A stretch of 64,000 nucleotides of DNA. Origin: a bacterium (lineage in GTDB: Bacteria; Actinomycetota; Thermoleophilia; Solirubrobacterales; Solirubrobacteraceae). Shown here piece after piece: positions 1 through 64,000 of the stretch; position 1 is the stretch's first letter, and each line of letters begins with the position of its first letter. The position numbers were made by a program, and so were the translations under genes. The DNA is taken from assembly GCA_021323635.1 (NCBI GenBank), contig JAJPKQ010000022.1, positions 62,001 through 126,000 on the forward strand, read 5' to 3'. The notes beneath the pieces were generated by a model that was not told the DNA's origin, ran no database searches, and saw nothing but the letters and a program-made list of their open reading frames with translations.

Positions 1-129
1 GGCGATCCGTGCGCTGCGGTTTGCCGAGCGCACGCTTGCAAAGGTGGCGATCGCCAGGACGAGGGTCCCGAGCGCAGTCGCAAGCGAGGCGATCGTCGAC
101 CAAGCGCTCGCGCTGAGGGCGAGGGTCAT
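1..129 (-). CDS. Putative membrane-anchored protein, N-terminus only
   Basis: The gene runs off the left edge. The visible 43 residues begin MTLALSASAWSTIASLATAL and form one hydrophobic segment (about residues 12-31), followed by a basic stretch (SVRSANRSARIA). This fits a short N-terminal anchor before a cytoplasmic body. The ATG at 129 is supported by a TAGGAT hexamer 8 nt upstream on the same strand (138-143), the leaderless pattern seen repeatedly in this window. It diverges from the small gene at 215. Function unknown. Confidence 0.6.
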   Translation of the reverse strand, partial: MTLALSASAWSTIASLATALGTLVLAIATFASVRSANRSARIA

Positions 130-137
130 GGCATCAG

Positions 138-143
138 ATCCTA
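138..143 (-). promoter_or_regulatory. -10 hexamer TAGGAT, leaderless promoter
   Basis: TAGGAT on the minus strand ends 8 nt before the ATG at 129, so the transcript would start at or next to the start codon. No ribosome binding site is present. No convincing -35 element is visible. Confidence 0.45.
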
Positions 144-201
144 AGTGGCGGACCACGCCGAGGGCCCCTGCTCTGCTCGGGTGCCATCGATGCTGCTCAG
201 C

Positions 202-207
202 TAGGAT
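202..207 (+). promoter_or_regulatory. -10 hexamer TAGGAT, leaderless promoter
   Basis: TAGGAT ends 7 nt before the GTG at 215. It mirrors the divergent TAGGAT at 138-143, giving two back-to-back leaderless promoters. It is the main reason for choosing the GTG at 215 over the ATG at 44. Confidence 0.45.
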
Positions 208-214
208 CGCTGCC

Positions 215-430
215 GTGCGCAGAGTGATCGTGGAATGCACGCGCGGCGGGCGCTACTCGACGATCTGGCTGCCGTTCGGGTCGCTGAAGGCGATCCGGCT
301 CGGTCGCACGCGCATCCAGTACTGCCCGATACACCGTCGCTTTGAGCGCGTGCGCAAGGTCGATCCACGCTCGCTCTCCCGGCGGGCGCGCCGCCGTGCC
401 CAGGCGCTGCGCGACCTGCCGATCCCCTGA
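215..430 (+). CDS. Small basic protein of unknown function, 71 aa
   Basis: From GTG 215 the protein has a structured-looking core (VECTRGGRYSTIWLPFGSLK, then RLGRTRIQYCPIHRRF) and a basic tail. Two cysteines (C8, C37) and H40 are spaced like a compact cysteine/histidine fold, but no metal site is proven. The pattern (C-x-G, T-x-W-x-P, S-x-K-A-x-R-L-G, CP-x-x-R) resembles a short uncharacterised actinobacterial family known to me only as hypothetical. The reading frame stays open upstream to 44, but the added residues are low complexity and the -10 hexamer at 202-207 argues for 215. Real gene likely; function unknown. Confidence 0.6.
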   Translation: MRRVIVECTRGGRYSTIWLPFGSLKAIRLGRTRIQYCPIHRRFERVRKVDPRSLSRRARRRAQALRDLPIP

Positions 431-513
431 GCGGGGGCCGCCCGCCTCGCATCGCCGCCGGCCTCGCGGCGCTCTCCACCCGTGTCCGGAACCCCGGAGC
501 GATCGTTCGGGGC

Positions 514-519
514 TATGCT
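514..519 (+). promoter_or_regulatory. -10 hexamer TATGCT
   Basis: TATGCT ends 6 nt before the ATG at 526. A transcript starting near 525 would carry a leaderless 32-codon ORF and then the SHOCT membrane protein gene at 628. Confidence 0.4.
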
Positions 520-525
520 CGCTTC

Positions 526-624
526 ATGGCCATCAAGCGGCCTATGCGCCCTTGCATCAGCGCTGCAGGCAGAGCGGCCCGGCGGTTGGGTGTCGGGAGA
601 GGGAGCCGCGCGGGCGGGAGCTGA
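526..624 (+). CDS. Possible leaderless leader ORF, 32 codons
   Basis: The ORF begins MAIKRPMRPC and ends at a TGA (622-624), 3 nt before the GTG of the next gene (628). The ATG lies 6 nt after a TATGCT hexamer. The peptide is basic and low in complexity, so coding is not certain. Its value may be positional: a ribosome ending here would be delivered onto the start of the SHOCT gene. It could equally be a chance ORF in a 5' untranslated region. Confidence 0.25.
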   Translation: MAIKRPMRPCISAAGRAARRLGVGRGSRAGGS

Positions 625-627
625 GCG

Positions 628-1386
628 GTGGGCGAGGAGCAGACAGTTCGCGTGATCGTGGAGCGCCGGCGCCGCCGCAGCGGGGTCGGCAAGGCGCTCC
701 TCGCGATCCTCGTCGTCGCCTTCGCCGTCCACTACTGGTACGTCTCGCTGGCGCTGCTTGGCACCGCCGCACTCAGCGGGCTGCTGGTGCGCTCGCGAGG
801 CTCCAAGCGGCGTGGGATCGCAGCGAGCGGACCGCAGGATCCGTGGCTGAACGAGGTGGCGGTCGCGCTTGCGGAGCTTGACCTGAGCGAGGTCGCGCGC
901 AATACCGGCGCGCAGCTCGGGGGAGCGCCGGTGGAAGGCGACATCGGCCTCTCCGACCAGCGGATGACGATCTACGCCAACCTCTTTGCCAGCGACGCCC
1001 TCGCCCGGCAGGCGGAGATGGGCCTGCGCGCGCAGCCCCAGGTGCGCCAGTCAAGCGCGAACGGCCGCACCGCAATCGTCGCGGATGGGCGCATCCTCTA
1101 TGTGGCAAGCGCCAAGTCCGGCGTGGTGGACGAGTTTCGGCTCGAGGAAGTCAGGCGTGCGGTCGACCAGATCGCCCTGCCGCCCGCGCTCGCGAATCAA
1201 TCTGCCGCCCGCGCTCGCCCGCTCGGCGCCGCAGCGGCGCCCGCGCTCGCCGAAGCTCACCAGCAGCCCGCGGTCGCTCCTGACGCGCTCGAGCAGCTGC
1301 ATCGCCTCGGCGAGCTGAGGGAGCGTGGGCTGCTTACCGAGGAGGAGTTCGCCGCCAAGAAGGCTGAGCTGTTGCGACGCATCTGA
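628..1386 (+). CDS. Membrane protein with C-terminal SHOCT domain
   Basis: 252 aa. A basic N-terminus is followed by a hydrophobic region (about residues 19-56) that can form one or two membrane helices. A soluble middle part of unknown fold follows, then a C-terminal SHOCT domain at about 218-252 (LEQLHRLGELRERGLLTEEEF, then AAKKAELL). SHOCT domains are short helical modules at the ends of bacterial proteins and are thought to mediate oligomerisation or protein contacts. The GTG start at 628 has GGGAG at 616-620. The TrpB2 gene converges on it with only 35 bp between stops. Biological role unknown. Confidence 0.75.
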   Translation: MGEEQTVRVIVERRRRRSGVGKALLAILVVAFAVHYWYVSLALLGTAALSGLLVRSRGSKRRGIAASGPQDPWLNEVAVALAELDLSEVARNTGAQLGGAPVEGDIGLSDQRMTIYANLFASDALARQAEMGLRAQPQVRQSSANGRTAIVADGRILYVASAKSGVVDEFRLEEVRRAVDQIALPPALANQSAARARPLGAAAAPALAEAHQQPAVAPDALEQLHRLGELRERGLLTEEEFAAKKAELLRRI

Positions 1387-1421
1387 GCGCGCGCGGCGGG
1401 CTGCTGAGGCGTTATCGCCGC

Positions 1422-2786
1422 CTATCCCGCGATCGCCGGCGCCTCGGGGAGGTGGGAGAGCGCCTCGCGCAGCTGCGACTCGGAGAGCTCGAGGTCCGCG
1501 AGCTCGCCGGCGCGATAGGCCTGATAGGCGGACATGTCGAAGTGCCCGTGACCGGAGAGGCCGATCAGGATCACCGGTGCCTCCCCCGCCTCCTTTGCGG
1601 CCTCTGCAAGGTCGAATGCCGCGCGCAGCGCGTGCGCGGCCTCCGGGGCTGGGATGATGCCCTCGGCGCGTGCAAAGGCGATCGCCGCCGCAAACGCATC
1701 GGATTGGCGGATCGCGCTCGCCTCGACGATGCCCTCGTGCACGAGCTGGCAGAGGCTTGGCGCGTCGCCGTGATAGCGCAGCCCGCCTGCGTGCAGCGGC
1801 GGCGGGATGAAGTCGTGCCCGAGCGTATACATCGGCATCAGCGGCGTCATCCCCGCCGAGTCGCCGAAGTCATAGCGGTACTCGCCGCGGGTCAGCGTCG
1901 GGCAGGCTGAGGGCTCTGCGGCGATGTAGCGGGTGCTGCTCCCGGCGCGCATGTCGCGGCGGATGAAGGGGTAGGCGAGCCCTGCAAAGTTGGAGCCGCC
2001 CCCGACGCAGCCGACCACGACGTCCGGCATCTCGCCCGCCATCTCCAGCTGCTTGATCGCCTCCTGTCCGATCACCGTCTGGTGCAGGCAGACGTGGTTG
2101 AGCACCGAGCCCAGCGCGTAGTTGGTGTCCTCGGCGCCTGCCGCGATCTCAACCGCCTCGGAGATGGCGATCCCGAGGCTGCCGTCCGCGTGGGCGGCAT
2201 GCGCGCGCCCCGCCGCGGTGAGGCCGGTGGGGCTGCGGTGGACGCTCCCGCCCCACGCTTCGATCATCGCGCGCCGATAGGGCTTCTGGTCGAAGCTGAC
2301 GCCGACCATGAACACCTCGCATTGCAGCCCGAACAGCTGACAGGCGAGCGACAGCGCGGAGCCCCACTGCCCGGCCCCGGTCTCGGTCACGAGCCTGCGG
2401 ACGCCCGCTCTGCGGTTGTAGTAGGCCTGCGCGACAGCGCTGTTGGGCTTGTGCGAGCCCGCGGGCGAGACGCCCTCGTACTTGTAGTAGATGTGCGCGG
2501 GCGTATCGAGCGCGCGCTCCAGGCGGCGCGCGCGGTACAGCGGCGAGGGCCGCCAAAGCCGGTAGACCTCGCGGACCTGCTCGGGAATCTCGATCTCCGG
2601 CTCGCCTGAGACCTCCTGCATGATCAGCTCCATCGGGAACAGGGCGGAGAGGTCCTCCGGGCCTATGGGCTGCCCGGTGGCCGGATGCAGCGGCGGGTGG
2701 CTGTCCCCGGGAAGCTCAGGCAGCAGGTTGACCCAGTGGGTGGGAAGCTCGGACTCCGGCAGCACATACTTGACTTGATCAGACAT
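1422..2786 (-). CDS. trpB2: TrpB2-type tryptophan synthase beta chain
   Basis: PLP enzyme of 454 aa that condenses indole (or a related nucleophile) with serine. The PLP lysine lies in GSHKPNSA (K113), followed by ETGAGQWG (135-142) and the phosphate-binding GGGSN (262-266). The length, the long N-terminus and GAGQWG mark the TrpB2 branch, not classical TrpB1. No trpA is adjacent, which is common for TrpB2, so it may salvage indole or make tryptophan independently of TrpA. Start at ATG 2786 chosen because GGAGG lies just upstream; the frame is open to 2909 but the extra residues are not TrpB-like. The divergent MerR gene shares the 260-bp upstream region. Confidence 0.88.
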
Positions 2787-2902
2787 TGCACCCTCCGTCA
2801 GGCATCGGCGATTGGCGCCAATCTTCGCACTCCACGCCGGCGCGTGCTCGCGGCGGCGTTGCGCGTGCGCGAGAGCTCTCAAGCACCGTGCCGGCATATG
2901 AT

Positions 2903-2922
2903 GTAACATCGACTTCTGTTAC
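2903..2922. promoter_or_regulatory. Inverted repeat GTAACA-N8-TGTTAC, candidate operator
   Basis: A perfect 6+6 inverted repeat with an 8-bp spacer lies between the divergent trpB2 (start 2786) and MerR-type gene (start 3047). The symmetry and size suit a dimeric regulator. The MerR-type protein is the obvious candidate ligand, but this is inference. Confidence 0.4.
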
Positions 2923-3046
2923 GTAGAATCGTGAATAGATCTCGGCAGACACCTGCGAGGACCTGCCGAGCGATCAAGCAGCGCAAACGGGCGACGACAA
3001 TGAGCAAAGCCGCTTCGCACCACTACCTCCGCGCGGTGGCATCGCT

Positions 3047-3988
3047 GTGAGCGAGACGCGAACAGCATCCGGCCGACCATCTCGATCACGGCGCGGTGCG
3101 CACATAGCGCGCGCTCAGGCGCAGGCGGCAGCACGGGGGCCGGCCGACGCGCACATGGCGCGCGCGCATGACGCGCAGGACCAGCTGCTGACGATCGAGG
3201 GCCTTGCGGCTCGCACCGGTATGACTGTGCGCAACATTCGCTCGCACCGCACCGCTGGCCTGCTGCCCGCTCCGATCGTGAGGGAGCGCGTCGGCTACTA
3301 CGGCCCTGAGCACGTCGCCCGGCTGCAGCTGATACGCGAGCTGCAGGACGAGGGCTTCAACCTGCGCGGCATCAAGCGACTGATCGAGCGCCAGCGCCTG
3401 GTCTCCTCGGAGCTGCTCAACATCAAGCAGGCGCTCGATGCCCCCGCAGGCGAGGAGCGGCCGCAGCTGTTCAGCCGTGAGGAGCTGCAGCGGCGCTTCC
3501 CCACCGAGCAGCCGCGCCGCGTGCTCGCGCAGGCTCTCTCGCTTGGCCTGCTGCACGAGGTCGACGACGAGCACTTCGAGGCGCCGACCCCGTCCCTGCT
3601 CGACATCGCCGAGCAGGTGGTGGCGGCCGGGGTGCCGATCGAGGATGTGCTTGCGGTCGTCGGCAAGGTCGTCGACCACTCTCGGGCCACCGGGCGGGTC
3701 TTTGTCGAGCTGTTCCTGCGCGACGTCTGGGGGCCGTTCGCCGCCCGCGGCTACCCGGAGGCGGAGGCGGAGGGCATCGCGCAGGCGATCGAGCGGCTGC
3801 GCCCGCAATCCTCGCGGGCCGTGCTTGCGATCTACGAGCTGGTGATGGCGCGCGAGATCGACAGGGCATTCGGTCGCGAGCTGGAGCGTGTGGCGGGAGG
3901 GCGAGGCGCCCGGCGTGGGCGCGGGCGCGCCGCAGGCACTCGTGGTCGTGATCGCCGCGCAGCGCGCGCGCGCAAGGACGGGGAGTGA
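3047..3988 (+). CDS. MerR-family transcriptional regulator
   Basis: 313 aa from GTG 3047. A disordered basic N-terminus (1-45) precedes a winged-helix MerR DNA-binding domain (about 47-115: LLTIEGLAARTGMTVRNIRS, then GLLPAP, GYYGPEHVARL, GFNLRGIKRLI). The C-terminal half (about 140-290) is a helical module of a kind seen in other actinobacterial MerR-like proteins. Its ligand is unknown and no cysteine metal site stands out. An ATG at 3155 is a plausible alternative start and would trim the disordered part. The downstream kinase gene overlaps or nearly abuts it, suggesting one transcript with ABC1 kinase and adenylate cyclase. Confidence 0.8.
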   Translation: MSETRTASGRPSRSRRGAHIARAQAQAAARGPADAHMARAHDAQDQLLTIEGLAARTGMTVRNIRSHRTAGLLPAPIVRERVGYYGPEHVARLQLIRELQDEGFNLRGIKRLIERQRLVSSELLNIKQALDAPAGEERPQLFSREELQRRFPTEQPRRVLAQALSLGLLHEVDDEHFEAPTPSLLDIAEQVVAAGVPIEDVLAVVGKVVDHSRATGRVFVELFLRDVWGPFAARGYPEAEAEGIAQAIERLRPQSSRAVLAIYELVMAREIDRAFGRELERVAGGRGARRGRGRAAGTRGRDRRAARARKDGE

Positions 3989-4104
3989 GCGTGAGCGCGA
4001 GCGTGCACTCCGGCGCTGCGGCGGGCTCGCACCCGCGCTCACCAGGGCGCGAGCGCCGGAGGGCTGAGCACCAAGGCGATCTTTGCACCCGGGAGGCGCG
4101 CGCG

Positions 4105-5550
4105 ATGATCGACGAGCGCGGCGAGCTCGAACGGGTGCGCGCCGATCTCGCACGCGAGGCCGAGCGGCTCGCGCGCCCGCGCATCTGGAGCGACACGATC
4201 GGCGCGATTGCAAAGTCCGCATGGCTGGGGGTGCGCTCGGTCGCTCCCGACGCCCCGCTGCTGCTGCTGCGGGCCGCCAACGGTGCAAGCGGGGTCCGCC
4301 TTGGCCCGAGCGACCTTGACGACGGCGCGCTGAGGGCGGCTGAGCGGCTGGTGCGGCGCGGCGGCCCTGCATACATCAAGCTCGGGCAGTTCATCGCCAG
4401 CGCCGATGGGATGCTCCCTGGCGACTGGGTCAGAGCCTTCGCTTGGTGCCGCGATGACGCGCCGCGCATCCCCTTCAGCCGCATCCGCTCGATACTCCGG
4501 CGCGAGGTCGGCCTCGCGGCCTTTGCGGAGATCGACACAGTGCCGCTGGCGGCCGGATCGATCGCGCAGGTGCACCGCGCGGTGCTGCAGGACGGTCGGA
4601 CGGTCGCCGTGAAGGTTCGCCGCCCGGGCGTGGCGGGGAGGCTGCGGTCGGAGATCGGCGCGCTGGCGCTAGCTGCGGCGGCGGCGGAGCGATTTCACAG
4701 CGGCCTTGCCGCCGCGAACCTGCCGGGGTTTGTGGAGCTCTTCGCCCAGCTCGCGCTGGAGGAGAGCGATCTGCGCCTGGAGGCGCTGAACCTGCGCGAC
4801 TGCGCAAGCGCCTTTGACGCCTGCGGGTTGGATTACGTCAAGGTCCCGGAGCCTCATCAGGAGCTCGTCAGCGAGCGGGTGCTTGTGACCGACTACATCG
4901 ACGGGGTCCCCTACGACCGTGCCGCAGAGCAGCTCGCCGACCCGGCGATCGGCGAGCGGCTGCTCTCGCTTGCCATCGGCGGCGTGCTGCGCTCCGCGCT
5001 GCTCCACGGCCTCTTTCATGGTGATCTGCACGCCGGGAACGTGCTGGTCCGCAGCGATGGCACCTTCGGTCTGGTGGACTTCGGCATCTGCGGTCGCTTC
5101 ACGCCGCAGCAGCGCAGCGCGATGGCCGGGTACCTGCTCGGGTTCGCACAGCGCGACGCGCTCGCGCAGGTCGGAGCGCTCCAGAGCTTCGGCGCGATCC
5201 AGAGCCCGAGCCGGCGCCTGCTCGATGAGCTGAGCGGCGAGCTGGAGCGCATCGAGCAGCGCAGCGGCGGCGACATCACCTTCGAGCGTCTTGGCGAGAG
5301 CGTCTCCGCGCAGCTCTCGGTGCTCGCGCGCAATGGCTTCAGAATGCCCAAGGAGCTGGTGCTCTTCTTCAAGAACCTCCTGTACCTCTCGAGCTTCGCG
5401 GCCGCGCTCGCACCCGATGCCGACCTCTTCCGCGCAATCGAGCGCGCGCTTGGCGGGATCGACCTGCCGCGTGAAGGCGGGCTCGCAGCGCTGATCGAGA
5501 GATCTGAGCCTGATCGTGCGCGCGGACAGGGAAGCCTGCCGGTTGCATAG
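4105..5550 (+). CDS. ABC1/UbiB-family atypical kinase
   Basis: 481 aa from ATG 4105. Diagnostic ABC1 motifs in order: the K-x-G-Q helix (YIKLGQFIAS; KLGQ 92-95), the alanine-rich nucleotide loop AAGSIAQVH (149-157), the VAVKV lysine (170), HGDLHAGN (306-313) and the DFG metal site (326-328). Members of this family act on quinone or isoprenoid lipid metabolism, mostly as ATPases. Start chosen by GGGAGG at 4091-4096; a GTG at 3985 overlapping the MerR stop would add 40 low-complexity residues and would imply translational coupling. Its 3' end overlaps the next gene by 35 nt. No ubiquinone genes are adjacent; a menaquinone-type methyltransferase lies 29 kb away. Confidence 0.85.
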   Translation: MIDERGELERVRADLAREAERLARPRIWSDTIGAIAKSAWLGVRSVAPDAPLLLLRAANGASGVRLGPSDLDDGALRAAERLVRRGGPAYIKLGQFIASADGMLPGDWVRAFAWCRDDAPRIPFSRIRSILRREVGLAAFAEIDTVPLAAGSIAQVHRAVLQDGRTVAVKVRRPGVAGRLRSEIGALALAAAAAERFHSGLAAANLPGFVELFAQLALEESDLRLEALNLRDCASAFDACGLDYVKVPEPHQELVSERVLVTDYIDGVPYDRAAEQLADPAIGERLLSLAIGGVLRSALLHGLFHGDLHAGNVLVRSDGTFGLVDFGICGRFTPQQRSAMAGYLLGFAQRDALAQVGALQSFGAIQSPSRRLLDELSGELERIEQRSGGDITFERLGESVSAQLSVLARNGFRMPKELVLFFKNLLYLSSFAAALAPDADLFRAIERALGGIDLPREGGLAALIERSEPDRARGQGSLPVA

Positions 5551-7144
5551 ACGCCTGAGGGGGGCGCGCGGCGCCCTGCGCAGCGGCTGGGAGGCGCTCA
5601 TAACGCATCCGTGGCTTGTCGGCGACAGCCAGACACCGGGAGGCGAGGTGTTCCGGCGCGCTCGGATCACGACTCTCCTGGCCGTGATCGCGGCAAATGC
5701 GGTGGGGGCGCTGGTCGTGCTCGTCTTCGCCGTCTGGGCGCTGCCAAAGCCCGCGCGCGTCATCAACCTCACGGTGACCCTCGAGAACGTCGCGCTCGCA
5801 GCCGTCTATCTGCCGCTCGCCCTCGCGCTCGGCACGCTGTGGGGAAGCAGGCGGCTGGCGCTCGGGCGCCACGGCGGACGCAGTTGGCTCGTGGCCGAGC
5901 GAGCGCCTGATGCGCAGGAGCGTAGGCTCGCCCTGCGCGGCCCCCTGGTGGTGATGGAGGCGCAGTCAGCGCTGTGGGGATTGGCTGTGGCCCTGTTCGT
6001 GGCGCTCGACGCGCGCTTCTCGTGGCTGCTGGCGCTCGGAGTGGGGATGACGATCGCGCTCGGCGGGCTCACGACCTCGGCAGCCGCGTATCTGCTCAGC
6101 GAGATGTCCTTGCGCCCTGTCGTCTCACGAGCGCTTGCCTCCCACGTGCCTGAGCGCCGGGCGGCGCCGGGCGTGGCAGCCCGCTGGCTGCTGGCCTGGA
6201 CGCTCGGTACAGCAGTGCCGATCGTCGGCCTGCTGCTGGTCGCGATCGTCGCGACCAGCCCGGTGCCGATCTCAAAGCAGACGCTGATCGTGACGGTGCT
6301 CGCGCTCTGCGCAATCGCGCTGGTGTTCGGGGCGCTGGTGATGCTGTTGGCCGCATACCTGACGGTCCATCCGATCGGCGCGCTGCGGCGCGCGCTCGCA
6401 CGCGTCCACCGCGGCGAGTTGGATGCGGAGATCGCCGTCTGGGACGCAACCGAGATCGGCCTGCTGCAGGCGGGGTTCAACGAAATGGTGGCAGGGCTTC
6501 GCGAACGTGAGCGGCTGCGTGACCTGTTTGGGCGGCAGGTCGGCGAGGAGGTCGCCCGTCAGGCGCTCGCCGAAGGGGTGCAGCTGGGGGGCGAGCGGCG
6601 CGAGCTGGCGATCCTCTTTGTCGATGTCGCCGGCTCGACCGAGCTTGCCGCCTCGCAGCCTCCGGAGGTGGTGGTCGCGACGCTGAACCGCTTCTTTGCC
6701 GAGGTCGTCGATGTCGTGAGCCTGCATTCAGGCTGGATCGACAAGTTTCCGGGCGATGCGGCGATGGCTGTCTTTGGCGCACCGCTCGCGCTGCAGCGCC
6801 CGGCAGAGCACGCGCTGCGGGCCGCGCGCGAGCTGAGGGAGCGCCTGCGCGAGCGCGTGCCTGATCTCGACGCCGGAATCGGGGTTGCGGCCGGGGAGGC
6901 GGTCGCCGGTCATGTGGGCAGCGAGCATCGCTTCGAGTACACCGTGATCGGCGATCCCGTGAACGAGGCATCCCGTCTCACCGATCTGGCCAAGCAGCGC
7001 GCGGAGCGTCTGCTCGCCTCCAGCGCGGCGGTCGCAGGAGCAGGCGCCGATGAGGCGACGCATTGGCAAATCGGCGAGGAGGTGCTGCTGCGCGGCCGTC
7101 CGCTGGCGACCCGCATCGCCTGGCCGCTTGACGGAGCAGCGTGA
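5516..7144 (+). CDS. Membrane adenylate cyclase, class III, with HAMP domain
   Basis: 542 aa. About six membrane helices (between residues 50 and 283), a HAMP linker (about 284-335), then a class III cyclase domain (about 360-510). Residues for ATP cyclisation are visible: metal aspartates D370 (FVDVAGST) and D414 (FPGDAAMAVFG), adenine-selecting K410 and D480, and transition-state N483 and R487 (GDPVNEASRL). This predicts cAMP, not cGMP. The layout matches mycobacterial Rv1318c-Rv1320c/Rv3645-type enzymes. It is third in the MerR-ABC1-cyclase array, starting at a GTG inside the kinase gene. A double GGDEF gene converges on it with 3 bp between stops. Confidence 0.88.
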   Translation: MRADREACRLHRRLRGARGALRSGWEALITHPWLVGDSQTPGGEVFRRARITTLLAVIAANAVGALVVLVFAVWALPKPARVINLTVTLENVALAAVYLPLALALGTLWGSRRLALGRHGGRSWLVAERAPDAQERRLALRGPLVVMEAQSALWGLAVALFVALDARFSWLLALGVGMTIALGGLTTSAAAYLLSEMSLRPVVSRALASHVPERRAAPGVAARWLLAWTLGTAVPIVGLLLVAIVATSPVPISKQTLIVTVLALCAIALVFGALVMLLAAYLTVHPIGALRRALARVHRGELDAEIAVWDATEIGLLQAGFNEMVAGLRERERLRDLFGRQVGEEVARQALAEGVQLGGERRELAILFVDVAGSTELAASQPPEVVVATLNRFFAEVVDVVSLHSGWIDKFPGDAAMAVFGAPLALQRPAEHALRAARELRERLRERVPDLDAGIGVAAGEAVAGHVGSEHRFEYTVIGDPVNEASRLTDLAKQRAERLLASSAAVAGAGADEATHWQIGEEVLLRGRPLATRIAWPLDGAA

Positions 7145-7147
7145 CGC

Positions 7148-9358
7148 TCAGGCCGCCAGCGACGCCGGTGATTCCGGCGTGCTCTGCGCCACGCGCACGC
7201 AGTTGCGCCCGGCGCCCTTGGCGGCGTAGAGCGCAGCGTCGGCTGCGGCAAAAAGGCGCGAGTAGTCGAAGGCCTCGCCGGGCCGGCACACCGCCACGCC
7301 GATTGAGAGCGTCACCCTGGCATCGCAGATCGGCGCTGCGGCGACCGCGCTGCGCAGGCGCTCGGCGAGAAGCGCTGCGTTCTCCTCGATCGCGGGGATG
7401 AGGGCGACAAACTCGTCGCCGCCGACCCGGCAGACGGTGTCAAAGGTGCGCAGCTGCTCGCGGATGCGCTCCGCCGCCCCCCGCAGCACGGCGTCGCCGG
7501 CAGCGTGTCCGTGCCTGTCGTTGACCTCCTTGAGCTGGTCAAGGTCACAGACGATCACGCCGATCGCACCCGCTCGGCTCCCCGCATGCTCAAGCTCCCC
7601 TACCCGCGCGGCGAGCGCCGAGCGCGTGAGCATCCCGGTCAGGCGATCGACGACGCTCACCTCGAGATAGCTGAGCGTGGAGCGACCGGCGGTGCAGCCG
7701 ATCGCTGCGACCATGATCATGATCGCGACGTCAAGCGCGAGGATTCCGGGCGCGCTCGCGGTCTCGTGCGGGCTGTAGAGGGTCGCGACAACGATCATCA
7801 GCACGCCCGCAATGGCGGCGCCGGCGGCGACGATACGGGGCGGGAAGGCGGGGCTGAAGGCGCCGACGAGGATCGTAAGCGCGGGCAGCGCGACGATCAT
7901 CGGGTCGCCGGCGTGAGGGCGGGCGAGCACCCAGCCGCCCGCTGCGGCAAGCTCGCAGAACAGCCACGCCGCCGCAAGCCAGCGCTCCGGGCGACGTACG
8001 CGCGGAAGGATCGCGATGACCGAGAAGAGGGTCACGGCGCCGATCGTTGGGGTCAGCAGCATCCGCCAGCCGTAGATGCGCGCGGCGACGACAAGCGCCC
8101 CGAACACGCAGGGATAGATCATGATCAGCCCGAGCAGCTGGCCGCGCTGGGCATAGCTGACAAGCTGGCGGCGCTCCTCAGGGCTGCTGAGGATCCAGCC
8201 TCCGTCCTCGCAGCTACGCGCTTGGGCGCCGGCGCTGCGCGGCGCTGCAGTCGTCCCGCCTGCGGAGGCGAAAGCCGAGGATGTGGCGGCGCGGCGCTCG
8301 CCTTGCGGGAGCGCGCCGACCGGGTGCAGCTGCTGCTCTAAGACGACGCGGTCGCGCCCTGCGTTCTTGGCCGCATAGAGGGCGCGGTCGGCGGCGGCGA
8401 GCGTTGCGTCGAAGTCAAAGCCGCTTGCCTGCGAGACGGCGACGCCGATCGAGGCTGTGACCTCGATCCCGTCGACGGGAGAGCCGCGCAGCGCCTGCCA
8501 GAGCTTCTCGGCCAGGGTGCGTGTCTCCTCCCTGTCCGCTCCTGGGCAGAGAGCCACGAACTCCTCGCCGCCGAGGCGGTAGAGCTGCGCCCGCGCTGCG
8601 AGAGCCGCGGTCATGCGCGTGGCGATGGCGGCCAGCACGGCATCGCCGCGGGAGTGCCCATATCCGTCGTTGATGTCCTTGAAGTGGTCGATGTCGAGGA
8701 GCAGCACGCCGACCGGCTCGCGACGCTCGCCGCTCGTGCTGGCCTGATGGCGCAGCTCCTCGACGCGCGCCATCAGCGCGGTGCGGTTGAGCGCGTTGGT
8801 GAGATCGTCGAGATGGGCGCAGCGGCGAGCCGAGAGGTCCTTGCGGCGAGCGAGCCCCGCGGTCAGCGCAGTGATGAGGACCGTGGAGATCGGGTAGAGC
8901 ACGTACGGCGGGAAGCGCTCGACCGCGTGACCGTCAAGCAGGAGCGCGAGCCCGAGGAGCGCAAGCACGGTGAGGAGCGTCGCGAGCGCAGCGTCCCGGC
9001 CCGGCAGGAGGATGCCGAGGAAGACGACGGCGTAAGCGAAGATCGCAAAGAGATAGAGCCGTGGCCCGCTTGCGGCGGCAAGCCCGGCTGACATCAGCGC
9101 GATGCAGCCAAGCCAGTTGAGCCAGATGACCGCCGCCGGTCTTGACCCGCGCTGCAGCAGCGTGCAGGAGAGCTCAAACAGCGCGACGACGCCGGCGAGC
9201 GCGAGCAGCGGGCCCGGGCCGAAGCTGGGAAGCGCGACGACGCCGGCGGCGATCGCGATCACGCTGACCCGCCTTGAGGCCGGCCGCAGCCGCTGAGCGA
9301 GATCTACGATCCGCCCGCGCTCTCCTTCCTGCACCAGCCTCGCCTCGGCAGTGCTCAT
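7148..9358 (-). CDS. Tandem double membrane-GGDEF protein
   Basis: 736 aa with two complete copies of one architecture: a helical start, about six membrane helices, then a GGDEF domain. Unit 1 spans about 10-345 with GGEEF at 263-267 and metal site LDIDHFKDIND. Unit 2 spans about 388-725 with GGDEF at 646-650 and metal site CDLDQLKEVND. Both look able to make c-di-GMP. The inhibitory RxxD site is intact before unit 2 (RTFD) but absent before unit 1 (RAQL). Start at ATG 9358 is supported by alignment with the paralogue at 46764-49166 (ERGR-hydrophobic-DL-RRLRP near both N-termini). No EAL or HD-GYP partner is present. Confidence 0.88.
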   Translation of the reverse strand: MSTAEARLVQEGERGRIVDLAQRLRPASRRVSVIAIAAGVVALPSFGPGPLLALAGVVALFELSCTLLQRGSRPAAVIWLNWLGCIALMSAGLAAASGPRLYLFAIFAYAVVFLGILLPGRDAALATLLTVLALLGLALLLDGHAVERFPPYVLYPISTVLITALTAGLARRKDLSARRCAHLDDLTNALNRTALMARVEELRHQASTSGERREPVGVLLLDIDHFKDINDGYGHSRGDAVLAAIATRMTAALAARAQLYRLGGEEFVALCPGADREETRTLAEKLWQALRGSPVDGIEVTASIGVAVSQASGFDFDATLAAADRALYAAKNAGRDRVVLEQQLHPVGALPQGERRAATSSAFASAGGTTAAPRSAGAQARSCEDGGWILSSPEERRQLVSYAQRGQLLGLIMIYPCVFGALVVAARIYGWRMLLTPTIGAVTLFSVIAILPRVRRPERWLAAAWLFCELAAAGGWVLARPHAGDPMIVALPALTILVGAFSPAFPPRIVAAGAAIAGVLMIVVATLYSPHETASAPGILALDVAIMIMVAAIGCTAGRSTLSYLEVSVVDRLTGMLTRSALAARVGELEHAGSRAGAIGVIVCDLDQLKEVNDRHGHAAGDAVLRGAAERIREQLRTFDTVCRVGGDEFVALIPAIEENAALLAERLRSAVAAAPICDARVTLSIGVAVCRPGEAFDYSRLFAAADAALYAAKGAGRNCVRVAQSTPESPASLAA

Positions 9359-9750
9359 CCTGAATGTAATCGGCGCGGCGCGGGCAATCTTTACGGCGCA
9401 CGCACCTTTAGGCGTCATGTCCAGCAGCCGTGAGACCTCACGCTGCAGCCGCTCCATGTGTCTCTATTTGCGATGCCAACCAGATGGTTGAGTGGCTCCG
9501 CCCCGTTGACACGTGCGTCCTGGCCTCGCTTCGCCACCAAACCTCCGAGCCGAGCAGAGGTAGCCACGCAGACGAAATAGCCTCCAAGGGACCCGAGGCA
9601 GCTCACAGAGCCCACCCGAACCTTCGGGCTGATGCTCGATACCGACACCCAGCGACTAGCCTTGAGCTGGACCAACAAGCAAACTCAGGCGGCAAGCGTC
9701 CCGCTCGAACCATCATGCACAATGGCGAGGGTTCGAACACGACGAGCGAG
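9359..9750. other. Gene-free stretch of about 390 bp
   Basis: No convincing gene. It must hold the upstream region of the double GGDEF gene and the downstream region of tRNA-Ala. A TACATT hexamer at 9363-9368 on the minus strand is too close (4 nt) to the ATG at 9358 to be a confident promoter. Short ORFs here lack codon bias, and one reads through the tRNA. Confidence 0.5.
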
Positions 9751-9823
9751 TGGAGCTAGCCGGACTCGAACCGGCGACCTCCTGGGTGCGATCCAGGCGC
9801 TCTTCCAGCTGAGCTATAGCCCC
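9751..9823 (-). tRNA. tRNA-Ala (CGC)
   Basis: A full cloverleaf on the minus strand, 73 nt: acceptor GGGGCTA pairing with TAGCTCC, D-arm GCTCAGCTGGAAGAGC, anticodon stem CCTGG/CCAGG with loop ATCGCAC (anticodon CGC), and T-arm GCCGGTTCGAGTCCGGC. CCA is not encoded. Confidence 0.95.
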
Positions 9824-9943
9824 GAGTGCGGCGCGCAGCGCCGACTCCGACGAAGTGTAGTCGCAGCAGGTCTGCGGGCTCGCCTGGCCCTCGCAGCGTT
9901 GCCGGAGCGATGCTTGAGGCCGTATCCATTCGCCTGGCGCCGG

Positions 9944-9949
9944 TAAAGT
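9944..9949 (+). promoter_or_regulatory. -10 hexamer TAAAGT, leaderless promoter
   Basis: TAAAGT ends 6 nt before the ATG at 9956, with no ribosome binding site between them. It supports that start and a leaderless transcript. Confidence 0.45.
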
Positions 9950-9955
9950 TGCAGC

Positions 9956-10669
9956 ATGGGACTGCTAGACGAGGCCATTCGCGAACACCTCGAGCTCAAG
10001 CGCCTCCGCGGTGCCGATCCGAGTGAGGTCCTCAGACAGGAGCGCGAAGTGCTCGGCGGCGCGGGGCAGAGCGATTACGACGACCGCTCGGGTTCGGTTC
10101 GAGTGCTTGCTGCGGGCAAGGAGCCGAACGCTGAGCAGGAACAGACAAGGATCGAAGCGCCTCTCGGGGTCGGTCAGGAGATCTCGACTCATGAGGAGCC
10201 TGTGCATGATGAGGCTCACCGCGGAGCGACTGGAGAGTCGGGTTCAGCCGATTCGGCACCACCGCGAGACGAGCCCCAAGACCAGGTAGACGCGGCGCTC
10301 TCGACGGGCGACGGTCAAGCGGTAGCGGAGCAGCAGCAAGGATCGACGGAGCCAGAGGCCGAGGCGGCGCCAAGCCAATCTCCTGTCCAGCATCTGGGCT
10401 CAACTGCGGACTTTGAGACCGCGGAGGTCGACATGAGCGCGCTGCTTGCCGAGCGCGATGACGCATCGCTGGTGAGCCCGGAGTCGCTTGACGCGCCGGA
10501 GGGAATGAATCAGCCTGCAGGGCACCTTAGAGACCGCGAGGTGATTCCCGAGAGCGAAGATGACTTGCTTGACGAGCGCTTGGCAGCGCGCGAGGAGCGC
10601 CTCAAAAGCTTTGAGCGGGGAATCCGCGGTCGGACCGAGAAGCGCCACCGTCGACCCTGGCGCAGCTAG
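9956..10669 (+). CDS. Acidic, mostly disordered protein of unknown function
   Basis: 237 aa. The first 35 residues form an amphipathic helix (MGLLDEAIREHLELKRLRGA, then DPSEVLRQEREVLG); the same kind of N-terminus occurs in other high-GC actinobacterial proteins I know only as hypothetical. Residues 40-200 are rich in E, D, Q, S, P and A and look disordered. A charged helix (about 200-220: DERLAAREERLKSFERG) and a basic tail close the protein. No enzyme motif, membrane helix or signal peptide. It sits between two tRNA-Ala genes, and its TAG stop is part of the -10 hexamer of the second tRNA. Confidence 0.7.
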   Translation: MGLLDEAIREHLELKRLRGADPSEVLRQEREVLGGAGQSDYDDRSGSVRVLAAGKEPNAEQEQTRIEAPLGVGQEISTHEEPVHDEAHRGATGESGSADSAPPRDEPQDQVDAALSTGDGQAVAEQQQGSTEPEAEAAPSQSPVQHLGSTADFETAEVDMSALLAERDDASLVSPESLDAPEGMNQPAGHLRDREVIPESEDDLLDERLAAREERLKSFERGIRGRTEKRHRRPWRS

Positions 10670-10672
10670 ACT
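10667..10672 (+). promoter_or_regulatory. -10 hexamer TAGACT for tRNA-Ala(TGC)
   Basis: TAGACT lies 9 nt before the mature 5' end of the tRNA at 10682. Its first three bases are the stop codon of the preceding gene, so the protein gene and the tRNA promoter overlap. Confidence 0.4.
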
Positions 10673-10681
10673 CCTGCCTGC

Positions 10682-10754
10682 GGGGCCATAGCTCAGCTGG
10701 CAGAGCGCCTGCTTTGCAAGCAGGAGGTCGGCGGTTCGAGCCCGCCTGGCTCCA
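10682..10754 (+). tRNA. tRNA-Ala (TGC)
   Basis: A 73-nt cloverleaf: acceptor GGGGCCA/TGGCTCC, D-arm GCTCAGCTGGCAGAGC, anticodon stem CCTGC/GCAGG with loop TTTGCAA (anticodon TGC), and T-arm GGCGGTTCGAGCCCGCC. CCA is not encoded. A remnant of a P-type ATPase gene lies directly downstream on the other strand. Confidence 0.95.
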
Positions 10755-10819
10755 CTCGAGGTGTCTTGCCCGAACCGCGGCATCGCTGTTGATGGATTGC
10801 GTAGGACGCTCCCAGCGCC

Positions 10820-10940
10820 AACAACCTCGAAGCGATCGCCGCCGAGCGCCAGATCGGCCGTCTGCGGCGCCACCTCGGCGCCGCACGCGCCCATCACAAT
10901 CCCGACTCCAGCGACGCCGGGCAGCCGCGCATCTGCGAGC
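10820..10940 (-). pseudogene. Fragment of a P-type ATPase gene (hinge region)
   Basis: The minus-strand translation reads DARLPGVAGVGIVMGACGAE followed by VAPQTADLAL. This matches the segment of P-type cation ATPases just after GDGxNDxPAL (ND-APALAAA-VGIAMG-GAEVA-TADLVL). The GDG and ND motifs are lost or degraded, and the downstream membrane helices (normally VxRNxRQN) dissolve after LRNPSTA. No phosphorylation motif DKTGT is nearby. I read it as about 40 codons of a decayed ATPase left beside a tRNA gene; ion specificity cannot be judged. Chance resemblance is possible but unlikely over this length. Confidence 0.5.
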
Positions 10941-11385
10941 TTCGCAGCCGACCCAGAGCTCTTAGCGGGATCCTGCACGGTGTTGCTCTCTGTCTGATGC
11001 GGAATCGGAATCCTGCAGAGCTCGCTCGCTGCTGCCCTCAGCACAGCGTGACGATCCCCCGAGAATCCCAGGTGCCCAACCGATTGAGAGGATGCGCAGA
11101 GCTCAGGGTACGCCCGCGCGCATCTTGCTTCAACTGTGGAGCGCGAGCAGGCGCTGATTCGACCTGATGGACGGTGCCGCCTACGCGCCTCCAGGATCAG
11201 TTTCCCGCCGCTCTATGCGCTCCGGGTCTCGGCTGCGGACCGCGTACGTCTCTCGCTCGGGCGCGACAGGGATGCTTCCGCGCTTGCCGACAGCGCGCGC
11301 TGCGACGAGACGACACCGCAGCGCACGCCAGCGGTCGCGCTCGAAGGGGCTTGAGGATCAGACGGCAGCGGCCGAGTAGAGACTC
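10941..11385. other. Gene-poor stretch of about 445 bp
   Basis: Short ORFs exist in several frames, but none has a recognisable domain, a supported start or a consistent codon pattern. With the ATPase fragment next to it, it may be degraded coding sequence. No repeat, tRNA or clear promoter was seen. Confidence 0.4.
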
Positions 11386-12210
11386 ATGCCGCTGCGTATC
11401 CGCCCATCGCGGTGCCGTGACGACCACCACCTTCAGGACCGCATCGACAAGGGCCACTCGGGCTGGAGACAGCGGCACCCTCGGCTCCCGCTGCTGCTGG
11501 CGTGCCTGGTTGTCGCACTGCTGGCGCTCGTGGCCAATACCGTGCGCCTGTCCCTGCTTGCGACTGCGAGCTTCGGCTCTTCAGCGTCGGCATGCCCATC
11601 CGCCGAGCCGCCAGCGCTCGCCAGCGTTGGCCTCGCCGGGATCGTGCAGCTGCGGGCGAGCCTGCTGCCGGTGGTCGAAGCAGCGGGCGGCAAGCGCTAC
11701 AGATGGGGCACGGTCTCCGCGCAGAGCGCATGGTCGGACGACCCGCCGCAGCCACTCGCGGTATCCGGAGAGCGCAACGGACGCTGGCTCGCAAGCTACG
11801 AGATTCGCGAGTGGGCGCCTGCGGGATACGAGGTGACCGCCGACGTCTACCGGTTCGCCGACGCACGCGCCGCGCGAGGCTTCTTCGCAGCGGCGGCGAG
11901 CGATCGCTGCCACCGCGGCGGCGTCGTATCCCCAGCAGCGCCGCCGCACGCGCGCAACCTGACGTGGCTAAACCCCGACAACTTCGCCCAGGCCGACGTG
12001 TTCCTGCTGCGCGGTCCGCTGGTCTATCGCGTCACCGACTTGCCGCCCGAGCGAGCTGGCGTGCTGCTCTCAGGTCCGCAGCGCCGGCGCGCCAGCGCGA
12101 TTGCCGACAGCTTGGCCTGCGCACTGGCCGACGCCGGGTGCGCCTCCGCCCAGAGGGCGCACGCGCTAATCGACGAAGGGTCCTACCGAATGCGCCGGTT
12201 CGCGCGCTAG
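11386..12210 (+). CDS. Membrane-anchored or secreted protein of unknown function
   Basis: 274 aa. One hydrophobic segment at about residues 33-57 (LPLLLACLVVALLALVA) anchors or exports the protein. The rest has the balance of a folded extracytoplasmic domain with cysteines near 69, 175, 252 and 258. Recurrent phrases are ASYEIREWAPAGYEVTADVY and VFLLRGPLVYRVTDLPPE. I recognise no family. The ATG at 11386 is the only start before the membrane segment; the upstream context is weak. A hairpin directly follows the stop. The gene lies between the gene-poor patch and the LuxR-type regulator. Confidence 0.65.
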   Translation: MPLRIRPSRCRDDHHLQDRIDKGHSGWRQRHPRLPLLLACLVVALLALVANTVRLSLLATASFGSSASACPSAEPPALASVGLAGIVQLRASLLPVVEAAGGKRYRWGTVSAQSAWSDDPPQPLAVSGERNGRWLASYEIREWAPAGYEVTADVYRFADARAARGFFAAAASDRCHRGGVVSPAAPPHARNLTWLNPDNFAQADVFLLRGPLVYRVTDLPPERAGVLLSGPQRRRASAIADSLACALADAGCASAQRAHALIDEGSYRMRRFAR

Positions 12211-12224
12211 CACGTCGAACGTGC
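12210..12224 (+). terminator. Short hairpin after the 274-aa gene
   Basis: GCACGT-CGA-ACGTGC is a perfect 6-bp stem with a 3-nt loop starting on the stop codon. There is no T-run, so intrinsic termination is uncertain. Confidence 0.3.
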
Positions 12225-12483
12225 CATCCGCGGCTGGCGCTGTGTGGTCGCGCTCGACCGCGCCGCAGGCGCGCGCGCTTGTGGCCAAGCACGAGCAGCT
12301 TGATGTCGCCGGCCTAAGCGCTGCTCAGAGCCGCCGATGGGCAGGCGAAGGGCTGAGGCGAACGCGGGACAGACGTAGGAGGACAGCATCCGCCGCCGCT
12401 GGAGAGCGCCGGCGATCGTGCGTAGAAGCCGGGTCCTGGCACATTTCAGGCGCTCAGCCGGCCTCTGCTTCCGGACAGCCGTG

Positions 12484-15330
12484 TCACTCGCTCGCACCCC
12501 GCTCCGCCGCAAGCAGCAGCGGCGCAAGCTCGCGCCTGCCGCTGACGTCGAGCTTGCGGTAGGCGGCGGCCAGATGACTCTCGACTGTGCGCACGCTGAG
12601 ATAAAGCTCTGCGGCGATCTGGCGGTTGGAGCGCCCGTCGGCCGCAAGCTCCGCCACCCGCCGCTCGCTGACGCTCAGCGCCTCGACGCCGCCGCCCAGG
12701 AACTTGCGCTCACGCCCACCCGCCGCCATCAGCTCGGAGTGCGCCATCTGCGCGAGCGCACGAGCGCCCGCCGCGCGGGCGAGCGCCAGTGCCTGGCGCA
12801 GCTGCGGACGTGCCTCCAGCGCGCGACGCGAGCGGCGCAGCAGCGAGCCGAGCGCAAGCAGCGCGCGTGCCTGCTCCAAGCGCGCCGATGAGCGCTCGAG
12901 CACCGAAAGCGCCTCGCGCAGTAGCGCCTCGCTGCCTTCAAGCTCGCCCGCGGCGCACAGAGCGATGCCAAGCGCCCGCGGCGCGCCGAAGGCGCGAGCG
13001 CGCTCAAGTTCCACGCCGAGCAGCGCAGCAGCCTCGCGCTCGCGCCCGAGCGCGACAAGCGAGCGGGCAAGCGACGAGCGCCAGGGCGCCAGCACGGGCG
13101 TGGCGATTCCGAATGCGCGCTCCAGACGCTCGCAGAGCGCGTACTCGCGCAGAGCACGGGCGTGCTCACCCGCCGCGGCGTGAAGGCGGCCGCGGGCGTG
13201 CGCTAGCCACACCGCAGTCGCGGTCTCAGGCAGCGTTCCGTCAAGGTCATGCTCGGCGAGCACACGCGCTGCCGCGAGCGGGCGCCCTTGATCGATCAGC
13301 GCAAGCACGAGCGCGCCCGCCGCGGGGCGCGGCCCGAAGCCGATCCCCATCCGCAGCGCCGCTAGCGCGACAAGCGCATCTGGCTGCACGCCCGCCAGCT
13401 GGCCGGCGCGGTACCTCGCCTCAGCACGCAGTCCTCGCGCCACCGCCTCGCCCGGCAGCGAGCCCAGCTCGCGCGCGCGGGCGATCGCCTCGCTCAGCAT
13501 GCGCTGCGCGAGCTTGAGCCGATCAGCGTGTATCAGCGAGTAGGCAGCAAGGTGAAAGAGCGTCGACTCTGGACCCTCCTCGGCAAGCAGCCTGCCGTCC
13601 GCCAGCGCAAGATCCGCCAGGCGCGCCGCCTGAGCTGCGCTGCCGCGTGCGCATTCCTCGCTCGCCTGAGCCGCAAGGGCGAGGCGCTCCGCCCTGGTGC
13701 GCGGCGTCCGTGCAGCGCTGCGAAAGCGCCGGCGGCGCCCTGCGAGCGCCCGTGCCGCAGCAAGCTGCACGAGCGCCGCCAGCTGCAGCTGCGCCTCCAG
13801 CTCCAGGCCCAGCTCACGCTCGGAGCGCGGCAGCTGCGTGATCGCCTCCGCCAGCTGCGCCGCGCCGATGTCGCCCGCGCCGGTGTGGGTCAGCGCCTGC
13901 TGCAGCCGTGCCGCAACGCGCGCGCGGGTGCGCTCGTCGCACCCGCCCGCACGCAGGCGCTCGAGCACGTCGATCGCGCGCTCGGGCGCCCCGGAGCGCA
14001 GATGCGCCTCCGCCAGCCGTATCGCCAGCTCCGTGTTGTGCTCGGCGGCCGGAAGCTCCGCGATCGCGCGCTCCAGATAACGTGCTGCTGTCTGTGGGGC
14101 AGCGCGCCGCAGTGCCCGCTCGGCAGCGCGCTCGAGCGCGCCTGCAGCCCACGGCTCGCCCCGCGCTTCGGCCTGCAGAAGGTGGGCCGCAACCGCGTCG
14201 AGCGAGCCGCGGGGGTCCTTCAGCAGCAGGAGCGCCAGATGCCGATGGGTCGCTTCGCGTGCGGCCCGCGGCAGCTCGGCATAGAGGGCGGCGCGCACGA
14301 GCGGGTGTTGCAGCTCTAACGGGCGGCCGGGGCGCGTGATCTGCGCACCCGCAAGCAGCTCCGCCGCGGCATCGAGCTCGGTCACGGGCTCCTTCAGCAC
14401 CGCCGCCAGCAGCGGCAGCTCGGCGCTGCCGCCTGCGACCGCGAGCGCAGCGGCAAGCGCCTCCGCCTTCGGAGAGAGCGTGCGCAGCCGCGCCAGCAAC
14501 AGGCGACCGAGGCCTTCCGGGGCAAGCGTGCCTGCCAGCAGCGCTGCGCGTGCCTGCTCGCCACCCTCCCCGCGCGCGGCGAGTGCGCGCGCAAGCTCGC
14601 CTAGCAGGAACGGGTTGCCGCCGCTGGCCCGGTGGGCGGCGGCAACCAGCTCTGGACGCGCCTCCCCGACGCCTGAGCCGATCAGCAGCTCTCCACACTC
14701 GCGCTCGCCCAGCGGCAGGGGTCTCAGCACCTCCGCGCCCGCGGCACGCGCGATCGCATCGAGAAGCTCCTGCGGAGCGCCGGGCTCTTGCGCCCGCAAG
14801 CAGAGGATCAGCAGCAGCCCGCCCTCGGCAGCGCGCGCTGCCGCGTAAGCGAGCAGCTGAAGGCTCTCCGTGTCAGCCCAGTGTGCGTCGTCCAGCGCAA
14901 GCAGCGGCCCGGAGCAGGCGCGCAGGCGCACATAGAGGCGCTCGAGCAGCGCAAACTGAGCACCCCCGGGCGAGATCACGCGCGCCTCGCCATCGCGCTG
15001 CGCTCCCTGGCGCCTGGCGGCAAGCGCCAGCTCCCGCTCGATGACGCCGGCCCTCAGCAGCCGCCGCGCGACACCGAAGGGGTGCAGGCGCTCAAGCTCC
15101 AGCCCCTGCGCAAAGCTGACGCCGAGGCCTGCCGCCCGAGCGCGCTCGCAGGCTGCGTGCAGCAGCGCGCTCTTGCCGATCCCCGCTGGTCCCTCGATCA
15201 CGAGCACCGATCCCTTGCCGGCACGCGCAGCTTCGATCGCTGCGGCGATCGCCGCAAGCTCGGCGCCGCGGGAGATCAGGGCGGGGCGAGCGCGACCATC
15301 AGCGCGCGCCGCAGCCACTAGGCCTCCCAC
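12484..15330 (-). CDS. Large ATP-binding LuxR-family regulator
   Basis: 948 aa in the AAA-ATPase/TPR/LuxR (LAL or MalT-like) class. Walker A GPAGIGKS (47-54) and Walker B LLALDDAHWAD (143-153) define the N-terminal NTPase. The long middle is helical and repeat-like (alanine and arginine rich, TPR-like). A LuxR helix-turn-helix closes the protein at about 885-945 (LSVSERRVAELAADGRSNRQ, then IAAELYLSVRTVESHL). Such proteins usually sense a small ligand or partner protein and activate few promoters. Start at GTG 15330, with a second GTG four codons on. It diverges from the large secreted protein at 15530, a natural target candidate. Confidence 0.87.
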   Translation of the reverse strand: MGGLVAAARADGRARPALISRGAELAAIAAAIEAARAGKGSVLVIEGPAGIGKSALLHAACERARAAGLGVSFAQGLELERLHPFGVARRLLRAGVIERELALAARRQGAQRDGEARVISPGGAQFALLERLYVRLRACSGPLLALDDAHWADTESLQLLAYAAARAAEGGLLLILCLRAQEPGAPQELLDAIARAAGAEVLRPLPLGERECGELLIGSGVGEARPELVAAAHRASGGNPFLLGELARALAARGEGGEQARAALLAGTLAPEGLGRLLLARLRTLSPKAEALAAALAVAGGSAELPLLAAVLKEPVTELDAAAELLAGAQITRPGRPLELQHPLVRAALYAELPRAAREATHRHLALLLLKDPRGSLDAVAAHLLQAEARGEPWAAGALERAAERALRRAAPQTAARYLERAIAELPAAEHNTELAIRLAEAHLRSGAPERAIDVLERLRAGGCDERTRARVAARLQQALTHTGAGDIGAAQLAEAITQLPRSERELGLELEAQLQLAALVQLAAARALAGRRRRFRSAARTPRTRAERLALAAQASEECARGSAAQAARLADLALADGRLLAEEGPESTLFHLAAYSLIHADRLKLAQRMLSEAIARARELGSLPGEAVARGLRAEARYRAGQLAGVQPDALVALAALRMGIGFGPRPAAGALVLALIDQGRPLAAARVLAEHDLDGTLPETATAVWLAHARGRLHAAAGEHARALREYALCERLERAFGIATPVLAPWRSSLARSLVALGREREAAALLGVELERARAFGAPRALGIALCAAGELEGSEALLREALSVLERSSARLEQARALLALGSLLRRSRRALEARPQLRQALALARAAGARALAQMAHSELMAAGGRERKFLGGGVEALSVSERRVAELAADGRSNRQIAAELYLSVRTVESHLAAAYRKLDVSGRRELAPLLLAAERGASE

Positions 15331-15529
15331 TGCACTTCATCGCGCTCAATGATACATGACTTCCGCGTCCACTCTCAGTGAAAAATGTCGGTGGCGGTCA
15401 CGGTTTAAAAGCGCTCGCGCGGGTCCTACCTTGGCCGAGCCTGGGCCGAGCGGTGCGCCCGCGGCCTCTCGGCAGGCTCCGGGCAGACACAACTGAGGAC
15501 AACTCACGACGAAAGGACGTCGCAACGCG

Positions 15530-18500
15530 ATGAGCTCTCGCTCCCTGCTGCGCCGAGCGCTGCCGGCGCGCGTCTCCGCCACTCTCACCCTCCTCGCCGC
15601 GCTCGCGACCCTGCAGGCGACGGTCGGCGCCACGCCGGCGCTTGCGGAAGGAAGCTTTGAAGCGATCGCGCCGACCAATGTCGGCATCTCCTCGGCGACG
15701 CTGCGCGCCAGGGGCGAAGGGTGGCAGGAAGGGGAATACTGCGAGTTTATCTACCGTGGCGAAGAACCGATCACCGGAAAACGCAGCGAAGAATGGTACC
15801 CCTCCTCGCCGCAGTGGGGACCTGTCCAGCCCTGCAACGGCAACTCCCAGCACCCGATCGAAGTCAAAGTCGGCACCCTCGAACCCGGCTGGCGCTACAC
15901 ATACACGGTCGTCCGCTGCTACGAAATGGTGGAAGAAGGCAGCGAGAAGGTCTGCCGCCCCGACTACGCTTACCCATACGGCTACAGCCGCATCTCCGAA
16001 TGCACGCCCAACTGGGAAAAAGGCACCTACCCCTGTCCGACCTTCACCACCAACCTGCCGCGCGGTGAGACGCAGCCGGCGAGCGCGGTGCTGGGGACCA
16101 GCGCGACGCTGAGCGCGAAGCTGCAGATCGAAGATCTCGCGCACAAACCCGAGTCGGGCGACGTCGAATACTACTTCGAATACTCGACCGACTCGTCGCT
16201 CTCCTCGGCGACGCGCACACCCGCGCAGCGCCTGCCCGAAAACGAGGCCGAATCGGAACCGACGGTGAGCGCGCACATCGAAGGCCTCGTCCCCGCCACG
16301 ACCTACTACTACCGAATTGTCGTCCTTGCTCCAGAGCTGAACGTCAACACCCCCCAGCGCGGCGCTCCGCTCTCCTTAAAGACCGGCGGCTACGCCCTCA
16401 CGCTGCCGGCCACCGACACGCTTGAAAACTCGGCGACGCTCAACGGCGAAGTCGCGGTCGGCGACAATCAGCTCACCTACTCCTGGGTGATCAACGCCAC
16501 CGGGCAGACCAATGCCGGCATCCTCGTCCCGGAACGCGTCGTCGCGGGCGGCACGCTCGCACCTGGCGTCCAGCAGCGCGTCAGTGCCCAGATCAGCGGC
16601 CTGTCCGCCGGAACCACCTACTACGCCCAGCTTGTGACCAGCGAAGGCGCCGTCCATGGCGAAGTCATCTCCTTCTCCACCTCCAGCCCCTGCGCCCATG
16701 AAAGCTATCGCGACCACGCGATCGCGGGCACAGGCTTCGTCGTCTCCGGCTGCTTCTCGCAGTCGGGCCCGGCCTCGGAACCAACTTTCACCGGCTACGG
16801 GACCGTGCAGATCAACGGGCTTGAATTCGCCGGCAACGCGACGAGCTCGCTTGTCATCAATACCCACGAACACACGCTGGGCGCGGCGGCGGGCCACCTG
16901 CAGCTGGGCACTCTGCTGCTCGCGCTCGCAGCCACCTGGCACTACAGCGACAGCACCAGCGGCGGCGAAACGATCTCGACGATCGAAGTCGCGGCCGACC
17001 CGACGACAAGCTTCTTCGGCTTCGCGATGGCCGGCGAAATTGCAATCGCTGCCCACGCGGATGGCCGCAGCCGGGTTGTGGCTGAGGTGCTCGGGACGCC
17101 CGCGATCTTCGGCAGGGCAACGGCAAAGGGCGAAGCGTGGGTAAGCGAGAGCGGCGCGCTCCAGTCGCTGCAAGTGAAGATCGGCGAAGCGGAATTCGGG
17201 CCGCTCGAACTGCCCGCGATCGAACTGAGCTACGAAGGCGCGAACAACGAATGGGTGGGCACCGCCAACCTCAACTTCCCGATGGCGAAGTTCGGCATGA
17301 CCGTGACAGTGAGGATCAAGAACGGCCAGCTCAACGGGCTCGGCGGCAGCTACAGCGGCCCCGGACTCACCCTGCCAGGCGGCATCGAGATCACCAGCAT
17401 CGGCTTCAACTCGGTATTCAACCCGCTGCAGCTGGAAGGCTCGATGGGCCTGGGCTGGGGGCCGGAGGTGGGCAACGCGACGCTCTTCGGCGGCAACCTC
17501 TCCTTCTATATCGGCTTCCGCGCCAACCAGACGCTCACCAACGTGCCAGGTGTGGAAGACGGCACGGTGCTCCATGAAGTGCCGCTGACGCTGAAGCTGC
17601 ACGGGTCGCTGAACCTGCTCGGCTTCATCAAGCTCGCGGAAGCGCAGGTCGCCTACTACGAGCTGCCGAGCCCCTTCATAACCATCTTCGCATCGCTCTC
17701 CGAACCGCTGGCTGTGCACTGCGGTGGCGGCGAACTGGGGGTCTTCCCGACGCTGCGGCTGCTCGGCGACGGCTACGGCAGCGAATTCAACCTGATCGGC
17801 GAAGGCCGCCTCGCGGTGGCGCTCTGCGGGGCGAAGCTCAAAGTCGCCGGCGCGCAGATTGCGATCTCAAACCGCGGTGCTGTCTTCTGCGGCAGCTTCC
17901 TGGAAAACAGCGTCGGTGTCGGCTTCCACTGGCGCGGTCTGCCTAGCAACATCGAACAGCTGACCGAAGACTTCCAGCTCTATGGCTCCGGCTGCGGTCT
18001 TGAAGAATACGTCCAGGTGCTCGGCTTGCCCAAGGAAGACATCGCGTCGACCGCGGCGGCCCGGCGCTCGCGAGCGACCGCCGGGCGTCCCCTGATCCTC
18101 CCGCCGGGCCTGCCCTATGAGGTGATCAAGGTCAGGGGCGCGGGCGCGCCGCCGCTTGTCGCAATCAGCGGACCACACGGCTTCAGCGCCCGCTCGCTTG
18201 CCGACGGCCAGGTCGCCGCCAGGCGCGCCAGCTACCTTGTCATCCCTGACAAGGCAAACCAGACGACCTACATCGAGCTCACCCGTCCTGCGGCGGGCGC
18301 CTACCGCCTGACGCTGCTGCCCGGGTCGGCGAAGGTGCGCTCGGTGGCCGCGGCGCGGGCTCTGCCCGAGCCGCGACTGCGCGCCCGCCTGCGCGGTCGC
18401 GGCACGCGGCGCCTGCTGCGCTGGCATGCCAGCAGGCGCTCCGGGCAGATCATCAGGTTCGTTGAAATCGGTGGCGTGGGCGTCCACGCGCTGCTGAGCA

Positions 18501-18985
18501 CCTCCGCCAGCAGCGGCGCGCGTCGCATCCGTCCCCTCAGCGGGCTGGCGGGCAAACGCTCGCTGCTCGCCGAGATCTACGAGCATGGCGTGCTTGCGCG
18601 CGTGGTGCACATCGCGGCCTACAGCGGGCCGATCCTGCCGCCGCCCGCGCAACCAGGAGGCCTGCGGGCAACCCGCTCAGGCAGCTCGCTGAGTATCACG
18701 TGGAGACGCGCCGCGCGCGCGGCGCGCTACCGCATCGAGCTCGTCTTCCCCAACCACGCGGTGCTCTCGCTCAAGAGCGAGAGCAACCGCGCGACGGTCG
18801 CGGACGTGCCTGCCAGCGGCACGATCACGGTGTCGGTGAGCGGCATCGACGCGCTGCAGCGGGCGGGCAGGAGCGCGACGGTCGTGGTCGGCGCGCAGCC
18901 GAGCGCAAAGCCGCCCGCCCACAGGGTCCAGCGACACAGAGGTCACCGGCACCGCGCAAAACGGAGTCGACATCGCCGGCGCTGA
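15530..18985 (+). CDS. Large secreted protein with fibronectin-III-like repeats
   Basis: 1151 aa. A signal peptide covers about residues 1-39 (hydrophobic LTLLAALATLQ, cleavage near ALA-EG). Three fibronectin-III-like repeats follow (about 45-375), each with SATL...A...G near its start and TTYYYRIVV/TTYYAQLV near its end. The central part (about 390-830) is glycine-rich beta sequence with no recognised family. A further fibronectin-like repeat lies near 1045-1125, then a very basic tail (HRGHRHRAKRSRHRRR). No sortase motif or C-terminal anchor is seen. AAAGGA precedes the ATG. By my reading, glutamate is about 56 GAA to 11 GAG up to 18050, then about 1 to 7. Likely a surface or matrix protein; function unknown. 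Confidence 0.8.
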   Translation: MSSRSLLRRALPARVSATLTLLAALATLQATVGATPALAEGSFEAIAPTNVGISSATLRARGEGWQEGEYCEFIYRGEEPITGKRSEEWYPSSPQWGPVQPCNGNSQHPIEVKVGTLEPGWRYTYTVVRCYEMVEEGSEKVCRPDYAYPYGYSRISECTPNWEKGTYPCPTFTTNLPRGETQPASAVLGTSATLSAKLQIEDLAHKPESGDVEYYFEYSTDSSLSSATRTPAQRLPENEAESEPTVSAHIEGLVPATTYYYRIVVLAPELNVNTPQRGAPLSLKTGGYALTLPATDTLENSATLNGEVAVGDNQLTYSWVINATGQTNAGILVPERVVAGGTLAPGVQQRVSAQISGLSAGTTYYAQLVTSEGAVHGEVISFSTSSPCAHESYRDHAIAGTGFVVSGCFSQSGPASEPTFTGYGTVQINGLEFAGNATSSLVINTHEHTLGAAAGHLQLGTLLLALAATWHYSDSTSGGETISTIEVAADPTTSFFGFAMAGEIAIAAHADGRSRVVAEVLGTPAIFGRATAKGEAWVSESGALQSLQVKIGEAEFGPLELPAIELSYEGANNEWVGTANLNFPMAKFGMTVTVRIKNGQLNGLGGSYSGPGLTLPGGIEITSIGFNSVFNPLQLEGSMGLGWGPEVGNATLFGGNLSFYIGFRANQTLTNVPGVEDGTVLHEVPLTLKLHGSLNLLGFIKLAEAQVAYYELPSPFITIFASLSEPLAVHCGGGELGVFPTLRLLGDGYGSEFNLIGEGRLAVALCGAKLKVAGAQIAISNRGAVFCGSFLENSVGVGFHWRGLPSNIEQLTEDFQLYGSGCGLEEYVQVLGLPKEDIASTAAARRSRATAGRPLILPPGLPYEVIKVRGAGAPPLVAISGPHGFSARSLADGQVAARRASYLVIPDKANQTTYIELTRPAAGAYRLTLLPGSAKVRSVAAARALPEPRLRARLRGRGTRRLLRWHASRRSGQIIRFVEIGGVGVHALLSTSASSGARRIRPLSGLAGKRSLLAEIYEHGVLARVVHIAAYSGPILPPPAQPGGLRATRSGSSLSITWRRAARAARYRIELVFPNHAVLSLKSESNRATVADVPASGTITVSVSGIDALQRAGRSATVVVGAQPSAKPPAHRVQRHRGHRHRAKRSRHRRR

Positions 18986-19042
18986 GGATGGGCGATGCGG
19001 TGAGCTCCCACGCGATGAACGCTGCTGTCCCAGCCGGTCCGC

Positions 19043-19273
19043 TCAGCGATCGGCACCACTGGCTGCGCGCGGCCTGCCCCAGATGTCCGCACCGAGCAGC
19101 GGCCCGAGCAGGCACACGTTGAGCGCGCCCGCGACGATCGGCACCACGCCAATGACCGAGATCGCGATCCCCGCCGCACCCTGCACGACAAGTCCGACCA
19201 CGACGAGCACTACCCCGGCAACGATGCGCACCGAACGGCCGACGGGGCTGACCATGAAGCGAACCAGTGACAT
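19043..19273 (-). CDS. Small DUF2892-type membrane protein
   Basis: 76 aa. Two hydrophobic helices (VRIVAGVVLVVVGLVVQ and IAISVIGVVPIVAGALNVCL) follow a short FMVSPVGR start; the N-V-C-L-L-G-P-L-L-G end is typical of the DUF2892 (YgaP-like transmembrane) family. These small inner-membrane proteins have no settled function. The ATG at 19273 has a strong AAGGAGG 6 nt upstream. The frame is open to 19498, but the extra residues are not family-like. It diverges from the cyclophilin gene. Confidence 0.78.
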   Translation of the reverse strand: MSLVRFMVSPVGRSVRIVAGVVLVVVGLVVQGAAGIAISVIGVVPIVAGALNVCLLGPLLGADIWGRPRAASGADR

Positions 19274-19481
19274 TGTGACCTCCTTGGGGCCCGTCTGCCG
19301 GACCCTCAGTGACCATGGTGGCGCAGTGCCCGCCGCACCCCATCCGGGGCTTGCGCGGATGCGCTCCTGGCAAAACCACCTGTCGCCTGGCTCGGCGCGC
19401 CTCCGGCGCGACGCTCCTCGGCGCCGCTGCGGGACGCCGATCGACCGATCGATTATGCTGGTTCGCTGAGAGGGCAAGATC

Positions 19482-19943
19482 ATGTCAATCGCGACCATTC
19501 AGACCAGCTCCGGCGATGTCGTCGTCGAGCTCTTCGACGAGGAGGCTCCGAACACCGTTGCGAACTTCCGCAAGCTCGCCGACGAGGGCTTCTACGACGG
19601 GCTCACATTTCACCGCGTCATCAGGGACTTCATGATCCAGGGCGGCTGTCCCGAGGGCACGGGCACCGGTGGTCCCGGCTACACCTTCGCTGACGAGATC
19701 AACTCGCACAAGATAGTGCGCGGATCGCTCGCGATGGCCAATGCCGGCCCCAACACCAACGGCTCTCAGTTCTTCATCGTCACCGCCGCCGCGTGCCCGT
19801 GGCTTGACGGCAAGCACACGGTCTTCGGCCAGGTCAAGGAGGGGATGGAGGTGGTGGAGGAGATCGGCTCCACCGCGACGGATGATCGCGATCGACCGCT
19901 GCAAGAGCAGCGCATCATCTCGGTGGCGCTCTCGGACTCCTGA
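19482..19943 (+). CDS. Peptidyl-prolyl cis-trans isomerase, cyclophilin type
   Basis: 153 aa, the minimal cytoplasmic cyclophilin size with no signal peptide. Active-site elements are intact: FHRVI (R45), FMIQGG (F50, Q53), [15 protein letters not shown] (86-99) and [10 protein letters not shown] (W107-G116). It catalyses isomerisation of X-Pro bonds during folding. A TATGCT hexamer at 19454-19459 and a purine-rich GAGAGGG before the ATG give a short leader. The cupin gene follows 18 bp downstream on the same strand. Confidence 0.93.
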
Positions 19944-19961
19944 GCACCGCGCGGTGCAGCC

Positions 19962-20369
19962 ATGCAGATCACCCGCAGCGGCAGCGAGACGCAGATCGGA
20001 CCCTCGGACTGGTTCACCGGGACGGTCTACATCGACCCGGTAGCAGCACCTTCCGACGGCTCGCGCCTGGCGGCGGCGCTCGTCCACTTCGCGCCGGGAG
20101 CTCGCACCGCCTGGCACACCCATCCCCATGGCCAGACGATCTTCGTTACCGAGGGGGTCGGGCTCTGTCAGCGCGAGGGCGGTCACGTCGAGGTCATCCG
20201 TCCCGGCGACAGGGTCTTCTTCGAGCCTGGAGAGAGCCACTGGCACGGCGCGACCGCTGATCGCCTGATGACCCACCTCGCCATGCACCAATGCGACGCT
20301 GAGGGCAACGCAGTGGCGTGGGGTCGACAGGTGAGCGATGCGGAGTACGGTGCCGCTAACGGTGCTTGA
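19962..20369 (+). CDS. Cupin resembling manganese hydroxynitrile lyases
   Basis: 135 aa single-domain cupin. Metal ligands appear as H52, H54, Q58 and H93 in AWHTHPHGQTIFV and GESHWHGA, with a further H105 (LMTHLAMH). These sit one residue before the ligands I recall for the bacterial cupin hydroxynitrile lyase GtHNL (H53, H55, Q59, H94, with H106). The fold and active site are therefore well matched, but the physiological reaction of this family is not settled; many members are annotated only as cupins or carboxymuconolactone-decarboxylase-associated. It follows cyclophilin by 18 bp, and its 3' end overlaps the convergent aldo/keto reductase by 14 nt. Confidence 0.8.
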   Translation: MQITRSGSETQIGPSDWFTGTVYIDPVAAPSDGSRLAAALVHFAPGARTAWHTHPHGQTIFVTEGVGLCQREGGHVEVIRPGDRVFFEPGESHWHGATADRLMTHLAMHQCDAEGNAVAWGRQVSDAEYGAANGA

Positions 20370-21354
20370 CGCCGGCGCGCGCGAGCGGCGCCAGGCGCTG
20401 CCCGGTCACCATCACCTCCGCCAGCGCAGCGTCGATCGCCGCAAGCGTCTGCGCGTCAAGCTCGACCCCTGAGGCCGCCGCATTCGCATGTACCTGCTCG
20501 GGGCGGGAGGCGCCAACGATCGCCGAGGCCACCTCGCTGCGCCGAAGCACCCACGCCAGCGCCATCTCGGCCATGCTCAGGCCAACCCCTGAAGCGATCG
20601 GCTCAAGCGCAGCCACCGCTGCCAGCGTGCGCTCGCCAAGCAGATCTCCCATCGCGAAGCCCATCGCGTCGCTGGAGGCGCGCGAGTCAGCGGGTGGCGG
20701 CTGGCCGGGGCGGTACTTGCCGGTGAGGACTCCCTGCGCGAGCGGCGACCAGACGATCTGGCTGATCCCGTGCGCTGAGCAGAGCGGGAAGACCTCAGCC
20801 TCGGGGGCCCGCCAGAGCATCGAGTACTGCGGCTGTGAGGAGACGAAGAGCTCCTCGCCGCCGATCGCGATCGCGGCCTCGATCTGCTCCGGGGTCCACT
20901 CCGAGAATCCGAGGTAGCGCGCCTTTCCTTCCTGCACGACGCGCTGGAAGCCCTCGATCGTCTCCTCGATCGGAACATCCGGGTCGAAGCGGTGCGCCTG
21001 GTAGAGGTCGACGTAGTCGGTCTGTAGGCGGCGCAGCGACCCATCGATCTGCTTGGCGATCTGGGCCGCGGAGAGCCCGCGATCGGAGCTCTCGTCAGAC
21101 ATCTGCCCCCACACCTTGGTGGCCAGGATGTAGGAGTCGCGCGGGTGGCGCGAGAGGATCTCGCCCCACGCCTCCTCTGCGGCGCCACGCCCGTAGACGT
21201 TTGCGGTGTCGAAGAAGTTGATGCCCGCAGCGAACGCCGCCTCGGTGCAGGCAACGGCCGCTTCCTTGCCGACGCCCCCGGCGTACGTCAACCAGGAGCC
21301 GAGCGAGATCTCCGAGACCTCGAGCTCCGAGCTTCCCAACCTGCGGTAGCGCAT
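20356..21354 (-). CDS. Aldo/keto reductase, Kv-beta-like
   Basis: 332 aa NADPH-dependent TIM-barrel oxidoreductase. The catalytic tetrad is visible: D49 (FFDTANVYGRG), Y54, K80 (ATKVWG) and H121 (QAHRFD). The N-terminus RRLGSSELEVSEISLGSW and the insert with EETIEGFQRVVQEGKARYLG are typical of the AKR6/YghZ-like branch. Substrates are unknown; such enzymes reduce aldehydes and ketones. GGAGGA lies upstream of the ATG at 21354. It converges on the cupin gene with a 14-nt overlap. Confidence 0.9.
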   Translation of the reverse strand: MRYRRLGSSELEVSEISLGSWLTYAGGVGKEAAVACTEAAFAAGINFFDTANVYGRGAAEEAWGEILSRHPRDSYILATKVWGQMSDESSDRGLSAAQIAKQIDGSLRRLQTDYVDLYQAHRFDPDVPIEETIEGFQRVVQEGKARYLGFSEWTPEQIEAAIAIGGEELFVSSQPQYSMLWRAPEAEVFPLCSAHGISQIVWSPLAQGVLTGKYRPGQPPPADSRASSDAMGFAMGDLLGERTLAAVAALEPIASGVGLSMAEMALAWVLRRSEVASAIVGASRPEQVHANAAASGVELDAQTLAAIDAALAEVMVTGQRLAPLARAGVKHR

Positions 21355-21465
21355 GGCGTTCCTCCTCGGCGGTGGTCGCGCTTTGGACAGGTGCCGCTCA
21401 CGGCGGCGCCCATGAGCTGCGAATGCTAGCGGCGATCACCGCTCGCGTGCTAGAAATTCGGCGTC

Positions 21466-22014
21466 ATGCACTCCGCGTTGCGCATGCGCCGGCTCGCTCT
21501 CCTCGCCCTGCTGTCAGCCACGGGCCTCAGCCTGGCGATCGCGCCGGCGATCGTCGATGGCAGGCCGGCGCAGAGACAGGATCGCAGCAGGAGGGCGCGC
21601 TCGCTTGCTCTGAGGTCTCCGGCGCGCGCCAGCGCCTCGGTGACGCTCGCGCGCACCAAGCTCGGCCTGGTGCTGGTCGACGGGGCCGGTCACACGCTCT
21701 ATGTGTTCCTGCGCGATCGCGGTGGGCGCAGCGCCTGCTATGGCGCCTGCGCGAAGGTCTGGCCGCCGCTGCTGAAGGGCTCGGGACGGCTGATCGCAGG
21801 GCGCGGCATCAGCGGAGGCCTGCTTGGTGTGACCCACCGGCGTGACGGCTCAACCCAGATCACATATCACGGTCGGCCGCTCTATACCTTCAGCGGCGAC
21901 TCCTCACCGCGCGAAGCAAATGGCGAGGGACTGCAATCGTTTGGCGGGCGCTGGTACGCGCTCTCCGCAGCCGGTGCGCTCGTCAAGCCCAGGCAAGCAC
22001 GCGGGCGAGCGTGA
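21466..22014 (+). CDS. Secreted COG4315-type protein
   Basis: 182 aa. The start is hydrophobic (RRLALLALLSATGLSLAIA) and reads as a signal peptide. The mature part holds two repeats of the COG4315 type: LGLVLVDGAGHTLYVFLRDR followed by ACYGACAKVWPPLL, and ITYHGRPLYTFSGD followed by GEGLQSFGGRWYAL. COG4315 proteins (Yx(F/W/Y)xxD motif) are exported and have no firm function. No lipobox cysteine is seen near residue 25. The next gene overlaps by 4 nt (GTGA), so the two are probably cotranslated. Confidence 0.78.
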   Translation: MHSALRMRRLALLALLSATGLSLAIAPAIVDGRPAQRQDRSRRARSLALRSPARASASVTLARTKLGLVLVDGAGHTLYVFLRDRGGRSACYGACAKVWPPLLKGSGRLIAGRGISGGLLGVTHRRDGSTQITYHGRPLYTFSGDSSPREANGEGLQSFGGRWYALSAAGALVKPRQARGRA

Positions 22015-22937
22015 GCGGCTCACCCACAGCCGAGCCGCCGGCGCAGCTCGGCTTCATCGGCCTTGGTGCGATGGGAGAGCCGATGGCGGGGCGTCTGCTT
22101 GCTGCCGGCTTTGACGTGTGCGGCACCAATCGCAACCAGGCGCGCGGTGAGCGACTGCGCGCACAGGGCCTGCGCTGGTGCTCGACGCCGCGCGAGGTCG
22201 CCGAGAGCGCCGACATCGTGATCACGATGCTCAGCGACGATCAGGCGCTGCGCTCGGTCGCGCTTGCGGACGGCGGGCTGCTCGCGGGGCTGCGCGCCGG
22301 AGCCACCTACATCGACATGAGCACGGTCAGCCCGCAGTGCAGCGCGGAGGTCGCGGAGGCGGTCGCAGGGCGAGGAGCGTCGTTCCTCGAGGCTCCAGTC
22401 TCAGGCAGCGTGCCCCAGGCACAGTCCGGCTCCCTGACGATCATGGTCGCGGGCGACCGGGGCGCCTTCGAGCGCAGCAAGGCAGTGCTGGGCGCGATGG
22501 GCAGCAACGTCGCATACCTCGGCGAGCGCGGCCGGGCGCTGATGATGAAGCTTGCTATCAACCTCAGCGTCGCTGCGCAGATGATCGCCTTCTCTGAAGG
22601 GCTGCTGCTGGCCTGCGCGCACGGGATCCCTCAGAAGCAGGCTGTCGACCTGCTCTGCAACAGCGCGATCGCCTCACCGATGCTGCGCTCACGCGGGCCG
22701 CTGACGATCGAGCGCCAGCCGCAGCCGTGGTTTGCGCTGCGCCTGATGCACAAGGATCTGGCGCTGGCGCTGGCGCAAGCGCGCGAGCACGACCTGTCGA
22801 TGCCGCTCAGCGCCCTGGCACACGAGCTCTTCAGCGCCGCGCGCGCCCATGGCCACAGCGACGAGGACATGGTTGCGATCTACGATCTGCTCGCCGAGCT
22901 CGCCGGCGGGGCGCCAGGCACTGGATCATCCGTTTAG
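22011..22937 (+). CDS. Beta-hydroxyacid dehydrogenase (3-hydroxyisobutyrate dehydrogenase family)
   Basis: 308 aa NAD(P)-dependent enzyme. The N-terminal Rossmann motif is GFIGLGAMGEPMAGRLL, followed by the family signature ...SFLEAPVSGSVPQAQSGSLT and the catalytic lysine in MMKLAINLSV. The C-terminal all-helical domain ends near residue 295. It may act on 3-hydroxyisobutyrate, tartronate semialdehyde or a glyoxylate-type substrate; sequence alone does not decide. GTG start at 22011 overlaps the preceding stop by 4 nt. Confidence 0.88.
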   Translation: MSGSPTAEPPAQLGFIGLGAMGEPMAGRLLAAGFDVCGTNRNQARGERLRAQGLRWCSTPREVAESADIVITMLSDDQALRSVALADGGLLAGLRAGATYIDMSTVSPQCSAEVAEAVAGRGASFLEAPVSGSVPQAQSGSLTIMVAGDRGAFERSKAVLGAMGSNVAYLGERGRALMMKLAINLSVAAQMIAFSEGLLLACAHGIPQKQAVDLLCNSAIASPMLRSRGPLTIERQPQPWFALRLMHKDLALALAQAREHDLSMPLSALAHELFSAARAHGHSDEDMVAIYDLLAELAGGAPGTGSSV

Positions 22938-23023
22938 CGCCTGCGCGCGCTGCGTCCAACCCTCGTCCAAGCAGAGCGCGGGAGGCTTTTGCCCTCTTGC
23001 TCGACGTTCGATCCGGCAGCCAG

Positions 23024-24127
23024 GTGGCGGCTCAAGCGCACGACGGAACGTGGCTCTGTCCGACGGTCGACGACCGGCGGCATCTCCTGGACATGGAGCG
23101 CCGCCTGCCGCCTGTGCGCGCGATCACGTTCGGATCGGTCTGCCTCGCCCTGCTGATCTCGATGCCGTGGCTTGGGTGGTGGCCGTTGCCGATCCTTGCC
23201 GGTGTCGTCTTCTGCGTGTTTATGACCGACCGGCACCTGGCCAGCTACCGACAGCCGGAGTACAGGGTCCTGATCGTGTGGCTGCTCTCGGTCGCCGCGA
23301 TCGGCTACGCCTCCCTTCAGACCGAAGGGCTGCGGAGCCCGCTGACGCCGTGGTTTGCGATCCCGGCGGTTGCGCTCGCGGTGCGGTTCCGGCTGCGTGG
23401 GGTGATCACAGGCATTGCTCTCACCGCTGCGGTGCTCGCGACAATGACGATCTCGACTCCCGTCGCCAGGCCCGTCCATCTGCCCACCAGCGCCTGGCTT
23501 GCCGCAGACATCACGCTGGTCATCTCAACGGTCGGGTACACGATGACGCTGCTCTACGTCGACCTGCAGAACCGCGACCGCGCGCTGGTCGACCCTCTGA
23601 CAGGGATGCTCAACCGCCATGCGCTGCAGCTGCGACTCACCGAGCTGGCCCAGCAGGCCCGCTTCAACTCCACGCCGATCTCCTTTGTCGTCGGCGACGT
23701 CGATCACTTCAAGCAGATCAACGACACCTACGGCCATGAGTTGGGAGACCGCGCTCTGGAAAGCGTCGGCGCGACGCTGCGCGCCCACCTGCGAGCTTAT
23801 GATCTCGCATACCGACTGGGCGGCGAGGAGTTTCTGATCGTCCTGCCCGGCACGGACCGCAAGGGCGCGCTGTTCGTGGCTGAGCGCCTGCGCAGCGCGG
23901 TCGCCGCGATTCCCTCCTTCCCCACCACCCTCACCATGTCCTTCGGCGTCGGCTCAGCCCGCGGCGATCGCTTCGACTACCGCGATCTGCTAAGGCGTAC
24001 CGATGAGGCGCTCTACTGCGCCAAGGCAAGCGGCCGCAACTGTGTGATCAGCGAGGAGGACGCGGCGCTGCTCGCGCGCGTCCACCACCAGCAGGAGGTC
24101 GCAACGCAGTCGGCGAGCACCAGCTGA
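23024..24127 (+). CDS. Single-unit membrane-GGDEF diguanylate cyclase
   Basis: About 367 aa. The N-terminus (DDRRHLLDMERRLPPVR) matches the two tandem GGDEF proteins of this window, followed by about six membrane helices, a short coil and a GGDEF domain with GGEEF, metal site VGDVDHFKQIND and an intact inhibitory RAYD (RxxD). It should make c-di-GMP from two GTP at the membrane and be product-inhibited. The start is uncertain: GTG 23024 keeps the N-terminal segment shared with the paralogues; ATG 23093 is the alternative. The frame is open back to 22727, but that part lies inside the previous gene. Confidence 0.8.
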   Translation: MAAQAHDGTWLCPTVDDRRHLLDMERRLPPVRAITFGSVCLALLISMPWLGWWPLPILAGVVFCVFMTDRHLASYRQPEYRVLIVWLLSVAAIGYASLQTEGLRSPLTPWFAIPAVALAVRFRLRGVITGIALTAAVLATMTISTPVARPVHLPTSAWLAADITLVISTVGYTMTLLYVDLQNRDRALVDPLTGMLNRHALQLRLTELAQQARFNSTPISFVVGDVDHFKQINDTYGHELGDRALESVGATLRAHLRAYDLAYRLGGEEFLIVLPGTDRKGALFVAERLRSAVAAIPSFPTTLTMSFGVGSARGDRFDYRDLLRRTDEALYCAKASGRNCVISEEDAALLARVHHQQEVATQSASTS

Positions 24128-24133
24128 CTGCTT

Positions 24134-24139
24134 TAGACT
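24134..24139 (+). promoter_or_regulatory. -10 hexamer TAGACT, leaderless promoter
   Basis: TAGACT ends 7 nt before the GTG at 24147. No ribosome binding site separates them. Confidence 0.45.
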
Positions 24140-24146
24140 GGGCTTC

Positions 24147-24683
24147 GTGACTGAGCGGCCACTCTGGGCTCCTTGGCGATCGACCTATGTCGGCGGAGCC
24201 CGTGATCGCAGCTGCTTTCTCTGCGCCGCTGCCGCCCGTGATCAGGAGCATTCACCATTGCTGCTCGCGCTGCTGCCGGAGGCGCTGGCGATGTTGAACG
24301 CTTTTCCATACTCCCCCGGCCACGTCCTGATCTCGCCGAGACGTCACGTAGCCGACATCCTGGAGGTGAGCCGCAGTGAGACAGAGCAGGCTATGACGCT
24401 TTTGCGCTCCACCCTGGAGGCAGAGCGCCAGCTGATGGCCCCGGCCGGCTTCAATATTGGCGTCAACCTCGGCACCGTCGCCGGCGCCGGAGTCGCCGAC
24501 CATCTCCACATTCACGTTGTGCCGCGGTGGACTGGTGACACCAACTTCATGCCGGTGCTCGCCGGCGCCCGTGTGATCTCGCAGGCACTAGCGGACACCG
24601 CCGACGCACTCAGGCCGCTGTTGAACGAGCGCCTTGCCGCTGAGATGACATCACCCGCGGCGCAGGCGGACGTCGAGTCTTAG
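24147..24683 (+). CDS. HIT-family nucleotide hydrolase/transferase
   Basis: 178 aa. The HIT motif HLHIHVV (119-125) supplies the catalytic middle histidine H121. CFLC (24-27) with H35 is the usual zinc-site start of Ap4A-phosphorylase-like HIT proteins, and WAPWR near the N-terminus is typical of actinobacterial members. Likely a diadenosine polyphosphate phosphorylase or nucleotidyl hydrolase; the exact substrate is open. The leaderless promoter supports GTG 24147. Its last 33 nt overlap the convergent dciA-like gene. Confidence 0.88.
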   Translation: MTERPLWAPWRSTYVGGARDRSCFLCAAAARDQEHSPLLLALLPEALAMLNAFPYSPGHVLISPRRHVADILEVSRSETEQAMTLLRSTLEAERQLMAPAGFNIGVNLGTVAGAGVADHLHIHVVPRWTGDTNFMPVLAGARVISQALADTADALRPLLNERLAAEMTSPAAQADVES

Positions 24684-24977
24684 CCCTCCAACACTAAGGT
24701 CCGGTGCCAGGGCGTCGATGATCGCCAGGACATCATCGCCCATCATGCGCAGCTCTTCGCCGACGACGCCGTCATCACACTCGATGAGCAGCCGTTCCTC
24801 GCTCAGCTCGATGGGCTCACATCCGGCAAGGAGCGGGAGCGCAAGCTCGATGTGTGCCCATGCACCCTGCAGTCGGCCGATCGAGGACGTCGGTTGCAGC
24901 ATGCGCGTATAGGTTGAGAGCACATCATCGATTTTTCGTGGCGCACGTCGATGTCCGAAGGAGCTATCTGCCTGCAT
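24651..24977 (-). CDS. DciA-like DUF721 protein
   Basis: 108 aa. After a short basic start it carries the DUF721 core (GRLQGAWAHIE, LLIECDDGVVGEELRMMGDD, VLAIIDAL). DciA proteins bind the replicative helicase DnaB and help load it in bacteria without DnaC/DnaI. It lies 27 bp after dnaN in the dnaA-dnaN direction, where actinobacteria usually have recF between dnaN and this gene. The 3' end overlaps the convergent HIT gene by 33 nt. Start ATG 24977 is the first reasonable one after the dnaN stop. Confidence 0.75.
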   Translation of the reverse strand: MQADSSFGHRRAPRKIDDVLSTYTRMLQPTSSIGRLQGAWAHIELALPLLAGCEPIELSEERLLIECDDGVVGEELRMMGDDVLAIIDALAPDLSVGGLRLDVRLRRG

Positions 24978-25004
24978 TGCGCTCCTGCGCCGATGCGCCA
25001 GCTC

Positions 25005-26120
25005 CTACTCCTCCAGACGCACAGGCATCACCAGGTATGTCAGACGACACCCGCCGCCCTCATTTGACTCGATGATGCCAGGCCGTACCGTGTTAGTGAG
25101 GCGAAGCGTGAATGTGTCTCCCGTCAGCGCATCCAGGCCCTCGCGCAGGTACGTGGGGTTGAAACCGATGGTCAGCTCCTCGCCGCTGTAGGGAACGGGG
25201 ATGCGCTCGCTGGCCTCACCGATATCGGGAGTTTTAGTCGAGATGACGAGCTCCCCCTCTACCAGCCTCACGGCGAGTGGGGCATTGCGTTGCGCCACCA
25301 GCCCGATTCTCCGCACTACGGCCGCTGTCGACTCAGCGCCAAGCTCGAGCTCCGCGGTCGAATCACTAGGCAGCAGCTGCCGGTAGTCCGGGAAATGACC
25401 CTCCAGAAGACGTGATGAGATGACGATCTCACCCACTTTAAAGAGCGCCTTGCGATCAACTATCCCGAACTGGACCCTCTCAGCTGTGCCTTGTTGCAGG
25501 ATCCTTGAGAGCTGCGCCATCGTGTGCGCGGGAACTGTCGCCTCAAGGTTTGACGTGAAGCCGCCGTCTAGCTCGATCCGCTTTACCGCCAGCCGATAGG
25601 AATCTGTGGCAACGAGCTCAAAGCCTGAGTCGTCGGTTCGTAGCAGGACTCCGGTGAGCAGCGGCCTTGTTTCATCGCGCGAGGCTGCCCTGGCGACCTG
25701 GCCGATCGCCACACGCAGTGCGTCGCCCGGGAGCGTGAGCAGGTCATCTTTGGTGTCGAACGCTAGCGTTGGATACTCCTCCTCGTGCAGAACCCGCAGC
25801 CCCGCCTCGCCGCTCTGCCAGCGAACCATGAACAGGCCGCCGCCCGAGTCAAGCTCGCAGCTCAGCTCACCCTCCGGAGCAGCGCGCACGACGTCCACCA
25901 GGAGGCGTGCCGGAACAAGCGCGCTTCCCGCCACCAACGCCCGGCCGACCACGGGCACCCGGAGCGCGACGTCGAGGTCGGTCGCCGTTGCAGAGATGCG
26001 CTCACCCTCGCACCTCAACAGCACCCCGCTCAAGGCCCCCACCGTCGAGCGAGTCGAGGTCGCGTGCGCCGCGAGCTGTAGCGAGTTGAGCAGGTCCTCG
26101 CGATTTGCCGCCAGCTTCAT
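25005..26120 (-). CDS. dnaN: DNA polymerase III beta sliding clamp
   Basis: 371 aa from ATG 26120 (MKLAANREDLLNSLQLAAHA), the standard DnaN start; a TTG three codons upstream is possible. Three clamp repeats are evident: GVLLRCEGERISATATDLDV, then GVLLRTDDSGFELVATDSYR with LAVKRI, and a C-terminal end LTYLVMPVRLEE. It forms the ring that tethers polymerase III to DNA. It follows dnaA after a 104-bp AT-rich spacer and precedes a dciA-like gene, with no recF. Confidence 0.97.
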   Translation of the reverse strand: MKLAANREDLLNSLQLAAHATSTRSTVGALSGVLLRCEGERISATATDLDVALRVPVVGRALVAGSALVPARLLVDVVRAAPEGELSCELDSGGGLFMVRWQSGEAGLRVLHEEEYPTLAFDTKDDLLTLPGDALRVAIGQVARAASRDETRPLLTGVLLRTDDSGFELVATDSYRLAVKRIELDGGFTSNLEATVPAHTMAQLSRILQQGTAERVQFGIVDRKALFKVGEIVISSRLLEGHFPDYRQLLPSDSTAELELGAESTAAVVRRIGLVAQRNAPLAVRLVEGELVISTKTPDIGEASERIPVPYSGEELTIGFNPTYLREGLDALTGDTFTLRLTNTVRPGIIESNEGGGCRLTYLVMPVRLEE

Positions 26121-26224
26121 GCTCAACAACCCCGGAACCGAGATCTGACACTTGTTTGTGAACGGCTGTTGCTGTTGGTTATGTTGAACGTTGACATCTT
26201 CTTAAAAAAGCTGCGTTTGCAGGC
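26121..26224. other. AT-rich dnaA-dnaN spacer
   Basis: A strikingly AT-richer patch in a very GC-rich region. It holds a duplicated CTGTTG, further TGTTG-like steps (TATGTTGAACGTTGAC) and a CTTAAAAAAG run. Some bacteria have a second half of the origin and the unwinding element between dnaA and dnaN. No consensus DnaA box is visible here. It may also hold the dnaN promoter. Confidence 0.4.
26203..26222 (-). terminator. Weak hairpin plus T-run after dnaA
   Basis: On the minus strand CTGC-AAAC-GCAG is followed by CTTTTTTAAG just past the dnaA stop. The stem is only 4 bp, so it could attenuate dnaA-dnaN readthrough rather than stop it. Confidence 0.3.
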
Positions 26225-27736
26225 TTAAGGGCGATCATTGATGTTGATCGAGTGTGGATTGACGACGGAGTCTGTGGTTGCGAGTATCGACTCTACCTGT
26301 TGGCGCATCGCATGGTCGGCATTGATGCGATCACGCACACGCTTGCAGGCGTGAACGACGGTGGCGTGGTCCCTGCCGTCGAACGCGCGGCCGATGCTCT
26401 GTAGCGGCGCACCCAGCTGCACGCGCGCGAGGTACATCGCCACCTGACGCGGCCAGGTGAGCGCCCGCGAGCGCCGGCGAGAGATCAGCTCGTCGACATC
26501 AACGTTGAAGTGCGATGCCGTCAGCGCCTGCACCTCTGCAATCGTGGTGGGGCGCCGCGCTGGTGGCGGCAGGCAAGCTCCGCTCAAAGCTGGGTCGCCC
26601 AAAGGCTTGGAGGCGCTGTAAAAAGCCCTAAGAACCGAGTCGACCGCAGTGCTGCTGAGCTCCTCACCGCGCAAGGAGGCGTAGGCCAAAGAGCGCATCA
26701 GGGCGCTTTGAAGCGAGCGGACGCTGTCGGTGACGGCGAGCGCCAGTCGGTCAACAAGGGTGTTGTCGCGAAGCTCTAAGCCGTGCTCGAGCAGCGTTCT
26801 GCGCACAACCATCTCGCGTAGTCGGATGTCGGGCTGCTCGATCTCGACCGCGAGACCGGAGCGCAGGCGCTCACGAAGGCAGGTGGAGGCCCAAACGATG
26901 CTCTCCGGCGGGCGGTCGAAGGTGAAGATCACCTGACCGCCACGCTCGGTGATCGAGTTGAAGGCGTGAAGGAGCTCATCCTCGGTGCGCCGCTTGCCGG
27001 CGATGAACGCTACGTCGTCGATCAACAGCGCGTCAACACCGCGCACAGCGGTCTTGAACTGAACTGTCGAGCGGCTCTGAAGTGCGCCTAAGAAGGCGGC
27101 CGTGAAGGCCTCGCCCGATGTCAGAAGCAGCTTTGAGGCGCTGCAGCTGAAGGTCGTGACGGCGGCGATCGCGTGAAGCAAGTGCGTTTTACCACAACCT
27201 GATGGGCCATAAATTAAGAGCGGGTTGTACGCTCCTCCGGGCACCTCCGAGGCGGTCAGCGCCGCGCTGTGGGCGAGGCGGTTGCTCTCGCCGATCACAA
27301 AGCGCCCGAATGTCAAGGTCGGGTTGGGCTGCTGTGAGGCGAGCACCTCCCCACCTTCATCTGAATGAGACGGGCCGCTGGCGGCGCCGACTGCCGACGA
27401 GGAGGCGATGCCGGCGCGCCGCTGGGCGCCAAGATGCGCGGCGGCGAGAGCGCTGGCGCCGGGAGCTGCCTGCCCGACCGGCTGCGCGCTCTCTGGCGAG
27501 CGGAGTCTTGCTGGCCGTCCGAACAGCTCTCTCACGCAGTCCAGGAGGGTCGCACCGAAACGAGCCTGTACCCACGGCCGCGCGTGGGTCGGAGTCACCA
27601 GCTCCAAAGCGCCGTCCGGGCACTCGTTGACGGTCACATCGGCAAGCCAGAGGTTGTACGTGGCTGCGTCAACGCGCTTACGGAGAAGGCGGTGGAGATG
27701 GTCGTCGAATGCTGCTGTTTCAACTGCTATAGACAT
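26225..27736 (-). CDS. dnaA: Chromosomal replication initiator DnaA
   Basis: 503 aa from ATG 27736 (MSIAVETAAFDDHLHRLLRK). Domain I is short, domain II is an Ala/Ser/Gly linker (about 90-150), the AAA+ domain spans about 150-370 and domain IV ends the protein with the signature GRDHATVVHACKRV. Motifs deviate from the norm: Walker A is GPSGCGKTHLL (usually GGVGLGKTHL), Walker B is LLIDDVAFIAGK (usually LLIDDIQF), and the SRF of box VII reads ERLRSGL. It is still clearly DnaA by domain order and context. A TTG at 27760 is an alternative start. Confidence 0.95.
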   Translation of the reverse strand: MSIAVETAAFDDHLHRLLRKRVDAATYNLWLADVTVNECPDGALELVTPTHARPWVQARFGATLLDCVRELFGRPARLRSPESAQPVGQAAPGASALAAAHLGAQRRAGIASSSAVGAASGPSHSDEGGEVLASQQPNPTLTFGRFVIGESNRLAHSAALTASEVPGGAYNPLLIYGPSGCGKTHLLHAIAAVTTFSCSASKLLLTSGEAFTAAFLGALQSRSTVQFKTAVRGVDALLIDDVAFIAGKRRTEDELLHAFNSITERGGQVIFTFDRPPESIVWASTCLRERLRSGLAVEIEQPDIRLREMVVRRTLLEHGLELRDNTLVDRLALAVTDSVRSLQSALMRSLAYASLRGEELSSTAVDSVLRAFYSASKPLGDPALSGACLPPPARRPTTIAEVQALTASHFNVDVDELISRRRSRALTWPRQVAMYLARVQLGAPLQSIGRAFDGRDHATVVHACKRVRDRINADHAMRQQVESILATTDSVVNPHSININDRP

Positions 27737-27789
27737 ATTGTGAGCGCCGGATACAAGCAACGAGCACTTCTCTTGCTCGCGAGGCTGAG

Positions 27790-27798
27790 TGTGGACTA
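27790..27798 (-). promoter_or_regulatory. Weak DnaA-box-like site
   Basis: TGTGGACTA on the plus strand, two mismatches from TGTGGATAA. Supported mainly by position. Confidence 0.3.
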
Positions 27799-27841
27799 TA
27801 GGTCAGGGAGGAGGAGGGTTGCGAGGGGAGCGGAGGGTCTG

Positions 27842-27850
27842 TGTGGATCA
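27842..27850 (-). promoter_or_regulatory. DnaA-box-like site
   Basis: TGTGGATCA on the plus strand, one mismatch from the consensus TGTGGATAA (reverse complement of TTATCCACA), inside the dnaA-rpmH gap. Confidence 0.5.
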
Positions 27851-27950
27851 AGGCCGCATTTGACGATCAAAACAGGATCGCGCGCGAAGATGGTCCTCAA
27901 GCACTTGCTCTGAAGATGGCCTAAGATGGCGGGATCACAAGGAGCGTGAG

Positions 27951-28085
27951 ATGAAGCGAACCTACCAACCGAAGAAGCGCAAGCGAGCCAGAACGCACGG
28001 CTTCCGTGCGCGCATGAGAACGCGCGCAGGCCGACTGGTGCTCAGGCGGCGTCGTGCCAAAGGGCGCAAACGGCTTGCCGTCTGA
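27951..28085 (+). CDS. rpmH: 50S ribosomal protein L34
   Basis: 44 aa: [20 protein letters not shown], then [20 protein letters not shown] and RLAV. This is the universal bL34 pattern. AAGGAG lies 8 nt upstream of the ATG. It is the first gene rightward from the origin and is followed by rnpA. Confidence 0.97.
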
Positions 28086-28125
28086 TGCCGTCGAAGCCAG
28101 AGCTGATGTTGGCGCGACGGCTTTG

Positions 28126-28530
28126 ATGAATGGAGGAGCACCGCGGCGAGGAAGGCTGTCGAAGGCCGCTGAGTTCGAGCGTGTCTACCGTCGCGGGCGC
28201 TCGGTGGCCAACAGGCACCTGGTGCTGTACCTCTTCAGTGCCGAGCAGAGAGACACTCTGCGTCTGGGCCTCTCCGTCCCCCGTCGCGTCGGTGGAGCGG
28301 TCACCCGCAACAAGGTCAAGCGCTTGATTCGGGAGGCGTTTCGAAGCCAGCTCTCCGGGCGGCAGCTGGCCGGCGACATCGTCGTGGTCGCACGCGCTGG
28401 GGTGGCGGAGCTAGCTGAGCGTGAGGGCCTGCAGGGCGTCGAGGCGGCGCTCGCCGACCTTCTGCGCAAGGCCGGCGTCGCTCCAGACGCTGATCGAGAG
28501 GGCGGCGCTCGTGGTGAGGTGGAACCGTGA
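28126..28530 (+). CDS. rnpA: Ribonuclease P protein component
   Basis: 134 aa from ATG 28126. The family pattern is clear: RRGRLSKAAEFERVYRRGRS, then NRHLVLYLF, GLSVPRRVGGAVTRNKVKRL and IREAFRSQ (the RNA-binding RNR box), and GDIVVVARAG. It binds the catalytic RNase P RNA and aids 5' processing of tRNA. The frame is open upstream into rpmH (28054), but those residues are not family-like. The 3' end overlaps yidD by 4 nt. Confidence 0.95.
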   Translation: MNGGAPRRGRLSKAAEFERVYRRGRSVANRHLVLYLFSAEQRDTLRLGLSVPRRVGGAVTRNKVKRLIREAFRSQLSGRQLAGDIVVVARAGVAELAEREGLQGVEAALADLLRKAGVAPDADREGGARGEVEP

Positions 28531-28802
28531 CCGGCCAGCGACAGCGCGCGCTACGGCGCGCGGTGGTGATGCCCATCAAGTGCTACCAGCTGCTGATCTC
28601 GCCGCTGCTGGGACAGCGCTGTCGCTATGAGCCAAGCTGCTCGCGTTACGCGGTGGAAGCGGTCGAAGCCGAAGGGGTCATGCGCGGCCTGGTGTTGAGC
28701 GCCTGGCGGCTCCTGCGCTGCAATCCGTTCAGCCGCGGCGGGTACGACCCCGTCTCCGCCCAAGGGCTCTTTCACCGAACGGGCCGGCCGGCCGGGGCCT
28801 GA
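28527..28802 (+). CDS. yidD: Membrane protein insertion efficiency factor YidD
   Basis: 91 aa. The conserved core is visible: IKCYQLLISPLLGQRCRYEP, SCSRYAVEAVE, then a tryptophan-containing helix (SAWRLLRCNPFSRGGYDPV). The three cysteines and the amphipathic helix are typical. It assists YidC-dependent insertion. GTG start overlaps the rnpA stop by 4 nt, and yidC follows 9 bp later. Confidence 0.95.
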   Translation: MTGQRQRALRRAVVMPIKCYQLLISPLLGQRCRYEPSCSRYAVEAVEAEGVMRGLVLSAWRLLRCNPFSRGGYDPVSAQGLFHRTGRPAGA

Positions 28803-28811
28803 GGACGCGCG

Positions 28812-29762
28812 ATGCTGCTGCTCGCAAACGTGATCGAGAGCGCCTTCGGTCCGCTGATCACAGCATTTGAACAGGTCCTCGTCTTCATCCACAGCAACAT
28901 CGTCGGAGGGAGCTGGGGCTGGGCGATCATCGGGCTGACCGTCGCCGTGCGCATCGTCCTCTTCCCGCTGTTCGTGCGCCAGATGAAGTCGATCGTCTCG
29001 TTGCAGCGACATATGCCCGAGATGAAGGCGATCCAGCAGCGCTACAAGGACGATCGGCAGCGCCAGAGCGAGGAGCTGATGAAGTTCTACCGCGAGAACA
29101 ACATCAACCCTTTCGCCTCCTGTCTACCACTGCTGCTGCAGCTGCCGGTGCTGATCTCGCTCTTCTACATGCTGCGCACCGACCTCAAGAAGCGCATCTG
29201 CGGGCCACAGCTGATCGCGCGCTACAACCACATCCACCACACGGCGATCGCAAGCGTCGCGCACCTGCCGACCAAGTACGTCGAACACACCTCGTGTCAT
29301 CAGGTTGCCCCGCAGTCCTCCGGCTTCCTGTTCATTCCAGACCTGACCAACAAGGCGACGGGCGTCGTGCTTGTCGTGTTGCTTGTGCTCTATGCCGTGA
29401 CGATGGTCGGCTCGAGCCTGCTCTCGAGCGCCACGGCAGATCGCAATCAACGACTGATGGCGCTTGCGCTGCCGCTGATCTTCACCTTCATCGTGATCGG
29501 TTTCCCGACGGGGCTGTTGCTCTACTGGATCGGCACCAACATTTGGACGGTCGGCCAAGGGATTGTGATCCGACGCCAGATGCCGGCGCTGACCGTCGCG
29601 CGCCCGTCGGCAGAGGCGGCAAAGAACGGCCGCGGCGCCGGTCGGCTCCCGCGCGGTGAGGCCGCGGCGCCGGCTGCCATCAACGGCGACGGCGGCACGC
29701 AGGAGAGCGCCCCGCCGCCGCCGCTGCGGCGCAAGAAGCGCCGCTCGGGCCGCCGGCGCTAG
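28812..29762 (+). CDS. yidC: Membrane protein insertase YidC/Oxa1
   Basis: 316 aa, the short Gram-positive/actinobacterial form. Five membrane helices: about 33-55 (WGWAIIGLTVAVRIVLFPLF), the pair around 103-120 (FASCLPLLLQLPVLISLFYM), and two near 190-245 (VVLVVLLVLYAVTMVG; LPLIFTFIVIGFPTGLLLYW). Between them lie the cytoplasmic loop RQMKSIVSLQRHMPEMKAIQ and a variable external segment. The positively charged C-terminal tail (RRKKRRSGRRR) contacts the ribosome. It inserts membrane proteins with or without Sec. Confidence 0.95.
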   Translation: MLLLANVIESAFGPLITAFEQVLVFIHSNIVGGSWGWAIIGLTVAVRIVLFPLFVRQMKSIVSLQRHMPEMKAIQQRYKDDRQRQSEELMKFYRENNINPFASCLPLLLQLPVLISLFYMLRTDLKKRICGPQLIARYNHIHHTAIASVAHLPTKYVEHTSCHQVAPQSSGFLFIPDLTNKATGVVLVVLLVLYAVTMVGSSLLSSATADRNQRLMALALPLIFTFIVIGFPTGLLLYWIGTNIWTVGQGIVIRRQMPALTVARPSAEAAKNGRGAGRLPRGEAAAPAAINGDGGTQESAPPPPLRRKKRRSGRRR

Positions 29763-29775
29763 AGTTGACCCTGCA

Positions 29776-30279
29776 ATGGAGGAGCGCCCAGCGCATGCGA
29801 TAGCCGCCGCTCGGCTCGAGCGTATCCTGCGCGCGGTCGTGCGCGCCGCCGGCGTGGAGGCCGAGGTGGTGGTCGAGTCAAAAGAGGACGAGGTGCGCGG
29901 CGTGCTGCGCGGCGAGGACCTGGGGATGCTGATCGGGCGCGGCGGCCAGACGATCAACGCACTGCAGTACCTCGCGCCCCGCATCGCGCTGAACGATCTC
30001 GACGCGACGATGCGCGTCAGCGTCGACATCGACGGCTACCGCGAACGGCGACTGGAGACGCTGCTGGCAGAGGCCGACAAGGTTGCGCGCAAGGTTGCGC
30101 GCAGCGGCCGACCGGCCGAGCTCGGCTCGCTGCCGGCGATCGAGCGGCGCGCGGTTCACGAGCATCTGCGCGACAAGCCCGGCGTGGAAACTGAATCGGA
30201 GGGCGAGGAGCCCGAACGGGTGCTGGTCGTGTACCCGGCGCGCGGCGGCCGGCAGGCCGACCACAGCCATGCCGGGTAG
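29776..30279 (+). CDS. jag: Jag/KhpB-type KH-R3H RNA-binding protein
   Basis: 167 aa from ATG 29776. A KH-II-like domain holds GMLIGRGGQTINALQYL, and an R3H domain follows (SLPAIERRAVHEHLRD). The N-terminal Jag_N domain of Firmicutes proteins is absent, as usual in actinobacteria. It is thought to bind RNA and influence cell wall and division gene expression. A TAGAGT hexamer at 29760-29765 overlapping the yidC stop may give an extra promoter. The frame is open upstream into yidC, but that part is not coding-like. Confidence 0.88.
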   Translation: MEERPAHAIAAARLERILRAVVRAAGVEAEVVVESKEDEVRGVLRGEDLGMLIGRGGQTINALQYLAPRIALNDLDATMRVSVDIDGYRERRLETLLAEADKVARKVARSGRPAELGSLPAIERRAVHEHLRDKPGVETESEGEEPERVLVVYPARGGRQADHSHAG

Positions 30280-30280
30280 A

Positions 30281-30296
30281 TGTTTCACGTTTTACA
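30281..30296. promoter_or_regulatory. parS-like ParB binding site
   Basis: TGTTTCACGTTTTACA matches the consensus TGTTTCACGTGAAACA at 13 of 16 positions, with one half-site perfect. It lies between jag and rsmG, inside the cluster that encodes ParA and ParB, and covers the rsmG -10 hexamer. It is the only such match I noticed in the window. Confidence 0.5.
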
Positions 30297-30298
30297 CT
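30293..30298 (+). promoter_or_regulatory. -10 hexamer TACACT of rsmG
   Basis: TACACT ends 10 nt before the ATG at 30309 and overlaps the parS-like site, so ParB binding could affect rsmG-parA-parB transcription. Confidence 0.3.
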
Positions 30299-30308
30299 CT
30301 GCACGCTG

Positions 30309-31076
30309 ATGCCGGCAAGGCCGGTGCAGGAAGCCGCAGAGTCGCTCCCTGAGCGACCGGCGCCAGCTGCTTGGGCGCTCCCGTCGACATCCTCCCTGGA
30401 CGGGGGTCAGATGGCGCAGGTGGAGGCCATCATCGCCGCCCTGGCCGGCGGCTACGCACCCAGCGCTATTGAGGGCAGGCGTGAGATCTCGCTGCGCCAC
30501 GTCCAGGACTCGCTCGCGGCGCTCGAGGTAGCCGATCTGCACGGCGCCGGACTGATCGCCGACCTTGGCTCCGGCGCCGGCTTTCCCGGCATTCCGATCG
30601 CCGTCGCGCTGCCGCGCTCGCGTGTAATGCTGTTGGAGAGTCGCGCTGTGCGCTGTCGCTTTCTGGAGCGGTTGGTGCGCCTGGCGCAGGTCGATAACGC
30701 CAGTGCGCTCTGCGTGCGCGCGGAGAGCTGGAAGGAGGGGATAGGTTGCTGCGATGTGGTGCTCGCGCGAGCGCTGGCGCCGCAGCCCGTCGTGCTCGAG
30801 TATGCCGCGCCGCTGCTTGCGCTCGGGGGAGTGCTGATCGACTGGCGTGGGCCCGGCGCGATCGCGGCGGCTCCCAGCGCGAAGGCAGCCGCGCTGCTCG
30901 GACTGGCGCGGCGCGAGCGTGTGCACTACCGCACCGACAGCGCCGGGCTGAACCGCTATCTCGATGTTTTCGAGAAGGTCGCCCCAACGCCGGCGCGCTT
31001 TCCTCGCCGCCCGGGCCTCGCGCGCAAGCGCCCGCTCGGAGCCGACGCGAAGGCGGATGGCGGCGCTGCGCGCTAG
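30309..31076 (+). CDS. rsmG: 16S rRNA (guanine527-N7)-methyltransferase RsmG
   Basis: 255 aa. The SAM-binding motif IADLGSGAGFPGIPIAVALP is the RsmG (GidB) hallmark, preceded by REISLRHVQDSLAAL and followed by VMLLESRAVRCRFLERL and ALAPQPVVLEYAAPLLALGG. It methylates G527 of 16S rRNA; loss gives low-level streptomycin resistance in many bacteria. A proline-rich N-terminus of about 30 residues and a basic C-terminal tail extend it. parA follows 10 bp downstream. Confidence 0.93.
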   Translation: MPARPVQEAAESLPERPAPAAWALPSTSSLDGGQMAQVEAIIAALAGGYAPSAIEGRREISLRHVQDSLAALEVADLHGAGLIADLGSGAGFPGIPIAVALPRSRVMLLESRAVRCRFLERLVRLAQVDNASALCVRAESWKEGIGCCDVVLARALAPQPVVLEYAAPLLALGGVLIDWRGPGAIAAAPSAKAAALLGLARRERVHYRTDSAGLNRYLDVFEKVAPTPARFPRRPGLARKRPLGADAKADGGAAR

Positions 31077-31086
31077 CGTAGCCTGC

Positions 31087-31842
31087 GTGGCCTTGGTCTA
31101 CGCGGTTGCAAACCAGAAGGGCGGCGTCGGCAAGACGACGACCGCTGTGAATCTCTGCGCCTGCGTAGCGCGCAGCGGCTGCCGCACGCTGCTCGTGGAC
31201 GTCGACCCACAGGCAAACGCGACGGTCGCGCTTGGCGAGGACAAGCGCTCCGCGCCCGGGCTCTATGAGGCGATGAACGGCGAAGTCGCGCTGCGCGACG
31301 CCACGCTGGCAACCTCAGTGGAGGGGCTCGCCCTCGTGCCCCCCGGACCCGGCCTGGCGGGCGCAAACGTCGAGCTCCCGCGCCAGGCAGGCTATGAGTG
31401 GCGACTGCGGGAAGTGCTTGCCGCAGGCGCTGCGACCTACGACTACATCATGCTCGACTGCCCGCCTTCGCTGGGCCCACTGACGGTCAACGCGCTGGTT
31501 GCCGCCGATCGCGTGATCGTGCCCGTGCAGAGCGAGTACTTCGCGCTCGAGGGCCTTGCAAGCCTGCTTGAGACGCTTGGGCTGGTGCAGCGCGAGCTCA
31601 ACCCACGCCTGACGATCGCGGGGATGGTGCTGACGATGCACGATCCGCGCACCCATCTTGCCCGCGATGTCGAGAGCGAGGTGCGGCAGCACTTCCCGGA
31701 GATGGTCTTCTCGACGGTGATCCCGCGCAACGTCCGCCTCGGGGAGGCGCCGAGCTTCGGGGTGCCGGTGATCGACCACGACCCTACCTGCGCCGGCGCG
31801 GAGGCATACAGGGAGCTAGCCCGTGAGCTGGTTGGCCGCTAG
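31087..31842 (+). CDS. parA: Chromosome partitioning ATPase ParA
   Basis: 251 aa from GTG 31087. The deviant Walker A KGGVGKTT (11-18) with signature lysine, the VDVDPQANAT switch and DYIMLDCPPSLGPLT mark ParA/Soj. It binds DNA as an ATP dimer and moves ParB-parS complexes. An ATG at 31057 would overlap rsmG and add 10 residues. parB follows after 82 bp with its own ribosome binding site. Confidence 0.95.
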   Translation: MALVYAVANQKGGVGKTTTAVNLCACVARSGCRTLLVDVDPQANATVALGEDKRSAPGLYEAMNGEVALRDATLATSVEGLALVPPGPGLAGANVELPRQAGYEWRLREVLAAGAATYDYIMLDCPPSLGPLTVNALVAADRVIVPVQSEYFALEGLASLLETLGLVQRELNPRLTIAGMVLTMHDPRTHLARDVESEVRQHFPEMVFSTVIPRNVRLGEAPSFGVPVIDHDPTCAGAEAYRELARELVGR

Positions 31843-31924
31843 GCGGCACCTGACGTCTGTGCGGGCGGGTAGGGTGGAGCGATCCAGTCGCATCGTGGCG
31901 CGCGGAGACTGAAGGAGCGAATTG

Positions 31925-32918
<994 letters not shown>

Positions 32919-32975
32919 TCGAGCCTGCCCGCGATGAAAGGCGGCCGCTCTCCTTGCCGTTGTGTGCCGTGCGCA

Positions 32976-32998
32976 GACGCTTTCTGTCTGACAGCGTC
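32976..32998. terminator. Hairpin downstream of tRNA-Ile
   Basis: GACGCT and AGCGTC form a 6-bp stem around an 11-nt loop. There is no T-run on the tRNA strand, so the role is uncertain. The rest of 32919-33073 shows no gene. Confidence 0.25.
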
Positions 32999-33073
32999 CT
33001 ATGCTCGCGCGCGCATTGCCCTTTTGTCGCTGTGCATGACTCTTTAGCGCGTGGTATGACGTGTGGCGTAGCG

Positions 33074-33715
33074 TCATTCTCCATGCGCATCTCGCAGCTC
33101 GAAGTAGAGGACGGCGGCGGCAAGCGACGAGAGCGGGGCGATGAGCACCCCGATCACGACCCGCACCACAAGCCCCACCGCCGCGCCGGCCGATTCGGCA
33201 GCGAGCGTGATCGCGGAGCCGGCCAGGGCGACCATCAGCACCAGCATCAGGATCACCGTGAAGACGCGCCAGCCGTTGCCGCGCACCAGCTCGCGGCTGC
33301 GCCCGAGCGACCCCAGCCCCGGCACGTCCTCGAGCACTATCACGGGCGCATAGACCGACCAGATGCTCAGCAGGATCAGGCCGGGCACGATGAACAGCAA
33401 GAGCCCGAATCCCTCGCAGATCGTCGCGAAGATCGAGACGCCGATCAGGCGGCCGATGCAGGATCGGATCGAGCGCAGCAGCGCGCCGAGCTTGACCTCA
33501 GCGCCGCCCTTGCGCACTTCGGCCACCAGCTCCACGATCATCCCCGTGAAGATCGATGTCCCGAGGACGGAGAACACGAGCGCGAGCAGCGCCAGCCCTG
33601 GCGAGGCGCTGAGCAGGGCGGTCGCAAGCAGCCCGGTGATGAGAAAGACGACCGCCGCCGCAGGCATCAGCACCGCTGACTGCTCGACGTAGATCTGGAA
33701 GACGCTGCGAATCAC
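33074..33715 (-). CDS. Polytopic membrane protein (GPDPase-membrane-domain-like)
   Basis: 213 aa with about six hydrophobic segments (MPAAAVVFLITGLLATALL; LALLALVFSVLGTSIFTGMI; LIGVSIFATICEGFGLLLFI; FTVILMLVLMVALAG; VGLVVRVVIGVLIAPL). The phrase FIVPGLILLSIWSVYAPVIV, then LEDVPGLGSLGRSRELVRGN, is typical of a widespread family of unknown function related to the membrane domain of glycerophosphodiester phosphodiesterases. GTG 33715 is the only start codon before an upstream in-frame stop. Function unknown. Confidence 0.75.
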   Translation of the reverse strand: MIRSVFQIYVEQSAVLMPAAAVVFLITGLLATALLSASPGLALLALVFSVLGTSIFTGMIVELVAEVRKGGAEVKLGALLRSIRSCIGRLIGVSIFATICEGFGLLLFIVPGLILLSIWSVYAPVIVLEDVPGLGSLGRSRELVRGNGWRVFTVILMLVLMVALAGSAITLAAESAGAAVGLVVRVVIGVLIAPLSSLAAAVLYFELRDAHGE

Positions 33716-33802
33716 CGCGCCGGCGTCAATCGGTCGTGGCAGGGGCTGCTCCTTCTCGGCTGCCGCGGCCGCGGCAGTGATCGGCTGTACTCCTGCCGGA
33801 TG

Positions 33803-34531
33803 CTACAGGCGCGCGGCGACCAGCCCCACGGCAAGCAGCAGGACCGCGGCTGAGCAGGCGCGCAGGGCACCCTCCAGGGGCGCCGCGATCGACAGCGCCG
33901 ATAGCGGGCGCACGCTGCCGTCAAGCAAGCGCTGCTCGCCGCCGACCGAAGCGGTGCGCCGCCGCAGCTCCCTGGCCGGCGTCGAGAGGCGGCGCTGGGC
34001 GAGGCTGAGCGCAAAGCAGCCTCCAGCCGCGGCGAGCGCAGCCGGTGTGATTGTCAGCGCGGCGGCCCAGAAGGCGGTCAGCACGGGGAAGGCGCCCCAG
34101 GAGAGGGCGAAGACCAGATCGCTGTGAAAGCGGCCGCCGAAGAGCTCGAGGTTGTAGGCGAGCAACAGAAACGAGCCGATCACGATGAACGCGATCAGCG
34201 TTGCCGAGACGACGGCCGCGCCGTAGGCGCCGATCGCGATCGCCCCGAGCAGCGACACCGTGGCAAGCGCTGCGAGCAGAGGGCTCGAGAGCTGCGTCTG
34301 CAGCGGCCGCCCCTTGAGCTCATCGAGCGCATGTGCGCAGATGCCGACGCCCAGAAAGAAGCCGGCCAGGGTAGCGAGCAGGCGAGCGCCGTGGAAGTGC
34401 GGCGCCAGCGCCGCCCCGATCGCGACATAGCTCAGATGCCAGGCGGTGTAGGGAGGGTGAAGCAGCGTGAGCAGATCGCGCCATCCGCCGCCCGGGAGGG
34501 CATAGAAGGCAGGGCGCGGACGGGTGCCCAC
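33803..34531 (-). CDS. Integral membrane protein, UbiA-like
   Basis: 242 aa with about seven hydrophobic helices. The start LLTLLHPPYTAWHLSYVAIG resembles the first helix of UbiA prenyltransferases, and AHALDELKGRPLQT is placed where those enzymes carry NxxxDxxxD...RP. Only part of the aspartate motif remains (D-x-x-K-G-R-P-L), so catalysis is not assured. It starts 6 bp after the stop of the MenG/UbiE-type methyltransferase, the gene that follows prenyl transfer in menaquinone synthesis, which supports a quinone or prenyl-lipid role. Highly divergent; treat the family as tentative. Confidence 0.6.
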   Translation of the reverse strand: MGTRPRPAFYALPGGGWRDLLTLLHPPYTAWHLSYVAIGAALAPHFHGARLLATLAGFFLGVGICAHALDELKGRPLQTQLSSPLLAALATVSLLGAIAIGAYGAAVVSATLIAFIVIGSFLLLAYNLELFGGRFHSDLVFALSWGAFPVLTAFWAAALTITPAALAAAGGCFALSLAQRRLSTPARELRRRTASVGGEQRLLDGSVRPLSALSIAAPLEGALRACSAAVLLLAVGLVAARL

Positions 34532-34537
34532 CGCGCC

Positions 34538-35299
34538 TCATCCGCCCTCTGCCCGGTGCAAGCTGCGCACACCGACGATCAGCACCCCCGCGCCGAAGCT
34601 CATCCGCCGCAGCTGGGTGATGCCGATGCCGCTCCGCTCCCAGAGCGCGAGCTGCTCGGGGAGCGGCAGGCGAGCATAGAAGTCCGGGATCGAGCGCGCC
34701 AGGAAGCGCCCCGTCTGCGCCCACTCGGGCGAGGCGATCGCCCCTAGCGCGGGCAGGCCTATGCGCGTGTGCAGGCGCCAGAGCAAGCGCAGGCCGGCGT
34801 GTGTGGGCACGCCGAACTCGAGCGCGGCGACGCGCCCACCCGGGCGGACGACGCGGGCGAGCTCCGCGAGCGTCTTGGCGGGGTCATCGACGTAGCGCAG
34901 CAGGTAGGTGAAGGTGAGGTGGTCGAACTGGCCGTCGGCGAAGGGCAGCTGCTCCGCCTGCCCCTCGACCAGCTGCAAGCGCTCTTGCAGCAAGGGGTCG
35001 CCCGCGCGACGTGCGCGCGCTGCAGAGAGCATCTCCGCGCTCTGATCAAGTGCTGTGACACGGCAGCGATAGCGACGCACGAGCGCCGCTGCGACCATCC
35101 CCGTGCCGGTTGCCACGTCGAGGATGTGATCCCCGGGGCCTGCCCTGATCGCGGCAACAAGGGCGCGTCGCCAGCGCGGGTCCTGGCCGAAGGAGAGCAG
35201 GGCGCCCATGCTGTCGTAGCCGGGCGCCAGGGGCGCAAACAGCGCCAGCGCATGGCGCTTGCGCTCGGTTGCGGTGGTCTGGCTGGCGCTTGCGGACAT
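34538..35299 (-). CDS. MenG/UbiE-type quinone methyltransferase
   Basis: 253 aa SAM-dependent methyltransferase. Motif I is ILDVATGTGMVAAAL, the second motif VTALDQSAEMLSAAR, and the UbiE-type signature follows (GQAEQLPFADGQFDHLTFTY, LLRYVDDPAKTLAELARVVR, PGGRVAALEFGVP). It probably methylates demethylmenaquinone. It is first in a leftward pair with the UbiA-like membrane protein 6 bp downstream. No other men genes are in the window. Confidence 0.85.
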   Translation of the reverse strand: MSASASQTTATERKRHALALFAPLAPGYDSMGALLSFGQDPRWRRALVAAIRAGPGDHILDVATGTGMVAAALVRRYRCRVTALDQSAEMLSAARARRAGDPLLQERLQLVEGQAEQLPFADGQFDHLTFTYLLRYVDDPAKTLAELARVVRPGGRVAALEFGVPTHAGLRLLWRLHTRIGLPALGAIASPEWAQTGRFLARSIPDFYARLPLPEQLALWERSGIGITQLRRMSFGAGVLIVGVRSLHRAEGG

Positions 35300-35478
35300 C
35301 GGTCGCTGCTGCTCGGCGCGGACGGCACGCTTGCCGCTGATGCACAGCCTACGCGCTGCGTCTGAGCGCAGGCGGCGCCGGCGCGCTGAAGTCGCGCGCA
35401 GCGGGGGCGCCCCGCACCATCGCGCACGGTGTCCAGCGGCGCTAAAGGTTCTCGCAGGAAGGTGCCGATGAGCCCCTC

Positions 35479-37734
35479 GTGAACCAACCTTCCGGCGGTT
35501 TCAGGGGCCTGTCCTCGACCTTGCGCGGCGGCAGCGTGCCGCGGCTGAAAGTCGCTCGCGCCAGCGCTATCTGCATGCTCGCGGCGACCCTTGGCCTGTG
35601 TGCCGCCGCACCCGCCTCCGCGGAAGTAGTGCACGAAGGTGTGCTGCCGGCCGTCGGCCTGCAGCCGCGGACGGCCAATGTGCTGCGCGACGGCAACACG
35701 CTGGAAGCGATTACCTTCTCCAACAAGTCCAAGAACCCGGTCGTCCACAGCGCGACGGTCTACGCGATCTACTGGGACCCCGAGGGCTTCTACCACGGCG
35801 ACTGGCAGGCGCTGATCAACTCCTTCCTGAAGAACCTCGCCACCACCAGCAGCGCCCAGCCGACGGCGACCGTGCTCGGCGTCGACGCCCTCTACAGCGA
35901 CGCGAGCGGCAGGCCCGCGGCGCGATCGATCGTCTATGGCGGGGCTTATGTCGACTCAAACCCCTACCCGGCCTCCGAATGCGTCGACCCCGCGCCGCTG
36001 GCGCTCGCCGGTGAACTGTTTGTGCCCGGGCTGGGTCCTGAAAAGTGCTTCAGCGACGCCCAGCTGCGCGCCCAGCTTGGCGCCTTTGTCAAGGAACACG
36101 CGCTGCCGACGGGGCTCGAACACATCTACGTCCTGCTGACGCCACCGGGCGTGACGGTCTGTCTCGATGCCGGCGGCGCAAGCGGACGCTGCTCCGACTA
36201 CTACCGCGGCAGCGAAGCCGAAGTCAAGGCACAGACCGGCGGCAAGCAGAACCTGGTGCCAAAGATCGAAGAAGAAGAAAAGCTGGTCGGCGAAGGCAAG
36301 GAAACCGAAAGCGAACGCCTTCACAGCTACCGCAACAGCTTCTGCAGCTACCACTCCTACCTTGAAGCGGGCGGCAGCCCGGTGCTCTATGCGGTCGTCC
36401 CCTGGACCGCGGGCGGCACCGGCGACTACCACCTGCCCGAACGCGACCAGATGCAGGCCTACGACTGCCAGATGGGCAACTTCAACCCCGCCAACACCGA
36501 AAAGGTCGAGGCCGCCGAAAAGAGCGGCGCCGACCAGGAGCCAAATCAGGAAGGGCTTAGCCCTGACGGCGCCTACGACCACGGGCTGGCGGACATCATC
36601 GTCACCCAGATCGGCAGCGAGCTGCAGAACACGATCACCAACCCGCTCCTGAATGCGTGGCAGGGCAGCGCGGGAGGCGAACTGACCGACCAGTGCCGCA
36701 ACTTCTTTGCGGGCGCCGCGGGCCAGTACGCGGCCTCCAACCAGCAGACCGAAGCGGGTACGGTCGCAAACCAGGCGCTCGGAGCGCGCCGCTATGCGCT
36801 CAACGACGGCTTTGACCTGGCCGCGCTGAAGGTTCCCTACCCGGGGGTGCCCTGCCTCACCAGCGTGAGCACGGCCGCAAGCTTTGTCGCCCCCGCGGTC
36901 GCCAACGTGGGCGAAGCGGTAGCCTTCGACGGCGACTCCTCGCTGATGAGCCTCGACTGGTCCGGGTACAGCCTGGGCGAAGTCGGATCGTTCCCTGAAT
37001 TCAGCTGGAGCTTCGGCGACGGCAGCCCCGTGGTGAAGGGCTTCGGACCGCCCTCGCCCGAATGCGAAGTGCCGCTGCAGCCGCACTGCGCGGACTCGGT
37101 CTTCCACACCTTCACCGCAGCGGGCGTCTACTTCGTCACGCTGACGATCAAGGACCGCGGGGGCAACGAATCCTCGATTACGGAAGAAATCAAGATCGAG
37201 GGCCCACCGAGCACGACGTCGACCGGTGGCGGCACGGGGTCGACCACTACGACCACGACGACCACGACCAGCAAGGCGGGTGCCGGCAGCGGCTCATCGT
37301 CGACGCTGCCGGCCCCGAGCGCACACGCGGCAGCGGTGTCAGGCTCGCTGCGCGCGGCGCTCCGTCACGGCCTTGAGATCCGCTATGAAGTCAGCGAGCA
37401 GGTCGCCGGCGAAGTCCAGGTGCTGATGAACGCCAAGCTTGCCCACCGGCTGCACATTCGCGGGCGCCGTGCGCTGGGGCTGCCGAAGGGACAGCCGAGC
37501 GAGATCGTGATCGGGCGCGCTCTGGTGGTCACGCGCAAGGGTGGCAGCGGGCGCGTGCGGGTTCGCTTCAACCGCACGGTCATTCGCGCGCTCAGGCGCC
37601 TGCAGCGCGTGCGGCTGATGTTGCACATGGTGGTCAGAGACGCAGAACGGGCGCATCCGAAGACGGCGGCTGTGACGGGCGTGGTTGTGCTCAAGAGCGG
37701 CACGGCCGCCGGCAGCAGCCGCCGCAAGAGCTGA
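35479..37734 (+). CDS. Secreted EXORDIUM-like protein with PKD domain
   Basis: 751 aa from GTG 35479. A signal peptide ends near 48 (AAPASA-EV). Residues 70-440 resemble the EXORDIUM/phosphate-induced family: VVHSATVYAIYWDPEGF, IYVLLTPPGVTVC, then ITNPLLNAWQGSAGGELTDQC. Where plant relatives have an HE pair before TNPLxNAW, this protein has QIGSELQNTITNP, so a metal-site histidine looks lost. A PKD domain spans about 465-575 (FSWSFGDGSP, HTFTAAGVYFVTLTIKD). A threonine-rich linker (about 580-605) and a basic C-terminal domain follow. Glutamate codons are mostly GAA, unlike neighbours. Probably extracellular; ligand unknown. Confidence 0.75.
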   Translation: MNQPSGGFRGLSSTLRGGSVPRLKVARASAICMLAATLGLCAAAPASAEVVHEGVLPAVGLQPRTANVLRDGNTLEAITFSNKSKNPVVHSATVYAIYWDPEGFYHGDWQALINSFLKNLATTSSAQPTATVLGVDALYSDASGRPAARSIVYGGAYVDSNPYPASECVDPAPLALAGELFVPGLGPEKCFSDAQLRAQLGAFVKEHALPTGLEHIYVLLTPPGVTVCLDAGGASGRCSDYYRGSEAEVKAQTGGKQNLVPKIEEEEKLVGEGKETESERLHSYRNSFCSYHSYLEAGGSPVLYAVVPWTAGGTGDYHLPERDQMQAYDCQMGNFNPANTEKVEAAEKSGADQEPNQEGLSPDGAYDHGLADIIVTQIGSELQNTITNPLLNAWQGSAGGELTDQCRNFFAGAAGQYAASNQQTEAGTVANQALGARRYALNDGFDLAALKVPYPGVPCLTSVSTAASFVAPAVANVGEAVAFDGDSSLMSLDWSGYSLGEVGSFPEFSWSFGDGSPVVKGFGPPSPECEVPLQPHCADSVFHTFTAAGVYFVTLTIKDRGGNESSITEEIKIEGPPSTTSTGGGTGSTTTTTTTTTSKAGAGSGSSSTLPAPSAHAAAVSGSLRAALRHGLEIRYEVSEQVAGEVQVLMNAKLAHRLHIRGRRALGLPKGQPSEIVIGRALVVTRKGGSGRVRVRFNRTVIRALRRLQRVRLMLHMVVRDAERAHPKTAAVTGVVVLKSGTAAGSSRRKS

Positions 37735-37765
37735 CAAGCGCCAGCCGCGCCGTGCGCCGTGCGGA

Positions 37766-38323
37766 TCAGCGTGGCGGCACCTGGTTGTTGACCTGCGGCC
37801 CGTGGTAGAGGTGGTCGTGGTCGGCGCACGCCGCCGGAAAGCGGAAGCGTACGCTGTCGGAGCGCACGCCGTTGTAGCTGGCAAAGAGCGTCACCTCGCC
37901 GAGCGTCCCGACCTTGCAGCGGGGATCGCTGCTGCTGACCACGCGGACCCTGATCCTCATGATGTTCCCCGGCACGCCCCACATCAGCGCGTGGTGGGAG
38001 TGGTAGAGGAGGTGGTGCTCGACGGTCATGATGATCAGCCGATCCGGCTGATCAGGCGATCGATCGACCTGACAGAGGATGCCCGAGACGGTGTCGGCGG
38101 CAAGGTTGATGTTGCCATGGCCGCGCGCGTAGCTTCCATGCGCGCCTGAGATCGGCTGCCCGGTGTGAAAGCCCCAGGGCGGCGTGCCTTCGATGACCGG
38201 GATCTGCGCGCAGTACTGGAGTCGATAGGCGCCCGCGCGCGCGCCCGTTGCGCCGGCCGGTGCCGCCAGCGCCCCTGCCGCGGCCAGCGACGCCAGCGCG
38301 CGAAGCGACGATCTTACGCGCAT
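37766..38323 (-). CDS. Secreted protein of unknown function
   Basis: 185 aa. A signal peptide (RALASLAAAGALAAPAGATG) ends near residue 30. The mature domain has paired cysteines (near 38, 84, 136 and 167) and phrases such as QYCAQIPVIEGTPPWGFHTG, LIIMTVEHHLLYHSHHALMW and VRFRFPAACADHDHLYHG. The many histidines could bind metal, but no family is recognised. A TATAGT hexamer 8 nt before the ATG supports the start and a leaderless transcript. It converges on the EXORDIUM-like gene with 31 bp between stops. Confidence 0.68.
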   Translation of the reverse strand: MRVRSSLRALASLAAAGALAAPAGATGARAGAYRLQYCAQIPVIEGTPPWGFHTGQPISGAHGSYARGHGNINLAADTVSGILCQVDRSPDQPDRLIIMTVEHHLLYHSHHALMWGVPGNIMRIRVRVVSSSDPRCKVGTLGEVTLFASYNGVRSDSVRFRFPAACADHDHLYHGPQVNNQVPPR

Positions 38324-38331
38324 CCCCGGCC

Positions 38332-38337
38332 ACTATA
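38332..38337 (-). promoter_or_regulatory. -10 hexamer TATAGT, leaderless promoter
   Basis: TATAGT on the minus strand ends 8 nt before the ATG at 38323. Confidence 0.45.
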
Positions 38338-38381
38338 GTCGCGCGGTGGTGCCCCGCGCCGGCGGCCGCCGCAGAGCCCCC

Positions 38382-39326
38382 TCAGAGCCCTGGCCAGTGG
38401 CGCGCGACGAAGCCTTCGTTGGAGCGCGCGTCGGGCTGCCAGCGCGAGGCATACGGGCCCGAGCGCCCAACCGTGTCAAAGCGCATCCAGACACCGTCGC
38501 CGACGTTCACGTACATGTAGACGTGGCCGGCATTTGCGTAGATCGTGATCCAGCGTCCGGGCCCGGGCGCCCCCCAGCTCTCCAGCTCCCCTGAGGTCTC
38601 AGGGCGCGCGAGCAGCCCGCCGGCGGCCAGCGCGTAGCTGATCGAGCCGGAGCAGTCGTAGGCGTTGTCCTGGAAGGAGAGGTGCCCGCCGCCGTAGACG
38701 TAGGGGTAGTCGGCGATCGCGTTGGCGCCGGCGATCACGCGCTGGACGATGAGCGGGATTGCGGGCGGGATCGGGATCGTCCCGTTGCCGCCGACCGAGT
38801 TGCCCCCTGGGACCGTGCTGACTCCCGCGCCGGCGCTGTGCTCGAGCGCGCCGAGGCGTGCGAGCGCCTGCCTGACGCGCGCGGTCGAGAGCGCACCGGG
38901 AGCGACAAATGCTTCTGCGGCGCGACGCGGCGAGGATGCCGCGGGGCGTTGCGCAATCGAGGCAGGGGAGACCGGGAAGGAGCTTGCTTCTTCGGGGTCG
39001 CGCTGCTCGGCAGCCGTGTCGGCGCGAGCGGCGCCTGGCGCTTGGGCGCCCGTGGCCGCGCTTGCGCTGCGTGCCGGCGCCGCGGTGCTCGCCTCCAACG
39101 CGGGGGAGCGGCCCGCCTCGATCGCCTTCCTCTGCGGGTGGTGCCCGGTATGACCGAGCAGGAGCACCGCCACTCCGGCGACCAGGGCGAGCGGCACCGG
39201 CAGGAGCAGGGCCGGCGTGGTCAGCCGTCCTTGCAGCGCGCGGCCGAGCGGAGGTCGCTCCAGCACCGACGAGGCCGCCTCGCCGCTGCGCTCACCGCTC
39301 GCTGTGATCTTGCGCACCGGCTTCAT
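38382..39326 (-). CDS. Membrane-anchored NlpC/P60-like cysteine peptidase
   Basis: 314 aa. One membrane segment near residues 39-57 (ALLLPVPLALVAGVAVLLLG) anchors an Ala/Ser/Pro-rich linker (about 60-165). The catalytic domain follows: YPYVYGGGH, AYDCSGSISYALAAGGLL with the nucleophile cysteine (about 225), and the histidine in NAGHVYMYV. NlpC/P60 enzymes cut peptidoglycan stem peptides. Members with a linker of this kind act in the wall outside the membrane. Confidence 0.8.
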   Translation of the reverse strand: MKPVRKITASGERSGEAASSVLERPPLGRALQGRLTTPALLLPVPLALVAGVAVLLLGHTGHHPQRKAIEAGRSPALEASTAAPARSASAATGAQAPGAARADTAAEQRDPEEASSFPVSPASIAQRPAASSPRRAAEAFVAPGALSTARVRQALARLGALEHSAGAGVSTVPGGNSVGGNGTIPIPPAIPLIVQRVIAGANAIADYPYVYGGGHLSFQDNAYDCSGSISYALAAGGLLARPETSGELESWGAPGPGRWITIYANAGHVYMYVNVGDGVWMRFDTVGRSGPYASRWQPDARSNEGFVARHWPGL

Positions 39327-39363
39327 CGTAGTTGCCCGCAGCGCTGGGGACGCCGATCGCGGC

Positions 39364-39369
39364 TAATCT
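39364..39369 (+). promoter_or_regulatory. -10 hexamer TAATCT, leaderless promoter
   Basis: TAATCT ends 7 nt before the ATG at 39377 and decides that start over the upstream TTG at 39332. Confidence 0.45.
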
Positions 39370-39376
39370 GCAGAGG

Positions 39377-39949
39377 ATGCACGAAGAGGTGAGCACGCGC
39401 ACGATCGAGGCGGGCGCAGCTGTCCCGCTCGCGAGCTCGCGAGCTGCGCGCAGAGCGGACATCGATCTCGGCACGGCGGGGCGCACCCCGACGCGTCCGC
39501 TGCACCGGCGCTTTCTGCGTGGGCTGCGCCACCCGCAGAACTGGCTGCAGCTGGCTCGCTTCTCGATTGTGGGCGCAAGCGGCTATGCGGTCAACCTCGG
39601 CGTGCTCGCGCTCTGCGTTCATGTCGCAGCGATCGACTACCACGTCGGCGCCGCGCTGGCCTGGATCGTCGCGGGCGTCAGCAACTTCGTCCTCAACCGC
39701 CACTGGACCTTCAAGGCCCGCGAGGGGCAGGTCCACGTTCAGGCCGCGCGCTTTCTGATCGTCAGCCTGCTGGCGCTGGGCGTCAACGAGCTTGCCCTCA
39801 CGCTGCTCGTCGATGATGGCCACCTCGCCGCTGTGCCCGCGCAGATACCGGCGCTTGCGATATCCACGCCCCTCAACTTCCTTGGCAACAAGCTATGGAG
39901 CTTCCGCACGGACCTATACTCAGACTCTGCCTCGGCGGCGGAGGAATGA
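39377..39949 (+). CDS. GtrA-family membrane protein
   Basis: 190 aa. Four membrane helices in the GtrA pattern: FSIVGASGYAVNLGVLALCV, then HVGAALAWIVAGVSNFVLNR with HWTF, RFLIVSLLALGVNELALTLL and IPALAISTPLNFLGNKLWSF. GtrA proteins are thought to help flip lipid-linked sugars for wall or O-antigen glycosylation. A cytoplasmic N-terminal tail of about 55 residues is specific to this protein. The bifunctional nuclease gene begins 3 bp after its stop. Confidence 0.87.
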   Translation: MHEEVSTRTIEAGAAVPLASSRAARRADIDLGTAGRTPTRPLHRRFLRGLRHPQNWLQLARFSIVGASGYAVNLGVLALCVHVAAIDYHVGAALAWIVAGVSNFVLNRHWTFKAREGQVHVQAARFLIVSLLALGVNELALTLLVDDGHLAAVPAQIPALAISTPLNFLGNKLWSFRTDLYSDSASAAEE

Positions 39950-39952
39950 CTC

Positions 39953-40444
39953 GTGCAGGAGATGGTCATATACGGCGTCAGCTTTGACATGGTGGGCAAG
40001 CAGCCGATCGTCCTGCTGAAGACAGTCGATGGCAACAAATTTCTACCGATCTGGATCGGCCACCCGGAGGCGGCCTCGATCCTGATGAAGCTGCAGGGAG
40101 CCTCCACGCCGCGCCCTATGACCCACGATCTGCTCTGCGACATGCTCGGCGAGCTGCAGGTCAAGTGCACGCGCGTGGCGGTCACCGAGCTGCGCGACAA
40201 CACCTTCTTCGCGTCGATCACGCTGCGCGCCAACGGGCGCGAGCTGGAGATCGACTCGCGCCCGAGCGATGCGATCGCCCTGGCGGTGCGCTGGGGGGTG
40301 CCGATCTTCGCAGCCGACGAGGTGATCGCAGAGTCGGCCATCGAATTCGAGCAGGAGGCCGAAGAGAGCGAGGATGTGGTTGAAAAGTTCAAGGAGTTCC
40401 TCGACCAGGTCTCGCCGGAGGACTTCGCCTCGGGCGAATCCTGA
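39953..40444 (+). CDS. Bifunctional nuclease family protein (BFN/DUF151)
   Basis: 163 aa. Typical features: VVLLKT-type core (PIVLLKTVDGNKFLPIWIGH, PEAASI), RPMTHDLLCDMLGEL, TFFASITL and the signature DSRPSDAIALAVRWGVPIF. The acidic C-terminus (EEAEESEDVVEKFKEFL) may carry a UvrB/UvrC-like motif. Plant BFN relatives cut RNA and DNA; the bacterial role is unclear. GTG start at 39953, 3 bp after gtrA, so they are probably coupled. Confidence 0.88.
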   Translation: MQEMVIYGVSFDMVGKQPIVLLKTVDGNKFLPIWIGHPEAASILMKLQGASTPRPMTHDLLCDMLGELQVKCTRVAVTELRDNTFFASITLRANGRELEIDSRPSDAIALAVRWGVPIFAADEVIAESAIEFEQEAEESEDVVEKFKEFLDQVSPEDFASGES

Positions 40445-40461
40445 GGCGAGGCGTCTGCGCT

Positions 40462-40491
40462 CAGCCCTCCGCGGGCTGCGCCCCTGGGCGC
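40462..40491. terminator. Two adjacent hairpins between convergent genes
   Basis: CAGCCC/GGGCTG (40462-40478) and GCGCCC/GGGCGC (40478-40491) give two GC-rich hairpins between the nuclease and ddl stops. No T-run; they may limit readthrough on both strands. Confidence 0.35.
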
Positions 40492-40505
40492 TGTAGGCCT
40501 CGCGC

Positions 40506-41516
40506 TCAGCCTGCGGGCGTGAGCGGCGCCGCGCGCAGGGCACCAGCCGACCTGCGGCTGAATGCGCTGGCGAGGATGCGCTCGATCAGCTCGTCGAAGC
40601 TGATCCCGGCGGCGTCGGCGGCGAGCGGCAGCAGGCTTGTCTCGGTGAGGCCGGGAACGACGTTGACCTCGAGAATCTCAAGTGCGTCGCTGCCGTCCTG
40701 CAGCATCATGTCCACGCGGGCGTAGCCGTGGCAGCCGAAGAGGTCAAAGCAGCGCAGCGCCAGCTCCTGCGCCCGCGCTGTCACCGGCACAGGCAGCTCC
40801 GCCGGGCAGACCAGCTGCGCCGCGCCGATCTCATAGCGTGAGTCGTAGCTGTAGAACTCCTCGCCGCGCGGGATCGCCTCGACGATCGGCAGCGCGATCG
40901 GCGGGGCCTGGCGCGCGTCGAGCGAGCGCGAGGATGGGGCAAGGACGGCAACGGCGAGGTCGCGACCCTTGATGTGGCGTTCAAGCAGGACCTTGCGATC
41001 GTAGGCGAGTGCGCCGACGATCGCCGCGGGCAGCTCCGCGTCGGAGTGCGCAAACTTGATCCCCAGCGCCGATCCCTGGCTGGCGGGCTTCACGACCAGC
41101 GGGAAGCCCAGCGCGCGCTCGATCCGAGGCAGCGCCGCGGCGACGCCGAGCTCCTCGATCGCCGCCTCCTTGAAGGCGAAGAAGTCGGGGGTGGGCATGC
41201 CCGCCGCGCGCAGCTCGTGCTTGGCGAGGGCCTTGTCGATGCAGCGCGCGCAGGCACCTGGCCCGGAGCCGGTATAGGGCAGCTCGATCGCCTCAAGCAG
41301 CTCCTGGAGCGCTCCGTCCTCGCCGTCGCGCCCGTGCAGGGCGATGAACGCGACCTCCGCGCGCTCGGCCTCCAGCCGCTCAACGAGGTCCGCCCGGACG
41401 TCCACCGGCAGGGCCTCGTGGCCGAGGCGCTCGAGCGCGTCCTCGACCTGGGCGCCTGAGCGCAGCGAGACCGGGCGCTCGAGCGAGCGGCCGCCTTTGA
41501 GCACCGCCACCCTCAT
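40506..41516 (-). CDS. ddl: D-alanine--D-alanine ligase
   Basis: 336 aa ATP-grasp enzyme. N-terminal RVAVLKGGRSLERPVSLRSG, then LPYTGSGPGACARCIDKALA, the ATP-binding lysine in PLVVKPASQG, and the C-terminal metal site EILEVNVVPGLTETSLLPLA. It makes the D-Ala-D-Ala dipeptide of peptidoglycan. The glycine loop reads GSALGIKF where many relatives have GSSxGV. Its ATG overlaps the stop of the upstream aminotransferase (ATGA), so both are cotranslated. Confidence 0.92.
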   Translation of the reverse strand: MRVAVLKGGRSLERPVSLRSGAQVEDALERLGHEALPVDVRADLVERLEAERAEVAFIALHGRDGEDGALQELLEAIELPYTGSGPGACARCIDKALAKHELRAAGMPTPDFFAFKEAAIEELGVAAALPRIERALGFPLVVKPASQGSALGIKFAHSDAELPAAIVGALAYDRKVLLERHIKGRDLAVAVLAPSSRSLDARQAPPIALPIVEAIPRGEEFYSYDSRYEIGAAQLVCPAELPVPVTARAQELALRCFDLFGCHGYARVDMMLQDGSDALEILEVNVVPGLTETSLLPLAADAAGISFDELIERILASAFSRRSAGALRAAPLTPAG

Positions 41517-42964
41517 CGGCGCTGGTCGCGTCCGGCGCCGGCGCCGCGCGAGCGGCGCGGCGAGAGCTCGAGCACCTCCGCCAGCGCCTCCTTGTCCCCG
41601 CCCCCGCTGCGCCGCCTGGTCAGCGCGCCAAGCAGGCCGCGCTCGCGCTCGATCGTCGCGCCGATGCGACGGATGCCCTCGACGATCTCCTCAGCGGGCG
41701 ACCCGGCGAAGTTCAGGCGCATGGAGCGCGCGCCGCGGCGACCGTCGAAGAAGGCCGCTCGGCCCGGGACGAAGGCGACGTCTTCGCTGCGCGCGAGCAG
41801 GTCGTTGGTGTCAAGACCCTCCGCGAGGGTCGCCCAGATGAAGAGACCGCCTTCGGGCGCGTTCCAGTCGGCGACCTCGCCAAGGTGCTCCTTGAGCGCG
41901 GCGGTCATCACGTCGCGCCGGGAGCGGTAGAGGTTGCGCAGGCGCTCGATGTAGGCGAGCCATGCCGGCCGACCGCCGTCGCGCTCGGCGAAGTAGGCGC
42001 TCACGAACAGCTGCGAGAGCGAGGATGAGCAGAGGTCGGCTCCCTGCTTGCCGAGGTTGAGCTTTTCCAGTACCGGTCGCGGAGCCACCGCCCACCCCAG
42101 CCGCAGGCCCGGCGAGAGGATCTTGGAGAAGGTGCCCAGGTAGATGACGAAGTCGGATGCCCCGCCGCGCCCGGAGGTCGATGCGTCAAGCGAGTAGAGG
42201 CTCGGCAGCGGCTCGCCCTCGTAGCGCAGCAGCCCGTAAGGGTTGTCCTCGAGGATCAGCAGCTCGCGCTCGCGTGCCAGCTCGATCAGCGCCTCGCGGC
42301 GCTCACGGGCGAGCGTCACGCCTGCGGGATTCTGGAAATTGGGGACCGTGTAGATCAGCTTCGGTCGCTTCGACGCGCGGTCAAGCTCGGCAAGCAGATC
42401 GGCGAGGGCGTCGATGCGCATTCCCTGCGCATCCATCTCGACCTGGCGGATGTCCGCCTGATAGGCCGCGAATGCCGGGATCGCGCCGGGGTAGGTGGGA
42501 GCCTCCGCGATGATCACGTCCCCGGGATCGATCAGCGTGCGGGCGACCATGTCGAGCACCTGCTGGCCGCCGGTGGTGACGATCAGGTCCTCGACGTCGA
42601 TCGCGGTGCCCTCGGCGGCCATCACCTCGGCGATGCAGTCCTTGACGACGCCGATGCCGTCGGTGGGCCCGTACTGCAGGGCACGCGCAACGTCGCTCTT
42701 TGCGATCTGTGACATCAGCTTCGTGTAGAGCGCGGGCGAGAAGGTGGAGGTGTCCGGCAGGCCGCCCGCCAGCGAGATCACCTCAGGCCGTTCGGTGAGC
42801 GCGAACATGTCGCGCATCGCGGAGGAGCGCATCGATCGTGTGCGGGCGGCAAAGAGCGCCTCGTAGCGGCGCAGCTCCCGTGCGCTGTGGCGCGGGCCAC
42901 GACCGGAGGAGACCCCGCTCGCCGCTCTGTCGCTGCGAGTCGGCGATGCATCATCTATCTTCAT
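41513..42964 (-). CDS. Class I/II PLP aminotransferase, LysN-like
   Basis: 483 aa fold-type I enzyme. Characteristic blocks: SLAGGLPDTSTFSP, ALQYGPTDGIGVVKDCIAEV, TTGGQQVLDMVARTLIDPGD, YTVPNFQNPAGVTL and the PLP lysine in GTFSKILSPGLRLGWA. This is the 2-aminoadipate/multi-substrate (LysN, ARO8-like) group. An N-terminal tail of about 40 residues is disordered, and no GntR domain is present. ATG 42964 was chosen because the upstream open frame lies in the divergent gene. With ddl next to it, an amino-acid supply role for the wall is possible but unproven. Confidence 0.87.
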   Translation of the reverse strand: MKIDDASPTRSDRAASGVSSGRGPRHSARELRRYEALFAARTRSMRSSAMRDMFALTERPEVISLAGGLPDTSTFSPALYTKLMSQIAKSDVARALQYGPTDGIGVVKDCIAEVMAAEGTAIDVEDLIVTTGGQQVLDMVARTLIDPGDVIIAEAPTYPGAIPAFAAYQADIRQVEMDAQGMRIDALADLLAELDRASKRPKLIYTVPNFQNPAGVTLARERREALIELARERELLILEDNPYGLLRYEGEPLPSLYSLDASTSGRGGASDFVIYLGTFSKILSPGLRLGWAVAPRPVLEKLNLGKQGADLCSSSLSQLFVSAYFAERDGGRPAWLAYIERLRNLYRSRRDVMTAALKEHLGEVADWNAPEGGLFIWATLAEGLDTNDLLARSEDVAFVPGRAAFFDGRRGARSMRLNFAGSPAEEIVEGIRRIGATIERERGLLGALTRRRSGGGDKEALAEVLELSPRRSRGAGAGRDQRR

Positions 42965-43046
42965 CCTGCTGCCACGGTAGCGCACCGCCGATGAGTCCAC
43001 CAAGGCCGCAAGCCCCAGATCGCCGCCGCTGCCGGCCACGCTCGAG

Positions 43047-44585
43047 ATGAGCGCAGCTCCTCGCCCAACCGCCCGCGGGCGCTCGCGCGCCGCCGCAGGC
43101 GCCGGCTTTAAGGCGCGCGCGCGCGGGCTGGTGCTCTGCGTGATCGATGCGCTCGCACCTGGACCGCTCAACGAGGCGCTGGCGCTCGGCGTCACGCCGA
43201 CGCTCGCGCAGGTTATTGAGCGTGGCTTTCACACCAACGCATGTGTCGCCCCCTTTCCCTCGGTGACGCCGGTCTGCGCCGCGAGCATCGCAACGGGGCA
43301 CAGCCCAGCGCAGCATGGCGTTCCCGCTATGTGCTGGTTTGACCGCGATCGCGACAGCTATGTCGAGTACGGCTCCAGCCTCAGCGCAGCGCGCCGCGTC
43401 GGCATCACCCGCCAGCTGACGGACACCGTCTACAACCTCAACCGCTCGCACCTCTCCCCGGCGATCGAGACGATCTTCGAGCGCCTCGACGACGCCGGCG
43501 CCCGCACCGCGTGCACCACCTATCTGATCTTCCGCGGCCGCCATCGCCACGAGCCCCGCCGCGACGATCTCCTGACCAAGCTTGCCGCGCCGTTGATGCG
43601 CCATGCGGTGCTGGGCCCGCGCGAGCTCTTCTACGCCGACATCTTCGCGAGCCGCCCGCTTCCGTGCAGCTCGCTGCTTGGCATGCCCGGGGTGCGCGAC
43701 CGTCATGCGGCATGCGTCGCAGAGCATCTGCTCGCGGAGGAGCTCTGCGACTTCCTGCTGCTCTCCCTTCCCGACAACGACTGGCACTCGCACCGGGGCG
43801 GGCCCCAGGCCCAGATTCGCTCGCTGGCGGCGGCTGATGCCCGCCTGGCGGCGGTCATGGCTGCCGCCGGCGGGATCGAGCGCTTCCTCGAGCGCTATGC
43901 GCTGATCGTGATGGGCGACCACGCCCAGACAGAGGTGCTGCGCACCATCGACCTCTTCAAGGCCTTCGCCTCCCATCGCCCGCGCCGACCGGGCAGGCCC
44001 GGCGAGGGACGCGAGCGCCTGGCGATCTGCCCCTCCCAGCGCGCGGCGATGCTCTATGCGCTGCCTGGGCCGCCCGCCGCGAGCACGCTGCGGTCGCTGG
44101 CGGCGCGGGCGCTGGCGCTCGAGGGGGTTGAGCTGGCCTGTCACCTGGATGCAGGGGACAGCGGGGATGAGCCGGAAGCGGTGATTGTGGGCGCGCGCAG
44201 CGGGCCGCTGCGCATCCGCCCGGGCGCGCGCTGGGTCGATGCGCGCGGAGCAGGCTGGGAGATCGCGGGCGATCGGCGCGCGCTTGCGCTGGAGCTCTCG
44301 GGGGGGCGGGTGAGGAGCCCGCAGCATCCCGATGCGCTCGGCCGCATCTGGGCGGCGCTTGAGTGCGAGCGCGCCGGCGATGTGCTGCTCTCCGCAGCGC
44401 CCGGATACGAGTTCCTTGACATCGGCGGCCAGGCCCATCCGGGCGGGGGCTCACATGGCTCGCTGCGCGCTGAGGACTCGCTGACCGCGCTGATCGCCTG
44501 TGGTCTGCGCAGGCGCCCGCAGGAGCGCGAGCAATGGGCAGTCAGCGATGTCGCTGAGCTGGTCTGCGCTCACTTCGGCGTCTGA
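43047..44585 (+). CDS. Alkaline-phosphatase-superfamily phosphodiesterase
   Basis: 512 aa of the type I phosphodiesterase/nucleotide pyrophosphatase group. Metal and catalytic elements: CVIDALAPG (first aspartate), the nucleophile threonine in FPSVTPVCAASIATGHSPAQ (followed by HG), SLPDNDWHSHRGG and IVMGDHAQTEV. No signal peptide or membrane helix is seen, so it is probably cytoplasmic. Substrate unknown; relatives cleave nucleotide or glycerophospho- esters. The last 180 residues are a poorly conserved extension. Confidence 0.82.
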   Translation: MSAAPRPTARGRSRAAAGAGFKARARGLVLCVIDALAPGPLNEALALGVTPTLAQVIERGFHTNACVAPFPSVTPVCAASIATGHSPAQHGVPAMCWFDRDRDSYVEYGSSLSAARRVGITRQLTDTVYNLNRSHLSPAIETIFERLDDAGARTACTTYLIFRGRHRHEPRRDDLLTKLAAPLMRHAVLGPRELFYADIFASRPLPCSSLLGMPGVRDRHAACVAEHLLAEELCDFLLLSLPDNDWHSHRGGPQAQIRSLAAADARLAAVMAAAGGIERFLERYALIVMGDHAQTEVLRTIDLFKAFASHRPRRPGRPGEGRERLAICPSQRAAMLYALPGPPAASTLRSLAARALALEGVELACHLDAGDSGDEPEAVIVGARSGPLRIRPGARWVDARGAGWEIAGDRRALALELSGGRVRSPQHPDALGRIWAALECERAGDVLLSAAPGYEFLDIGGQAHPGGGSHGSLRAEDSLTALIACGLRRRPQEREQWAVSDVAELVCAHFGV

Positions 44586-44631
44586 GCGAAGGAGCCTGCC
44601 CGGCCCTCGGCGGGGCGACGCGGCGGCGGCG

Positions 44632-45408
44632 CTAGCGCCCAGCGGGCATCTGGATGGGCTCGATCGAGGCTGCCTTGCGAGGCCCGGCGCAGGTGATCAG
44701 GGCGCCCATCAGCCAGGGGTCATCCTCCGCTGCGTCGACGTGCCCGGGCATCTGCGTGAGGAATCCTTCGAGCGCCTGGGCGCGCTCGACGCCGATCACC
44801 GATTCGCGGGCGCCGGTCATGCCGACGTCGGTGATGTAGGCGGTGCCGCCCGGCAGGACGCGCGCATCGGCGGTCTGGACGTGCGTGTGGGTGCCCACGA
44901 CCGCCGTCGCGCGCCCATCGAGGTGGAAGCCCATCGCGACCTTCTCGCTCGTCGCCTCGGCGTGGAAGTCGACGAGCACATGCTCCACGTGCTCGAGCTC
45001 GCCAAGGGCCCTGGCAACCTCCGAGAAGGCGGGGTGGGCCGCGCGCATGAAGAGGTTCCCGGAAAGGTTTATCACGGCCAGGCGAGCGCCCGCGGACTCC
45101 AGCACGCAGTAGCCGCGCCCGGGCTGGCTGTGAACGTAGTTGAGCGGGCGCACGATGCGCGTCTCGATGTCCAGGTAGGGGATGATCGCGCGGCGGTGGT
45201 AGGCGTGGTTGCCGAGCGTGATCGCGCTCACCCCCGCGGCGAGCAGCTCTTCGGCGATCTGCGGCGTTATACCGAGGCCGCCTGCGGCGTTCTCGCCGTT
45301 TGCGACCACGAAGGTCGGCTGCAGGCGGCTGCGTAGCTCGGGCAGGGCCGCCAGCAGCGCCCGGCGCCCGGCGCGCCCGACGATGTCGCCGATGAAGAGG
45401 ATGCGCAC
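44632..45408 (-). CDS. YmdB-type metallophosphoesterase (TIGR00282 family)
   Basis: 258 aa from GTG 45408. Metal motifs: LFIGDIVGRAGRRALL, ANGENAAGGLGIT, TLGNHAYHR, VDFHAEATSEK and VGTHTHVQTADARVLPGGTA (then YITDVGMTG). Bacillus YmdB is a 2',3'-cyclic nucleotide phosphodiesterase that shifts cell fate and biofilm gene expression. In many genomes it lies next to RNase Y; here it does not. The start was placed where the family begins (RILFIGDIVG); the open frame to 45486 adds 26 unrelated residues. Confidence 0.87.
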   Translation of the reverse strand: MRILFIGDIVGRAGRRALLAALPELRSRLQPTFVVANGENAAGGLGITPQIAEELLAAGVSAITLGNHAYHRRAIIPYLDIETRIVRPLNYVHSQPGRGYCVLESAGARLAVINLSGNLFMRAAHPAFSEVARALGELEHVEHVLVDFHAEATSEKVAMGFHLDGRATAVVGTHTHVQTADARVLPGGTAYITDVGMTGARESVIGVERAQALEGFLTQMPGHVDAAEDDPWLMGALITCAGPRKAASIEPIQMPAGR

Positions 45409-45495
45409 GGGCTCCTCCGCGGGCTCGCTCCGCGCCTCCACGGGCCCCCGCCCGCCCTGAAGATCAGACGCCGCTCGCTGCTGCATACTCGGCGC

Positions 45496-45513
45496 ATGGT
45501 CGCTGCAAGATGA
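45496..45513 (+). other. Possible five-codon upstream ORF coupled to the exporter gene
   Basis: ATG-GTC-GCT-GCA-AGA-TGA. A CATACT hexamer (45484-45489) ends 6 nt before its ATG, and its stop overlaps the start of the AI-2E-type gene (ATGA at 45510). The geometry would deliver terminating ribosomes to the exporter start. The peptide itself is unlikely to matter. Confidence 0.25.
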
Positions 45514-46733
45514 GCACGATGCCGCCCGAAGCCACGCCTCCGCAGGGGGGAGCGCCGCCCGATCCGCCCCTCCCCGCGCCGGCGGGCGAGATGGGTCCGG
45601 GGGGCAGGATCGCCATTCCCCGCTGGCTGCAGCTGGTGCTGCTGCCGCTGGCGATCCTTGCGCTGTGGGTGCTCGCCCGCGCTGCAGGCAAGACGATCGA
45701 GCTCTTCATCGTCGCGTCGATCATCGCTCTGGTGCTCAATCCCTTGGTGTCGTTGCTTGCTCGCGGCGGGCTCCGGCGCGGCCTTGCGGTGCTTGCCGTC
45801 TATCTCGGCTTCTTCATCCTGATCGCCGCGGTCGGCTATCTCCTCGCCCACCCTATAGCTCATCAGGCGGAAAGGTTCGCGCACGCGGTTCCGCGCATCA
45901 TCAAGGAAGCAAACCACGAGCTTGTCAAGGTTCAGCACTACCTCGCGACGATCGGCCTGCACGTGCACATCGCGACGCAGGGCAAGACCGCCCTGCAGAC
46001 GCTCGGCGAAAAGGCCGTCAAGAGCTCCTCGGTGGTCGCGGAATTTGGCGCGGAACTGCTCAAGGAAGCCGCGGGCGCGATCTTCGATGTCGTCGTCGTG
46101 TTCGTCCTGTCCGTCTATATGCTCCTCTACGGCGAGCGGATCGGCGCGCTCGTGCGCAGCGTGGCTCCGGGGGGAAGCCAGGCGATCGCCAGCGCGCGTC
46201 GCAGGGAGCGCGTCGAAGGCGACGACTACCCGACGCTCGTGCAGCGCGCCGTCGCCCGCTACGTCGGCGGGCAGCTGCTCTTCAGCCTCCTGCTGGGCAC
46301 CAGCACGGGCGTCGGCCTCTACATCCTCGGCCTGCTCGGGATCTTCCCGGACGGCGAGCGCTTCGGGCTGGCGTTCGGGGTCTTCTACGCGCTGATGGAG
46401 CTGATCCCCTACATCGGCCCCTTCCTCGGCGCGGCCCCGCCGGTGCTCGTCGCGCTCTTCACCGAACCGCTCTCTGCGCTCTGGGTGGCGCTCTTCTTCC
46501 TGGCGATGCAGGAGCTCGAGGGCCACGTGGTCGCGCCGCAGATCTTCGGTCGGACGCTGCGCCTCAACCCGCTGCTGGTGATCTTCGCGCTGTTGGCGGG
46601 ACTGGATGCGGGCGGGGTGATCGGCGCGCTGGTCGCGCTGCCGCTGCTCTCGATCGTGCGCGAGACGGTCCTCTACTGCGAGCGCCACCTGACGCTCGAG
46701 CGCTGGCCGCGCACGCCGGAGTCGCTGCTGTAA
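45510..46733 (+). CDS. AI-2E-family transporter
   Basis: 407 aa with about eight membrane helices. Family blocks: VASIIALVLNPLVSLLARGG, a long amphipathic segment between the early helices (about 118-190), VVVVFVLSVYMLLYG, VGGQLLFSLLLGTSTGVGLY, FYALMELIPYIGPFLGAAPP and LQELEGHVVAPQIFGRTLRL-type helix ends. The family includes the AI-2 exporter TqsA and sodium/proton antiporters; substrate cannot be told from sequence. The proline-rich N-terminus is disordered. The amphipathic segment uses GAA in nearly all glutamates, unlike the rest of the gene. Confidence 0.85.
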   Translation: MSTMPPEATPPQGGAPPDPPLPAPAGEMGPGGRIAIPRWLQLVLLPLAILALWVLARAAGKTIELFIVASIIALVLNPLVSLLARGGLRRGLAVLAVYLGFFILIAAVGYLLAHPIAHQAERFAHAVPRIIKEANHELVKVQHYLATIGLHVHIATQGKTALQTLGEKAVKSSSVVAEFGAELLKEAAGAIFDVVVVFVLSVYMLLYGERIGALVRSVAPGGSQAIASARRRERVEGDDYPTLVQRAVARYVGGQLLFSLLLGTSTGVGLYILGLLGIFPDGERFGLAFGVFYALMELIPYIGPFLGAAPPVLVALFTEPLSALWVALFFLAMQELEGHVVAPQIFGRTLRLNPLLVIFALLAGLDAGGVIGALVALPLLSIVRETVLYCERHLTLERWPRTPESLL

Positions 46734-46763
46734 GGGGGCGCTCAGGCAGGCGGCCTCACGGCG

Positions 46764-49166
46764 CTATGTGCCGACCGCGACGCCGGGGGCGATCGGCGCG
46801 ATCTTGAGCGCGCTTGACTCGAGCAGCTCGGGGCCGCCGGTGCTTCTGGCGACCTGCCCGCCGGCGCGCCGGCGGGCCGAGCAGGCGCAGTTGCCGCCGT
46901 GGTGCTTTGCCTCATAGAGGGCCGCATCCGCGCGCCGGAAGACCGCCTCGTAGGCGAAGACTTCGCCGGGCGCGCTTGCCGCGAGGCCGACGGAGATGGT
47001 GACGGGCACGCCCGCGATCGGGCGCTCTGCGATGCTCGCGCAGACGCGCGCCGCGACGCCTTCGGCCTGCTCCCAGTCGACATCGTCGAGCAGGATCACG
47101 AACTCCTCGCCGCCGATGCGGTAGGCGGACTCGAAGGCGCGCAGGGAGGAGCGCAGTCGCGCTGCCACCTCGCGCAGGACCGCGTCGCCGACCGCGTGCC
47201 CGTGGCTGTCGTTGATCACCTTGAAATTGTCGATGTCCGCGACAAGCAGCGCCACCGGGGCGCTTGCGCCGACGGAGCGGTGGGCAAGCTCCGCGACGCG
47301 GGTGGCAAGCGCGGCGCGGTTGAAGAGGCCGGTCAGCTGGTCGATGATGGCAAGGTCGCGGTACTCGATCGTCGAGCGCCCGATCGCGGCGCCGAGCATC
47401 CCGATGACGATCGTCGTCGCGACCAGGAAGGCGAGGATCGCGGGCGCCTGCGCAACGAGCGCCGGCGCCTCGATGAAGCCGACGGCGAACATGATCGCGA
47501 CGGTGTATGCGACGCCGATCGCCACGCCGCGCGGCGGGAAGACCGCTGAGGAGCCCACAAGCAGCATCAGCAGCAGCGGGGCGGCAAAGACCATCTGATG
47601 GTTGGCGATCAGCCCGGAGGCCATGAAGCCGCCCTGGAAGACCATCCATGCCAGCCCAAGCGCGAATTCAGGGCGGCGCAGACGCTCGAGGACATGCTCG
47701 GTTGCGATGTAGACGAGCGTGCCGATCGCGGGCGGGATCAGGATCTGCCAGCCGTAGTCCACCGCGCTTGCGCCCCCCACGACGAAGCCGAGCACGAATG
47801 CGGGCTTGGCACGTTCGCGCAGGCGAAGATTGAGCTGCAGCAGCTGGCGCCTGGCGAGATCGTCGCGGATCAGCCAGTTGCCCGTGCTCGCGTGCTCGCG
47901 CTCATTCCAGCGCGCCCAGGCGTCGATCAGCTCGCCGCCGGCCTCAGCGCCGCGCTCATCCTCAACGCTTACGGCCGCAAGCGCTTGCTCCGGGGCACTA
48001 CGATGGCCGTGCTCGCGCTCGGATCGCGTGAGCTGGCCCTGATCGAGGCTGGCGTCCTCGCCGGATGCTCGCCCCGCTGCCTCGCGTGTGCCTGAGAGGT
48101 GGCTGGCGCGATCGGCCTCCGCGGCGCTCAGCGGTCGCACGGAGCCCGTGAGCGAGTGCACGCGCACGCCGTCGCCACCGTTGCGCTTGACCTCGTAGAG
48201 GGCGGCATCGGCGCGGCCGAAGAGCGAGCTGAAGTCAAAGCCCGCGCGCGCAGCGCTTGCGGCGACGCCAAGGGAGATCGCCACCTTGATGTCGGCGATC
48301 GGCTGCGCGTCGACGGCGCGGCGGATGCGCTCGGCGACCGCTGCGGCCTGGTGCTCGTCCGCGTCGGAGAGGAAGACCACGAACTCCTCGCCACCGAGGC
48401 GGTAGGCGCCCGCGCCACCGGGGAGGCAGGCGCTCATGCGTGCCGCCACCTCGCGCAGGACGGCGTCGCCGACCGCGTGGCCGTGCGTGTCGTTGATCGC
48501 CTTGAAGCGGTCTGGGTCGCCGACGATCAGGGCGACCGGGCGGCCGGTGATCGCGGATTGGTATTCGAGCTCGGCAGCGCGTGCGCGCAGCGCCATGCGG
48601 TTTGGCAGCCTGGTCAGCTGGTCGAGCGTCGCCACGCCGCGTGTGCTCACGTCGAGGCTGGCGACGACCATCGCGACGAAGCCGGCCGAGATCATCACGG
48701 CAAGCGGGTAGAGCAGATAGAAGGGATGCGCGAGGACGACCGCGCGATCGGCTGTGAAGGCAACGGCGATCATCAGCGCGGCGCTGTAGGCCATCGTGGC
48801 GATCGCCATCCGCACCGGGAAGACGATGCAGGCAAGTTGCAGTATCAGCATCAGCAGCGTGAGCAGGTACACGCGCGGCCCCTGAGCGATCGCGATGGCG
48901 GCCGCCAGGCCCGCCTGGGTGATCGCCACGCAGCCGATCAGCGCCAGCTCCGGGCGCCGGAAGCGCTCCAGCCGCCGCTGGATCACGAAGAAGACGATCA
49001 TCCCCGGCAGCGGCGGCAGCGCCGCCAGCCAGCCGAAGGTCGGACCGCCGATCAGCGCGGCGATGCCAAGCAGGACCGACCCGCGCACCTCGGCCGGTCG
49101 CAGCCGGCGGCTGAGGTCGAGCAGGCGTCCACGCTCGGAGTCATTGCGACAGGTCAGGATGTCCAC
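46764..49166 (-). CDS. Second tandem double membrane-GGDEF protein
   Basis: 800 aa, paralogous to the 736-aa protein at 7148-9358 and with the same plan. Unit 1: about six membrane helices (24-172) and GGEEF at 258-262 with GDPDRFKAIND. A charged linker follows (about 340-430). Unit 2: about six helices (455-600) and GGEEF at 685-689 with ADIDNFKVIND. Unit 1 lacks an RxxD inhibitory site (CLPGGAGAY precedes RLGGEEF); unit 2 has RAFE, an aspartate-to-glutamate change. GTG start at 49166. It converges on the AI-2E gene with 30 bp between stops. Confidence 0.87.
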   Translation of the reverse strand: MDILTCRNDSERGRLLDLSRRLRPAEVRGSVLLGIAALIGGPTFGWLAALPPLPGMIVFFVIQRRLERFRRPELALIGCVAITQAGLAAAIAIAQGPRVYLLTLLMLILQLACIVFPVRMAIATMAYSAALMIAVAFTADRAVVLAHPFYLLYPLAVMISAGFVAMVVASLDVSTRGVATLDQLTRLPNRMALRARAAELEYQSAITGRPVALIVGDPDRFKAINDTHGHAVGDAVLREVAARMSACLPGGAGAYRLGGEEFVVFLSDADEHQAAAVAERIRRAVDAQPIADIKVAISLGVAASAARAGFDFSSLFGRADAALYEVKRNGGDGVRVHSLTGSVRPLSAAEADRASHLSGTREAAGRASGEDASLDQGQLTRSEREHGHRSAPEQALAAVSVEDERGAEAGGELIDAWARWNEREHASTGNWLIRDDLARRQLLQLNLRLRERAKPAFVLGFVVGGASAVDYGWQILIPPAIGTLVYIATEHVLERLRRPEFALGLAWMVFQGGFMASGLIANHQMVFAAPLLLMLLVGSSAVFPPRGVAIGVAYTVAIMFAVGFIEAPALVAQAPAILAFLVATTIVIGMLGAAIGRSTIEYRDLAIIDQLTGLFNRAALATRVAELAHRSVGASAPVALLVADIDNFKVINDSHGHAVGDAVLREVAARLRSSLRAFESAYRIGGEEFVILLDDVDWEQAEGVAARVCASIAERPIAGVPVTISVGLAASAPGEVFAYEAVFRRADAALYEAKHHGGNCACSARRRAGGQVARSTGGPELLESSALKIAPIAPGVAVGT

Positions 49167-49371
49167 ACTCGTCCGATCGTCGCCCCGCGGGATTCCCTTT
49201 AGGGGCCGGTTTGCACGTGGGCGGATGGGCGGCTAGTGCGGACCGCTTTCACAGGCGTTGAATCCACGCTTGCAACAATGATAGCGAAGCCTGCCAGAGC
49301 AGAGGCGTCGCTGCGATCGCCGGCACCGATCGCCAGCCACCGACCGCAAGCTCATTACTTGCATATAAGTT

Positions 49372-49377
49372 TATACT
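49372..49377 (+). promoter_or_regulatory. -10 hexamer TATACT of the TetR/acyl-CoA operon
   Basis: TATACT ends 8 nt before the ATG at 49386, in an AT-rich island with overlapping short inverted repeats (ACTTGCATATAAGT at 49357-49370 and AGTTTATACT at 49369-49378... approximate), which could form the TetR operator. It predicts a leaderless, autoregulated transcript. Confidence 0.5.
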
Positions 49378-49385
49378 CTGGTAAT

Positions 49386-50099
49386 ATGGCAGCGATGGCA
49401 CCGCCGAACCAGCTGGCCACAACGTCGCCGAGGACGCTTGCAGATGGTCGCCAGGACGCCGCGCCGGCGTCAGCACCGCACCGTGTGCGGATGGCGCGAC
49501 CTGAGCGCGAAGGGCAGATGCTTGCGGTCGCGCGTGCGCTCTTTGCCGAGCGCGGCTTCGCCGCTGTGACGATGGATGAGGTCGCCACAGCCGCGGGTAT
49601 CACCAAGCCGCTGCTCTACAACTACTTCGGCAACAAGGAGCAGCTCTATCTGGCGTGCATGGGTCCGGCAGGCGACGCGCTCCTGGAGGCGATCCTGAAG
49701 GCTGTGCGGGCCGCCGCAGATCCCGCCGAGGCGCTTGAAGTGGGCATCGGCGCCTTCTTCGCCTTCCTGGACAGCGAACGTGGCGCCTGGAGGGTGCTCT
49801 TCGACGAGACGCTGCCGGCCTCCGGCGAGGTCGCTCTGCGCGTGGCCGAGTACCGCGAGCGGCTGGCGGCGCTGCTTGAAGAGGCGCTTGGGGCTCAGCT
49901 CGGCGGCAGCGTCAGCGGGCGGGTGGCGACCGAAGTGCGCGCGCTCTCCGCCGCGGTGCTCGGCGCCGCTGAGGCGCTCGGCCGCTGGTGGCTGAGCGAG
50001 CAGAGCATCTCCGCCGCGGAGGCGGCGCAGATGCTGGCGGAGACGCTTGCGCCGGGGATGCGCGCGCGCATCGCGGCGCGCGCGGGGGGAGCACGATGA
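49386..50099 (+). CDS. TetR-family regulator of the acyl-CoA operon
   Basis: 237 aa from ATG 49386. The helix-turn-helix lies at about 43-85 (AVARALFAERGFAAVTMDEV, ATAAGITKPLLYNYFGNKEQ, LYLACM). The C-terminal ligand domain (about 95-230) is helical. The next gene starts within its stop (ATGA), so it is cotranslated with the acyl-CoA genes. By analogy with FadR/PaaR-type TetR proteins, an acyl-CoA or related thioester is the likely inducer. The frame is open to 49236, but the leaderless -10 hexamer favours 49386. Confidence 0.87.
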   Translation: MAAMAPPNQLATTSPRTLADGRQDAAPASAPHRVRMARPEREGQMLAVARALFAERGFAAVTMDEVATAAGITKPLLYNYFGNKEQLYLACMGPAGDALLEAILKAVRAAADPAEALEVGIGAFFAFLDSERGAWRVLFDETLPASGEVALRVAEYRERLAALLEEALGAQLGGSVSGRVATEVRALSAAVLGAAEALGRWWLSEQSISAAEAAQMLAETLAPGMRARIAARAGGAR

Positions 50100-51382
50100 G
50101 CGCGAGCGGCCAGCAGCTGCGGGAGGCGGTGATCGTGGGCGGCAACCGCATCCCGTTTGCGCGCTCCAACAGCGCCTACGCCGAGGAGACCAACGAGAAG
50201 ATGCTGACCGCGGCGCTGGAAGGGCTGATCGAGCGCTTCGACCTTGCCGGGGAGCGCCTCGGCGAGGTTGTCGGCGGAGCGGTCCTCAAGCACCCTCGCG
50301 ACCATGGCCTCACCAGGGAGAGCGTGCTTGGCAGCAGGCTTGCCCCCGAGACGCCGGCATATGACGTTCAGCAGGCCTGCGGCACCGGTCTGGAGGCGGC
50401 GATCCTGGTCGCCAACAAGGTCTCGCTCGGTCAGATCGAGGTGGGGATCGCAGGCGGGGTGGATACGACCTCCGATGCTCCGATCACGCTCTCAGACTCC
50501 CTGCGCGCGAAGCTTGTGCGGGCAAACGCCGAGCGCACATGGAAGGGCAAGCTGCGCCAGGTCGCGCGGATCCGCCCGCCCGACCTGATCCCGGAGCCGC
50601 CGCGAAATGTGGAGCCACGGACCGGCCTCTCGATGGGCGAGCACTGCGCGATCATGGCGCGCGAATGGCAGGTCAGCCGCGAGGAGCAGGACCAGCTGAC
50701 GGTGGAGAGCCACCGCAAGCTCGCCGCCGCCTATGAGCGCGGCTTCTTTGCCGATCTGCTGACCCCCCATGCGGGGCTTGAGCGCGACCAGAACCTGCGC
50801 GCTGACTCCACGCTTGAGAAGCTTGCGCGCCTGAAGCCGGTCTTCGGCGGCCCGGAGGGAACGATGACCGCTGGCAATTCGACGCCGCTCTCCGATGGCG
50901 CCTCGGCGGTGCTGATCGCAAGCGAGCAGTGGGCGCGGGAGCGCGACCTGCCGATTCTCGCCCGCATCACCCACGCGCAGACCGCGGCGGTCGATCACGT
51001 CGGACGCCGCGAAGGGCTGCTGATGGCGCCCGCCTATGCGATGGAGCGGATGCTCGCGCGGGCGGGGCTGGCGCTGCAGGACTTCGACCTCTATGAGATT
51101 CACGAGGCCTTTGCCGCGCAGGTGCTGTGCACGCTGAAGGCGTGGGAGGACGAGAGCTTCTGCCGGGAGCGGCTCGGGCGCGAGCAGCCGCTCGGGGAGA
51201 TCGACCGCGAGCGGCTGAACGTCAATGGCGGCTCGCTCGCCGCAGGCCACCCCTTTGCGGCCACCGGCGGGAGGCTTGTCGCGGGGCTGGCAAAGGCGCT
51301 GGCGGAGCGCGGCGGCGGCCGCGGCGTGATCTCCGTGTGCGCCGCGGGCGGCCAGGGAGTTGTGGCGATCCTTGAATCGTGA
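50096..51382 (+). CDS. Acetyl-CoA C-acyltransferase (FadA2-like thiolase)
   Basis: 428 aa. Thiolase residues are all present: nucleophile cysteine in VQQACGTGLEAA, histidine in EIHEAFAAQV, the GGSLAAGHPFAATGGR glycine loop and the second cysteine in VCAAGGQGVV. It cleaves 3-oxoacyl-CoA to acetyl-CoA and a shortened acyl-CoA, or runs in the condensing direction. The order thiolase - FabG4-like - HtdX-like recalls mycobacterial Rv0243-Rv0242c-Rv0241c. ATG overlaps the tetR stop by 4 nt. Confidence 0.92.
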   Translation: MSASGQQLREAVIVGGNRIPFARSNSAYAEETNEKMLTAALEGLIERFDLAGERLGEVVGGAVLKHPRDHGLTRESVLGSRLAPETPAYDVQQACGTGLEAAILVANKVSLGQIEVGIAGGVDTTSDAPITLSDSLRAKLVRANAERTWKGKLRQVARIRPPDLIPEPPRNVEPRTGLSMGEHCAIMAREWQVSREEQDQLTVESHRKLAAAYERGFFADLLTPHAGLERDQNLRADSTLEKLARLKPVFGGPEGTMTAGNSTPLSDGASAVLIASEQWARERDLPILARITHAQTAAVDHVGRREGLLMAPAYAMERMLARAGLALQDFDLYEIHEAFAAQVLCTLKAWEDESFCRERLGREQPLGEIDRERLNVNGGSLAAGHPFAATGGRLVAGLAKALAERGGGRGVISVCAAGGQGVVAILES

Positions 51383-51409
51383 TTGCAGGCGAAAGATGAG
51401 GTGGCAGTG

Positions 51410-52750
51410 ATGGCAGACACGTACGCGAAGGTTGTGAATGCGCCGCCGGTGCGACCGCTGGCGGCCCGACTGGGGCTGCCGCGCCCGCCGCAGCTTGAGC
51501 GCGGCGCGGGGCCGCTTGGCGCGCTGCAGGCGGGGATCGTGCTCGGCGCCGCCCCTGAAGGGAGCCTCAAGGGGGCGCTCTCGGCGGCGCTCGAGCGCTG
51601 CCTCCCGCGCACCCCTGTGCGCGAGGGCGGGCAGGGAGAGGCCGCCGGTGCTCTGATCTTCGACGCCAGCGGGATCGCGGAGCCCGGAGCGCTCGGCTGT
51701 CTGCAGGAGTTCTTCTCGCCACGGGTGCGCGCCCTGGCTCCCAGCGGGCGGGTGATTGTTGCGGCGCTGGCACCCGAGCGCTGCGCCGACCTGCGGGCGC
51801 GCGCGGCGCAGCGGGCGCTTGAGGGCTTCACGCGCGCGCTCGGCAAGGAGCTCGGGCGCCGCGGCGTGACCGTCAACCTGCTGCGCGTGGAGGAGGGCGC
51901 AGAGCAGGCGCTCGACTCGACGCTGGCCTTTCTGCTTTCCGGGCGCTCCGCATACGTCTCCGGGCAGGTGATCACGCTGCAGCCGCCCGCCGGCACGCCC
52001 GAGCAGGTCGACCCCGATCGGCCGCTCGCCGGTCGCAGGGCGCTGGTGACCGGGGCCGCACGCGGGATCGGTGCGGCGATCGCCCAGACGCTCGCGCGCC
52101 AGGGGGCGGCCGTGACCGGGATCGATGTGCCCGCTGCGGCGCAGACGCTCCGCGCGACGATGGGGCTGATCTCCGGGCGCGCGATCACGCTTGACATAAC
52201 TGCTCAGGATGCGCCACGGAAGATCATCGAGGCGCTTGCCGAGGGCGTTGACGTGGTTGTGCACAACGCCGGCGTCACCCGCGACCGCACGCTTGCGAAG
52301 ATGGATGCTGAGCGCTTCAGCTCGGTGATCGAGATCAACGCGGTAGCCGTCGAAGAGATCAACGCCGCGCTGCTTGAGGCCGATGCGCTGCGGGCGGGCG
52401 GGCGCATCGTCTGCCTCTCCTCGATCGCTGGGATCGCGGGCAATGCGGGGCAGACCAACTATGCGACCTCCAAGGCCTGCGTGATCGGCATCGTGCAAGC
52501 GCTTGCGCCGGTGCTCGCAGAGCGCGGCGGGGCGACGATCAATGCGGTCGCGCCGGGCTTCATCGAGACGCAGATGACCGCCGCGATGCCCTTTGCGATC
52601 CGCGAAGCGGGCAGGCGCATGAGCAGCCTCCTGCAGGGCGGCCTGCCCGAGGATGTCGCGGAGACCGTGGGCTGGCTTGCCGACCCCCGCTCGAGCGCGA
52701 TCAACGGCTCGGTGATCCGCGTCTGCGGCCAGAGCTTCCTGGGGGCTTAG
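51410..52750 (+). CDS. High-molecular-weight 3-oxoacyl reductase (FabG4-like)
   Basis: 446 aa, close to the 454 aa of mycobacterial FabG4 (Rv0242c). It has the two-part build of that group: an N-terminal Rossmann-like domain without cofactor motif (about 1-200) and a C-terminal SDR domain with VTGAARGIGAAIA, HNAGVTRDRTLAKM, SSIAGIAGNAGQTNYATSKA (catalytic S, Y, K) and PGFIETQMT. FabG4 uses NADH and 3-oxoacyl-CoA, giving the (R)-3-hydroxyacyl form. ATG 51410 chosen (MADTYAKVVN aligns with family starts); a TTG at 51383 would add nine residues. Confidence 0.9.
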   Translation: MADTYAKVVNAPPVRPLAARLGLPRPPQLERGAGPLGALQAGIVLGAAPEGSLKGALSAALERCLPRTPVREGGQGEAAGALIFDASGIAEPGALGCLQEFFSPRVRALAPSGRVIVAALAPERCADLRARAAQRALEGFTRALGKELGRRGVTVNLLRVEEGAEQALDSTLAFLLSGRSAYVSGQVITLQPPAGTPEQVDPDRPLAGRRALVTGAARGIGAAIAQTLARQGAAVTGIDVPAAAQTLRATMGLISGRAITLDITAQDAPRKIIEALAEGVDVVVHNAGVTRDRTLAKMDAERFSSVIEINAVAVEEINAALLEADALRAGGRIVCLSSIAGIAGNAGQTNYATSKACVIGIVQALAPVLAERGGATINAVAPGFIETQMTAAMPFAIREAGRRMSSLLQGGLPEDVAETVGWLADPRSSAINGSVIRVCGQSFLGA

Positions 52751-52753
52751 GCG

Positions 52754-53692
52754 GTGACCGCGGCGGGCACAGCACGTCGGGACCTGCGCGAGCTTCCGCA
52801 TCTGCTGCCGCTCTACGCGCGTGCGGCGGCGGGCCTGCTGCCCGGCGCGGCGCTGCTGCCGTGGGTTCCTGGCGGGGGCGGTGCGCTGCCGGCGCTTGAG
52901 CTCTCTGCAGAGGGGGTTCTGATCGAGCGCGGGCGCCTTGGCGCCTACAACGCGGTGTGCGGCTTTGCGCAGGCCACAGAGGTGCCCTCGACCTACCTGC
53001 ACATCCTTGCCTTCCCGCTGCAGATGGCGCTGATGGCGGACGGGCGCTTCCCGTTCTCGCCGGTCGGGCTCGTGCACATCGAGAATGAGATCACTCAGCA
53101 CGCACGGGTGCCGGCGGGAGCGGAGATCGCGCTCTCGGCCAGGACCGGGGCGCTGGCGGCGCACCCCCGCGGCGCAAGCTTCGACCTCGAGGCGCAGGCG
53201 CGCGTCGAGGGGGAGCTGATCTGGAGCGAGCGCTCCGTGATGCTGAAGGTCGGCGCGCGCGCGCCGCAGGATGCCGGTGCGCCGGGCGCAAAGCCCGCCG
53301 GCGGCCTGAGCGGCGCGGACGCAGCGGCAGAGGGCAGCGCGCCGGCGGGGGAGCAGGTGTGGGATTGCCCGGCTGACCTCGGCAGGCGCTACGGCGCGGT
53401 GTCAGGCGACCGCAACCCGATCCACATGCACCCGCTCGCTGCGCGCCTCTTTGGCTTCCCGCGCGCGATCGCCCACGGCATGTGGTCGAAGGCCCGCTGC
53501 GTCGCCGCCCTTGCCGACCAGCTTCCTGAGCGCTACAGCGTGCAGGTCTCCTTCCGGCGGCCGATCCTGCTGCCGGCGCAGGTGCGCTTTCAGCGCTTTG
53601 CGGAAGCCGAAGGCGCGGGCGCGATCGCCTTTGCGCTGCGCAGCGCGGCCGGAGACCAGCTTCACCTCCAAGGCGCGGTGAGGCCGCTGTGA
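52754..53692 (+). CDS. MaoC-like (R)-specific enoyl-CoA hydratase (HtdX-like)
   Basis: 312 aa double hot-dog protein. The hydratase-2 motif is in the C-terminal half: RYGAVSGDRNPIHMHPLAAR, LFGFPRAIAHGMW, with the catalytic aspartate and histidine. The N-terminal half (about 1-170) is the degenerate hot dog. HtdX (Rv0241c) is its likely mycobacterial counterpart, also next to FabG4. It interconverts trans-2-enoyl-CoA and (R)-3-hydroxyacyl-CoA. GTG start 3 bp after the fabG4 stop; the 3' end overlaps the next gene by 4 nt. Confidence 0.9.
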   Translation: MTAAGTARRDLRELPHLLPLYARAAAGLLPGAALLPWVPGGGGALPALELSAEGVLIERGRLGAYNAVCGFAQATEVPSTYLHILAFPLQMALMADGRFPFSPVGLVHIENEITQHARVPAGAEIALSARTGALAAHPRGASFDLEAQARVEGELIWSERSVMLKVGARAPQDAGAPGAKPAGGLSGADAAAEGSAPAGEQVWDCPADLGRRYGAVSGDRNPIHMHPLAARLFGFPRAIAHGMWSKARCVAALADQLPERYSVQVSFRRPILLPAQVRFQRFAEAEGAGAIAFALRSAAGDQLHLQGAVRPL

Positions 53693-55005
53693 GCGCGGCA
53701 GCGAGAGGCCGTGAGCTTGGGCTGCGCGCGATGCGAGCGCTTGCCTCCTCGCCGACGCTCGATCGCCTGGGCGCGCGCAAGGCGGCAGAGCGGGCGATCT
53801 ATCGGGCGAGCAAGGGCGGCTTTCAGGCGGTGGCGGGCGCGGGGCGCACATTTGCGGCGGCACGCAAGCTGAGGTCGCCGGCGCGCCAGCCGGTGGCCGG
53901 CAAGAGGAGCATGTTTGACCTCACGCCGAGCGCCGAGCAGGAGATGCTGGTCGAGGCGATCGGCGACTTTGCAGGCTCCGCGATGCGCCCGGCGGCAGGT
54001 CAGGCAGACGCCGAGCTGCGCACCCCGCCGGAGCTGCTGGCTCAGGGTGTCGAGCTCGGCCTCTTCGCTTTGGCCATCCCGGAGGAGCTGGGCGGCGTGA
54101 TGGAGGAGCGCTCCGCGGTGACCGCAGCGCTCGCATACGAAGCGCTCGGCCGCGGCGACATGGGCATCGCGCTGGCGATCCTCGCCCCGGCGGCGGTTGC
54201 CACCGCGCTCTCGCTGTGGGGCGACGCCGAGCAGCAGTCGCGCTACCTGGAGCCCTTTGCCGGCGAGCAGCCGCCGGCAGGCGCGCTGGCGCTGCTCGAG
54301 GACGCGCCGCTGTTTGACCCCCTGGCGCCCACGACACGCGCGCGGCGACAGGGTGCAGACTGGCTGCTTGACGGCGAGAAGGCGCTCGTCCCGCGTGCGG
54401 CCGAGGGAGAGCTCTTTGTGGTGGGTGCGCAAACGCCCTCAGGCTCTCCGGGCCTCTTCATCATCGAGGGCGGCAGCGGCGGGCTGAGCGCTCAGGCGCA
54501 GCCGGCGATGGGGCTGCGGGCGGCGGCGACCGCGCGCCTGCGGCTTGAGGAGGTGCGCGTGCCCGCATCCGCGCTGCTTGCCGAGGGCGATCCGGCGGCC
54601 TATCGCGAGTGCGTGCAGCGTGCGCGGATCGCCTGGTGCGCGCTGAGCGTCGGGGTCGCGCAGGCGGTGCGCGACTATGTCATCCCCTACGTCAAGGAGC
54701 GTGTGGCCTTCGGTGAGCCGATCGCAAACCGGCAGGCAGTCGCCTTTGCGGTCGCGGACATCGCGGTCGAGCTTGAAGGCATGCGCCTGGCCACCTGGCG
54801 CGCGGCGAGCCGCGCCGACGCCGGCAGCGAGTTTGCGCGCGAGGCGGCGCTTGCGCGTGCGCTCTGCGCCCGCCATGGGATGAGGATCGGTGCCGAAGGG
54901 GTCCAGCTGCTCGGCGGGCACGGCTACGTCAAGGAGCACCCGGTCGAGCGCTGGTACCGCGACCTGCGCGCCGCAGGGCTGCTCGAGGGAGCGTTGCTGG
55001 TCTAG
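53689..55005 (+). CDS. Acyl-CoA dehydrogenase, FadE24-like
   Basis: 438 aa FAD enzyme. It has a 74-residue N-terminal extension (DRLGARKAAERAIYRASKGG) before the dehydrogenase core (MFDLTPSAEQEMLVEAIGDF); such extensions occur in streptomycete and mycobacterial FadE24-type proteins, so the full-length start is kept. The core ends with YVKEHPVERWYRDLRAAGLL and EG, keeping the catalytic-type glutamate. The central substrate loop is shortened (PRAAEGELFVVG). GTG overlaps the hydratase stop. With the next gene it probably forms a FadE24/FadE23-like heteromer. Confidence 0.88.
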   Translation: MSAAARGRELGLRAMRALASSPTLDRLGARKAAERAIYRASKGGFQAVAGAGRTFAAARKLRSPARQPVAGKRSMFDLTPSAEQEMLVEAIGDFAGSAMRPAAGQADAELRTPPELLAQGVELGLFALAIPEELGGVMEERSAVTAALAYEALGRGDMGIALAILAPAAVATALSLWGDAEQQSRYLEPFAGEQPPAGALALLEDAPLFDPLAPTTRARRQGADWLLDGEKALVPRAAEGELFVVGAQTPSGSPGLFIIEGGSGGLSAQAQPAMGLRAAATARLRLEEVRVPASALLAEGDPAAYRECVQRARIAWCALSVGVAQAVRDYVIPYVKERVAFGEPIANRQAVAFAVADIAVELEGMRLATWRAASRADAGSEFAREAALARALCARHGMRIGAEGVQLLGGHGYVKEHPVERWYRDLRAAGLLEGALLV

Positions 55006-55024
55006 CGATGAGGACGGAAGGCAG

Positions 55025-56233
55025 ATGATCAATCTCGAGATTCCCGGACGGCTGCGGGCGCTTGCCCAGCAGGCAAACGAGGTGGCGCGCGAGGTCTTCC
55101 GACCGATCTCGCGCAAGTACGATCGCGAAGAGCACGCCTACCCCAAGGAGCTGGACATGCTCGCGGCGCTGATGGAGGGGATGGAAGCCTCGGGCGAGAT
55201 GGAGGGCGCGGGCGCGGCGGGCGTGCGCCGCACGGGGGGCGGCGAAGAGGGAGTGCGCAACGGCTCGAACATGGCGACCGTGCTGGGGATCATCGAGCTC
55301 TGCTACGGAGACGTCGGGCTGCTGCTGACGATGCCCCGCCAGGGCCTCGGCAACTCGGCGATCGCCTCGGTTGCGAACGAGGAGCAGCTGCAGCGCTTCG
55401 GCGGCAAATGGGCGGCGATGGCGATCACCGAGCCCGAGGCGGGGTCGGACTCGGCGGCGATCAAGACGACAGCGGTGCTCGATGGCGACGAGTACGTCCT
55501 CAATGGCGAGAAGATCTTTGTGACCTCAGGCTCGCGCGCGGACCTGATCGTCGTCTGGGCGACGCTAGATCGGAGCAAGGGCCGCGCCGCGATCAAGTCC
55601 TTTGTGGTGCCGCGCGAGACTCCCGGGCTGATCCTGGAGCGCGTCGAGCACAAGCTCGGGATCCGTGCCTCCGACACCGCGAACTTCCGCCTGGAGAACT
55701 GCCGCATACCAAAGGAGAACCTGCTTGGAAGCCCCGAGATCGACACCGCGAAGGGGTTTGCGGGCGTCATGCAGACCTTTGACAACACCCGCCCGCTGGT
55801 CGCGGGGATGGCGGTGGGGCTGGCGCGCGCGTGCATCGAGGAGACGACGCGCCTGCTTGCGGAGGCGGGCGTGCGCGTCGATCCCACCCGCCCGGCATAC
55901 GCGCAGCCCGCGGCTGCCGCGCGCCTGCTGGAGCTGGAGGCAGACTACGAGGCGGCGCGCCTGCTCACGATCCAGGCCGCCTGGATGGCCGACAACGCAA
56001 AGCCCAACTCGCTGCAGGCCTCGATGGCGAAGGCGAAGGCCGGGCGCACCTGCGTCGAGGTGGCGCTCGGCTGCGTGGAGCTTGCCGGCGGCCTCGGCTA
56101 CAGCGAGGAGAGCCTGCTTGAGAAGTGGGCGCGCGATGCGAAGATCCTCGACATCTTCGAGGGCACACAGCAGATCCAGCTGCTGATCATCGCCCGCCAG
56201 CTGCTGGGGAAGAGCTCGGCGGAGCTGCGGTAG
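55025..56233 (+). CDS. Acyl-CoA dehydrogenase, FadE23-like
   Basis: 402 aa from ATG 55025, with GGAAGG just upstream. Classic blocks are intact: AMAITEPEAGSDSAAIKTTA, VLNGEKIFVTSG, LGIRASDTANFRLENCRIPK, and ...WARDAKILDIFEGTQQIQLL with the catalytic glutamate in FEGT. It introduces the trans-2 double bond into acyl-CoA. The size matches mycobacterial FadE23, whose gene is also paired with FadE24. It closes the TetR-headed operon. Confidence 0.92.
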   Translation: MINLEIPGRLRALAQQANEVAREVFRPISRKYDREEHAYPKELDMLAALMEGMEASGEMEGAGAAGVRRTGGGEEGVRNGSNMATVLGIIELCYGDVGLLLTMPRQGLGNSAIASVANEEQLQRFGGKWAAMAITEPEAGSDSAAIKTTAVLDGDEYVLNGEKIFVTSGSRADLIVVWATLDRSKGRAAIKSFVVPRETPGLILERVEHKLGIRASDTANFRLENCRIPKENLLGSPEIDTAKGFAGVMQTFDNTRPLVAGMAVGLARACIEETTRLLAEAGVRVDPTRPAYAQPAAAARLLELEADYEAARLLTIQAAWMADNAKPNSLQASMAKAKAGRTCVEVALGCVELAGGLGYSEESLLEKWARDAKILDIFEGTQQIQLLIIARQLLGKSSAELR

Positions 56234-56315
56234 TAGGCTCTATGCCGTTCAGAAGCGCTGCAGGCAAGCGCTGCGGTGCCCCGTGTAGCTGCCCAAAACG
56301 AGCAGAGGAGGTCGG

Positions 56316-56780
56316 ATGTCCGCGAAGTCTTCAGGTAGAAGCGCCTCAGCGCGCACAGGCGTGAGAGCGCAGCGGCTGCTGCCGAGGGCGTGCATGGCGT
56401 GCGTTGCGCTCGCGCTCGCGCTCCCGGCGGCCGGGCTTGCCGGCACCCCGGCCTATACGCTGAAGGTGAAGGTGCCGCGCAGGGTGAGCAGCCTCGCGTA
56501 TTACAAAGTGCGCGTAACTGGACACGCCGGGAAGAGCGCGAAGCTGCTTGTCTTCCTCGACTACCATGCCTGCGGCCGCGGACCAGAAGCGGAGCTTGGA
56601 CGCGGCGCGCCGGAGGCGAGCTCTGCGGTGGCGGGGGCATTCAGCAAGGTGATCACCTCGCACAGCGAACTGCCGCCGGGCAAGACCAGGGCGGTCGATC
56701 ATGTCTGCGCTTACCTCTTTGGCGGTGCCGGCGCCGGACACGTGCTGGCGAGTGCGCATGCGGTCTTCCACGTGCGCTGA
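56316..56780 (+). CDS. Small secreted protein of unknown function
   Basis: 154 aa. The N-terminus (RACMACVALALALPAAGLAG) reads as a signal peptide after a long basic n-region; the frame also allows an internal start at the second methionine. The mature part begins TPAYTLKVKVPRRVSSLAYY and has beta-strand character with cysteines near 87 and 133. No family is recognised. It lies 82 bp after the acyl-CoA operon and may be separate from it. Confidence 0.62.
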   Translation: MSAKSSGRSASARTGVRAQRLLPRACMACVALALALPAAGLAGTPAYTLKVKVPRRVSSLAYYKVRVTGHAGKSAKLLVFLDYHACGRGPEAELGRGAPEASSAVAGAFSKVITSHSELPPGKTRAVDHVCAYLFGGAGAGHVLASAHAVFHVR

Positions 56781-56807
56781 GGCTCGGCAAGAGTCGAGGC
56801 TGGTTGT

Positions 56808-57734
56808 CTATCGAGCCGGGCTTGGCGCCACGCGCGGATTGCGCAGCGGCGGCAGCGACGCCTCGATCTGCGCGCGGCGCGCCTCCAAGAAGGGCGGCAG
56901 CGAAAGGTGCTCGCCCAGGTGCTCAGGGTCCTCGTCAACGGCGAAGCCCGGCCCGATCGTCGCCAGCTCGAAGAGCACACCTGAGGGCTCGCGGAAGTAG
57001 ATCGAGCGGAAGTAGAAGCGGTCGATGACCGGCGTGGGCCTCGCGCCCGCCGCGATCACGCGGTCGCGCCAGGCCTCATGCTCGGCGCCCTGTGCCGCAA
57101 AGGCAATGTGGTGGACCGTGCCTGCTCCCGGGCGCGCGGGCGTGGCGGGAGGCGGGTCGTAGACGTAGAAGGCCGAGCGGGAGGGTCCACGCAGCCGATA
57201 GCGCTCCGGGCCGCCGCTGAAGCCGAGCGCTTCCGCAAGCAGCGCGGCGCTCGCGGGCGGATCTGCGCTGTAGGCACGGACGCCGTCAAAGCCCTGCAGC
57301 GCGCACTCGGCGGGGATGTCAGGCGCCTTGGCGGGAAGCGGCTCATCGTCGCTTGAGCTCGGCGCAAGCTCGTGCTCCAGCCCCTCCGGATCGCTGAAGC
57401 GCAGGCGTTCTTGCTCGCGCGCACACGGCGTTCCGTGGTCACGCAGGCGCCGCTCCCAGAAGTCCAGCGCGGCTGCGCTTTTCAGGCGCCAGCAGATGCG
57501 GTGCACCATGCCGGCGCCCGCACTGCCGCGCGCGGCATGGGGGTAGGCGAAGAAGGTCAGATCTGCGCCCGGCGAGCCGCGCTCGTCGGCGTAGAAGAGG
57601 TGGTAGGCGCCCGGATCGTCCTGATTGACGGTCTGCTTGACCAGGCGCAGGCCGAGCAGCAGGCAGTAGAAGTCGATGTTCGCCTGCGCGTCGGCGGTGA
57701 TCGCGGTGATGTGATGGATGCCGTTCAGCTGCAT
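56808..57734 (-). CDS. Ring-cleaving dioxygenase of the MhqA/MhqO type
   Basis: 308 aa of two glyoxalase-fold modules. The start GIHHITAITADAQANIDFYC, then LLLGLRLVKQTVNQDDP, TVHHIAFAAQGAEHEAWRDR and the C-terminal metal glutamate in EPSGVLFELATIGPGF are typical of the putative hydroquinone dioxygenases MhqA/MhqE/MhqO. These protect against quinones. A MarR-family gene lies 36 bp upstream on the same strand, as in MhqR systems. A TAGCAT hexamer 8 nt before the ATG gives it its own leaderless promoter. Confidence 0.87.
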   Translation of the reverse strand: MQLNGIHHITAITADAQANIDFYCLLLGLRLVKQTVNQDDPGAYHLFYADERGSPGADLTFFAYPHAARGSAGAGMVHRICWRLKSAAALDFWERRLRDHGTPCAREQERLRFSDPEGLEHELAPSSSDDEPLPAKAPDIPAECALQGFDGVRAYSADPPASAALLAEALGFSGGPERYRLRGPSRSAFYVYDPPPATPARPGAGTVHHIAFAAQGAEHEAWRDRVIAAGARPTPVIDRFYFRSIYFREPSGVLFELATIGPGFAVDEDPEHLGEHLSLPPFLEARRAQIEASLPPLRNPRVAPSPAR

Positions 57735-57742
57735 CTGTGGCC

Positions 57743-57748
57743 ATGCTA
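57743..57748 (-). promoter_or_regulatory. -10 hexamer TAGCAT, leaderless promoter
   Basis: TAGCAT on the minus strand ends 8 nt before the ATG at 57734. Confidence 0.4.
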
Positions 57749-57770
57749 CCCCGGCGACGCCCGCCGTCTC

Positions 57771-58235
57771 TCAGAGCTCCTCGAGCAGCTCTGCAAGGTG
57801 GCGCAGCAGTCGCGAGGCGCTCGCGCGCTCGGCGGGGTCAAGGCGCTCATAGAGCTTCTTGCGCCGGCGTGCGAGCGAGCGGCGCCTGGCGCGCAGGCGC
57901 TCCTCGCCCCGCTTCGTGAGGCTGAGCATGATCGTGCGCCGATCGCGCAGCGAGCGCGTGCGCGCCACCAGCCCATCGGCCTCGAGGCAGTCGATCATGC
58001 GCGTGACGGTGGGCGCGGAGATGCCCGCGGCCGCCGCCAGGCGCCCGAGCGGCAGCGCATCCTCGCCGAGCAGCGGCAGCAGCAGGTAGTACTGGGAGAG
58101 CGAGAGCTCGCCAGCGCGGGCGCCGCCACGCGCCGCCCGGCGGCGCAGAGCGAGCACGAGCTCATCCCATGCGCGCGCAAAGTGCGCCGCGGCGTGCGGC
58201 TCGGCATGGTCGCTTGAGTTGTCGTTGGAGAGCAT
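57771..58235 (-). CDS. MarR-family regulator (MhqR-like)
   Basis: 154 aa. The winged helix is clear: LSLSQYYLLLPLLGEDALPL, GRLAAAAGISAPTVTRMIDC, LEADGLVARTRSLRDRRTIM and LSLTKRGEERL. Quinone-sensing MarR proteins often use a cysteine; the only candidate is the cysteine in MIDCLEADG, so thiol sensing is possible but weakly supported. It precedes the dioxygenase gene and probably controls it. The 175-bp upstream region is shared with the divergent small membrane protein. Confidence 0.87.
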   Translation of the reverse strand: MLSNDNSSDHAEPHAAAHFARAWDELVLALRRRAARGGARAGELSLSQYYLLLPLLGEDALPLGRLAAAAGISAPTVTRMIDCLEADGLVARTRSLRDRRTIMLSLTKRGEERLRARRRSLARRRKKLYERLDPAERASASRLLRHLAELLEEL

Positions 58236-58286
58236 AGGGAAGGTAAAGAAAAGGATGGCTGATAGTTAGGGTAGCGAAGTAGATGC

Positions 58287-58292
58287 TATAAT
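58287..58292 (+). promoter_or_regulatory. Perfect -10 hexamer TATAAT
   Basis: TATAAT in the MarR/58411 intergenic region, read rightward. It would give a leader of about 115 nt before the ATG at 58411. A clear -35 is missing. The opposite strand reads ATTATA, so regulation could be shared with the MarR gene. Confidence 0.45.
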
Positions 58293-58410
58293 GCAGGGCG
58301 ATCAGAACATTGGAAATCAGGCCGTCCGCCCGCGGCTGGCCATCAGCAGTTCCGATCAGAGCCCTCCGGGCGGTTGACCACGAAGATGGAAAACAAAGGA
58401 GGCGATCTCG

Positions 58411-58803
58411 ATGAGCATTCGCTACCTGTCAAACCTCGCACTGACCCTGATTGCCGGCTTCCTGATCGTCGCGACGCAGGCCTTTACGCTGCCTGTCGTC
58501 GCCTGGATCGGCTTCGGCCTCTCGATCGCCCTGCTGGCGCTGGGTGCGGCGAGCATGCTGATCCCGCCGCTCGCGCAGCGCGTGATGGGCGGAACGGTTG
58601 CGGTTGTCGCAGCCTGGACGATCATCGCAAGCCTCGTGTTTGCGCCGGCCACGGCGATGTGGCTGATCTTCGCCTCGGCGATCGCGATGACCGCGCTTGG
58701 CGTCGCCGGCCTCTCTCTGCACGAGCTGCGCAGTGAGCGCGTCGTGCACTCGCTCGAGGTGACCGGTGCTGAGAAGCGCGAGGGCGAGTACGCGCACGCA
58801 TAG
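58411..58803 (+). CDS. Small four-helix membrane protein (SPW-repeat-like)
   Basis: 130 aa with four hydrophobic helices (ALTLIAGFLIVATQAF; VVAWIGFGLSIALLALGAAS; VMGGTVAVVAAWTIIASLVF; AMWLIFASAIAMTALGVAGL) and a charged tail. The layout resembles SPW-repeat proteins. It has the strongest ribosome binding site seen here (AAAGGAGG). The TATAAT at 58287 and a shared hairpin terminator frame it as a single-gene transcript. Function unknown. Confidence 0.72.
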   Translation: MSIRYLSNLALTLIAGFLIVATQAFTLPVVAWIGFGLSIALLALGAASMLIPPLAQRVMGGTVAVVAAWTIIASLVFAPATAMWLIFASAIAMTALGVAGLSLHELRSERVVHSLEVTGAEKREGEYAHA

Positions 58804-58829
58804 GTTGCTGATCGCGTGATGCAGACGCG

Positions 58830-58857
58830 ACGGGCGCCTCGGCCGCGAGGCGCCCGT
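58830..58857. terminator. Perfect 12-bp hairpin between convergent genes
   Basis: ACGGGCGCCTCG and CGAGGCGCCCGT pair perfectly around a 4-nt loop (GCCG), 26 bp after one stop and 2 bp before the other. No T-run, but the position suits a bidirectional terminator. Confidence 0.6.
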
Positions 58858-58859
58858 CG

Positions 58860-59990
58860 TCAGCTCTCGGTCGCGGTTGAAGCCGGTCCGCGCACGCGGT
58901 AGAGGCGGACCGGCTCGCTGATCCCGCGCAGCCGCCGCGCGCCGGCGAAGGACCAGCTGAAGGGCTCCTCGGGAAGCGCTCGGCGCACCTCCTCGTGGGT
59001 CAGGACGCTGCCCGGGCGGGCGATGTCGGTCAGCCGGCTGGCGAGGTTGACCGGCCGTCCGTACCAGTCCGCAGCGCGCGAGAGGGCGTGTCCAAAGGCG
59101 ATGCCGGCACGCAGGCGCGGCAGCGCGTGCTCTGCCTCCGCGACATCGACCAGCCTCAGCGCGGTCTCAAGCAGCGGCGGCAGCTCGGCGCTGACGAGCA
59201 TGAGGCCGTCGCCGAGCGTCTTGACCAGGCGCACAGGCGGATGCGCAAGCTCGGCCCCGAGCGTCTCCAGACGCAGCGCGATCGCGGTCAGCTCGTGCGG
59301 CTCCAGGCGCTCGCCGGCGCGGGTGAAGCCGACGAGGTCGGCAAAGGCGACGCCGATCGGCCGCGCTCCCGGGAGCGCGGCCGCTGATAGCTCGGCGGCG
59401 CTGACCGCCTCGGAGCGGAAGTGGTTGCGCAGGTGCAGGCCGAGCGTGCGGCCGAGCAGCTGGTCGAGCATCGGCGTCAGCGCAGAGACGACCTGCACCC
59501 AGCGCTCCGCAAGCTCCTCCTCGCGTGCGCCCGGATCGCGCGTGAGCGAGATCGCGACCTCTCCCATCACCTCTGCCACCGGCGGCAGCGCGCGCGCGAG
59601 CACGCGTGCGACCTCGAGCAGGCTCTCATCGCCCACGCCGGCTGCGCGATAGGCGGCGAGCACGCGCGCAAGCTCCAGGTCGCCGTCGCCGTAGACGCGT
59701 TCCTGCGCGCCCGCCACGGCAAGCCCGGCCGCGTGCATCACTTGCTCCAGGAATGCCGGATCGAGCCCGGAGGCGGCGGCCACCTCCGCTCTGGTGTGTT
59801 TGGCGCCGCCGCCCACCAGGCGCTCCGCGCCCACGAACAGCAGCGTGTCGTTGGCCTGCGCGCTGCGCAGCTCCTCGACTCCGACGCCGCTTGCTGCAAG
59901 TCGGCGCAGCAGTCGCAGGCGCTCTGCGCGCGCATCGCCGCTCAAGCCATCGAGCAGGCCCTCGGCTGCAAAATCGATCTGCTGTGGCAT
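58860..59990 (-). CDS. Soluble class III adenylate cyclase, Rv1264-like
   Basis: 376 aa. An all-helical N-terminal regulatory domain (about 1-190, LLDGLSGDARAERLRLLRRL start) precedes the cyclase domain. Key residues: AFADLVGFTRAGERL (metal D), LVKTLGDGLMLVSA (adenine-selecting K and second metal D) and DWYGRPVNLASRLTDIARPG (second selector D, transition-state N and R). Mycobacterial Rv1264 (397 aa) has this build and is held inactive by its N-domain until the pH falls. AAGGAG precedes ATG 59990; the longer open frame to 60437 runs into the divergent cupin. Confidence 0.88.
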   Translation of the reverse strand: MPQQIDFAAEGLLDGLSGDARAERLRLLRRLAASGVGVEELRSAQANDTLLFVGAERLVGGGAKHTRAEVAAASGLDPAFLEQVMHAAGLAVAGAQERVYGDGDLELARVLAAYRAAGVGDESLLEVARVLARALPPVAEVMGEVAISLTRDPGAREEELAERWVQVVSALTPMLDQLLGRTLGLHLRNHFRSEAVSAAELSAAALPGARPIGVAFADLVGFTRAGERLEPHELTAIALRLETLGAELAHPPVRLVKTLGDGLMLVSAELPPLLETALRLVDVAEAEHALPRLRAGIAFGHALSRAADWYGRPVNLASRLTDIARPGSVLTHEEVRRALPEEPFSWSFAGARRLRGISEPVRLYRVRGPASTATES

Positions 59991-60068
59991 CGAGCTCCTT
60001 CCCGGGGTGTGCGGAGGCATACATGTAAGCGCAGCGGGCGGCGCGCGGCGCTGTGGCAAGATGAGGCG

Positions 60069-60500
60069 ATGGAGCGCGCAACGACCCAGACGCGTCTGCG
60101 CGAGCGCGCGCCGGAGCGCTTTGTGCCGTTGCGGCGGGAGCTTGGCGTCAGCACCTTCGGGATCAACCAGATCGTGCTGGAGCCCGGGCAGCGCGGGCGC
60201 ATCCATCGTCACCTGCGCCAAGAGGAGGTCTACCTGGTGCTCTCCGGCACACTGAGCCTGCTCATCGACGGCGAGGAGATGGAGCTCGAGGCTGGCGAGC
60301 TGATCCGCGTCGCCCCCGAGTGCCGCCGGCAGCTGGCAAACCGCGGCCCGGGGCCGCTGTCGGTGCTCGCGCTCGGTGGCGCGAATCCCCACGAGGGTCG
60401 TGACGGGGAGGCATTCGAGAGCTTTCACGCCGAGCACGGCGCGCCCCCGCAGGAGCTGCCCCTACCGCCGGACCTCGATCAGGGGGAGCTGCGCGCATAG
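60069..60500 (+). CDS. Cupin-domain protein
   Basis: 143 aa. Cupin motif 1 reads GQRGRIHRHLRQEEVYLVLS with glutamate and histidine ligands, and motif 2 ELEAGELIRVAPECRRQLAN lacks the usual histidine, so metal binding may be partial. No substrate can be assigned. It begins 78 bp from the divergent cyclase and lies 50 bp before the MFS exporter on the same strand. Confidence 0.78.
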   Translation: MERATTQTRLRERAPERFVPLRRELGVSTFGINQIVLEPGQRGRIHRHLRQEEVYLVLSGTLSLLIDGEEMELEAGELIRVAPECRRQLANRGPGPLSVLALGGANPHEGRDGEAFESFHAEHGAPPQELPLPPDLDQGELRA

Positions 60501-60550
60501 CGACGCCGCAGCGGACAACGCCGGCGCTCTCGCGCAGGCGGCGCCTGACG

Positions 60551-61972
60551 GTGCTTGTGATCTGCTCGATGAGCCTGCTGATCGTGGGCCTTGATGTGAC
60601 GATCGTCAACGTCGCGCTGCCCGCGATCCATCGCTCCCTGCACTCGAGCTACTCGGCGTTGCAGTGGACGATCGACGCCTACACCCTCGTGCTTGCAAGC
60701 CTGCTGATGCTCTCGGGCTCGACCGCCGATCGCATCGGGCGACGACGGCTCTTCCAGGTCGGTCTCGCCACCTTCTCGGCCGGCTCGCTGCTCTGCGCGC
60801 TGGCGCCGAACGCAGGCTTTCTGATCGCCTTCCGCGCGATGCAGGCGATCGGCGGCTCGATGCTGAACCCGGTCGCGATGTCGATCATCCGCAACGTCTT
60901 CGAGGATCCGCGCGAGCGCGCGCAGGCGATCGGCGTCTGGGGCGCGATGATCGGGCTCTCGATGGCGCTCGGCCCGATCACTGGAGGCGCGCTTGTGGAC
61001 TCGGTCGGCTGGCGCGCCGTCTTTCTGGTGAATGTGCCGATCGGGCTGCTTGCGATCGTCCTGACCGCGCTCTACGTGCCCGAGTCGCGGGCGCCGCGCG
61101 CGCGGCGCATCGACCCGCTCGGTCAGGCGCTGATCGTGGTCGCGCTGGCGGCGCTCACCTACGCGATCATCGAGGGCGGCGACCACGGCTTCGGCGCTGG
61201 CGATGTGATCGCCTTCTTCGCCCTCGCCGGGTGCGCGTTCGCGGCGTTGGTGATCCACGAGCTGCGCACCTTTGAGCCGCTGATCGAGCTGCGCTTCTTC
61301 CGCAGCGCGCCCTTCAGCGGCGCCAGCGCGATCGCGGTGGCGGCGTTTGCGGCGATGGGCGGCTTCCTCTTCCTCAACACCCTCTATCTGCAGGACGTGC
61401 GCGGCCTCTCGGCGCTCGACGCCGGCCTCTACACGCTGCCGATGGCGGGCATGACCGTGATCCTCGCGCCGATCTCAGGTCGGATCGTCGGCGCCCGCGG
61501 CGCTCGTCCCTCGATGGTGCTAGCGGCGCTTGCGCTGATCGCAAGCGGCGTGATGCTCGCGCAGATCGGCGATCACACCGCCACCGCCTACCTGCTTGGC
61601 GCCTACTTCGCCTTCGGCGTCGGCTTTGGGCTTGTGAACCCGCCGATCACTAACACGGCGGTCTCGGGCATGCCGCCCGCGCAGGCCGGCGTCGCGGCGG
61701 CGGTCGCCTCGACCAGCCGCCAGGTCGGCCAGACGCTGGGCGTCGCCGTGCTGGGAGCGATCGCCGCCGGATCGACGAGCGCGCACATCGGCCCGGGCTT
61801 CGCGGCGGCGACCCATCCGGCCTGGTGGGTGATCGCGGCGCTCGGCGTCGTGATCCTGGCAGCCGCGCTCGCCTCGACCGGTCGCTGGGCGCAGCGCACC
61901 GCGCGCGCGACCGCAGAGCTCTTCCGCGAAGGCGTCTGCAGCCGCACCGGCGCAGCCGAGGTGACGGCATAG
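60551..61972 (+). CDS. MFS drug exporter, DHA2/EmrB-QacA type
   Basis: 473 aa with 14 predicted membrane helices. Motif blocks: LIVGLDVTIVNVALPAIHRS, SGSTADRIGRRRLFQVGL (motif A), GGSMLNPVAMSIIRNVFEDP, MIGLSMALGPITGGALVDSV (motif C) and WRAVFLVNVPIGL. The family exports cationic drugs, dyes or antibiotics by proton antiport. GTG 60551 is the only start codon before an upstream stop, giving a very short cytoplasmic N-terminus. Substrate unknown. Confidence 0.9.
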   Translation: MLVICSMSLLIVGLDVTIVNVALPAIHRSLHSSYSALQWTIDAYTLVLASLLMLSGSTADRIGRRRLFQVGLATFSAGSLLCALAPNAGFLIAFRAMQAIGGSMLNPVAMSIIRNVFEDPRERAQAIGVWGAMIGLSMALGPITGGALVDSVGWRAVFLVNVPIGLLAIVLTALYVPESRAPRARRIDPLGQALIVVALAALTYAIIEGGDHGFGAGDVIAFFALAGCAFAALVIHELRTFEPLIELRFFRSAPFSGASAIAVAAFAAMGGFLFLNTLYLQDVRGLSALDAGLYTLPMAGMTVILAPISGRIVGARGARPSMVLAALALIASGVMLAQIGDHTATAYLLGAYFAFGVGFGLVNPPITNTAVSGMPPAQAGVAAAVASTSRQVGQTLGVAVLGAIAAGSTSAHIGPGFAAATHPAWWVIAALGVVILAAALASTGRWAQRTARATAELFREGVCSRTGAAEVTA

Positions 61973-62041
61973 CATTGGAGCCCGCGGCGACGGCGGCGCG
62001 AAGGTGCTCGCTCGCCAGAGGCCCCAAGCGGGCGCGCGCGG

Positions 62042-62431
62042 CTAATGGGGCCAGGGATGCTCTTGCAGCAATTCGGCGTCGCCCTCATGATGGGGTCCGA
62101 AGACGATCAGCTCGAGCCCTTGCGGCCCGGCTTCAAAGGCGCGCACCACGCTCGGCTCGACGCGGATCGCATCCAGCGGGGAGACTGTGAGGACCTTGTC
62201 GTCCACGAGCATCCGGCCGCTGCCGGAGAGGACGACATAGACCTCCTCGGCGCGCTTGTGGCGATGGGCGAAGCCCTGGCGTCTGCCCGGCTTTATGCGC
62301 TGCAACGCCAAGCCGATCGTCTCGCAGCCGAGATCTCCGCGCGCGAATCGGGCCTCCTGAATCGCCGAGAGGCCGGCCGCGCCGGCGCGGTCAGGAACCT
62401 CGCCTAGGTTGACGAGCGTGAAGGTCGCCAC
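62042..62431 (-). CDS. Cupin-domain protein
   Basis: 129 aa. Cupin motif 1: GRRQGFAHRHKRAEEVYVVL with two histidines and a glutamate; motif 2: VSPLDAIRVEPSVVRAFEAG without a histidine. It starts at GTG 62431, with a TAGGAT hexamer 6 nt upstream. It follows the isochorismatase-like gene on the same strand with 42 bp between them. Different in sequence from the cupin at 60069. Role unknown. Confidence 0.78.
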   Translation of the reverse strand: MATFTLVNLGEVPDRAGAAGLSAIQEARFARGDLGCETIGLALQRIKPGRRQGFAHRHKRAEEVYVVLSGSGRMLVDDKVLTVSPLDAIRVEPSVVRAFEAGPQGLELIVFGPHHEGDAELLQEHPWPH

Positions 62432-62437
62432 GCGGCG

Positions 62438-62443
62438 ATCCTA
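62438..62443 (-). promoter_or_regulatory. -10 hexamer TAGGAT, leaderless promoter
   Basis: TAGGAT on the minus strand ends 6 nt before the GTG at 62431. Confidence 0.42.
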
Positions 62444-62473
62444 CCCCGCTCGGCCGGCTTGCACGTCGATCGC

Positions 62474-63082
62474 TCAGGCGCGCTGCAGCGCGGCGACCCA
62501 GTCGGCGACGGTCAGGACCTGGGCCTGGCGCGGGAAGACGCGCTCGAGCAGCACGACGTGCAGCTCGGGGTCGGCGTCCGCGCAGCCATCCGCGAGCACC
62601 GCAAGCGCGAAGTCAAGATCGGCGGCCTGGCGAAGGGTCGAGAGCACCACGCCGCTGGTCGCGATGCCGCAGAGCACGAGCGAGTCGATTGTGCGGGCGC
62701 GCAGCAGCAGCTCCAGGTCCGATCCGGAGAAGGCGCTCACTCGGCGCTTGGTCACGACGATGTCCCCGCGCTGGGGCGCGAGCGCAGGGTGGACGTCGCT
62801 TGAGACACCTTCGATGAAGCTCTCGAAGTCGCGCAGGCGCGAGAAGGAGGGGTTGCGGGCGCTGACTTCGGGATAGCCCGGCCGGAAGCCGACCTTGACA
62901 AAGATCACCTGTACGCCCGCTCGGCGGGCGGCGTCGATCGCCTCCGTCAGCCGCGCCAGCAGCGTTTCGCTTCCCAGCCGCTCGACGATGCCCGGCTGCA
63001 CGTCCATCACCAGCAGTGCGGTCCGTTGCGGGTCCACGGCGGGATCGTAAGCGCAGGCGTCCTGCGCCGCGGAGCCGAGCAT
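62474..63082 (-). CDS. Isochorismatase-like cysteine hydrolase
   Basis: 202 aa. The catalytic triad is visible: aspartate in TALLVMDVQPGIVERL, lysine in DIVVTKRRVSAFSGSDLELL and cysteine in SLVLCGIATSGVVLSTLRQA, with the usual cis-peptide bend before it. The family hydrolyses amides or esters (nicotinamide, N-carbamoyl compounds, isochorismate), and the substrate is not fixed by sequence. The first 15 residues are variable. It diverges from the dienelactone hydrolase gene, and both share a region with a perfect palindrome. Confidence 0.87.
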   Translation of the reverse strand: MLGSAAQDACAYDPAVDPQRTALLVMDVQPGIVERLGSETLLARLTEAIDAARRAGVQVIFVKVGFRPGYPEVSARNPSFSRLRDFESFIEGVSSDVHPALAPQRGDIVVTKRRVSAFSGSDLELLLRARTIDSLVLCGIATSGVVLSTLRQAADLDFALAVLADGCADADPELHVVLLERVFPRQAQVLTVADWVAALQRA

Positions 63083-63114
63083 GTCTTGCGGGCGCCCGAG
63101 CAGACCGCAGGTTC

Positions 63115-63130
63115 TTACGTAAACGTAAGG
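63115..63130. promoter_or_regulatory. Perfect palindrome CTTACGT-AA-ACGTAAG, candidate operator
   Basis: A 7+7 inverted repeat with a 2-bp centre lies between the divergent isochorismatase-like and dienelactone hydrolase genes. It overlaps the position of a -35 element for the TATCAT at 63139-63144 (17-bp spacer). A dimeric repressor or MerR-type activator is likely; the regulator is not adjacent. Confidence 0.6.
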
Positions 63131-63138
63131 TTTGCGCT

Positions 63139-63144
63139 ATCATT
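63139..63144 (+). promoter_or_regulatory. -10 hexamer TATCAT
   Basis: TATCAT lies 17 bp after TTACGT (63116-63121), which is inside the palindrome. It would drive the dienelactone hydrolase gene with a leader of about 65 nt. Confidence 0.4.
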
Positions 63145-63216
63145 GGCGCTCACGGCCGGCGCAACGGACGGCTGAGGCACCTCCAGCAAGAGCGACAGAC
63201 GCGAAGGCGGCACGCG

Positions 63217-64000
63217 ATGAGACTGCAGAGCGAATGGATCGAGTACGGCTCAGATGGCGCATCCGTCGCGGCCTATCTGGCGCGAGCGCACCCCGCAGCG
63301 GCACAGCCGCTGCCGGGCGTGCTTGTGATTCAGGAGATATGGGGGCCGGACGGGCACATCTGCGACGTTGCGCAGCGTCTGGCGGAGGCCGGCTATCTGG
63401 CGCTCGCTGTCGACCTCTACTCGCACGGTGGGCGCCCGCCCGAGCTTGCGGCCGAGCGCATCGAGGCGGCCAAGTCCTTCCTTGACTCGGTGGGGCAGAC
63501 GGCGTGGATGGACCCCGCCGCCCGCGCGGCGGAGCTGGCAAAGCTGCCGGCGGAGCGCGCAGAGCAGGTCGGCGCGACGCTTGGCGCGCTGCTCTCGGGA
63601 ACGCGCCCGATGGGGCGCTATCTCGCTGACCTGCGCGCAGCCTACGCGTGGCTGGCGCAGCACCCCGGCTGCGATGGTCGCGTTGCCTCGGTCGGCTTCT
63701 GCCTGGGCGGCGGCCTCTCGGCGCAGCTTGCCTGCAGCGAGAGCGCCCTTGCGGCAGCGGTTATCTTCTACGGCGCCGCTCCGGCCGCCGAGCAGGTCGC
63801 GCAGATCGCCTGTCCGCTGCTGGGCATCTACGGCGCCGAGGATGAGCGCATCAACGCCGGCGTGCCCGCCTTTGCAGGTGCGATGGCGGCGGCGGGCAAG
63901 GCGTTTGAGGCGATCTACTTCGAGGGCGCCGGCCATGCCTTCTTCAACGACACCCGCGCCTCCTACCGCGCAGGACCGGCGCGCTCGGCTTGGGCGCGCA
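63217..64000 (+). CDS. Dienelactone hydrolase family protein, 3' end missing
   Basis: 261 codons are visible from ATG 63217; the gene runs off the right edge. The alpha/beta-hydrolase triad is present: nucleophile cysteine in VASVGFCLGGGLSAQLAC, aspartate in GIYGAEDERINAG and histidine in GAGHAFFNDTRASY. The early glutamate motif VLVIQEIWGPDGHICDVAQR is also typical. The family opens dienelactones in chlorocatechol breakdown, but many members act on other esters. A long insert (about residues 85-130) precedes the nucleophile. Nearly complete at the edge. Confidence 0.87.
   Translation, partial: MRLQSEWIEYGSDGASVAAYLARAHPAAAQPLPGVLVIQEIWGPDGHICDVAQRLAEAGYLALAVDLYSHGGRPPELAAERIEAAKSFLDSVGQTAWMDPAARAAELAKLPAERAEQVGATLGALLSGTRPMGRYLADLRAAYAWLAQHPGCDGRVASVGFCLGGGLSAQLACSESALAAAVIFYGAAPAAEQVAQIACPLLGIYGAEDERINAGVPAFAGAMAAAGKAFEAIYFEGAGHAFFNDTRASYRAGPARSAWAR

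Follow-up and report, generated by a model that had tools for sequence, protein, structure and literature searches.

How a single polypeptide came to carry two complete units of a membrane domain and a GGDEF domain, and whether the two units act as one enzyme, is the question raised by a gene in the 64,000-nucleotide stretch of DNA analyzed here (the window). The gene product, protein A, had been read from its sequence as one chain with two membrane-GGDEF units, and we examined its anatomy, its relatives, the origin of the doubling and the ways in which its two halves differ.

Domain architecture of protein A

The frame of protein A is uninterrupted and encodes 736 residues from an ATG at 9358; an in-frame ATG farther upstream, at 9457, would give 769 residues. 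Pfam detected two full GGDEF domains (total E 4e-72), which scored 241.7 bits against PF00990 in two stretches (curated cut-off 23.8), and beyond these two domains there was no other credible Pfam match in the protein. The parts of the gene, all on the reverse strand, are as follows.

7148..9358 (-): double-unit diguanylate cyclase A, 736 aa, a single open frame with two PF00990 domains
9281..9325 (-): unit 1 juxtamembrane motif, GERGRIVDLAQRLRP, conserved in 26 doubles
8840..9280 (-): unit 1 six-helix membrane domain without a Pfam name, from AlphaFold helices and hydropathy
8348..8818 (-): unit 1 GGDEF domain, PF00990 residues 181-337, pLDDT about 90
8588..8599 (-): unit 1 inhibitory-site position, degenerate, with AARA instead of RxxD
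8558..8572 (-): unit 1 active-site motif GGEEF
8186..8332 (-): flexible inter-unit linker of about 50 residues, low pLDDT at 343-417
7652..8182 (-): unit 2 six-helix membrane domain, from AlphaFold helices 393-569 and homology to the unit 1 membrane domain
7187..7660 (-): unit 2 GGDEF domain, the second PF00990/TIGR00254 stretch
7439..7450 (-): unit 2 inhibitory site RTFD, an intact RxxD
7409..7423 (-): unit 2 active-site motif GGDEF

Protein A thus consists of two complete units, each with six membrane helices and a GGDEF domain that has every catalytic residue tested; the two-unit plan that had been read from the sequence is borne out by the Pfam matches, the AlphaFold helices and the homology of the membrane regions. 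The AlphaFold model has helices at residues 4-46, 49-69, 74-95, 101-116, 120-141 and 150-173 before the first GGDEF domain and at 393-429, 431-449, 457-479, 486-504, 507-527 and 537-569 before the second. The pLDDT was about 90 in both GGDEF domains and about 50-70 in the membrane helices, and was low in the linker (343-417), which is predicted to be disordered. For the dimer pictured by the sequence-only reading, the prediction supports the folding of the GGDEF domains, but the position of one half relative to the other was not predicted with confidence (pTM 0.42); the underlying alignment, drawn from the window's own proteins and the loci of a genome-contig scan, had 16 rows with three known family sequences, two of them doubles.

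Profile comparison of the membrane regions aligned the first half with the second over all 175 columns (probability 99.9%, E 7e-32), and the membrane regions of first and second halves each matched those of single-unit proteins (E 8e-36 and 5e-38, respectively). Because both membrane regions are homologous over all columns, the whole unit was repeated and not the catalytic domain alone. The N-terminal motif that the earlier reading saw as shared among proteins of the window is confirmed and is found before the second unit as well: the juxtamembrane consensus is DDxERxRxLDxxRRLRP before unit 1, where R14 and R16 are invariant and E13 is present in at least 90% of the 26 doubles, and WLVxDxxERxHxxD before unit 2. 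The label MASE-like, given to the membrane part in that reading, is loose, as no match to the Pfam membrane-sensor models was found in 26 family members with E values up to 0.5, so this part is best described as an unnamed sensor or anchor domain; a lack of profile matches does not by itself prove that it is unrelated to the MASE type. Across the family the linker between the units varies from 40 to 101 residues, and its sequence is without conservation.

Relatives in the window and across the class

Two other proteins of the window belong to the same family.

46764..49166 (-): second double-unit diguanylate cyclase B, 800 aa, two GGDEF domains, E 4e-78 (Pfam)
48381..48395 (-): B unit 1 active-site motif GGEEF, with PGGA at the inhibitory-site position
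47100..47114 (-): B unit 2 active-site motif GGEEF, with RAFE at the inhibitory-site position
23024..24127 (+): single-unit relative C, 367 aa, one GGDEF domain, E 2e-41 (Pfam)

The second double and the single-unit relative noted earlier at these positions accordingly have two and one GGDEF domains. Protein C has an intact inhibitory site (RAYD), the active-site motif GGEEF and six predicted helices. Besides at least four single-unit relatives, the source genome encodes five two-unit proteins, and three of these are on the contig of the window. The third two-unit gene on this contig (G000:C42:134066-136336; L004/L008) lies about 8 kb past the end of the window, and three of the five two-unit genes fall within 70 kb. 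A further two-unit gene (G000:C28:32755-34959, reverse strand; L002) and a single-unit relative (35382-36266, forward strand) are divergent neighbors about 420 bases apart.

Whole-genome searches of the order (232 genomes), the class (399 genomes) and the evenly sampled phylum (396 genomes) extended the search for double fusions. They recovered 31 distinct homologous two-unit genes in 15 genomes of six genera and three families of one class, and 30 of the 31 have an unbroken frame; the five of the source genome are included in this count. Four of the genomes belong to the genus of the window; the other genera are two in its family, one in a second family of the order and two in another family of the class. 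No two-unit member was detected outside the class in the phylum sample, in which the two best candidates per genome were scored and where the census is thin. The spread is patchy, since most genomes in the genus of the window gave single-unit relatives only or no strong match. A profile search of genome contigs with the family alignment returned 80 loci from diverse bacteria, none with two membrane-GGDEF units, and is a weak control because it matched generic GGDEF motifs. The broken gene (L200; G040:C2:54500-57800) is interrupted by a frameshift close to where its first GGDEF domain begins; it is an ortholog of L028, with 75-79% identity, and the frameshift is either a sequencing error or early decay. 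In one genome, two two-unit genes lie in direct tandem on the same strand (G006:C11:14414-16630 and 16796-19006; L063 and L030).

Origin of the doubling

A maximum-likelihood tree was built from 91 units, comprising 28 first halves, 29 second halves and 34 singles. First halves, second halves and singles formed three separate groups, with ultrafast bootstrap/SH-aLRT values of 99/89, 99/95 and 100/100, respectively, and these groups were recovered in 100%, 97% and 100% of 200 bootstrap trees. Protein C (L011_S) was placed in the single-unit clade. Many groupings seen among first halves are mirrored by the second halves of those proteins. Eighteen more units placed without labels went where their type predicted: all three first halves beside the N group, all three second halves beside the C group and all 12 singles with the singles. 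One of these placements is not an independent check, because the tree already contained the second half of L200 as row L033, and the exact places of L072 and L164, which come from a more distant family and have long branches, are unsure.

Because all first halves, all second halves and all singles form three separate groups, the doubling most likely arose once and was then kept, as judged from these sequences; the tree lends no support to separate duplications in several lineages. None of the 46 single-unit relatives fell in the first-half or the second-half group, and no family member was seen with one half lost or with its halves as separate genes. One duplication or fusion of an ancestral single unit, with six helices joined directly to a GGDEF domain, would have preceded the spread of the family into at least three bacterial families, and the fused state would have been maintained since.

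Differences between the two halves

The catalytic residues are kept in both halves. In PleD numbering, which was assigned from motif spacing, D327, K332, N335, D344, R366, G368, G369, E371 and K442, among them the metal-binding Asp and the guanine-contact Asn and Asp, are invariant in the 28 first and 29 second halves, and position 370 is E or D. The motif GG[DE]EF is present in all of these halves except one second half, which has GGEEL (L003). R446 is replaced by Gly in both halves of L003, L004 and L005, the subclade of protein B, and the flanks of this Gly differ between the halves, so that copying from one half to the other is no easy explanation. Estimates of dN/dS from the closest ortholog pairs, which are approximate since codon use at 70% GC depresses dS, were 0.14 and 0.13 for the first and second halves of L062/L069, 0.21 and 0.16 for L068/L071, and 0.35 and 0.27 for L058/L061. 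These values indicate that both halves are under purifying selection. Together with the conservation of residues they rule out pseudogene decay of one half.

The asymmetry lies in the inhibitory site. In protein A an RxxD lies five residues before the GGDEF motif in unit 2 (RTFD) and is replaced in unit 1 (AARA). The same holds for most of the family: R359, the Arg of RxxD, is retained by 1 of 28 first halves, against 25 of 29 second halves and 33 of 34 singles, and with the added rows by 1 of 31, 27 of 31 and 45 of 46, respectively. Since the first halves form one clade, the loss of this Arg was probably a single ancestral event, and the 30 of 31 first halves that lack it are not independent observations. 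A rule of one inhibitory site per protein is not universal among the sequences compared; the four second halves without the Arg all belong to genus g36, where they make up four of six. The sole first half that keeps the inhibitory-site Arg (RATE) is that of L030.

The residue that contacts guanine, D344 in PleD, is kept in all 91 units. In GacA, a Hypr GGDEF enzyme that makes cGAMP, the corresponding position is S347, and an S347D variant has been studied (PMC6456294). The kept Asp disfavors cGAMP as the product and points to c-di-GMP instead.

Pairing of the two halves

A GGDEF domain binds a single GTP and needs a second, facing GGDEF domain to make c-di-GMP. In this family both faces could come from one chain, and the linker of 40-101 residues would be long enough for the chain to return from the first GGDEF domain to the membrane. 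Two complete half-sites in one chain with such a linker make pairing in cis the simplest reading. We regard it as probable, with some reserve, that the proteins are covalent pseudo-heterodimeric diguanylate cyclases with two sensors, two GTP half-sites and one feedback site, in which the halves pair in cis. The membrane domains, having diverged, could respond to separate signals or to different aspects of the same signal, and their inputs would be integrated by the GGDEF pair. Retention of both half-sites follows from this arrangement, as each product molecule would need both. The inhibitory site, where c-di-GMP is reported to inhibit by allostery or by locking both domains apart (PMC4215984), is kept in the second GGDEF domain only, which suggests that c-di-GMP feeds back through unit 2 alone. 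The built-in pseudo-heterodimer proposed by the sequence-only reading is supported by halves that are ancient, separately evolving, systematically different and both complete; the pairing in cis itself, like the product and sensing by the membrane domains, is what we infer.

The single frame could instead be an artefact, two adjacent genes having been joined by a frameshift or an assembly error. Such an error could start from single genes in tandem, and frame errors do occur in the set, where one ortholog (L200 of G040) is frameshift-split; the other members, from 14 genomes with the source genome among them, are nevertheless in one frame with the same order and a similar length and linker, and the first and second halves are separate ancient groups. 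The 31 homologues in 15 genomes exclude for all practical purposes the joining error that had been raised for protein A, and we give an artefact almost no weight. The long, variable and disordered linker would suit a gene from which two proteins are made, by linker cleavage or internal initiation, and assemble as a heterodimer of separate subunits. Its lack of the sequence conservation expected of a specific cleavage site, and the failure to find any member with its halves as separate genes, make this account very improbable.

It is possible, although rather unlikely, that two chains form a four-GGDEF assembly in which unit 1 pairs with unit 1 of the other chain and unit 2 with unit 2 (or crosswise), to give two catalytic centers of which one is feedback-inhibited. 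Ordinary GGDEF enzymes are homodimers (PMC7288161, PMC5635695), each half is catalytically complete and could homodimerize, the 40-101-residue linker compels neither arrangement, and an inhibitory site missing from one half only fits two separately regulated centers equally well. Single-unit descendants of either half would then be expected, whereas 0 of 46 single-unit relatives belong to either group, and the parallel replacement of R446 by Gly in the first and the second halves of one subclade suggests that the halves changed jointly. In yet another account, one unit would be a regulatory receptor that binds GTP or c-di-GMP and modulates the other, and the latter would homodimerize between chains. 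Receptor GGDEF domains usually lose the GGDEF motif. In other proteins, degenerate GGDEF domains do engage in regulatory contacts, and GGDEF domains of Escherichia coli are known to form heteromeric contacts (PMC5635695), but here none of the metal-, guanine- and phosphate-binding residues tested varies among the 28 first and 29 second halves, apart from R446 in three proteins, and neither half has undergone catalytic decay. A receptor unit thus seems improbable.

Comparison with known cyclases

In layout, the family resembles the membrane adenylyl cyclases (6TM-C1-6TM-C2), with six helices, a cyclase, a linker, six helices and a cyclase in one chain. Eukaryotic membrane adenylyl cyclases have been described as pseudoheterodimers derived from a monomeric bacterial progenitor that was duplicated and fused (PMC9552081), and their membrane domains have been proposed as lipid receptors (PMC11606603). 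The likeness extends to a single-unit ancestor that was duplicated or fused, halves that diverged, paralogues that expanded and membrane domains proposed as receptors. The catalytic domain is different, being PF00990 (GGDEF) and not the class III domain PF00211, and the expected product is c-di-GMP. Along with single GGDEF structures, a Foldseek search of the PDB with the model of protein A returned human adenylyl cyclase 5, at rank 5 and aligned over 951 columns, and mammalian adenylyl cyclase 8, aligned over 919 columns. The TM-scores of these alignments were low (0.20-0.24, rmsd 28), and what the alignments support is the domain order and the relation already known between the two cyclase folds, not a shared assembly. 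A repeat look (VIA-align 2) had GGDEF structures only among its 50 rows.

One of the two catalytic sites is degenerate in animal adenylyl cyclases, whereas in the present family both half-sites are intact, the asymmetry is in the feedback site and the origin is independent. Convergence with animal membrane adenylyl cyclases is the best reading of the layout. We lean, by a narrow preference, towards the fuller proposal that a six-helix sensor and cyclase were duplicated and fused for c-di-GMP independently of the animal enzymes, with two sensors and with feedback confined to one half.

Single-unit membrane diguanylate cyclases (AdrA/DgcC, MASE-GGDEF) likewise place one GGDEF domain immediately after a multi-helix membrane domain, and the singles of the present family are homologous to the doubles over both the membrane and the GGDEF parts. 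With one unit only, such enzymes need to form a homodimer, and the family's singles keep the Arg of RxxD in 45 of 46 cases. The phytochrome-linked homodimeric diguanylate cyclase IsPadC is functionally asymmetric (PMC6005682) and combines, as the cis pair proposed here would, a GGDEF pair with sensor halves in different states; its asymmetry is conformational, between identical chains, whereas that of the doubles is written into the sequence. GGDEF-EAL proteins also have several c-di-GMP domains per chain, but they join synthesis with breakdown, whereas the doubles join two catalytically complete synthesis domains, each with its own membrane sensor. Heteromeric GGDEF contacts between separate proteins are known (PMC5635695). 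In the literature searched, which covered few subscription papers so that an earlier mention is possible, no tandem, dual or duplicated GGDEF protein with a sensor for each half was found, and matches for tandem or dual GGDEF were GGDEF-EAL hybrids or conformational heterodimers.

If this proposal of a fused pseudo-heterodimer is correct, the family would be a natural experiment on why nucleotide cyclases fuse into such pairs, in which the single-unit type and the fused form share one genome. It could then be tested whether the membrane domains differ in input, whether a single inhibitory site suffices to shut down a GGDEF pair, and whether control by dimerization, a usual control point of diguanylate cyclases, is lost on covalent fusion. 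In bacterial c-di-GMP signaling there would also be a counterpart to animal adenylyl cyclases, whose membrane domains are now proposed to act as receptors.

Genomic context

The source genome encodes eight EAL domains and one PilZ domain, and c-di-GMP is therefore probably both degraded and read in this organism. One of its proteins (G000:C33:113296-115665; L016, L027) has two GGDEF domains, one of them weakly conserved, and one EAL domain, a plan other than that of the six-helix doubles. Gene A lies tail to tail with a gene on the forward strand (5516-7144 of the window) for a HAMP and class III nucleotide cyclase protein; the stop codons are three bases apart, so that two different kinds of second-messenger cyclase adjoin. 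Near the start of gene A are two tRNA-Ala genes (9750-9823 on the reverse strand and 10682-10755 on the forward strand), and spurious open reading frames with an RTRTGDLL-type peptide lie over or beside them.

What the first reader, a model, noticed from the sequence alone, without database searches (positions are those of the whole stretch)
49386..56233. Six-gene CoA-linked cycle built from (R)-specific enzymes under a TetR regulator
Seen: TetR, FadA2-like thiolase, FabG4-like reductase, HtdX-like MaoC hydratase and two acyl-CoA dehydrogenases, joined by 4-nt overlaps or short gaps. Known: FabG4 and HtdX handle (R)-3-hydroxyacyl groups, unlike FadB, which uses (S). In Mycobacterium, FabG4/HtdX/FadA2 and FadE24/FadE23 are separate loci. 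Inference: here they form one complete cycle, either an (R)-type beta-oxidation or, run backwards, an acyl-carrier-independent chain-elongation route.
Basis: partly seen in the sequence, partly recalled or inferred. Interest (0 to 1): 0.7.

Follow-up and report, generated by a model that had tools for sequence, protein, structure and literature searches.

The report
Complete (R)-type fatty-acid oxidation operon
One operon encodes enzymes for every step of a fatty-acid breakdown cycle that probably runs through the mirror-image (R) intermediate, and relatives of these genes appear to share one control site in mycobacteria, which suggests a job for mycobacterial enzymes whose role is unsettled.

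Summary
The six genes are real and correctly named: TetR, FadA2 thiolase, FabG4 reductase, HtdX hydratase and two acyl-CoA dehydrogenases (ACADs) in one tight operon. The linkage is not chance. In 61 genomes of the order, FadE24-type ACAD1 occurs in 19 of 21 genomes with HtdX and 0 of 40 without; in 296 genomes of the phylum, 15 of 33 and 0 of 263. It persists in three gene orders. The "two dehydrogenases" are probably one heteromeric enzyme: ACAD2 keeps the TEPxxGSD flavin motif and catalytic Glu, ACAD1 the LGG motif. A palindrome runs into the TetR start and occurs once in the genome. In eight genomes of the mycobacterial family a related palindrome lies both between FadA2 and FabG4 and before the FadE24-FadE23 pair (8 of 8 each; one other site in about 265 kb). 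It is missing from most other loci checked. Best reading: an acyl-CoA-responsive operon for beta-oxidation through (R)-3-hydroxyacyl-CoA, NAD-linked. Chain elongation is weaker: FabG4 keeps the NAD-type Asp, the genome has a FAS-II-like cluster, and other mycobacterial sites precede ACAD and thiolase genes. A FadB-type enzyme exists elsewhere. Stereochemistry, direction and substrate are untested.

The parts
49352..49387 (.). Putative TetR operator: palindrome TTAC-N5-TATAAGTTTATA-N5-GTAA (core 49355-49384), running into the TetR start codon
   Evidence: Shared palindrome before TetR in related loci; only place in the 2.6 Mb genome at up to 3 mismatches; sequence read
49386..50099 (+). TetR-family regulator (TetR_N, TetR_C_46); best NCBIfam model FasR, far below its cut-off
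50096..51382 (+). FadA2-type thiolase (next best models are FadI)
   Evidence: NF006740 over cut-off; PDB 7xly 528 bits
51383..52750 (+). FabG4-type high-molecular-weight 3-ketoacyl reductase / (R)-3-hydroxyacyl dehydrogenase, NAD(H)-type Asp248
   Evidence: NF006110 over cut-off; aligned to Mtb FabG4 4fw8; Asp 103 of 103
52754..53692 (+). HtdX-type MaoC hydratase; motif SGDRNPIH with invariant D219 and H224
   Evidence: PF01575 over cut-off; PDB 4oob/3wew; 21-sequence alignment
53689..55005 (+). ACAD1, FadE24-type subunit: about 77-aa N-terminal extension, degenerate TEPxxGSD, kept QLLGGHGY, C-terminus ends 5 aa after the Glu column
55025..56233 (+). ACAD2, FadE23-type catalytic subunit: TEPEAGSD and catalytic Glu in IFEGTQQIQ

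Best explanation
The operon encodes one complete fatty-acyl-CoA beta-oxidation cycle that passes through (R)-3-hydroxyacyl-CoA. Step 1: ACAD1-ACAD2, acting as one heteromeric dehydrogenase, makes the 2-enoyl-CoA and passes electrons to ETF. Step 2: HtdX hydrates it to (R)-3-hydroxyacyl-CoA. Step 3: FabG4 oxidises it with NAD+. Step 4: FadA2 cleaves off acetyl-CoA. The TetR sits on the palindrome at the operon's start and releases it when long acyl-CoA accumulates. The same gene set is a second beta-oxidation system, beside a FadB-type (S) route, in a minority of Actinomycetota; in mycobacteria it is split into FadA2/FabG4-HtdX and FadE24-FadE23 but apparently still under one operator. Shown here: gene content, linkage, co-occurrence, complementary flavin motifs, NAD-type residue, shared palindromes. 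Inferred: stereochemistry, direction, electron acceptor, TetR ligand, TetR-palindrome pairing, substrate.
For: Identities. Co-occurrence: order, ACAD1 in 19 of 21 HtdX+ and 0 of 40 HtdX- genomes, p=7e-14; phylum, 15 of 33 and 0 of 263, p=2e-16 (the two samples share some genomes); by genus in the order 10 of 12 and 0 of 25, p=2e-7. Linkage in three gene orders. Complementary motifs: ACAD2 TEP and GSD 37 of 37 and Glu 37 of 37; ACAD1 GG 39 of 39 with TEPxxGSD lost and all 39 ending 5 aa after the Glu column. Operator: two copies where the ACAD pair stands apart, in L069 and L076; in eight f33 genomes 8 of 8 in the FadA2/FabG4 gap and 8 of 8 before ACAD1, one other site in about 265 kb. Other exact sites in those genomes precede two ACADs, SDRs, a thiolase, a flavin monooxygenase and a PE gene. 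FabG4 Asp, the kind of residue that PMC6008564 credits with NADH specificity. FasR, the best-scoring named TetR model, is released from DNA by C16 and longer acyl-CoA (PMC7382501, passages). PMC4928086 lists Rv0238 as regulator of Rv0241c (HtdX) and Rv0243 (thiolase) (passage).
Against: PMC6008564 reports Mtb FabG4 four times faster as NADH reductase than as NAD+ dehydrogenase and proposes a role in membrane lipid synthesis, remodelling or recycling. PMC11980559 says the FadE23-FadE24 complex has another catalytic activity than acyl-CoA dehydrogenation, and that deleting the FadE24 orthologue in M. abscessus limits triacylglycerol. In the rv0158 knockout fadE23/24 rise while fabG4 and htdX fall (PMC10501769). 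The palindrome is absent from 23 of 24 further loci checked (all eight order-B loci, f34, G372, and the separate ACAD1 loci of G154, G081 and G098; only L162 of G017 has one, and none was found near FadA2/FabG4 there). L065 has TetR-FadA2-FabG4-HtdX with neither palindrome nor ACAD1 in 5.7 kb downstream. G093 and G160 have the core without ACAD1, and 18 of 33 HtdX+ phylum genomes lack it. ACAD1 keeps a Glu in 37 of 39, unlike the textbook heteromer. TetR orthology between window and mycobacteria is unresolved. ETF genes were not searched for.
Confidence: 0.66

Rival explanations
1. The cycle runs mainly backwards, as malonyl- and ACP-independent elongation or remodelling of acyl-CoA (for example for storage or membrane lipid): FadA2 condenses, FabG4 reduces with NADH, HtdX dehydrates, the ACAD pair acts as enoyl-CoA reductase.
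For: FabG4 is faster as a reductase, and PMC6008564 favours a lipid synthesis or remodelling role; FabG4 and FadA2 are found in intracellular lipid inclusions (PMC10699116); loss of the FadE24 orthologue limits triacylglycerol (PMC11980559).
Against: ACADs normally oxidise; no dedicated enoyl-CoA reductase in the operon; a FAS-II-like cluster elsewhere; NAD(H)-type Asp in 103 of 103; mycobacterial operator-like sites precede further ACADs and a thiolase.
Confidence: 0.15
2. The cycle is catabolic but specialised for bulky or branched acyl-CoA (steroid side-chain-like, isoprenoid, methyl-branched), as heteromeric ACAD plus MaoC hydratase is in sterol and bile-acid pathways. It is a narrower form of the best reading, so its odds overlap with it.
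For: Known heteromeric ACADs act on steroid side chains (PMC6678751, PMC8399759, passages); a FadB-type protein already exists for ordinary chains; one extra mycobacterial site precedes a flavin monooxygenase.
Against: No steroid-ring or aldolase family among the ten flanking ORFs scanned; the best-scoring named TetR model is FasR, a sensor of long acyl-CoA.
Confidence: 0.3
3. The ACAD pair is a co-regulated neighbour with another activity (for example a structural or regulatory role), and FabG4/HtdX/FadA2 use other ACADs such as FadE5.
For: Remark in PMC11980559 on a different activity; 18 of 33 phylum genomes with HtdX lack ACAD1; an ACAD with PF12806 sits beside FadA2 in L159, and another ACAD beside FadA2 in G017 and G154.
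Against: ACAD2 keeps the catalytic Glu and flavin motif in 37 of 37; ACAD1 was never found without HtdX in the two samples.
Confidence: 0.13

Closest known systems
Mycobacterial FadA2 / FabG4-HtdX locus (Rv0241c-Rv0243)
   Same: Same three enzyme families side by side; PMC6008564 describes FabG4-HtdX as a conserved pair whose role is not settled
   Different: In the eight f33 genomes FadA2 is divergent and the FadE24-FadE23 pair is elsewhere; in the window all are in one operon with the TetR
FadE24-FadE23 complex and heteromeric (alpha2beta2) ACADs of sterol and bile-acid degradation
   Same: Adjacent pair with complementary flavin motifs; PMC8399759 describes one FAD per alpha-beta interface (passages)
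   Different: ACAD1 keeps a Glu at the catalytic column in 37 of 39; substrate unknown
Peroxisomal multifunctional enzyme type 2 (MFE-2) (R)-beta-oxidation
   Same: MaoC hydratase plus SDR dehydrogenase through the (R)-hydroxy intermediate (pathway recalled; MFE-2-type hydratase chains appear among the HtdX matches)
   Different: Separate proteins of other subfamilies, and an ACAD instead of an acyl-CoA oxidase (recalled)
FadB/FadJ (S)-type beta-oxidation
   Same: Same overall chemistry
   Different: Opposite stereochemistry by family (recalled); a FadB-like protein is encoded elsewhere in this genome
Reverse beta-oxidation / CoA-linked chain elongation
   Same: Same reaction types in reverse
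   Different: No dedicated enoyl-CoA reductase in the operon

Membership tests
(R)-type beta-oxidation cycle | All four activities encoded together | tested here: met
   by family assignment
(R)-type beta-oxidation cycle | Hydratase of the MaoC/hydratase-2 kind with the D-x4-H motif (motif recalled) | tested here: met
   D219 and H224 invariant in 21 sequences; matches (R)-specific hydratases 1iq6 and 5cpg
(R)-type beta-oxidation cycle | NAD-type SDR dehydrogenase | tested here: met
   Asp aligned with Mtb FabG4, 103 of 103
(R)-type beta-oxidation cycle | (R)-3-hydroxyacyl-CoA is the intermediate, in the oxidative direction | not testable with these tools
   needs enzyme assays
Heteromeric alpha2beta2 ACAD | Two adjacent, divergent ACAD genes kept together | tested here: met
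   30% identity between them; pair adjacent in all 19 ACAD1+ genomes of the order sample
Heteromeric alpha2beta2 ACAD | Only one subunit has the catalytic Glu | tested here: inconclusive
   ACAD2 Glu 37 of 37; ACAD1 keeps Glu in 37 of 39 but lacks the T and the C-terminal segment that follow it in ACAD2
Heteromeric alpha2beta2 ACAD | One FAD per alpha-beta interface, each subunit giving part | tested here: inconclusive
   Complementary motif loss supports it; the window's ACAD2 keeps both G of the GG; no usable structure (ACAD1 model pLDDT 55.8)
HMwFabG (FabG4) | N-terminal domain plus ketoreductase domain with conserved C-terminus | tested here: met
   alignment over residues 11-455 with 4fw8; NF006110 over cut-off
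FasR (NF053731) | Model score over the curated cut-off | tested here: not met
   99 against 330 bits: related, not a member
Rv0238-type TetR beside HtdX | Clear best match of the window TetR in mycobacterial-family genomes | tested here: inconclusive
   HtdX-side TetR and a second TetR score about alike, e.g. 93.7 and 89.3 bits in G265, and in some genomes the other one is higher

The most novel reading that the evidence does not exclude
The set is a reversible, acyl-CoA-gated remodelling cycle that trims and re-extends acyl-CoA without malonyl-CoA or ACP, for example in exchange with storage lipid, conserved from Thermoleophilia to mycobacteria and kept stereochemically apart from the FadB route so that the two pools do not mix.
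Probability: 0.13. Interest if true: 0.82.

Novelty: new variant of a known kind. Interest (0 to 1): 0.62.

Why it matters
FabG4 and HtdX are kept even in M. leprae, but their pathway is not settled (PMC6008564). This operon, the phylum-wide co-occurrence and the palindrome shared in mycobacteria suggest that FadE24-FadE23 is their first-step enzyme and that all belong to one TetR-controlled system. That gives a concrete experiment for several orphan fatty-acid genes, and a second, mirror-image beta-oxidation route in bacteria that also have a FadB-type enzyme.

Tried and rejected
Operator search of the own genome with the wrong spacer (N6) gave 0; corrected to N5 it gave 1. Assigning the TetR as FasR or as an Rv0238 orthologue: not supported. 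The Solirubrobacterales matrix was built from 8 sites chosen because they were palindromic; sites not used to build it, at 31 bits or more, are L069 (two), L076 (second), L130 and L162; L071 is the same contig as L050; the best score in one mononucleotide-shuffled control of all loci was 18.6, and the hits below about 24 bits are not relied on. AlphaFold model of ACAD1: pLDDT 55.8, not interpreted. Sigma-70 and terminator scans: nothing above shuffles. The viral-contig scan gave one distant relative, not followed. The chance figures rest on a single background site and are not quoted as probabilities. PF02737 rings in 61 of 61 genomes of the order but also in 14 of 14 controls, so it says little about FadB. 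Co-occurrence counts take genomes as units; the genus count is the more cautious one, and the phylum and order samples overlap. Paper searches for a link between FadE23/24 and FabG4/HtdX/FadA2 showed co-mentions (for example joint rise in PMC10999552; network paths in PMC3296574) but, in the listings and passages seen, no proposal of one cycle; supplementary tables were not open to me, and the original FadE heterotetramer papers were not held.
Full report
WHAT IS THERE. The window (contig C42:62001-126000 of a 2.6 Mb, 97.5% complete genome) holds six + strand genes at 49386-56233: TetR, FadA2, FabG4, HtdX, ACAD1, ACAD2, with 4-nt overlaps at TetR/FadA2 and HtdX/ACAD1 and gaps of 0 (or 27), 3 and 19 nt elsewhere. 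Families are clear, and the best matches among solved structures include the M. tuberculosis proteins FadA2, FabG4 and HtdX. A GGDEF gene lies upstream on the other strand; of six ORFs scanned downstream three had no Pfam match and the others were glyoxalase, MarR and adenylate-cyclase types.

LINKAGE. FabG4 matches covering the N-terminal half occurred in 10 of 149 genomes of the class, all in the window's order (376 bits or more; next best 159, C-terminal half only). In 61 genomes of the order, HtdX (183 bits or more; next best 39) is in 21. FadA2, FabG4 and HtdX are adjacent in 20 of the 21 (FadA2 divergent in G017 and G154); in G167 the contig ends inside FabG4. ACAD1 (471 bits or more; next best 179) is in 19 genomes, all among the 21, and in 0 of 40 others (Fisher p=7e-14; by genus 10 of 12 against 0 of 25, p=2e-7). 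The ACAD pair is beside the core in 15 of 21 (3.5 kb away in G005); in G154, G017, G081 and G098 the pair is elsewhere; G093 and G160 lack ACAD1. The other sampled genome of the window's genus, G176, lacks both HtdX and ACAD1. In 296 genomes of the phylum, HtdX (101 bits or more; next 59) is in 33 and ACAD1 (406 bits or more; next 253) in 15, all 15 among the 33; this sample shares some genomes with the order sample, and not every first-look candidate was scored in it.

GENE ORDERS. (A) [TetR-]FadA2-FabG4-HtdX-ACAD1-ACAD2; (B) ACAD1-ACAD2-FadA2-FabG4-HtdX; (C) HtdX-FabG4-FadA2 divergent from ACAD1-ACAD2, in two genomes of family f34. On a FadA2+FabG4 tree of a chosen subset, order A falls in three groups, order B in one clade (support 0.90, together with G005), and C joins the mycobacterial family (0.99); supports of the deepest nodes were not printed. 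Among the best 80 named loci found with an HtdX alignment (the scan had more), ACAD1 at 350 bits or more is linked in 12, plus one fragment at a contig end. By record title these 12 are seven Solirubrobacterales, Solirubrobacteraceae or Thermoleophilia MAGs, three Actinomycetota MAGs, the cultured Svornostia abyssi and one MAG titled Bifidobacterium breve. Elsewhere FadA2 is mostly divergent from FabG4-HtdX, with no ACAD1 at that level; some of those loci hold other ACADs that match ACAD2 weakly (65-194 bits). L065 is TetR-first but has no ACAD1 in 5.7 kb downstream.

LINK TO MYCOBACTERIA. Family f33 (8 of 8 sampled genomes with both genes) is read as mycobacterial from one member: HtdX of L159 aligns with Mtb HtdX over 253 residues at 481 bits. 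In L160, ACAD1 and ACAD2 (468 and 401 aa) have an inositol monophosphatase gene just before and zinc dehydrogenases after them, close to impC-pflA-fadE24-fadE23-fadB4 in PMC2834668 (passages); no PflA-like gene was identified there.

ONE ENZYME, NOT TWO. Across 37 distinct ACAD2 sequences the flavin-site letters TEP and GSD and the catalytic Glu380 (aligned with SCAD) are invariant; the second G of the Q..GG.G motif is replaced in 36 (the window's copy keeps it). Across 39 distinct ACAD1 sequences GG is invariant, TEPxxGSD has become ExPLFDP-like, Glu433 is kept in 37, and all 39 end five residues after that column, against 23 residues in all 37 ACAD2. This is a complementary pattern as expected of heteromeric ACADs, in which one FAD sits at each alpha-beta interface (PMC8399759, passages); the kept Glu in ACAD1 departs from it. 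Which motif touches which part of FAD is recalled.

COFACTOR. PMC6008564 (parts 1 and 2 of 3 read) says a single Asp sets NADH specificity in Mtb FabG4. The Asp after the second strand of the Rossmann fold is aligned in the window protein (that this is the Asp meant is inferred) and present in 103 of 103 FabG4 sequences.

OPERATOR. A palindrome of the form TTAC-N5-TATAAATTTATA-N5-GTAA precedes TetR in 9 of 10 distinct TetR-first loci (L065 is the exception); 8 of these 9 were used to define it. In L069 and in Svornostia (L076), where ACAD1-ACAD2 stands about 7.5 kb and 1.2 kb downstream of HtdX, a second copy lies about 52 nt before ACAD1; in G017 (L162) a weaker site (31 bits) lies at the front of the separate TetR-ACAD1-ACAD2 operon. 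In Streptomyces radiopugnans (L130) sites lie in the FadA2/FabG4 gap (23 bits, weak) and near a TetR (35 bits). In the window's genome the motif occurs once at up to 3 mismatches. In the eight f33 genomes a related motif, CTTACTN4AGTAAG (at most 1 mismatch), lies between FadA2 and FabG4 in 8 of 8 and before the matched part of ACAD1 in 8 of 8, with one other site, beside a TetR, in about 265 kb; mononucleotide shuffles gave 0.05 hits per replicate over all 16 loci. In five of the eight ACAD1 loci the longest mechanical ORF begins before the site, so true starts matter. Over the eight whole genomes the exact motif has 23 places in 7 genomes (reversed-pattern control 2): 7 in the FadA2/FabG4 gap, 7 by ACAD1, and 9 others whose centre lies 13-45 nt before the first start codon of an ORF that I picked among overlapping ones. 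Seven of those nine ORFs were scanned: two ACADs, two SDRs, a thiolase, a flavin monooxygenase and a PE protein; the other two look like the SDRs by their first residues. In 57 named loci with divergent FadA2/FabG4 a looser form (YTACTN4AGTAR) is in or near the gap in 17, against 25 hits in 1.10 Mb outside. Against: of 24 further order and phylum loci checked, 23 have none, among them all eight order-B loci, f34, G372 and the separate ACAD1 loci of G154, G081 and G098.

DIRECTION. The own genome has a FAS-II-like cluster on C29 (ketoacyl synthase just below the FabF cut-off, ACP, FabH-type synthase, two SDRs, an acyltransferase protein and a carboxyltransferase), so the operon is probably not needed for de novo synthesis. 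A FadB/FadJ-like 671-aa protein lies on C36, so this is an additional route. Published data pull both ways: FabG4 is faster as a reductase; FabG4 and FadA2 occur in lipid inclusions (PMC10699116); FadE24 loss limits triacylglycerol, and the FadE23-FadE24 complex is said to have another activity (PMC11980559); FabG4, FadA2 and FadE23 rise together in a cyp138 mutant (PMC10999552) but fadE23/24 and fabG4/htdX move oppositely in an rv0158 mutant (PMC10501769). Of these papers other than PMC6008564 only search passages were seen.

REGULATOR. The best-scoring named TetR model is FasR, at 99 bits against a cut-off of 330; FasR releases DNA when C16 and longer acyl-CoA binds (PMC7382501, passages). 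In 8 of 8 f33 loci a TetR match lies within about 4.4 kb of HtdX; PMC4482099 names Rv0238 among five TetR regulators conserved in all mycobacteria analysed (passage) and PMC4928086 lists Rv0238 as regulator of Rv0241c (HtdX) and Rv0243 (passage). That the window TetR is its orthologue is not shown, and that it binds the palindrome is inferred.

VERDICT. Ordinary enzyme families in an informative arrangement: most likely a dedicated, TetR-controlled (R)-type beta-oxidation operon whose parts are scattered but apparently still co-regulated in mycobacteria.

Noticed in passing
L182:2801-3991 (genome G439): An ACAD resembling ACAD2/FadE23 at its N-terminus, apart from the pair locus, with an exact operator-like site just before its start.
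   Followed up: partly
L184:2529-3995 (genome G265): A PE-family gene with an exact operator-like site upstream; unexpected beside a fatty-acid regulon and possibly chance.
   Followed up: no
L186/L189 and L187/L188 (genomes G223, G391): Two different SDR genes carry the site in both sampled genomes of one genus.
   Followed up: partly
L069 (CAMCUD010000005.1): A MAG titled Bifidobacterium breve carries this Solirubrobacterales-type operon and groups with Svornostia in the tree; probably a mislabelled bin.
   Followed up: no
L093, L111, L128, L135, L138 (Alcanivorax and other Gammaproteobacteria): FadA2/FabG4 divergent pair with HtdX several kb away: the core also exists outside Actinomycetota.
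   Followed up: no
L059:9833-11845 (own genome C36): FadB-like protein with the hydroxyacyl-CoA dehydrogenase part first and the crotonase part last; a cyclopropane-synthase-like, a desaturase-like and an acyl-AMP/CoA ligase-like gene follow.
   Followed up: partly
genome G176: The other sampled genome of the window's genus lacks both HtdX and ACAD1, so the locus is patchy even within a genus.
   Followed up: no
L194:12197-14575 (own genome C29): 793-aa ORF in the FAS-II-like cluster with a nitronate-monooxygenase-type part and an acyltransferase part in one frame.
   Followed up: no
window 58860-60437 (-): Adenylate/guanylate cyclase catalytic domain with an adenylate cyclase regulatory domain.
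   Followed up: no
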